IMG/VR virus record: IMGVR_UViG_3300044640_000858
Span: 1-23,019 of that record
Strand: one strand, 5' to 3'
Origin: a virus
Length of the DNA stretch: 23,019 nt
A program made the position numbers and the translations under genes. The notes beneath the pieces are model-generated. The model worked only from the letters and a program-made list of their open reading frames with translations, was not told the origin of the DNA and did not search any database. This document shows, piece by piece, positions 1-23,019 of this stretch. The number at the start of each line of letters is the position of its first letter. The first letter of the stretch is position 1.

Positions 1-1
1 T

Positions 2-331
2 GAGATTTATGGCCAGCAGGAATTGCCGGATCTTTTGGAACACATGGCCGAGGAGAACGCCAAACTGCGCGCAGAGGCCGCAAATAGCGCCGCACAGCGC
101 GATGAGGCGGAAAAGCGGGCCGAGGTGGCCGAGGAACGGCTGCGCGCTGTGGAGGCCCGATGTGGCGCGCTGATTGAATATGGGAAAGCCATGATCGAAA
201 CGGCGTTTCAGTTGCGCGAACAGCTTGATGCGGCGCTGGCCGAACTCGCCCGCATCCGCGCCGCAGATCGCACCAGCATCACAGTCAGAACAACCGAAGC
301 CGCGAAAATGCGAAAGGGGCAGGCGATATGA
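2..331 (+). CDS. Coiled-coil protein, probably 5'-truncated by the window edge
   Basis: The reading frame is open from the first bases, so the gene probably starts upstream. In-frame internal starts exist at TTG 23 and ATG 44, but neither has a convincing Shine-Dalgarno. The product is almost entirely charged helix rich in Ala, Glu and Arg with heptad-like spacing, and it ends in a short basic tail. It contains no enzyme motif I recognise. Its stop overlaps the next start (ATGA at 328-331), so the two genes are translationally coupled. The function is unknown. A coiled-coil scaffold or a DNA- or protein-binding accessory of the phage middle region is possible, but that is only inference from position. 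Confidence 0.6.
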   Translation, partial: EIYGQQELPDLLEHMAEENAKLRAEAANSAAQRDEAEKRAEVAEERLRAVEARCGALIEYGKAMIETAFQLREQLDAALAELARIRAADRTSITVRTTEAAKMRKGQAI

Positions 332-876
332 ACGCAATGGCCAACGTCAAGCCGAAGGGCAAGAAAAGCAAGAAGCCCGTCACGCTGTCTGCAATGCCGA
401 CAAGCTGGGATGGAGGCGCTACAGGCGTAGCCAACCGCGACAGGCTGCGTGAAGAACCAGCAACTGAATTTGACCCCAGCACGGGTAAGGAAACCCCGAA
501 CCCTAACGGAGTGCGCCGCAATCGCCGCGAAACTTGGATTGACAAATACGCCCGCAAGGGGAAGCTGACAAAGCAGCAGCAGGCCGCAGCATCCAACCTT
601 TACGCGGCATGGGCTGGAATGCCGAACAAAGACCCGCTGGCCGCGTTCCTCGCAAAGGTGGATGGGAAAGGCTCAGACGATCCACTGGCCAGCACGATCG
701 ACAAGCGCCGCGCGTTTTACATCATGTGGCGACAGATCCCGATCGGCAGCCGCCCTTTCATCCGCCATGTCGTGATCGAAGATATGTCCATCCGATCCAT
801 GAACGGGTGCCGCGACGGCCACACAGAAACGCGCTACATGGAACGTCTCTGCGCGGGGCTAGACGCGATCTGTTGA
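328..876 (+). CDS. Hypothetical basic protein, candidate late-gene regulator
   Basis: This gene encodes 182 aa and starts in an ATGA overlap with the preceding gene. The N-terminal 30 residues are Lys-rich and disordered. Residues about 60-90 are basic and helical (RRNRRETW, KYARKGKLTKQQ). The C-terminal 50 residues (from about FYIMWRQIPIG through the RYMERLCAGLD helix) have the alternating-helix look of a sigma-4/HTH-like segment, as in phage late regulators of the Q/ArpU/DUF6456 kind. I cannot assign a family with confidence. Context supports regulation: it is the last gene before a candidate promoter (873-900) and a strong terminator (919-947), directly ahead of the structural operon, which is where lambda-type phages place gene Q. 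The existence of the gene is well supported; the role is inference. Confidence 0.75.
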   Translation: MNAMANVKPKGKKSKKPVTLSAMPTSWDGGATGVANRDRLREEPATEFDPSTGKETPNPNGVRRNRRETWIDKYARKGKLTKQQQAAASNLYAAWAGMPNKDPLAAFLAKVDGKGSDDPLASTIDKRRAFYIMWRQIPIGSRPFIRHVVIEDMSIRSMNGCRDGHTETRYMERLCAGLDAIC

Positions 877-900
877 CTTCCCCAAAAAACCGCGTATCGT
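873..900 (+). promoter_or_regulatory. Candidate sigma-70-type promoter of the late operon
   Basis: A TTGACT hexamer at 873-878 and TATCGT at 895-900 are separated by 16 nt. The -35 matches five of six consensus bases and the -10 matches four of six. A second AT-rich element (CATAAT, 904-909) lies just downstream, but 25 nt from the -35 it is too far to pair with it. The promoter overlaps the stop codon of the 182-aa gene and lies in the first real intergenic gap of the window, directly upstream of the terminase and structural genes. Transcription from it would run into the terminator at 919-947 after only a few tens of bases. Confidence 0.45.
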
Positions 901-918
901 TTGCATAATCCACAAGAG

Positions 919-947
919 CGCCCGAGGTATACCCTGCGGGCGTTTTT
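919..947 (+). terminator. Intrinsic terminator between the early/middle end and the late operon
   Basis: CGCCCG at 919-924 pairs perfectly with CGGGCG at 937-942, and AGG/CCT inside the loop can extend the pairing. The stem is followed by TTTTT at 943-947 and a further TTTT at 951-954. This is a classic rho-independent terminator for + strand transcription. It lies downstream of the candidate promoter at 873-900 and upstream of all the structural genes, so late transcripts starting there would need read-through or antitermination. Confidence 0.8.
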
Positions 948-981
948 GCGTTTTCCCCCACACATCACGCGAGGCCACACC

Positions 982-1032
982 ATGGCTAAGAAATGCTCCA
1001 AGGGCGGCAAAGGCCGCAAATACGGGAAATAA
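982..1032 (+). CDS. 16-residue Lys/Gly-rich mini-protein
   Basis: An ATG at 982 is preceded by GAGG (971-974) at 7-nt spacing and reads MAKKCSKGGKGRKYGK before a TAA at 1030-1032. The peptide has seven lysines and one arginine in 16 residues. The stop is 3 nt before the start of the next gene. It could be a nucleic-acid- or capsid-binding basic peptide, or simply a leader ORF that couples translation to the downstream gene after the terminator. It is too short for homology-based support. The case rests on start, ribosome binding site, tight spacing and biased composition. Confidence 0.45.
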   Translation: MAKKCSKGGKGRKYGK

Positions 1033-1035
1033 CCA

Positions 1036-1353
1036 ATGGGAACCCTCAGCTTCCACACAACCAAATACGCCAAGAACCGTGGCTCCGGCGCTGCAACCGT
1101 GCAGTCGTCTGACTTCCGCGTGTCCGGCGCATTCACCACGTCCACCACGGCGGGCAACCTCACCGACAGCACCGCCGCAAGCGTCACCATGGGCGCAGGC
1201 GAATTGCTCTGCGGCTTTGCGGACGGGGCCATGCGCATCCGCTTCGGCGGCACCGCAGCAACCGCGACGAACGGGATATACATCCCTGCAACCACGCCGT
1301 TTGAAATCGAGTGCAACAACCCCGGCACCGTGTCGGTGATCGACGTTGCGTGA
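1036..1353 (+). CDS. Small beta-rich putative virion protein
   Basis: The product is 105 aa, dominated by Thr, Ala, Gly and Ser with alternating hydrophobic residues, and lacks long helices. This is typical of small phage beta-sandwich surface or head proteins. A GGGAA at 1024-1028 gives a weak ribosome binding site for ATG 1036. The C-terminal half (MRIRFGG, GIYIPATTPFEIEC) resembles many unnamed phage structural proteins. Its stop overlaps the terminase small subunit start (TGATG, 1351-1355). Its position ahead of the terminase is unusual for a decoration protein, so the role remains open. It has the same overall flavour as the protein at 9122 but no clear sequence identity to it. Confidence 0.7.
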   Translation: MGTLSFHTTKYAKNRGSGAATVQSSDFRVSGAFTTSTTAGNLTDSTAASVTMGAGELLCGFADGAMRIRFGGTAATATNGIYIPATTPFEIECNNPGTVSVIDVA

Positions 1354-1826
1354 TGGCAGCCGCCGCTAGTGCAAACGGGCTAACAGAAAAGCAAGAAGCT
1401 TTCTGCCTAGCGTTCATCGAAACTGGAAACGCGGCTGAGTCCTATCGGCGCGCCTACGATGTTGCGCCAGATGCTAAGGACGGCTGGATCTACGTCGAAG
1501 CCTGCCAGCTTCTGGACAACCCTAAAATAGCCCTAAGGCTGCAATCGCTTCGGGATCAGGCCGAACGCCTTTCCATCTTCAACCTTTCCGCCGCGATGAA
1601 CGAGTTTGAAGAGGCGCGCAGGCTTGCGATGCAAGTGGAAAATCCCGCCGCAATGGTGGCTGCTACTACTGGCAAGGTAAAGCTGTTCGGCCTTGATAAG
1701 CCGATGCGTGTTGAACACGCAGGTAAGGACGGCGGGCCGATCAAGACGGAAGATGTTTCCGCAAAAGAACTGCTAAAGGCGCATCTGAGTGCAATCGCCA
1801 GCCGAACAGCTAGCGCTCCTGAGTAG
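1353..1826 (+). CDS. terS: Terminase small subunit
   Basis: This is the DNA-recognition subunit of the packaging motor. It encodes 157 aa from ATG 1353, which overlaps the previous stop. The N-terminal part has the family pattern LTEKQEAFCLAFIETGNAAESYRRAY, written here only to identify it as the HTH of the Terminase_2-type small subunits, in which a short helix, the GNAAESYR turn and a recognition helix are followed by a helical oligomerisation region. The C-terminal tail (ELLKAHLSAIA) would contact the large subunit. An upstream in-frame start at 1311 lies inside the previous gene and is rejected. The 3' end overlaps the large subunit gene by 38 nt. Confidence 0.85.
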   Translation: MAAAASANGLTEKQEAFCLAFIETGNAAESYRRAYDVAPDAKDGWIYVEACQLLDNPKIALRLQSLRDQAERLSIFNLSAAMNEFEEARRLAMQVENPAAMVAATTGKVKLFGLDKPMRVEHAGKDGGPIKTEDVSAKELLKAHLSAIASRTASAPE

Positions 1827-3141
1827 CGCGGATCAGGCCGCGTTCATCGCGCAGCTTTCCGATGAACAGGCCGAGGCGCTGCTTTACGATTGGGAGGGTT
1901 TTCATGCCCGCCCAAACCAGATTGAGCCAAGCGGCGATTGGTATATCTGGCTGCTTCTTGCGGGTCGTGGCTTTGGCAAGACGCGGACGGGCGCGGAGTG
2001 GATTAAGAAGCGGGAAGCGAATGGCGCGCGGCATATCGCGCTTGTGGCAGAAACCGCAGCCGATGCCCGCGATGTTATGGTGGAGGGCGAAAGCGGCCTT
2101 CTGAGGCTTTACCCAAAGGCCGACCGCCCTTTGTATGAGCCGTCAAAGCGCCGCGTTACATGGCCCAGTGGGGCGGTCGCAACGCTGTTCAACGCCACCG
2201 AACCGGATCAGTTGCGCGGCCCGCAGTTTGACACGGCATGGACGGACGAAATAGCCAAGTGGCGCTATGCCCGTGAAACATGGGATATGTTGCAATTCGG
2301 GATGCGCTTGGGGGTGGACCCGCGAGTTGTCGTAACAACCACGCCGCGCCCAATTGAGTTGGTGAAGTCCATCGTTGCCGGAACCGAGGGGCAAGTCGTT
2401 GTCACAAGGGGGCGGACATTCGACAACGCGGCAAATTTGGCCGCGCCGTTTCTTGAGCGCGTCAAGAAGAAATATGAAGGCACTCGGCTAGGCCGACAGG
2501 AACTCAACGCAGAAATCCTTGGCGATCTTCCGGGCGCGCTGTGGTCGCAAGTCGGCTTGGACACTTATCGGGTGCGCGACATTCCCCAGCTTGGCCGGAT
2601 CGTCGTGGCGGTTGATCCTGCTGTTACGAACACCGACACCAGCGACGAACACGGAATTATCGTTGCTGGCATCACGGACGACGCCGATCAGCGCGGTGTT
2701 GTCTTGGATGATCAAAGCATGACTGGAACGCCGGGCGAGTGGGCGCAAAAGGCGGTGCAGGCATACAACTATTGGAATGCCGACGCCATCGTGGTTGAGG
2801 TGAACCAAGGCGGCGACATGGTTGCGCACACCATTCGCACGGTCGCGCCAAACGTCAGGATTAAGCAAGTCCGCGCCAGTCGCGGAAAGCATGTTAGGGC
2901 CGAGCCTGTAGCGGCGCTTTATGAGCAAGGGCGCATCGCGCACGTTGGCTCATTCGCGGCGCTTGAAAACCAAATGCTCCAGATGACGCAGGCGGGTTTT
3001 CAAGGGACGGGAAGCCCTGACCGATTAGACGCAATGGTTTGGGCCTTCACGGACCTGTTCCCTGACATGATCGCTGTTCCTGAGCGAGACGAGGATGAAG
3101 ACGATGATCGCCGCTCAGTCAATGCAACCACCGGATACTAA
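1789..3141 (+). CDS. terL: Terminase large subunit (ATPase/nuclease packaging motor)
   Basis: The 450-aa protein pumps DNA into the procapsid and cuts concatemers. The ATPase domain shows a Walker A (AGRGFGKT, about residues 58-65), a Walker B-like region ending in the acidic pair D153/E154 (AWTDEIAKW), and a coupling motif (TTTP, about 183-186). The C-terminal RNase H-like nuclease has the expected three acidic positions: D276 in AVDPA, E337 in VVEVNQGGD, and D414 in DRLDAMVWAF. All key residues are present, so the enzyme looks intact. Start is GTG 1789 with AAGG at about 1776-1779. It overlaps terS and is itself overlapped by the portal start. It belongs to the Terminase_6/6C group. Confidence 0.95.
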   Translation: MQSPAEQLALLSSADQAAFIAQLSDEQAEALLYDWEGFHARPNQIEPSGDWYIWLLLAGRGFGKTRTGAEWIKKREANGARHIALVAETAADARDVMVEGESGLLRLYPKADRPLYEPSKRRVTWPSGAVATLFNATEPDQLRGPQFDTAWTDEIAKWRYARETWDMLQFGMRLGVDPRVVVTTTPRPIELVKSIVAGTEGQVVVTRGRTFDNAANLAAPFLERVKKKYEGTRLGRQELNAEILGDLPGALWSQVGLDTYRVRDIPQLGRIVVAVDPAVTNTDTSDEHGIIVAGITDDADQRGVVLDDQSMTGTPGEWAQKAVQAYNYWNADAIVVEVNQGGDMVAHTIRTVAPNVRIKQVRASRGKHVRAEPVAALYEQGRIAHVGSFAALENQMLQMTQAGFQGTGSPDRLDAMVWAFTDLFPDMIAVPERDEDEDDDRRSVNATTGY

Positions 3142-5101
3142 CTTCCTCGCCCGCATCAAGGCGATTGCGGAGGCCGACAACCTCGCCAAGGACATGGGCG
3201 AAACCGATCTGGCAAAGCTGGCAACGGCAGTTCTGGACGGTTTTGAGATCGACCTCGCATCCATGGCCGAATGGCAAGAGCGGATGCAGCGCGGCCTTGA
3301 TCTGGCGATGTTGGTCAAGGACGAAAAGACCTACCCTTGGCATAACGCGGCCAACATCCGTTACCCGCTGATCACATCGGCGGCGCTGCAATACAACGCC
3401 CGCGCCTATCCGGCCATCGTGCCGTCATCGGACATCGTGAAGGCGGCGGTTCACGGGGCAGACAAGGACAACCAGAAGGCCAACCGGGCAAAGCGCATCG
3501 CGTCTTGGATGACGTGGCAGCTAACCGTTGATTCCCGCGAGTGGGAGCGCGGCACCGATCAGTTGACGATGCAACTGCCCATCGTGGGCGATATGTTTCG
3601 CAAGGTCTGGTGGGACGTTTCCACCAATCGCCTGCGTTCGCAGCTTCGGATGCCCGGCAAGCATATCGTGGTGAACAACAACGCCACGACGCTGGCGACT
3701 GCGCCGCGCGTGTCGGATCAGATTGACCTCTATCCGCATCAGGTGAAAACTAACTTCCTGACCGGGCGCTTTGTCGAAATCACTCTGCCCGTGAAGCCGG
3801 AAGACGATCAGTCGCCGGAACAATTCATTGAGCAGATGTGTCGCCACGATCTGGACGGCGACGGATACCCAGAGCCGTATATCGTCACGGTTCACAAGGA
3901 AATGCAGAAGGTCGTGCGGGTTGTCGCGGCCTATGACATGGACACCGTGCGTATCGGTAACAGCCGCATCGTTGCGGCAGAGCCTGCGCCGTATCTGGTG
4001 CATTACCAATTCATGCCGCCGATGGACGGCGGTTTGCTTGGCACGGGCATGGGCCTGTTGCTGGGCGACATCAGCGAAACGATCAACTCCACGCTGAACA
4101 TGATTATGGACAGCGGGCATCTGTCCTCTCTGGGTGGCGGTTTCATCGGCGCGCAGAATTTCCGCATCAAAGGCGGGGTCAAGCGCATCCGGCCCGGCGA
4201 ATATCAGCAAGTCAACTTCAACGGGGATGACATCCGGCGCGGCATCGTGGATCTGCAATTCCCCGGCCCGTCGCCTGTGCTGTTCCAAGTGCTGGGCATG
4301 ATGATCGAAGCCGGGCGCGAAATCACGTCCGTGTCTAACGTGATGACCGGAGACACCGGGCGGCAAAATATGCCTGTCGGCACCGTCATGGCGCTGATCG
4401 AGCAAGGGCAGATGGTGTTTACCGCGTCCTATAAGCGCATCTATCGCGCATTGCAGGACGAGTTTGACCTGATCTGCCGCCTAAACCGCAAGAACGTGTC
4501 CCCGGAGCGGTATCAAGCGTATTTGGACGAAGAAGCCGACCCGCAGGCCGATTTCGACATGAGCAACATGGACGTGTTGCCCGTGGCTGATCCGAAGGCC
4601 GTCACGTCGATGCAAAAGATGAGTCGCGCGCAGTTCCTGCTTGAATTGGCGCAAAATCAGCTTGTCGATCCGCAGGAGGCCGTGCGCCGCGTTCTGGAAG
4701 CGGCAGCGATTGACGACGCCGAGGCGCTGATTCCGAAGCCCGACCCGGAAGCGATGAAGCAACAGATGCTGATGCAGGCCGTGCAGGAAGAATTGACGGT
4801 TATCGACATTCGCCTGCGCGAAGCGGCGCTTGAGAAGACCGAGGCTGAAACGCTGGCAATCATCGCCAAGGCGGAAAAGGACAGCGCCGAGGTGGACCTG
4901 ATGCCGTTCAAGGCGCGGCTGGAAGAGTTGAAAGCGATGAGGAACGCCCTTGGCACAAGACGCGATGAAGTTAGAGCCGGAGGCGCTGGAAGAATGGCAA
5001 GCGCACCCAACAACCCGCTTGCTGCTGTCAATCCTGCGCAAGGGGGCATTGCAGAACCGCAAATCCTTGGAGGCGCAGCTATGGGCCAAGGGATCATGTG
5101 A
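3095..5101 (+). CDS. Portal protein, P22-like
   Basis: The 668-aa dodecameric portal forms the DNA entry/exit vertex and docks terminase and tail factors. Length and layout fit the P22 gp1 family (P22 gp1 is about 725 aa): an N-terminal helical region with KTYPWHNAANIRYPLITSA-type residues near 80-100, a central wing/stem region (FMPPMDGGLLGTGMG, then SNVMTGDTG), and a long C-terminal helical barrel segment from about residue 540. The start is uncertain. ATG 3095 follows GAGG with no spacing, while ATG 3104 has the same GAGG (3091-3094) at a normal 9-nt distance. The gene overlaps terL. Its last 137 nt also encode the start of the next gene in another frame. Confidence 0.93.
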   Translation: MKTMIAAQSMQPPDTNFLARIKAIAEADNLAKDMGETDLAKLATAVLDGFEIDLASMAEWQERMQRGLDLAMLVKDEKTYPWHNAANIRYPLITSAALQYNARAYPAIVPSSDIVKAAVHGADKDNQKANRAKRIASWMTWQLTVDSREWERGTDQLTMQLPIVGDMFRKVWWDVSTNRLRSQLRMPGKHIVVNNNATTLATAPRVSDQIDLYPHQVKTNFLTGRFVEITLPVKPEDDQSPEQFIEQMCRHDLDGDGYPEPYIVTVHKEMQKVVRVVAAYDMDTVRIGNSRIVAAEPAPYLVHYQFMPPMDGGLLGTGMGLLLGDISETINSTLNMIMDSGHLSSLGGGFIGAQNFRIKGGVKRIRPGEYQQVNFNGDDIRRGIVDLQFPGPSPVLFQVLGMMIEAGREITSVSNVMTGDTGRQNMPVGTVMALIEQGQMVFTASYKRIYRALQDEFDLICRLNRKNVSPERYQAYLDEEADPQADFDMSNMDVLPVADPKAVTSMQKMSRAQFLLELAQNQLVDPQEAVRRVLEAAAIDDAEALIPKPDPEAMKQQMLMQAVQEELTVIDIRLREAALEKTEAETLAIIAKAEKDSAEVDLMPFKARLEELKAMRNALGTRRDEVRAGGAGRMASAPNNPLAAVNPAQGGIAEPQILGGAAMGQGIM

Positions 5102-5228
5102 CCCGGAAAGCCTTGGGCGCTGCAAGGCGCAAGAAGAACTGATCGAAGACCTGACAGAAGGAACAGCTGATGACTGGAACGAATGGGCAAGCCATTTCGA
5201 CCAACACAAGCGGGATCAGACCGCTTGA
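4965..5228 (+). CDS. Small conserved-looking phage protein overlapping the portal gene
   Basis: The product is 87 aa from ATG 4965. A TTG at 4950 would add five residues but has no ribosome binding site. It is acidic and helical, with a WQAHPTTRLLL motif near the N-terminus and a W-x2-W pair (WNEWASHF) near the C-terminus. Small proteins of this style often follow the portal in podovirus genomes but have no assigned function. The first 137 nt lie inside the portal gene and the last 59 nt inside the co-chaperonin gene, so only a short central part is single-coding. Real coding is supported by the start, the good amino-acid profile in the non-overlapping part and the gene chain. Its function is unknown. 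Confidence 0.7.
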   Translation: MKLEPEALEEWQAHPTTRLLLSILRKGALQNRKSLEAQLWAKGSCDPESLGRCKAQEELIEDLTEGTADDWNEWASHFDQHKRDQTA

Positions 5229-5523
5229 CTACAAAATCCTCGTGCTTCCGCAGGAGGTGAACCGCAAGACGAAGGGCGGGCTGATCTTGGCCGATCAAAC
5301 CGTTGAGAAAGAAGAGTTTGGCCGCAAGGAAGGCATTCTGGTGGCGAAGTCACCGATGGCCTTCAAGAACCCCGATTGGCCGGATAACGAGCCGACGCCG
5401 CAAGTCGGGGACCGCGTGATGTTCAGCAAATATCAGGCGGAACAGGTCCAAGGGCGCGATGGCGCAACCTATTGGATCATGAACGATAAGTCGGTTCTGG
5501 CGATGATCGAGGCAGACGAATGA
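5170..5523 (+). CDS. GroES-like co-chaperonin
   Basis: The product is 117 aa. After a disordered N-terminal extension of about 15 residues it follows the Cpn10 fold: the first strand IRPLDYKILVLP (16-27), a mobile loop with a GGLIL hydrophobic tripeptide region (36-40) that would bind the host GroEL, the strand EGILVAK, the roof and core motif VGDRVMFSKY (79-88), and a terminal strand SVLAMIE. It would replace or adapt host GroES to fold large phage proteins, probably the capsid protein, as T4 gp31 does. AAGGA precedes ATG 5170 at a good distance. It lies between the portal and scaffold genes, which fits a capsid-folding job. The 34-nt-scale loop insert (NPDWPDNEPTP) before the VGD motif is a phage-type elaboration. 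Confidence 0.88.
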   Translation: MTGTNGQAISTNTSGIRPLDYKILVLPQEVNRKTKGGLILADQTVEKEEFGRKEGILVAKSPMAFKNPDWPDNEPTPQVGDRVMFSKYQAEQVQGRDGATYWIMNDKSVLAMIEADE

Positions 5524-6305
5524 CCGAAGAAACCACACAGGTTGCCGCGCCTGAAACGGCGGCACCGCAAGCCCCGGCATGGAATCCCGAACTCGAAACC
5601 GAAGCCCGCGCGCTTGGCTGGAAATCGCCCGACGAATGGCAAGGCGACATCCCGGCAGGCTACATCGACAACCCCGAGCGCTATCTGCAACGTGCCGAAA
5701 GCTTCACGCCGTTCAAGAAGCTAAAAGAGCGCCTAGATGAAGTCGCCCGCATGTCTGAAAAGACGCAAGAGGCGCTGTCCAAGACGTTCCAGCGTGAACT
5801 GCAAAACCGCATGACGCAGTTGCAGGCCGAGAAGGTGAAGGCTGTGGAGGTTGGCGACGTTGCCGAGTTCCAGCGGCTGGAAAAGCAGCAGGCCGAACTT
5901 GTCAAGGAAGCCCGCCAGCCGCAGCAACAGGACGCCGTGCCGCCCGATCATCGCGCCGCGATTGACCAATGGCGGGTTGGCAAGGACTGGTTTCAGAAAG
6001 ACAAGGCCATGACCGTGGACGCCGTGCAGTTCTATGGCGAGGCCGAAGCGCAGGGCTATTCCGATCCGAAGGCTATCTTGACCTACGTCGATCAGAAGAT
6101 GGCCGCGAAGTATGCGACCCTTGCCCCCAAGCAGAGCGCGCCCGTGGAGGCGGGCCTGACGTTCGGGGGCAATGCAGCCGCATCCGGCTTTGAGAAGCTG
6201 CCCAAGGACGCGAAAGACGCCTTCCAGCGCTTTGTGAAGCAGGGCCTATTCCAAGACACCAAAGAGGGCCGCGCGGCCTATGCGGAGGATTACAATGCAG
6301 CTTGA
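5520..6305 (+). CDS. Scaffolding protein
   Basis: The 261-aa protein starts in an ATGA overlap with the co-chaperonin. It has a Pro/Ala-rich disordered N-terminus, a recognisable segment with ALGWKSPDEWQGD and YIDNPERYLQRAE, a long charged coiled coil (about 60-130), a further helical region, and a basic/aromatic C-terminus (FQRFVKQGLFQDTKEGR) of the kind that contacts the coat protein. This architecture, plus its position between portal and capsid genes, marks it as the internal scaffold that directs procapsid assembly. The assignment rests on architecture and gene order, not on a catalytic motif. Confidence 0.8.
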   Translation: MTEETTQVAAPETAAPQAPAWNPELETEARALGWKSPDEWQGDIPAGYIDNPERYLQRAESFTPFKKLKERLDEVARMSEKTQEALSKTFQRELQNRMTQLQAEKVKAVEVGDVAEFQRLEKQQAELVKEARQPQQQDAVPPDHRAAIDQWRVGKDWFQKDKAMTVDAVQFYGEAEAQGYSDPKAILTYVDQKMAAKYATLAPKQSAPVEAGLTFGGNAAASGFEKLPKDAKDAFQRFVKQGLFQDTKEGRAAYAEDYNAA

Positions 6306-6753
6306 AACACGCGCCCGCCGTTCCCGTTCCGACGAGGAACTTCCGGCCCGTCGCCGCCGTGACGATATCGAAACGGTCGGCAAGCGTTTGGCAGTAAACA
6401 CGAGCCTGTTGGATTATGACAGGTTCTCTTACCGCTTCATCAACGATGCGCCCGCAAGGCTGTTTCAGATGACCCAGCAAGACGACTGGGACATTGTGAA
6501 GCAGAACGGCGACATCGTGAAAACCGACAGCACCGACTTGGGCGATGCTGTTTCCGTGGTTGTCGGCACCAAGCCCGATGGATCACCGCTGCGCAGCTAC
6601 CTTTGCCGGAAGTTGCGCAAGTTCTACGACGACGATCAGAAGAAGAAGCAGACCGATCTGGATGAGCAACTGGCACAGCTTCGCCGCGGGAACACCAAGG
6701 CGGGCGATTTGCAGGGCGACTACGTTCCCTCTGGTGGGATCAGGATCGCCTAA
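6295..6753 (+). CDS. Hypothetical head-module protein
   Basis: The product is 152 aa from ATG 6295, chosen because GGAGG (6284-6288) lies 6 nt upstream. An earlier in-frame ATG at 6280 lacks such a site. The N-terminus is highly basic (ARRSRSDEELPARRRR), the middle is a folded region (DYDRFSYRFINDAPARLFQMTQQDDWDIV is the aromatic core), and the C-terminus is helical. It overlaps the scaffold gene by 11 nt. Proteins like this lie between scaffold and capsid in related podoviruses without a known role. A minor head protein or assembly factor is plausible. No catalytic motif is visible. Confidence 0.75.
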   Translation: MQLETRARRSRSDEELPARRRRDDIETVGKRLAVNTSLLDYDRFSYRFINDAPARLFQMTQQDDWDIVKQNGDIVKTDSTDLGDAVSVVVGTKPDGSPLRSYLCRKLRKFYDDDQKKKQTDLDEQLAQLRRGNTKAGDLQGDYVPSGGIRIA

Positions 6754-6783
6754 AACCTCAACCTGCATTGATAGGAGGTCATC

Positions 6784-7392
6784 ATGACCAACGTCAACGC
6801 GCCCTTCGGTATGCGTCCTGTTCGTCAAAAGAACGGCCAACCGTATAACGGCGCTTTCCGGGCCTATTTCGTCCCTGCAACGGACGCAACGGCCCTTTTC
6901 GTGGGTGATCCGGTCATCAAGACTGGCACTGCCAACACCGCCAACGTATCCGCCCCCGGCGCGGGTTCGTTCCAAATCGGCGCACTGCCCGCCATCACCC
7001 GCGCAACGGCTGGCACGGCCAACCGCATCACGGGCGTCATCGTGGGCTTTGCAGGCGACGCCAACGCGCCGCTGAACCGCCCCGCCTCGACGGAACGGAT
7101 TGTGTATGTCTGCGACGATCCAGACATGCTTTTTGAAATCCAGTCGTCCGGCGCGCTTGCCGCAACCGACGTGGGCCTGAATTCGGTGATCACCTTCGCC
7201 GTGGCAGGTTCGGCCTTTACGGGCAAATCGGGCGCGCAGCTTGATCAGGCCGTTTTGGCGACCACCGCCGCGCACCAAATCTCTATCGTGGAACTGGTGA
7301 ACCGTGAGGACAACTTCCCCACGCTGACCGCTTCCAAGGTGCTGGTGCGCATCAACAACCACACCGAAGTTAACGCTGCGGCTGGCGTCTGA
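6784..7392 (+). CDS. Putative head decoration / structural protein
   Basis: The product is 202 aa, with a strong ribosome binding site (AGGAGG, about 6773-6778) for ATG 6784. The sequence is beta-rich, Ala/Thr/Gly-rich and starts NAPFGMRPVR, a signature seen in many podovirus virion proteins encoded directly upstream of the coat protein. The strong site and position suggest high expression together with the capsid protein. It is probably a decoration or capsid-stabilising protein. A minor structural role elsewhere in the head cannot be excluded. Confidence 0.8.
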   Translation: MTNVNAPFGMRPVRQKNGQPYNGAFRAYFVPATDATALFVGDPVIKTGTANTANVSAPGAGSFQIGALPAITRATAGTANRITGVIVGFAGDANAPLNRPASTERIVYVCDDPDMLFEIQSSGALAATDVGLNSVITFAVAGSAFTGKSGAQLDQAVLATTAAHQISIVELVNREDNFPTLTASKVLVRINNHTEVNAAAGV

Positions 7393-7405
7393 GGAGGGAT
7401 AGGAA

Positions 7406-8311
7406 ATGGCTATTACCACTGGCAACCATCCCAAGAGCCTATGGCCGGGGATCAAGGCTTTCTTCGGCAAGACCTACGCCGAAAAGCCTCTCGTGTGCGA
7501 TATGGTCTTCACCAAGGCCACGTCGGACAAAGCCTACGAGGAAGTGGTCGAGGAAACGGGCTTCGGCCTCGCCCCGATCAAGGCCGAAGGGCAGTCCGTG
7601 TCGTATGACACCGACACGCAGGGTTATGTCACCCGCTACACCAACGTGACCTATGGCCTTGGTGCCATCATCACGCAGGAAGCGATTGAGGATAACCAGT
7701 ATGAGAACGTCGCCAGCCGCAAGGCTGCGAAGCTGGCCCGCTCCATGCGCCAGACGAAGGAAAACGTCCACGCCAACGTGCTGAACCGCGCGTTCAACTC
7801 GGCTTTTGCTGGCGGCGATGGCGTTGAACTGCTTTCGACTGCACACCCGACGCTTTCGGGCAACCAGTCGAATGAACTGGCCGTTGCTGCCGACCTGTCG
7901 GAAGCCTCGCTGGAAGACCTCTTGATCCTGATCCGTCTTGCCCGCGACTCGCGCGGCCTGCGGATTCAGCTTGAGGGGCAGAAGCTGATTGTCCCGCCGC
8001 AACTGGCGTTTGAAGCGACCCGCATTGTTTCCTCTGTGAACCAGGCGGGCACCGCCAACAACGACCTGAACGCGATGAAGGCAATGGGTATGCTGCCGGG
8101 CGGCATCTGCGTCTGGGATTACCTGACGGATGATGACGCCTTCTTCGTGACAACCGACGCGCCGGAAGGCTTGTCTTCGTATCAGCGCCGTGGCCTGCAA
8201 CTGACGCAGGACAACGACTTTGACACGACCAACGCCCGCATGAAGGCCACCGAACGCTATTCGGTGGGCTGGAGTGACTGGCGTGGGCTGTTTGGCAGCC
8301 CCGGGGCTTGA
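7406..8311 (+). CDS. Major capsid protein (HK97 fold, gpT-like)
   Basis: The 301-aa coat protein has the features of the Mu gpT-like HK97-fold group: an N-terminal arm, the conserved YDTDTQGYVTRYTNVTYGLGAIITQE region forming the E-loop/spine, a long helix (KAAKLARSMRQTKENVHANVLNRAF in pieces), the LLSTAHPTLSG motif, an A-domain region and a C-terminal ERYSVGWSDWRGLFGS. GGAGGGATAGGA lies just upstream of ATG 7406. No signal for a prohead protease is visible, in line with the separate scaffold. It lies next to the decoration candidate, and an endonuclease gene follows immediately. Confidence 0.93.
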   Translation: MAITTGNHPKSLWPGIKAFFGKTYAEKPLVCDMVFTKATSDKAYEEVVEETGFGLAPIKAEGQSVSYDTDTQGYVTRYTNVTYGLGAIITQEAIEDNQYENVASRKAAKLARSMRQTKENVHANVLNRAFNSAFAGGDGVELLSTAHPTLSGNQSNELAVAADLSEASLEDLLILIRLARDSRGLRIQLEGQKLIVPPQLAFEATRIVSSVNQAGTANNDLNAMKAMGMLPGGICVWDYLTDDDAFFVTTDAPEGLSSYQRRGLQLTQDNDFDTTNARMKATERYSVGWSDWRGLFGSPGA

Positions 8312-8314
8312 GCA

Positions 8315-8335
8315 TAAATAGCACTCCGCTATTTA
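8315..8335 (+). other. 8-bp hairpin after the capsid gene
   Basis: TAAATAGC at 8315-8322 pairs perfectly with GCTATTTA at 8328-8335 around a 5-nt loop. It starts 4 nt after the capsid stop codon. There is no T-run afterwards, so it is a weak terminator at best. It may stabilise the 3' end of the capsid message, or mark the boundary of the inserted endonuclease gene. Confidence 0.5.
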
Positions 8336-8360
8336 CAATAGAGGGCATGGCGGCTAAACT
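8332..8360 (+). promoter_or_regulatory. Candidate private promoter of the endonuclease gene
   Basis: TTTACA at 8332-8337 and TAAACT at 8355-8360 are separated by 17 nt and both resemble sigma-70 elements. The -10 ends 6 nt before ATG 8367, so the transcript would begin at or near the start codon. ATG 8367 has no well-spaced Shine-Dalgarno, which fits a leaderless message. This is a pattern reading only. Confidence 0.3.
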
Positions 8361-8366
8361 GTTGCC

Positions 8367-9035
8367 ATGCCTAGAAAAACACCCGGACCGCCCTGCCAAG
8401 TTTGCCAAAGCCCAAGCATCGCAAAGGGGCTTTGCGACAAGCATTATCGCCGCCTTAAAAAGCACGGTCATGCAGATGCAACGCTTCGCCCGGATGATTG
8501 GGGGCAGCATCACAAGCATCCAGTGTGGCATTCGTGGAAATGGACAAAGCGAGTTGGCCGCGTAGCCAGATGGAATAGCTTTCAGGCATTTGTTGCCGAT
8601 GTCGGTGACAGACCGGGAGAAAAGAACACACTGCGCCGCCACAACGTGCAAATGCCGTTTGGCCCGGAAAACTTTTTTTGGGCCGCGCCAGTCGCGCCAC
8701 AAGCCGACCGCAAGACGCTTGAAGGCCGCGCGGAATATGTTCGCGAATGGAATAAGAAGAACCCTTTGCGGTCCAAGCACCACTACTTGAAGAGGATGTT
8801 TGGGATAGGCATCGCGGAATATGAGGCGATGCTAGAAGCGCAGGGCGGCTGTTGTGCCATCTGCGGACAGAAGGATGAATGGTTCAAGCTTGCAGTCGAT
8901 CATTGCCACGTAGGCGGGTATGTCCGTGGCCTTCTGTGTTCGCAATGCAATCGCGGTCTTGGACTTTTCAGGGATGACCCGCAGCGATTGAAGGCGGCGG
9001 CAAGTTATCTTGAAAAAAGCAAACGCCTTATCTGA
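8367..9035 (+). CDS. Free-standing HNH endonuclease, recombination endonuclease VII type
   Basis: The 222-aa protein has two parts. The N-terminal part has a C10-x2-C13 ... C23-x2-H26 zinc motif, then a degenerate segment (WNSFQAFVADVGDRPG ... GPENFFW) like that of DMG/NCRW-type phage HNH proteins. The C-terminal part (about 140-220) is an Endonuclease_VII domain with zinc ligands C163-x2-C166 and C191-x2-C194, the VDHCH catalytic strand (D178, H179) and N195. All catalytic residues are present. The gene lies between the capsid gene and a small structural gene, is more AT-rich than its neighbours, and is flanked by hairpins (8315-8335, 9055-9074), all typical of a homing endonuclease insertion. 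A resolvase role, as for T4 gp49, is the alternative. Confidence 0.88.
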   Translation: MPRKTPGPPCQVCQSPSIAKGLCDKHYRRLKKHGHADATLRPDDWGQHHKHPVWHSWKWTKRVGRVARWNSFQAFVADVGDRPGEKNTLRRHNVQMPFGPENFFWAAPVAPQADRKTLEGRAEYVREWNKKNPLRSKHHYLKRMFGIGIAEYEAMLEAQGGCCAICGQKDEWFKLAVDHCHVGGYVRGLLCSQCNRGLGLFRDDPQRLKAAASYLEKSKRLI

Positions 9036-9054
9036 GAAGACAGACAGATGAAGC

Positions 9055-9074
9055 GGGGGTGAGCGTCCGCCCCC
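9055..9074 (+). terminator. GC-rich hairpin after the endonuclease gene
   Basis: GGGGGTG at 9055-9061 pairs with CGCCCCC at 9068-9074 (one T-G wobble) around a 6-nt loop, followed by TTCTAA. The T-run is short, so termination would be partial. It lies in the 86-nt gap between the endonuclease stop and the next gene. Confidence 0.4.
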
Positions 9075-9121
9075 TTCTAACTAAGTGACGCTCCCCCTCT
9101 CACTGATAGGAGATTACTCCA

Positions 9122-9490
9122 ATGCCAAACGACCGCATCACGCGCTTTCCGAACGGCATCCGCGCGCCGCTTCGGATGGCTATCGGCACTGCAACGGCTA
9201 CGGCTGGCGCGGCCACGCTGAACGCGCAAACGGGCAAGGTGACTTCGGAATCCTTGACCACGGCGCAGAACGCCAACTACACGATGACCATCACCAACAA
9301 CCAGATTGCCGCTGCCGATATCGTGCTGGCGTCGATTGCCAACGGCACCAACTCGCAAGGCACCCCCGTGCTTCTGCGCGTGACGCCTGCGGCGGGTTCG
9401 GTGGCGATTGTCATCCGCAACGCTCACGACAGCGCGCAGGCGTTGAACGGAACGCTGGTCGTTTCGTTCCAAGTGATCAAAGCGACCTGA
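9122..9490 (+). CDS. Small beta-rich putative structural protein
   Basis: The product is 122 aa with a good ribosome binding site (AGGAG, about 9108-9112) for ATG 9122. Ala, Thr, Asn and Val dominate. Alternating hydrophobics (YTMTITNNQIAAADIVLASI, then GSVAIVIRN and LVVSFQVIKA) predict a beta-sandwich. Proteins of this size and type commonly follow the coat protein in podoviruses and serve as decoration or head-tail proteins. The composition resembles that of the protein at 1036. A hairpin follows the stop codon (9497-9517). Confidence 0.75.
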   Translation: MPNDRITRFPNGIRAPLRMAIGTATATAGAATLNAQTGKVTSESLTTAQNANYTMTITNNQIAAADIVLASIANGTNSQGTPVLLRVTPAAGSVAIVIRNAHDSAQALNGTLVVSFQVIKAT

Positions 9491-9496
9491 TAACCG

Positions 9497-9517
9497 GGCG
9501 GGCTGTCATGGCCCGCC
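9497..9517 (+). other. 7-bp hairpin between structural genes
   Basis: GGCGGGC at 9497-9503 pairs perfectly with GCCCGCC at 9511-9517 around a 7-nt loop. No T-run follows, so it is probably an mRNA-stabilising or attenuating structure and not a full terminator. It lies between the stop at 9490 and the ribosome binding site at 9526-9530. Confidence 0.45.
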
Positions 9518-9535
9518 TGCACTTCGGAGGGTGCC

Positions 9536-9802
9536 ATGCGGAAACAAGCGACAGGCTATGTGGCAGGCACTTGGTTGGCCGACTGCGACAGGTGCGGATT
9601 TACCTTCCGCAGCACCCAGCTATCGCTTGAGTGGACCGGGCTTCGGGTCTGCCGCGATTGCATAGAGCATCGTCACCCGCAAGATTTTGTGACGGGCGTC
9701 CCGGATCGGCAATCGCCGCCGTGGTCACGCCCCGCGCCGCCCCCGGTTGAGCCGTTTATTAATGACGGCGGCACCGATGTAGATCCAGCAACGGACCTCT
9801 GA
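9536..9802 (+). CDS. Small zinc-ribbon phage protein
   Basis: The 88-aa product has two CxxC knuckles, C17-x2-C20 (DCDRCG) and C39-x2-C42 (VCRDC), separated by 18 residues, then the RHPQDFVTG segment and a Pro-rich tail. This combination of treble-clef/ribbon pairs with EWTGLRVC and HPQDF is seen in many tailed-phage genomes near the head-tail junction, where its function is not established. GGAGG at 9526-9530 gives a clear start at ATG 9536. It probably binds one zinc ion and acts as a minor virion or assembly protein (inference). Confidence 0.75.
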   Translation: MRKQATGYVAGTWLADCDRCGFTFRSTQLSLEWTGLRVCRDCIEHRHPQDFVTGVPDRQSPPWSRPAPPPVEPFINDGGTDVDPATDL

Positions 9803-9804
9803 AC

Positions 9805-10461
9805 ATGGCAGTTACAGGCACTCAGACCGTTCGGGATATCATCACGGACGCGCTTCTGGATATCGAGGTGGGCGCTATCGGTTCGGCGGCGAATGCCACG
9901 CTGACGGCCCATGCCGTGCGGCATTTGAACCGCATCATGAAGGGCTGGCAGTTGCACGACGACGCGCCGTCATTCCTGAAGGCCCGCCAGACGCTAACGT
10001 TGACTACGGCGGCAAGCTACACGCTGGCCCCCGAGCGGCCTGTCCGCATTTTGTCGGCGCGATTGAAGCGCAACGGGATTGAAATCCCGATGTTTCGCAT
10101 GACGCGGGATGAATACGACGAGTTGCCGCAAAAGCTGACAAAAGGCACTCCGACGCAGTTCTACTATGACCGCCAGAAGGAAAACGCGCTGTTTTATGTC
10201 TGGCCCGTCTTGGCTGTAGCAGCGGGGGAAACCGTTGAAATCACGTATGAACGCGAGTTTAAAGACGTGGACATCAACGACAATATCGACTTGCCGGGCG
10301 AATGGTGGGATGTTGCGGTTTTGCAACTGGCCTCGCGGCTTGTCCACGCTTATGGCTCGGAAGCTGCAAAGGCATCTGTCCCGGCGCGGGCTGAGGTAAT
10401 GCTGAACATGGCGCTTGGCGCGTCTATGGACGGCGAAAGCGTGTATTTCACCAATGGCTAA
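9805..10461 (+). CDS. P22 gp4-like tail accessory factor
   Basis: The 218-aa protein closes the portal after packaging and forms the first neck ring. The helical N-terminal region (DIITDALLDIEVGAIG ... LNRIMKGWQ) followed by the tail-like part (FRMTRDEYDELPQKLTKGTPTQFYYDR) and the beta segment (FYVWPVL ... VEITYEREF) is characteristic of the gp4-type accessory factors of P22-like phages. It is longer than P22 gp4 (166 aa). The start is 2 nt after the previous stop, and its stop overlaps the gp10-like gene (ATGGCTAA), the same gp4-gp10 order as in P22. Confidence 0.85.
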   Translation: MAVTGTQTVRDIITDALLDIEVGAIGSAANATLTAHAVRHLNRIMKGWQLHDDAPSFLKARQTLTLTTAASYTLAPERPVRILSARLKRNGIEIPMFRMTRDEYDELPQKLTKGTPTQFYYDRQKENALFYVWPVLAVAAGETVEITYEREFKDVDINDNIDLPGEWWDVAVLQLASRLVHAYGSEAAKASVPARAEVMLNMALGASMDGESVYFTNG

Positions 10462-11815
10462 ATACACGTTCTTCACGCAAGCCGCGCGGGATGGCAGCAA
10501 TGTGGCCGCGTCTTCCGAGGAACTGGTGAACGTTTACCCGGAAGCAGCGCCGGGGGATGCCAGAACGCGCATTGCCTTGCGGTCTGTCTTGGGCGAGGTG
10601 GAGTTTAGCAGCTACGCAACCCCCATCGCGCAGGCTTTGGAAGCCGCAACAGGGCTGCTTTGGGCCGTTTCAGGCGGAATTCTTTACCAGATCAATGCCG
10701 ATGGGTCGGTTTTGTCGCGCGGGACGGTCGGAAACAGCGTGGAAACGTCCGTTTCGGGCAATGGGTCGAATGTTTGCGTGGTTGCGGGCGGGAATTACCG
10801 GGTTTGGAACGGAACTTCGCTTCTCAGCCCAACACCGGGCGCGTTTTCCAGCTTCGGATCGGTGACTTTCGCGGCCTATGACACGATTTTGACCGAACTG
10901 AACGGGCGGCGCTTCCAATGGTCGGCAACGGCTGATCCTACGACGCTCAACGCGCTGAATTTTGCCACGGCAGAGCAGCGGGATGGAAATATCATTCGCG
11001 GCACGGTGGACCGGGCGCAGCTTTACCTGTTCACCGATGCTTGCATTGAGGTCTGGCGGTCCACCGGCACGGCGGGGGCAACGCGGTATTCGTTCCTGAC
11101 GGTGATTGACCAAGGGCGCGGGCTGCGGGGCTATCATCTGCTTGCGCGGGACAGCTTCGGGATCTTCTTTGTCGCCAATGACGGTGTGGCCTACATCGTA
11201 TCGGCTGACAGCATCATGCCCGTGTCAACGCCTGCGGTTCAGACCGACCTGAACGAGGGCAACCCCACGGCCTGCTATTATTACGAGGACCGGGGTCACA
11301 AGTTCTGCGTCATTCGGTTCTCAGACCGTCCGGCATGGGTTTACGACCTGACCACGCAGCTTTGGCATCGGCGGCAGAATGGCGTTGTGCGGGGGCCGTG
11401 GGACGTCCAGCGGATGGCCTATGCGTTCGACAAGTGGATGGCGGCGGATGACTTCGGCGTGGTGATGGAGATGCGCCGCACGAATACAGACCGAGGGATG
11501 CCGCTTCTGCGGATTATGCGCGGCAAGCCGATTTACATGGACGGCAAGAAGTTCAGCGTTCGCGAGTTTGAACCGCTTTGCTCTGTCGGGGAAAGCAACT
11601 TGGGCCGCGATGCTGAGTTGATGCTGCGCTGGTCGCGTGATGGCGGGCAGACGTGGGAAGGGCCACAAACCGCATCGGCGGGCGACTTGGGCGACTATGC
11701 GACCGAGGTCAAGTTTTACGCGCTTGGCCGGGGTGAGCAGTTTGTGCCGGAAGTGTCCTGCGCTGATGCCACCGATCTGGTGTTTTATTCCGATGCGATT
11801 GCGGAACTGACATGA
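10454..11815 (+). CDS. P22 gp10-like packaged-DNA stabilisation / tail hub protein
   Basis: The product is 453 aa from ATG 10454, close to P22 gp10 (472 aa). An in-frame start at 10415 lies inside the gp4-like gene and is rejected. The N-terminus contains the family pattern EELVNVYPE followed by repeated beta segments with GGILYQINADG, LTELNGRRFQWS, and an RAQLYLFTDACIEVWRSTG block. The middle (SFGIFFVANDGVAYIVS) and C-terminal strands (WSRDGGQTWEGP) fit a beta-propeller-like tail hub that plugs DNA below gp4 and anchors the tail fibres or spikes. It follows the gp4-like gene and starts in an 8-nt overlap. Confidence 0.87.
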   Translation: MAKYTFFTQAARDGSNVAASSEELVNVYPEAAPGDARTRIALRSVLGEVEFSSYATPIAQALEAATGLLWAVSGGILYQINADGSVLSRGTVGNSVETSVSGNGSNVCVVAGGNYRVWNGTSLLSPTPGAFSSFGSVTFAAYDTILTELNGRRFQWSATADPTTLNALNFATAEQRDGNIIRGTVDRAQLYLFTDACIEVWRSTGTAGATRYSFLTVIDQGRGLRGYHLLARDSFGIFFVANDGVAYIVSADSIMPVSTPAVQTDLNEGNPTACYYYEDRGHKFCVIRFSDRPAWVYDLTTQLWHRRQNGVVRGPWDVQRMAYAFDKWMAADDFGVVMEMRRTNTDRGMPLLRIMRGKPIYMDGKKFSVREFEPLCSVGESNLGRDAELMLRWSRDGGQTWEGPQTASAGDLGDYATEVKFYALGRGEQFVPEVSCADATDLVFYSDAIAELT

Positions 11816-12021
11816 ACGTTTCCAAGGAAATCCGCTACGTCGATCCGCAAGGGCGCTTGACCTATGACGGGATGGCACTGTTGCAGGACATGCAGCGGCG
11901 TCTTGAGGATGCCCTGTTGCGGCTTGATGCCATTGCTGCGGTAGCGCCCCCTGCGGGCGGGGCGACCATTGACGTCCAAGCAAGAACGGCGGTCAACTCG
12001 ATCAGGACGGCGGCTGGATGA
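11812..12021 (+). CDS. Small coiled-coil protein after the tail hub gene
   Basis: The product is 69 aa, starting in an ATGA overlap with the gp10-like gene and ending in one with the ART gene. It opens with an RYVDPQGRLTYDGMALLQDM segment and has an amphipathic helix (about 20-45) and an Ala/Gly-rich tail. Short proteins with an N-terminal DPQGRLT-like strand and a helix are regular companions of gp10 in podovirus genomes. The function is not known. A small neck or fibre-attachment protein is possible. Confidence 0.7.
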   Translation: MNVSKEIRYVDPQGRLTYDGMALLQDMQRRLEDALLRLDAIAAVAPPAGGATIDVQARTAVNSIRTAAG

Positions 12022-13253
12022 ATGCGCTAGAGCGGTTTCTTGCGGCTGGCCCTGAGCGCCGCGCAGCGTTGGAAAACGCGCTGGCCTTTTACGTTCCGCC
12101 CGAACTGCGGAGCCTGTTGGGGCTTGGCGCGGAGTTGAACCCAGTCGTGAGCATGGAGCGCGCGGGGCAGGGCGCGGCGCGGATTGCCGATCCTTCGGTG
12201 CAGGGCTGGGATAGGGTGCAGGCGTTTGGCGACACGGCCAGCAACATGGCCGCATTTGTTGCGCCGATGATTGCGGCCAGAGGCGGCGCGGTTCCTGCGG
12301 CTAACGCGATGGAAGAAGCCGTTATGGGCTGGTCTAGCGCGGCGGGTGTGCCGGAGTTTCTGGCGGATGAATTCGGCGGGGTGGGATTCGGCGGCGATAT
12401 GGTCGCGCAACGTGGCGCGCAGATTATGGAAATGCTGCGGTCTGGCCGTGGCGCAGAAGTCACTGATGAAATGCTGGATATGGGCGATGCGACCGCCAAC
12501 GCGCGCCTAAACCAGTGGCTGAATGAAAATTATGACTTGCCGATGGACGGTGCCGCACGGATTGGACGCGCGCGCGAAATGGGCATGGACCCCGCAAAAA
12601 TGTGGTATCATGGGACGCCTGACGCGCGCGGGATGGAAACAGGTTTTGCAACGCCATATGAGCGGCTTTATCCAGAACGTGACCGCAGTGGCCCGTATTT
12701 TCTTACAGACAATCGCAGCGTAGCGCGCACTTATGCGGATGACACGCGCGCGGCAGATTATCAAAACGCCGAGCCGCGCGTCCTTTCGCTTTACAGTCGA
12801 GCCGAAGACCCTCTGACGATCAACGCGCAGGGCGACAACTTTCGCGGCATTGAACTTGACTATCTAGAGCAAGCCATGCGCGAAAAATATGGCAACGGCC
12901 CGATAATGGACAACTTTCTGCGTGAAGCAGACAAACTGCGCGCAGGCGAAGATGAAGGCCGGATCACTACAGACGTTTTGGCAGCGCTGGCAAAAAGGTT
13001 CGGTGCAAGTGATGTAGTTGATGTTCGCAACGTGGTGGACACTTATACGGGGGACGGGCCGCGAAGCACGGTCCGCATGTTCCGCGACCCAACCTCTGTC
13101 CGGCTATCTTCCGCCCGCTTTGACCCGCGCCTAGCACACCTTCGCAACCTGTCGGCAGGCGGTGCGGGCGCTGTCTTCTTGTCAGATCAATTCCAGCAAG
13201 AGGAAGAACCCCGCAACGCCCTGTCCAACTTCCTCGCGGAGCGCGGCCTGTGA
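12018..13253 (+). CDS. Virion-type protein with ADP-ribosyltransferase (ART-PolyVal-like) domain
   Basis: The 411-aa protein has an N-terminal hydrophobic, Ala/Gly-rich part (about 25-135) like those of ejected phage proteins, then a linker RIGRAREMGMD and an ADP-ribosyltransferase fold from about 195 to 375. Visible ART landmarks are YHGT (197-200; H198 for NAD binding), GPYFLTDN (225-232; Y227), the run SVARTYA, and the terminal SVRLSSARFDPRLAHLRNLSA segment (360-380) typical of the polyvalent-protein ART domains. In the H-Y-[E/D/Q] class the third residue lies later; I cannot fix it by eye. It starts in an ATGA overlap and opens the ejection cluster. It may be injected to modify host proteins, as T4 Alt is. 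Substrate unknown. Confidence 0.78.
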   Translation: MNALERFLAAGPERRAALENALAFYVPPELRSLLGLGAELNPVVSMERAGQGAARIADPSVQGWDRVQAFGDTASNMAAFVAPMIAARGGAVPAANAMEEAVMGWSSAAGVPEFLADEFGGVGFGGDMVAQRGAQIMEMLRSGRGAEVTDEMLDMGDATANARLNQWLNENYDLPMDGAARIGRAREMGMDPAKMWYHGTPDARGMETGFATPYERLYPERDRSGPYFLTDNRSVARTYADDTRAADYQNAEPRVLSLYSRAEDPLTINAQGDNFRGIELDYLEQAMREKYGNGPIMDNFLREADKLRAGEDEGRITTDVLAALAKRFGASDVVDVRNVVDTYTGDGPRSTVRMFRDPTSVRLSSARFDPRLAHLRNLSAGGAGAVFLSDQFQQEEEPRNALSNFLAERGL

Positions 13254-13678
13254 CCCTCAACGACCGCTTCACCGTCTGGTTTAAGGGCGACACGGAAGCT
13301 TGCGAATTTGCCGCGCAGCTTTGGACCGCTTCGCAGGAATGGGACGACCTGCACGACGAGGGCAAGTGCGAAAACCACAACGCCTTGTTGTCATGGCTGG
13401 CCTTCGGCAAAGAGTTTACCCCGTATTTCGCCAAAAACGCGCACATCTTGCGGCCTGTGTTCCTGAGCATCTACCTGCAATGGCGCGCGGCCAACGTCCT
13501 AGAGCGCGGCGATCAAAGCGACGTAGCCAAAGCCTACATGCTGCGCGCTGGCCTCTATTCCATGTGGCACATGATGGCTTGGATTGCCGGGGGCGACGAT
13601 TGGGCGGCAGAAGTCGGCCCTGAGATTTACCGCAGCTACGGGGAAACCCCTGCGGAACTGTGGAAGGAGTTTCACTGA
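13250..13678 (+). CDS. Conserved-looking hypothetical phage protein
   Basis: The product is 142 aa, starting at GTG in a GTGA overlap (13250-13253) and ending in a TGATG overlap with the next gene. It is rich in Trp and aromatic residues (WTASQEWDDLHDEG, SWLAFGKEFTPYF, SMWHMMAWIAGGDDW) and helical, with no signal peptide and no convincing TM. This gives the look of a compact folded globular protein. I recall no function for such a sequence. The tight coupling within the ejection module suggests a virion-assembly or ejection-associated role. A small non-virion folding partner for the neighbouring internal proteins is also possible. Confidence 0.7.
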   Translation: MTLNDRFTVWFKGDTEACEFAAQLWTASQEWDDLHDEGKCENHNALLSWLAFGKEFTPYFAKNAHILRPVFLSIYLQWRAANVLERGDQSDVAKAYMLRAGLYSMWHMMAWIAGGDDWAAEVGPEIYRSYGETPAELWKEFH

Positions 13679-14601
13679 TGCCGGGTCCAGCAGTAGCAAT
13701 CGCGGGGGCTTCGCTTGGGTCTGCCGCCATGCAGGCCAGCGCCGCAAGACGGGCAGGCGCGCAAGCCGCAGCATCCGCCGATGCGGCAACCAACCTTCAG
13801 CGCGAGATTTACAACGACACGACAGAGCGGTTTAAGCCGTTTGTCGCGGCGGGCGGTAATGCGCTTGCGGCGGTAATGTATGAGATGGGGCTGGGGCCGC
13901 GTCCTACGGCCACAGGCGCATCGCCTGCAATCGAAGAAGTCACAATCCCCGGAACGCCCGGCACGCCTGCATTCGTTCCGTCGCAAAATCGGCAGGGGCG
14001 CGAAAGCAACAACTGGTTGCTTGTGGATATGCTAGAAGGCAGACCCGCAATCCCCGGCACACCCGACACCAAGCGCTTTCGGGTTGGCGGGCGGGAGTTC
14101 GAAACCCGTTCCGCCGCAGAGGAGTTTGCCGCAGCAAACAGAACGGGCGGCACCGAATACGAGGGCTACAGCAAATCCCCGATGGCGCGGTATCTGCTGG
14201 AAAAGGGCGTGGACAGTATCGACGCATCGGCAGCATCGCGGGGTGGCTTGTTTTCCGGGGCGACGTTGCAGGCGTTGGAAAACAACCGCCGCGCGATTAT
14301 CACCGCAGACACGGACAAGTATTTCGCGCGGCTGGCGGGCTTGACGGATATGGGCCTTGGCGCGGCGGGCAATCAGGCCAGCGCGGGCGCAAACTTCGCC
14401 AACAACGCGGGCAGCACGATGATGCAGGCAGGGCAGGCGCGGGCGCAAGGAACGCTTGGCGCGGCAGACGCTTGGCGCACGGGGATCACCGACATGGCGG
14501 GGACATACGGGTTCTTCTCAGGGTCCAACCCGATGGCCGCATACACCGCGCCTACGCTCATGGCTACATCGCCCCGCCCGATGGCTAATCCGAGGTTCTG
14601 A
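13678..14601 (+). CDS. Putative internal virion / DNA ejection protein
   Basis: The product is 307 aa from ATG 13678. An ATG at 13660 lies inside the previous gene and is rejected. It begins with an Ala/Gly-rich hydrophobic helix (PGPAVAIAGASLGSAAMQASAAR), then a helical segment (LQREIYNDTTERFKPFVAAGGNAL), a Pro/Thr linker, and a C-terminal helical region with YLLEKGVDSIDASAASRGGLFSG and repeated Gly/Ala/Asn/Gln segments. This organisation matches the small ejection proteins of podoviruses, such as P22-type gp7 or DNA-transfer p32-like proteins. It is expected to leave the virion ahead of the DNA and help form the trans-periplasmic channel. The assignment is by architecture and position. Confidence 0.75.
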   Translation: MPGPAVAIAGASLGSAAMQASAARRAGAQAAASADAATNLQREIYNDTTERFKPFVAAGGNALAAVMYEMGLGPRPTATGASPAIEEVTIPGTPGTPAFVPSQNRQGRESNNWLLVDMLEGRPAIPGTPDTKRFRVGGREFETRSAAEEFAAANRTGGTEYEGYSKSPMARYLLEKGVDSIDASAASRGGLFSGATLQALENNRRAIITADTDKYFARLAGLTDMGLGAAGNQASAGANFANNAGSTMMQAGQARAQGTLGAADAWRTGITDMAGTYGFFSGSNPMAAYTAPTLMATSPRPMANPRF

Positions 14602-14603
14602 CG

Positions 14604-15209
14604 ATGAGTGTCCTTCAGGCATATATCGGCGGCAAGGAAGCCCGCAAAGCCCGCGACAACGCTTTGGCACTAGCATCGCTGCCAAGTGGTACGGCTTTCA
14701 ACCCAATGGCCGCAGTTGTCGGGGGGCATGACCACGCAATGCATCGCGGCATCAGTCATGCCGATTGGCTGCGCTACAGCAATGAAGGCGCAACCCGAAA
14801 CGACCCACTAAGCCCCGAATTGATCAACGCCATGAGTTTTGTGGGCGACATGGGCATCACAATGGATGTTGTTTCGGGCGGGCAAGAAGCTGAGGGGCAG
14901 GGCGGCTCGCGGACCGGGTCAACGCGACACGATCACGGGATGGCGGCTGATGTTGATTTTTACAAGGGCGGGCGCAAGCTAGATTGGAACAACCCGCAAG
15001 ACATCCCAATTCTTCAAGAGATTGTCCGCACAGCTAGGGCGCGTGGCGTGACCGGGATTGGCGCGGGGGATGATTACATGGGGCCGGGGCGCTTCCATGT
15101 CGGTTTCGGCACTCCAGCTGTTTGGGGAGCCGGAGGCAAGAGCGCCAACGCGCCGTCTTGGCTTGTTGAAGCCTATAACAACCCCATGGCAACTTATGCG
15201 GGAATGTAA
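14604..15209 (+). CDS. M15-type zinc peptidase domain, virion-associated
   Basis: The 201-aa protein has a 22-residue N-terminal leader (MSVLQAYIGGKEARK...) and then a D-Ala-D-Ala carboxypeptidase/VanY-like domain. Zinc motif HxxGxAxD is present as H109-D-H-G-M-A-A-D116, and the third ligand H165 is in GRFHVGF. The family's usual HID/HVD is HVG here, so the catalytic acid may be displaced. Such a domain would hydrolyse peptidoglycan cross-links during entry. The start codon follows the previous stop by 2 nt. The leader is nearly the same as that of the following gene, which suggests a common packaging or ejection address. M15-fold enzymes are also used as endolysins, but the lysis cassette is elsewhere. 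Confidence 0.83.
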   Translation: MSVLQAYIGGKEARKARDNALALASLPSGTAFNPMAAVVGGHDHAMHRGISHADWLRYSNEGATRNDPLSPELINAMSFVGDMGITMDVVSGGQEAEGQGGSRTGSTRHDHGMAADVDFYKGGRKLDWNNPQDIPILQEIVRTARARGVTGIGAGDDYMGPGRFHVGFGTPAVWGAGGKSANAPSWLVEAYNNPMATYAGM

Positions 15210-15212
15210 TTC

Positions 15213-16547
15213 ATGAGCATCCTTCAGGCCTTCATCGCTGGCAAAGAAGCCCGCCGTCAGGCCGACGCGGCGGAACAGGTCAACCGTATGCAGCAGTTCT
15301 TGCAGGCCAACGGGCAGGCGATATTCCAAGGCGATCAAAACGCGCTGGGGCAGCTTGCGGGATTCGGCGCGGAAGGTCTCAATGCTGCCATGGGGCTGCG
15401 TGAGGCGCAGGATCAGCGGGCGGCGATGGAAGCCGAACGGGCGCGGGCTGGCGTTGTCGATCAGCGCGAAGATCATGCTTGGCAAATGAAGCTTGAAGAA
15501 TACGCGGCCAGCAAAACGGCAGCGGAGCGCGCGGCGGAAGCGGCTGAGATTGAGGAAGGCGTGAAGGTCGCGCTTTCGGCGCGGACGCCGGAAGAGTTTG
15601 ACCGCATCGTTACGGAAAACGGAATCCCGGAATTTGCCGGGCGCTTTGAAGAGCGCAACCAGCTTGCGGCGCGTTTCATGTCGGTGGCGGATATTCTGAA
15701 GCAGAATGCCGCGCCGGAACCTCTTTCGCCGGAGGGCAAGCTGGCGCGGGACATTGAGGCCGGAATCGTGCAGCCGCAAGCCGCAGGCGGGGCGGATAAC
15801 CAAACCGAGCGCGATATTGCGCTTCTGGGCGAAATCGGCATCCCGCGCGAGGAAGCTATCCGCATCACGCAGCTTTACGTTGTGTCGCGTGACCCAGACA
15901 CGGGTGAGCAGATTCTTATCGACAAGCGCACTGGCCGCCCGGTTGAAGTTCCCGCGCAAGCCGTCCAGCCCGCCCCGCAGGCCGTTCAGCCTGCTCCTCT
16001 TCAGCCTGCGCCAGCAGCGCCGGAAACGCCGCGTTTCACTTTCGGTGAGCAATACCAGAACGCTCCAAGCGTGTTTGGCATGGAGGGCATGTTGAAGCGC
16101 GGGGCAAACGTGGTTTCTGACGTTGTTCCCGGCATCGGAACCATGTTCCCGGTTGAGCAACAGTCACTGAATGACTTCCGAGTTCTGGGTGAGCAACTGG
16201 TGAATGACATTGCATCGGCCTATCCGCGCCAACCCCCGTCTTGGCTCTTGCAGAACATTGCCGAACTGACGCCCAAACCGGGAAGCGTCTGGGAAGGCCC
16301 CGACAGTGCAGCGGCAAAGCTTCGCAGCCTTGGGGCATCCATGCAGGGCGAATTGCGGGTCGCGGAAACGCAGCTTGGCACCCGCATCAGCCCGACCATG
16401 CGGCAAGAGTTGGAAATGCGAAAGATCGGCATCGAGGCCGCGCTGAACCGCATCCAGACCGCGCTAACCGCTCTTGACCCGCAGGCTGGCGGCAACGTCG
16501 CCCCCGAAGACCTTGACCTTATGAACCAGCTTCTTGGGGGCAACTGA
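15213..16547 (+). CDS. Putative internal virion / ejection protein with shared N-terminal leader
   Basis: The 444-aa protein opens with MSILQAFIAGKEAR, nearly the same as the start of the M15 peptidase gene. A long Ala/Glu/Arg coiled coil (about 60-130) follows, then a folded helical part (LLGEIGIPREEAIRITQLY with DPDTGEQILIDKRTGRPVEVP), a PAP/QAVQP repeat linker (15964-16010) and a helical C-terminus. It contains no enzyme motif I recognise. Its size, coiled coil and flexible linker match the middle ejection protein of three-protein podovirus sets. The start is 3 nt after the previous stop, and its TGATG overlap with the next gene couples the two. Confidence 0.75.
   Translation: MSILQAFIAGKEARRQADAAEQVNRMQQFLQANGQAIFQGDQNALGQLAGFGAEGLNAAMGLREAQDQRAAMEAERARAGVVDQREDHAWQMKLEEYAASKTAAERAAEAAEIEEGVKVALSARTPEEFDRIVTENGIPEFAGRFEERNQLAARFMSVADILKQNAAPEPLSPEGKLARDIEAGIVQPQAAGGADNQTERDIALLGEIGIPREEAIRITQLYVVSRDPDTGEQILIDKRTGRPVEVPAQAVQPAPQAVQPAPLQPAPAAPETPRFTFGEQYQNAPSVFGMEGMLKRGANVVSDVVPGIGTMFPVEQQSLNDFRVLGEQLVNDIASAYPRQPPSWLLQNIAELTPKPGSVWEGPDSAAAKLRSLGASMQGELRVAETQLGTRISPTMRQELEMRKIGIEAALNRIQTALTALDPQAGGNVAPEDLDLMNQLLGGN
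15964..16010 (+). repeat. In-gene Gln-Pro-Ala repeat linker
   Basis: The stretch encodes successive VQPAPQA/VQPAPL/LQPAPA units, a degenerate tandem repeat of about 7 codons. The DNA copies differ at third positions, so the repeat is maintained at protein level. It probably forms an extended flexible linker between the coiled-coil and C-terminal parts of the internal protein. Confidence 0.6.
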
Positions 16548-19111
16548 TGGCCGAACCCACGCAAGAGAACGCGCTGAAGGCTATGCGCCTTGCGTATGAG
16601 AAGGGCGATTTGGAAGCCGCGCGCAAGATGGCCGCGCTTGCAAAGTCGCTTGAGGGCAAGTCAGGCTCTACATTCATGGGGCAGGTAAACGCAGGCATCG
16701 CATCGACGCTTGGCGGCATGGTGGACGCGGTGAACCCGTTCAACGATCCTGTCTGGGGCGAAATTGCGGGCGGCAGGCTGCAAACCGGATCGGCGGCGGA
16801 AGGTATGCGGCAAGGCATGGAGGCTATCGGCGCGGATGTGTCGCGCGGCGATCCTCAGAACGTGGGGCAGGGCCTTGCGCGAGGGCTTGGCAATGCGGCT
16901 GGGGCCATCTTGCCTGTGGCGGGCATTGCGCGCCTTGTGGGGGCCGCTGGTGGCGTTGCGGGCAAGGTTGCCGATGATGCCTATGCAGCACTCACCACGC
17001 GCGGCGGCATGGCGACAGAGGCGCTTGCAGGCGGCGTATCAGGTGCAGCCGAGCAATCTGCCAAAGAAGCGGGCGCGCCGCGCTGGGTGCAACAGGTGGC
17101 CGCAATTGCCGCGCCTCTAGGCATTCCGGCAAGCATCGCAGCTGTGCGCGGCACGGGCAATCTTGTGGCGCAGACCCCCGTTGCCGGATATGCCATTCGG
17201 GCAGCGCGGGACGTGGCGCGCGGGCTTGCGCCGATGACCGAATACGGCGCGCGGCAGGTGGCATCTGGACGCCTGCGCGAATTGTCGGGCGGCGAGGAGC
17301 GGGCGCGGGAACTGGCGCAGGCTATTGACCCGAACGACCCGCTAGGCCGCACTCCAGCGCAGCAAACGGGCGATCCGAATATGATCGGCCTAGAGCGCGC
17401 GGCGGCAAATGAAAATCCCAATGTCAGGACGCGATTGGAAGAACGCGCGGCAGCTTCTCGGCAAACTGCCGAAGGCGAGATTGCGGGCATGGGCGGCAGG
17501 GTAGCGGACGCCAAGACCTTCTTTGAGGGGCGGCTGAAATCCGTCAAGCAATCCATGCAGGCGCGTGTAGATCAGCTTATGCAGATGGCCGACGAGACGG
17601 TTGCCGGGGCAGGCCCGCGCGCATCCGAAACGGGCAACTCCACAACTGCGGTTGAGCGGATCAAGGGCGAATTGGCAACCAACTTGGAGCGTGAGCGGGA
17701 ATTGTGGCGGGCTGTGCCAATCGACGCCCGCGTTGAGACACGCAACACCGCTAACACGGTTGAGACGATCATCAAGGAAACGCCTTGGGCGCAGCGGAAT
17801 GACATTCCGGCAGACCTGAAGGCGGCTTTCGGGGAAAACGGTGTTTTGGGGCCAGCGACAAGCGTTGGGGAGTTGCATGGCCTTTACTCAGAAATGCGCC
17901 GCATTTCCCGCTCTGCCATGTCCGGCACAAACCAAAACAAGAACCTTGCCCGCATTGCAAATGAAGTCGCAGAGGCGATCTTAAACGATCTGGGCGCAAT
18001 TGGCGGCGAGACTCCGGCAGGCCGCGCGATTAACGAGGCCCGCGTGTTTTCTCAGGGCCTGCACGACACGTTTGACAAGGGCGCGGTGGGGCGCATCCTA
18101 CAGCGCACGATTGACGGGGATGAGGCTATCGCGCCGGAAGCTGCACTTGCGCGCACAGTGGGCCGTGGCGGTGCGCAGGGCATGGCAGACGCCGAAAGGA
18201 TCGAAAAAGCCGCGCCAGAGGCGGCGGAGCAGATCACCGACTATCTGCGCGGGCGGTTTATGGATAGCGTCTTTGCGGCGGATGGATCATTCACTCCCAA
18301 GGCGGCAGAGACGTTCTTCCGCAACAATCGGGAATTGCTTTCGCGCTACCCCCGCGTTACTGCTGAACTTCGCCGCGCGCTTTCCAGCCGGACGGCGGCA
18401 GATGCTTTTGCCGCCCGCGCTGACGCCCGCATGAGACTTGCAGAGGCCAATTCGGCACCAGCGGAGTTTATCGGTGGGCAGGATCAGAAGGCGGTTCTCT
18501 CGATCATCGGCGCGGATAACCCGGAACTCGCGGCGCGATCAGTTATCGCAACCGCCCGCAAAGACGGCACTGGGAAAGCTTTGGCGGGTGTTAAAGGTGC
18601 TTTTACTGATTACTTGATCGGCAAAGCAGGCACCGAAGGCGGCATTTCCGGCGCAAAGCTTGTCGGGCTTCTGAGCGATAAGAATATGCGCGTTGCCCTG
18701 CGCCAAGTCTTTGACGGTGGCGAAATGGCCCGCCTAGAGCGCATTGCAGGCGATCTGGCAAAGGTTGACGCCAAGGGCGCAGACGTTGGCAACTTCATGG
18801 ACACTCCGGCCAATCGGCTTGTTGAATATGTCGTGCGGATTGTCGCGGCGCAGCAAGGCGGGCAGATGGGCGGCGGCACTATGGGCGGCAGTTTGCAGAC
18901 CGCCAACATCTTGCAGGAACGCGCCCGCGCGATGCTGAAGAACCTGACCAACGACAAGGCGCGGCAACTTCTGATGGATGCCGTTGAAGATCCTGCTTTG
19001 TTCAAGGCGCTTTTGACAGAAGACCCCGCGATGAAGCTGACGAAATTGCAGCGCAATTTGCTTGCGCCGTATTTGGTCGGCGGCGCGGCGGCGGCGTTCA
19101 CGCCCGAATAA
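16547..19111 (+). CDS. Large internal virion / DNA ejection protein
   Basis: The 854-aa protein is the largest in the window. It begins with a short helical repeat-like N-terminus (ALKAMRLAYEKGDLEAARKMAALAK), followed by Gly/Ala-rich hydrophobic segments at about 105-160 and 185-205 that could insert into membrane, then a long helical region with the NPNVRTRLEERAAASRQ segment and coiled coil, and ends in an Ala/Gly-rich LLAPYLVGG tail. This pattern is that of the largest ejected protein of podoviruses (gp16-like in position; sequence not recognisably related). It would form or extend the channel across the envelope. No lytic transglycosylase or polymerase motif is visible. Start ATG 16547 overlaps the previous stop. 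Confidence 0.78.
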   Translation: MAEPTQENALKAMRLAYEKGDLEAARKMAALAKSLEGKSGSTFMGQVNAGIASTLGGMVDAVNPFNDPVWGEIAGGRLQTGSAAEGMRQGMEAIGADVSRGDPQNVGQGLARGLGNAAGAILPVAGIARLVGAAGGVAGKVADDAYAALTTRGGMATEALAGGVSGAAEQSAKEAGAPRWVQQVAAIAAPLGIPASIAAVRGTGNLVAQTPVAGYAIRAARDVARGLAPMTEYGARQVASGRLRELSGGEERARELAQAIDPNDPLGRTPAQQTGDPNMIGLERAAANENPNVRTRLEERAAASRQTAEGEIAGMGGRVADAKTFFEGRLKSVKQSMQARVDQLMQMADETVAGAGPRASETGNSTTAVERIKGELATNLERERELWRAVPIDARVETRNTANTVETIIKETPWAQRNDIPADLKAAFGENGVLGPATSVGELHGLYSEMRRISRSAMSGTNQNKNLARIANEVAEAILNDLGAIGGETPAGRAINEARVFSQGLHDTFDKGAVGRILQRTIDGDEAIAPEAALARTVGRGGAQGMADAERIEKAAPEAAEQITDYLRGRFMDSVFAADGSFTPKAAETFFRNNRELLSRYPRVTAELRRALSSRTAADAFAARADARMRLAEANSAPAEFIGGQDQKAVLSIIGADNPELAARSVIATARKDGTGKALAGVKGAFTDYLIGKAGTEGGISGAKLVGLLSDKNMRVALRQVFDGGEMARLERIAGDLAKVDAKGADVGNFMDTPANRLVEYVVRIVAAQQGGQMGGGTMGGSLQTANILQERARAMLKNLTNDKARQLLMDAVEDPALFKALLTEDPAMKLTKLQRNLLAPYLVGGAAAAFTPE

Positions 19112-19148
19112 CCCTTTCCTACATTCCTGAATAGCAAGAGGGCCACCC

Positions 19149-20144
19149 ATGGCAGACCTCCTTGATTTTGCGCCTGTCCGGGTGCTGACTTCCAACGCGC
19201 AACCGGGGGCGGGCTATATCGCCCGGTTCTACCAGTCAGGCACGACAACGCCTGTCACGGTGTTCACCAGCGCGGCTTTGACAACGCCTTGGGGGACGTC
19301 GATCACGGCGGACGCGGAGGGCAAATTCGCGGCGGTGTTTTCGTCGGGCGGCGCGATCAAGGCCACGATTGAGACGCCAGTTGGGGCGATTGTTGCGACG
19401 GTTGACCCTGTGCAGTCTGTGCCTACGGGGTCTTCGGCGGCTTCTGGCGTGACCTTTGCGCCTAGTCTGGCGCTGCCCGTGACAAATGTGCAGGACGCGA
19501 TTGAGTTTGTCAGGCCCGTATCGCTGGGCGGCACGGGCGGGACGACCCCGGCAGCAGCGCGGACGGGGCTGGGCGCTACCACAGTCGGCGCGGCGGTGTT
19601 CACGGCTGCTGATGCGGCGGCGGGTCGGACTGCGCTGGGGGCACAGCAAGCCCTCGGCTTCACGCCTGTTGAGCAGGGCGGTGGCGCGGGGATGGGGAAT
19701 GACAAAATCCGCATCGGGTGGGATGGCGGCTCGTTTAGGGGTAATGTCAACGGAACCGATGTGGGGCGAATAATTCGCAATGAGGCTACTCCAGACACGT
19801 CCAACGGCACACTGAACGCCCCCGGCGCGCCCCCTCTCTACGCCTGCCGAGCTTGGGTGAACTTCAATGGCACCAACGGCTCCATCCGCGCATCGGGCAA
19901 CGTTTCGTCGGTCGTGCGGAATGGCGTGGGGGATTATACGATCAACTTCGCGACCGCGATGCCGGATGCAAATTATGCGGTGGCGGGTTTTGCGAATTAT
20001 GGGCCGAGCGCGGCAACGGCGGGCATCCTGACAGCGGGCAACGGATATGCCCCCCTTGCTGGGTCTGTTCGCATCAGAACCGGGGACAGTGCGGCCGGAG
20101 TTGGTCAGGACGCGCAATTCGTCAACGTCGTCATTTTCCGCTGA
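19149..20144 (+). CDS. Tail fibre protein
   Basis: The 331-aa protein has an N-terminal attachment region (VRVLTSNAQPGAGYIARFYQSG ... TPWGTSITADAEGKFAAVF) related to the anchor domains of phage fibre and spike proteins, a middle with the fibre signature SLGGTGGTTPAAARTGLG and several GRTALG-type turns, and a C-terminal beta knob (ACRAWVNFNGT, DYTINFATAMPDANYAV) widely shared by phage fibres. It is short for a fibre, so it may be a trimeric stub or one of several adhesins. The 37-nt gap upstream holds an AAGAGGG-type ribosome binding site. The next gene is a probable assembly chaperone. Confidence 0.85.
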   Translation: MADLLDFAPVRVLTSNAQPGAGYIARFYQSGTTTPVTVFTSAALTTPWGTSITADAEGKFAAVFSSGGAIKATIETPVGAIVATVDPVQSVPTGSSAASGVTFAPSLALPVTNVQDAIEFVRPVSLGGTGGTTPAAARTGLGATTVGAAVFTAADAAAGRTALGAQQALGFTPVEQGGGAGMGNDKIRIGWDGGSFRGNVNGTDVGRIIRNEATPDTSNGTLNAPGAPPLYACRAWVNFNGTNGSIRASGNVSSVVRNGVGDYTINFATAMPDANYAVAGFANYGPSAATAGILTAGNGYAPLAGSVRIRTGDSAAGVGQDAQFVNVVIFR

Positions 20145-20151
20145 GGCTCAC

Positions 20152-20586
20152 ATGCAAATCATCATCTACCCCAACTCCCTCGGCAAAGTGGTCATCGTGT
20201 CCCCCGCGCCGGATGCGGACATTACGGAAGTCGCCGTGTCTGTGGTGCCGCCCGATACACCGCACCGGATCATCGACGCTGACGATCTGCCGCCCGCGTC
20301 CGATTGGCTGTGGAGCGAAACAGGCCCCATACTGGCCGCGCCGCCTGCACCCATCGACCCCAAGCTGATCGGCGTGAACTTCGACGGCATCATGTGCTCT
20401 GCGACGGCGCAGGACCAGAACGGCCTCGCCGCTGTCTTCCTCGCCATTCAAATGCAAGGGGCAAACTTCCAGCCGACGCGGTTCGAGTTTGATAACGGGA
20501 GCACGCTGATCGTGACGCTCACCAACTGGCAGGCATTCGCGGCTGTGTGGTTGCCGTTCCGCCAATCTTTCTTCGCGGTGGAATAA
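20152..20586 (+). CDS. Probable tail fibre assembly chaperone
   Basis: The 144-aa product starts at ATG 20152 with GAGG (20143-20146) at 5 nt; an in-frame ATG at 20047 lies inside the fibre gene. It has a beta-rich N-terminus (QIIIYPNSLGKVVIVSP), a RIIDADDLPP segment, a W-rich turn (DWLWSETGP) and a C-terminal region (FDNGSTLIVTLTNWQAFAAVWLPFRQSF) resembling the DUF4376/tail-fibre-assembly group. Position directly after the fibre gene agrees. Role as a fold catalyst or cap for the fibre tip is inference from the family. It ends in a TAATG overlap with the next gene. Confidence 0.65.
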   Translation: MQIIIYPNSLGKVVIVSPAPDADITEVAVSVVPPDTPHRIIDADDLPPASDWLWSETGPILAAPPAPIDPKLIGVNFDGIMCSATAQDQNGLAAVFLAIQMQGANFQPTRFEFDNGSTLIVTLTNWQAFAAVWLPFRQSFFAVE

Positions 20587-20993
20587 TGACAACCAAAGCC
20601 ATTTCGCTGCGTCCTCACTATCTGGATCAGCCGCGACTGATGCACGAGCAAGTTGCCATATTCGTGGTGGGGTCTTTGTTCTGGATAGAGGCGCGGCTGG
20701 TGGATCAGTCTTTTTCCGCCGACATTTTCGGCAACTTCGCACTTCAATTCCCCGCTGAATTCTGGGCGCTCCTGATGATGGCGTCGTCGACCCTGATCTG
20801 GGCCGGGCTGCTGAACCCGGTCAAAAGGTGGATGGTGGCGACCGGGGCGGCTTTGCAGATTTGCAATTTCCTTGGCCTTGGCTATTCCGCGCTTGCGACG
20901 GGCGGCGCGGTGGTAGTGGGCTTCTGGTGCACCGTCTACTTCGCCCCGGCGTTTCTGCGCATACTCTGGGAGGCGCTCTATGACCCTCGCTGA
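20586..20993 (+). CDS. Multi-TM membrane protein at the start of the lysis cassette
   Basis: The 135-aa product starts at ATG 20586 within TAATG; the longer in-frame ATG at 20547 is inside the previous gene. It has hydrophobic stretches at about 22-38, 58-78, 85-105 and 108-128, giving three or four TM helices, and a charged N-terminus with short charged loops. No known holin family motif is visible. Its place upstream of the endolysin suggests a holin, antiholin or membrane accessory of lysis. The alternative is a superinfection-exclusion-type membrane protein. Its 3' end overlaps the next small gene by 14 nt. Confidence 0.7.
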   Translation: MTTKAISLRPHYLDQPRLMHEQVAIFVVGSLFWIEARLVDQSFSADIFGNFALQFPAEFWALLMMASSTLIWAGLLNPVKRWMVATGAALQICNFLGLGYSALATGGAVVVGFWCTVYFAPAFLRILWEALYDPR

Positions 20994-21150
20994 TGCTGCC
21001 GCGACATTCGGCCCCACGGCGGGCTTTCTGATCTACCTCTGGCTCAACCGCCCCAAGACGGAAAGCAAGAGCGACGACGCCACGGGGATGCTGCAAGCGA
21101 TGAACGAGCGGCTGATCCGCATCGAGACGCTGCTGGAGGTCCGCAAGTGA
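20980..21150 (+). CDS. Small single-TM plus coiled-coil protein (XhlA/holin-accessory-like topology)
   Basis: The product is 56 aa, from ATG 20980 with GGGAGG (20968-20973) at 6-nt spacing, to TGA 21148-21150. It has a short hydrophobic segment (FGPTAGFLIYLWL) followed by a charged linker and a helix (MLQAMNERLIRIETLLE). This membrane-plus-amphipathic-helix layout is that of phage lysis accessories. The gene is absent from most length-limited gene calls but is tightly packed: it overlaps the upstream gene by 14 nt and ends in a GTGA overlap with the next. Function is inferred from topology and position only. Confidence 0.65.
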   Translation: MTLADAAATFGPTAGFLIYLWLNRPKTESKSDDATGMLQAMNERLIRIETLLEVRK

Positions 21151-21371
21151 AGCCATGCGACCCGGCCAGCGTTCCTGACATGTCGCAGGCCGAACTGCTG
21201 GCCGAGGCGCGGCGGTTGGCGCGGCTGTCTGACCTGTATCTGACGCCCTACACGTCTGCCGTGTTGCGGCGGCTGTGTGTGGAAATTGAAGGCAAGGTTG
21301 AGGCCGAGCGGGCGCATATCGCCGCGCGGCTGGATGCGGCTTTGCAGATGCGCCGGGGTGAGGCGCTTTAA
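21147..21371 (+). CDS. Small helical protein of the lysis cassette
   Basis: The product is 74 aa, starting at GTG in a GTGA overlap. It is an Ala/Arg/Leu-rich, largely helical soluble protein with a central segment (LYLTPYTSAVLRRLCVEIEGKVEAERAHIAARL) and no TM or signal peptide. I do not recognise a family. Its stop is 10 nt upstream of the endolysin start. The tight packing supports coding. A regulator of lysis timing is a guess only. Confidence 0.6.
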   Translation: MKPCDPASVPDMSQAELLAEARRLARLSDLYLTPYTSAVLRRLCVEIEGKVEAERAHIAARLDAALQMRRGEAL

Positions 21372-21381
21372 GGAGGCAATT

Positions 21382-22143
21382 ATGAATCGAGCGGTATTCT
21401 TTGCCGCGCTGCGCCGTCGGGGCAGCGGGGTCTTCGGCACGTCGCTGACACAGGGGCAGGTTGACGGGTGCGAGGCTATCCTTGCCGCCTGTGCGGGCCT
21501 GCGCTTGCCTTTTGTCGCGTATATTTTTGCAACTGCGGCGCACGAGACTGCATACACCATGCAGCCCGTGCGCGAGACGTTGGCATCAACGGATGATCAG
21601 GCAATCGCGCGGCTGGAGCGGGCATGGTCGACGGGCAGGCTGAAATGGGTCAAGACGCCGTATTGGCGCAAGGATGCCGATGGCAAGACATGGCTTGGCC
21701 GGGGCTATGTGCAGCTTACCCATAAGGTCAACTATGCCCGCGCTGGTCGCGAACTGGCGATTGATCTGGTGACCAACCCGGATCTTGCGATGCAGCCCAC
21801 GGTTGCCGCGCTGATCCTCGTCCGGGGCAGCATGGAAGGCTGGTTCACAGGCAAGAAGCTGGCCGATTACGCGGCGGGCGACGGGTTCGACTATGTGAAC
21901 GCCCGCGCCGTGATCAACGGGGACGTGAAGGGCAACGGGGCGAAGATTGCCGCAGAGGCCAAGGCATTCGAGGCGGCGCTGATCGAAGCGGGCTGGAACA
22001 AGGCCCCCGCAACAGTCACGCCCATCCGCCCGACTATCGCCCCCGCTACGAAAGAAATGCAGCCTACGAAAGAAAATACGGAAGCTACGAAAGTCCGACC
22101 ATCGCTGTGGGCGATGATTGTCCAAATGTTCCGGGAGAATTGA
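21382..22143 (+). CDS. GH19 endolysin (chitinase-like muramidase)
   Basis: The 253-aa enzyme cleaves the glycan backbone of peptidoglycan. Its start at ATG 21382 has a strong AAGGAGG (21370-21376); a longer in-frame start at 21277 overlaps the previous gene and is rejected. GH19 features are the AHETAYTMQPVRE segment with E55 as likely general acid and E65 as a second acidic residue, and WLGRGYVQLTHKVNY (104-118) of the substrate cleft. A repeat linker (ATKEMQP/TKENTE/ATK, near 22046-22093) follows the catalytic domain and joins a short C-terminal segment (LWAMIVQMF) that may bind membrane. No N-terminal signal peptide is seen, so release would need the holin. Confidence 0.9.
   Translation: MNRAVFFAALRRRGSGVFGTSLTQGQVDGCEAILAACAGLRLPFVAYIFATAAHETAYTMQPVRETLASTDDQAIARLERAWSTGRLKWVKTPYWRKDADGKTWLGRGYVQLTHKVNYARAGRELAIDLVTNPDLAMQPTVAALILVRGSMEGWFTGKKLADYAAGDGFDYVNARAVINGDVKGNGAKIAAEAKAFEAALIEAGWNKAPATVTPIRPTIAPATKEMQPTKENTEATKVRPSLWAMIVQMFREN
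22046..22093 (+). repeat. Short direct repeat in the endolysin linker
   Basis: CTACGAAAG occurs at 22046-22054, 22064-22072 and 22085-22093, spaced 18 and 21 nt apart and therefore in frame (Ala/Pro-Thr-Lys). It encodes a charged, flexible linker after the GH19 domain. The spacing difference of one codon indicates slippage or duplication. Confidence 0.65.
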
Positions 22144-22146
22144 TCC

Positions 22147-22359
22147 ATGTGGAAACTGCGCCTGACCGCCTACATCGGCGGCTTTTTCGGCATTGCCGCG
22201 ACCCTCGCCGCCGCTTTCGGCTGGGGCACATATGACCATGCCACGGGCATGTTTGACCCGCCGCCTATTGACGTGAAGGCGCTGGCCGGGTTCGTCGCTG
22301 CTGGCATCGGCAACGCTGTCGCCGCACTGGCTCTCATTCGCGGCTGGGGGCGGAAGTGA
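22147..22359 (+). CDS. Putative holin (two-TM)
   Basis: The 70-aa product has a short positive N-terminus (MWKLR), a first TM (LTAYIGGFFGIAATLAAAFGW), a loop with DHATGMFDPPPID, a second TM (ALAGFVAAGIGNAVAALALI) and a basic C-terminus (RGWGRK). This is class-II-like holin topology and it lies 3 nt after the endolysin stop and just upstream of the spanin pair. It would assemble in the inner membrane to release the endolysin. GGGAG precedes it at about 22133. The upstream four-TM protein (20586) is a second holin candidate. Confidence 0.75.
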   Translation: MWKLRLTAYIGGFFGIAATLAAAFGWGTYDHATGMFDPPPIDVKALAGFVAAGIGNAVAALALIRGWGRK

Positions 22360-22583
22360 TCCAGCTCAAACTATGGTTAAGCGCGGCTCTGGCGCTGCTT
22401 GCAGCGTTTTGGGGCGCATGGATAGCGGGGCGCAGGGAAGGCGCACAGGCGGCCCGCGTTGACGCGCTGGAAGGCGATGCAAAGGCGCACGAAAGGATAA
22501 CGGATGCGGAAATCGGCCTTGATCTGTCTGACGCTGACCGCGTGCGCAAGTTGCACGAGTTTGCCGACAAACACAGCCGTTGA
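22356..22583 (+). CDS. Rz-like inner-membrane spanin
   Basis: The 75-aa product starts at GTG in a GTGA overlap with the holin gene. It has an N-terminal TM (LKLWLSAALALLAAFWGAWIAG) followed by a charged helix (RREGAQAARVDALEGDAKAHERI) and a C-terminal helix, which is the i-spanin plan, although it is short (lambda Rz is about 153 aa). It overlaps the next gene, a lipoprotein, for 80 nt in another frame, just as lambda Rz/Rz1 do. Together the two would fuse inner and outer membranes at lysis. Identification is by topology and gene arrangement, not by sequence identity. Confidence 0.72.
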   Translation: MIQLKLWLSAALALLAAFWGAWIAGRREGAQAARVDALEGDAKAHERITDAEIGLDLSDADRVRKLHEFADKHSR

Positions 22584-22701
22584 TCGGCTGAAACAGCCCG
22601 CCGCCGCCCATGCCCGCGCCTTGGCCGGGGATGACGCGCCGATGATGCGGGAAAGCGGCTTGGTGCTGCTGACGATGCTAGAAGCTTACGCGGGGTGGTG
22701 A
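22504..22701 (+). CDS. Rz1-like outer-membrane lipoprotein spanin
   Basis: The 65-aa product begins with a basic n-region (MRK), a hydrophobic stretch and a lipobox LTA-C14, so the mature protein would start at lipidated C14. The remainder is Ala-rich and partly helical. Overlap: the first 80 nt lie in the Rz-like gene in a different frame. This nested arrangement is typical of o-spanins. A second Cys (C17) follows the lipobox. The gene ends just before the LamG-like gene (22703). Confidence 0.75.
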   Translation: MRKSALICLTLTACASCTSLPTNTAVDRLKQPAAAHARALAGDDAPMMRESGLVLLTMLEAYAGW

Positions 22702-22702
22702 A

Positions 22703-23019
22703 ATGAAACTCGGTCTCGGTCTTGGCTTTAATCGGCGCAGAAGCTCCGGCGGCGCTCCCGCATGGACCCCAACTGCTCTCGGTTCTGCTTTGGCTCTATG
22801 GCTGGATGCTGGCGACGCCAGCACGATCACCCTGAACGGTAGCACTGTTTCACAGTGGAATGACAAGTCGGGCAACGGTCGCAATGCCTCGCAGGCTACG
22901 GCTGCAAGCCAGCCCACACGCACGCTCAACGGTTTGGGTGGACGCACAGTGCTGACGTTTGATGGAGTGAATGACTTTCTTAACGCTACTTTCACATTAA
23001 CCAACTTTTCCGTTGGTAT
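22703..23019 (+). CDS. LamG/ConA-like lectin-domain protein, cut by the window end
   Basis: Only the first 105 codons are present. ATG 22703 is 1 nt after the previous stop and is probably translated by coupling. The N-terminus is Gly/Arg-rich, then the domain begins with LWLDAGDASTITLNGSTVSQW, a DKSGNGRNA turn and GRTVLTFDGVNDFL, the pattern of bacterial and phage LamG-type jelly rolls. Such domains bind carbohydrate. It could be a receptor-binding adhesin or virion decoration. The frame is open to the end. Confidence 0.75.
   Translation, partial: MKLGLGLGFNRRRSSGGAPAWTPTALGSALALWLDAGDASTITLNGSTVSQWNDKSGNGRNASQATAASQPTRTLNGLGGRTVLTFDGVNDFLNATFTLTNFSVG

Follow-up and report, generated by a model that had tools for sequence, protein, structure and literature searches.

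What does the gene that lies just ahead of the DNA-ejection genes of this phage encode, and how might its product be used? The window, i.e. the whole stretch of DNA analysed here, is a virus record of 23,019 bases with P22-like late genes in the order TerS, TerL, portal, head protein, Hc3, the gene under study, phrog_21390, a gp7-like gene and large proteins. The open reading frame is genuine and uninterrupted, and 4-base overlaps join it to both neighbouring genes (Table 1). The preliminary description had placed it at the ejection cluster, and its position in a P22-like late operon, a short way upstream of the gp7-like gene, bears this out (the Pfam P22_gp7 model scored 21.6 bits on the latter gene, under its cut-off). 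The phage itself is a short-tailed, P22-like podovirus. The phage genes most similar to those of the window come from Octadecabacter, Paracoccus and a Rhodobacterales bin, from which we infer that its host is probably a marine member of the Rhodobacterales.

Table 1 Features of the braced ADP-ribosyltransferase (ART) gene and its neighbours, in window positions.
Feature	Position	Strand	Evidence
Head closure Hc3 (P22 gp10-like), upstream of ART gene	10415..11815	+	phrog_578 E 9e-57
69-aa ORF, ATGA overlap with ART start	11812..12021	+	
411-aa braced ART protein	12018..13253	+	ATG start, TGA stop, open throughout
N-terminal helical domain (residues 1-125), Ala-rich	12018..12392	+	phmmer of N-terminus, model helices 3-103, hydropathy
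N-brace / linker (residues 128-193): ..LRSGRGAEVTDEMLDMGD..LNENYDLPMDGAARIGRAREMGMD..	12399..12596	+	family conservation
ART core (residues 194-356), exchanged between relatives	12597..13085	+	AF2 models, fold searches, identity, breakpoints, GC
H198, predicted NAD-binding/catalytic His, strand 1 (196-200)	12609..12611	+	
Y227-F228, strand 2	12696..12701	+	
D341, predicted third active-site residue, end of strand 5 (333-340)	13038..13040	+	
C-brace (residues 357-381): DPTSVRLSSARFDPRLAHLRNLSAG	13086..13160	+	family conservation
phrog_21390 protein, GTGA overlap with ART stop	13250..13678	+	
P22 gp7-like DNA-ejection protein	13660..14601	+	phrog_598 E 4e-32

Megablast of the window against phage records returned no match. 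Its 854-aa protein matched a single phage record, Paracoccus phage KLEP18-1, in which a search for PF18760 gave no match and on which our literature search found no paper. The portal protein recurs at 100% identity in contig IMGVR_UViG_3300042558_000488 (L003:2731-4734), which stops before the ART gene. The Manatee Spring gene in the equivalent position (L007:9292-10464) was considered as a further candidate and, when its sequence was read, turned out not to be an ART. Elsewhere in the window, an Endonuclease VII-like gene (8367-9035; phrog_2914, E 4e-33) lies between the head protein and connector genes, and a 201-aa ORF (14604-15209) between the gp7-like and gp20-position genes displays, by eye, an M15/VanY-like motif (HDHGMAADVDF..GRFHVGFG). 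Its product is a probable ejection-module cell-wall peptidase; Pfam gave no match to this ORF at 0.05.

Residues 194-363 of the 411-aa protein very probably adopt an ART fold, as had been proposed from four motifs that are all present in it: YHGT (197-200), GPYFLTDN (225-232), SVARTYA (234-240) and SARFDP (365-370). The Pfam model ART-PolyVal (PF18760) scored the window protein at E 0.0033 and 18.6 bits, short of the curated cut-off of 31.2 bits, and matched 32 of 70 full-length family members at E <= 0.01 (best 2.1e-34). AlphaFold (AF2) modelled the full protein at a pLDDT of 75 overall and about 90 across most of the ART region, and the domain alone at a pLDDT of 82 and a pTM of 0.79; both models show the ART strand order. 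Residues 280-327 form a large helical insert. Among the 14 top PDB matches of the domain model, 13 were ARTs (diphtheria toxin, exotoxin A, Tpt1, RES toxins, ParT and tankyrases), each of them weak alone (E 0.035 or worse; TM <= 0.46 for ART matches), and the full-protein model gave a similar list. Predicted viral structures (BFVD) yielded significant matches, several named ART-PolyVal, the best of the list at E 1.9e-11, while phmmer against PDB sequences found no relative. Taken together, the Pfam matches, the models and the structural matches lend good support to the ART fold, which is probably of the polyvalent-protein type. ART is the sole domain recognised in the window protein, whereas its relatives carry two or more, as the definition of a polyvalent protein has it.

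The N-terminal domain ahead of the ART region is shared with eight homologous loci (phmmer; L009, L046, L061, L026, L060, L031, L012 and L037). It had been described as hydrophobic. This is correct only in part: the domain is Ala-rich and helical, and hydropathy led us to reject a transmembrane N-terminus, as the highest 19-residue Kyte-Doolittle window in the N-terminal part scanned reaches 1.34 (residues 77-95), and no convincing transmembrane span is seen.

Used alone as a query against viral and genome contigs, the window protein found nothing, and relatives were detected with alignment queries. In 2.3 Gb, tblastn retrieved gp6 of Octadecabacter Antarctic DB virus 2 (OANV2, or DB2) at E 6e-11, the sole related phage record at E <= 1e-3. 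An alignment of this protein with that of the window led to 12 loci, and a further alignment query against viral contigs to 147 confirmed relatives, of which 80 were kept, plus one in a Rhodobacterales bin. In all, about 90 homologous viral loci, with OANV2 as the one cultured phage among them, share an N-brace and a C-brace, between which clustering distinguishes ~20 core types; searches that started from three other members of the family revealed no further cultured phage with braces. The N-brace follows the pattern ..EVTDDMLDMGD..YDLPMDxASRxARAxEMGF.. in relatives and the C-brace ..DPxNIRSxFARFDPRLxHLxNLSA.. (RSxFARFDPRL), with R362 and A366-P370 invariant in 46 of 46 aligned braced rows. 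Averaged over all pairs of 77 proteins, identity is 47% in the N-brace, 27% in the core and 59% in the C-brace. Wherever a reference gene matched nearby, family genes lay near TerL, portal, Hc3, tail tube (tail-tubular) or gp7, which places them in the region for morphogenesis or ejection; several gene orders occur. Additional domains in relatives comprise GNAT, LPD23 with a zincin-like motif, M15, CHAP, a cell-wall hydrolase (Hydrolase_2) and a second ART. Two further records have ART matches: a >3,000-aa protein in the 39-kb record of Limnohabitans phage DC33 (L098; PQ492659.1), which is filed, probably wrongly, under Inoviridae, and a 'DNA repair protein' of another P22-like phage (L099; MW202573.1, 3600-5639), matched near its C-terminal end and encoded directly upstream of Hc3.

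We consider it probable that the gene product is a late effector of the ejection module: a braced, polyvalent-type ART that is packaged and injected, and whose core can be swapped. In such a P22-like podovirus, the helical N-terminal domain and the N-brace would carry an H-aromatic-D ART, and the C-brace would close the domain. The protein would be synthesised alongside the other ejection proteins, be built into the virion and reach the cell together with the DNA, where it would ADP-ribosylate a host target early in infection. The constant braces may provide a docking or packaging surface and, at the level of DNA, homology arms for recombination, and core swaps would presumably alter the target or evade a host counter-measure.

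Virion delivery is likely given that the gene lies inside a P22-like late operon, just before the gp7-like gene. An active ART could equally be made late if it stayed in the producing cell, acting there, e.g., on targets of the host or of a superinfecting phage or modifying virion assembly, since a position in the late operon agrees with late synthesis of a packaged and an unpackaged protein alike. Our literature search found no virion proteomics or mass-spectrometry evidence of packaging for any family member, and the paper on phage GT1 reports mass spectrometry with no mention of ADP-ribosylation. However, we judge an unpackaged ART rather unlikely: the gene lies just ahead of the ejection genes, relatives fuse the ART to M15, CHAP and Hydrolase_2 domains and to large polyvalent proteins, which would suit delivery at entry, and packaging into the head has been inferred for the polyvalent-protein class in analyses of 2017 and 2022 (PMC5512222, PMC9503650).

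Would the packaged protein be an active enzyme? According to Iyer et al. 2017 (PMC5512222), polyvalent-protein ARTs have an active site of three residues, with H on strand 1, Y on strand 2 and D on strand 5. The catalytic role proposed for H198 agrees with the alignment of 47 cores, 40 of which keep His in this column (S in 4, R in 2, T in 1). The same role for Y227 does not: Tyr occurs there in the window protein only (V in 18, F in 10), and the conserved aromatic column is the adjacent one, F228, with F, Y or W in 39 of the 47 (18, 14 and 7, respectively), so that Y227 alone would be a poor choice of mutant. The third active-site residue is probably D341, a column with D in 31 of the 35 sequences having a residue there (35 of the 47 align at this position). 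We looked by eye for a Glu in the last strand, at a place like that of E988 in PARP1, and found none, which leaves D341 as the better candidate. The predicted site thus consists of H198, F228 (or Y227, one residue before) and D341. H198 and D341 fit the pattern of the Tox-ART-HYD2/polyvalent ARTs, the strand-2 aromatic being F228 or Y227, and ADP-ribosyltransferase activity of the window protein is predicted from these residues and the modelled fold.

It is very unlikely, in our estimate, that the domain is instead a degenerate, non-catalytic ART scaffold with a structural role, e.g. as a binding domain of the ejectosome. Such a scaffold would accommodate the loss of the catalytic His (S, R or T) in seven of 47 cores, the unconserved Y227, the last strand without Glu and the helical insert. 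Against it, H198, the aromatic residue and D341 are all present in the window protein, and the conserved columns of the core are those of the active site, most of the remainder being hypervariable, a pattern expected from selection on catalysis plus a change of target. As the His is missing in seven cores, some of these may lack activity or work by a different chemistry. Strand-1 His is replaced by Arg (YRGD, then an STS-like stretch) or Ser (YSGT) in L071:8080-9801, L097:8101-9804, L024:8881-9795, L036:8950-10101 and L091:1021-4728; these cores keep the same braces, and their chemistry may differ.

Judged from DNA comparisons, the core between the braces has been replaced repeatedly among related phages. 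The DNA of loci L015 and L018 is 99.0% identical over 2,866 bases upstream, 96% in the N-brace and 92% over 1,353 bases downstream, and their cores (384 and 339 bases) cannot be aligned; L018 has an additional upstream stretch with LPD23 and the zincin-like motif. Matching flanks with swapped cores are likewise seen for L081/L086 and for DB2/L016/L017. The DB2 clade has five core types in five phages, including DB2 and L016, whose tail tubes are 94% identical. More generally, only 35% of the N-brace pairs at 80-90% identity have their core type in common, and cores 52-69% identical are found within N-braces less than 60% identical. The core type of the window also occurs without a brace, in L046, the ART1 of which is the nearest core match to the window (38%).

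For the window gene itself, which has no close twin with a direct replacement, composition suggests that its core was replaced. GC is 0.554 in the core against 0.659 in the N-domain and 0.636 in the C-part, and the fourfold-site GC of the core is 0.61 compared with a mean of 0.73 in segments of other genes (3.4% of segments are as low). Across the family, 61 of 73 members, which are not independent, and 18 of 19 core types have a fourfold-site GC that is lower for the core than for the brace. Fast vertical divergence under selection, with no cassette exchange, is a highly implausible source of the diversity of cores: while some core types track the neighbour-gene tree (20 changes versus 23.1 in shuffles, 0.6% of which were as low), 92-99% identical DNA breaks off at the brace edges into unalignable cores of different lengths, similar cores sit in different braces, L046 has the core type without a brace, and fourfold-site GC drops in the core. 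The earlier reading of the protein stands in its ART domain and ejection operon, and had missed the braced-cassette architecture and the exchange of cores.

How does this braced ART compare with known systems? With the polyvalent-protein ARTs (PF18760; Tox-ART-HYD2 clade, Iyer et al. 2017) it has in common the YHGT strand, the N-x-x-V-A-x-x-Y helix, the predicted H-aromatic-D active site, the phage late-gene context and, in its relatives, neighbouring GNAT and peptidase domains; it differs in its single recognised catalytic domain and in the braces around exchanged cores of its family. OANV2 gp6, a hypothetical protein of a cultured podovirus, shares the brace-core-brace plan (29% identity over 251 aa) and a TerL/tail-gene context, yet has another core type, an extra upstream domain that is ParB-like by eye, and the order TerL - ART - tail tube. 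The comparison with T4 Alt made in the preliminary description is apt for the proposed mode, since a virion-borne ART injected with the DNA to modify host proteins is the best model given the ejection operon, but not for descent in the narrow sense: Alt belongs to another phage type and to the R-S-E (Alt/VIP2) clade, as opposed to H-aromatic-D for polyvalent ARTs (Iyer et al. 2017, PMC5512222), with H198 in the place of Arg in the window protein.

Polymorphic toxins, too, combine a constant delivery part with an exchangeable enzymatic part; in the braced ART family, however, the variable part is internal, with the constant C-brace after it. More tentatively, in a reading that could readily prove wrong, the family may be a phage counterpart of polymorphic toxins, its braces acting as docking surface and recombination arms and its injected ART core being swapped within near-identical populations with differing host targets; in rare types His itself, the catalytic residue of strand 1, has given way to Ser or Arg. 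PMC5512222 and PMC9503650 already describe polyvalent ARTs, the probable packaging of these proteins and their mosaic domain architecture. A constant-variable-constant plan with core exchange was found neither in the accessible passages of these papers nor by text searches, to which most subscription literature is closed. What is new relative to known phage ARTs is hence the braced, swappable ART cassette.

Phage enzymes that are injected do their work at the very onset of infection, within minutes, and to our knowledge few of their targets have been identified outside T4. Closely related phages that differ mainly in their ART core, together with the cultured OANV2 on Octadecabacter IceBac 430, which has the same architecture, would make the targets of polyvalent ARTs, and a possible change of target with the host, directly testable.
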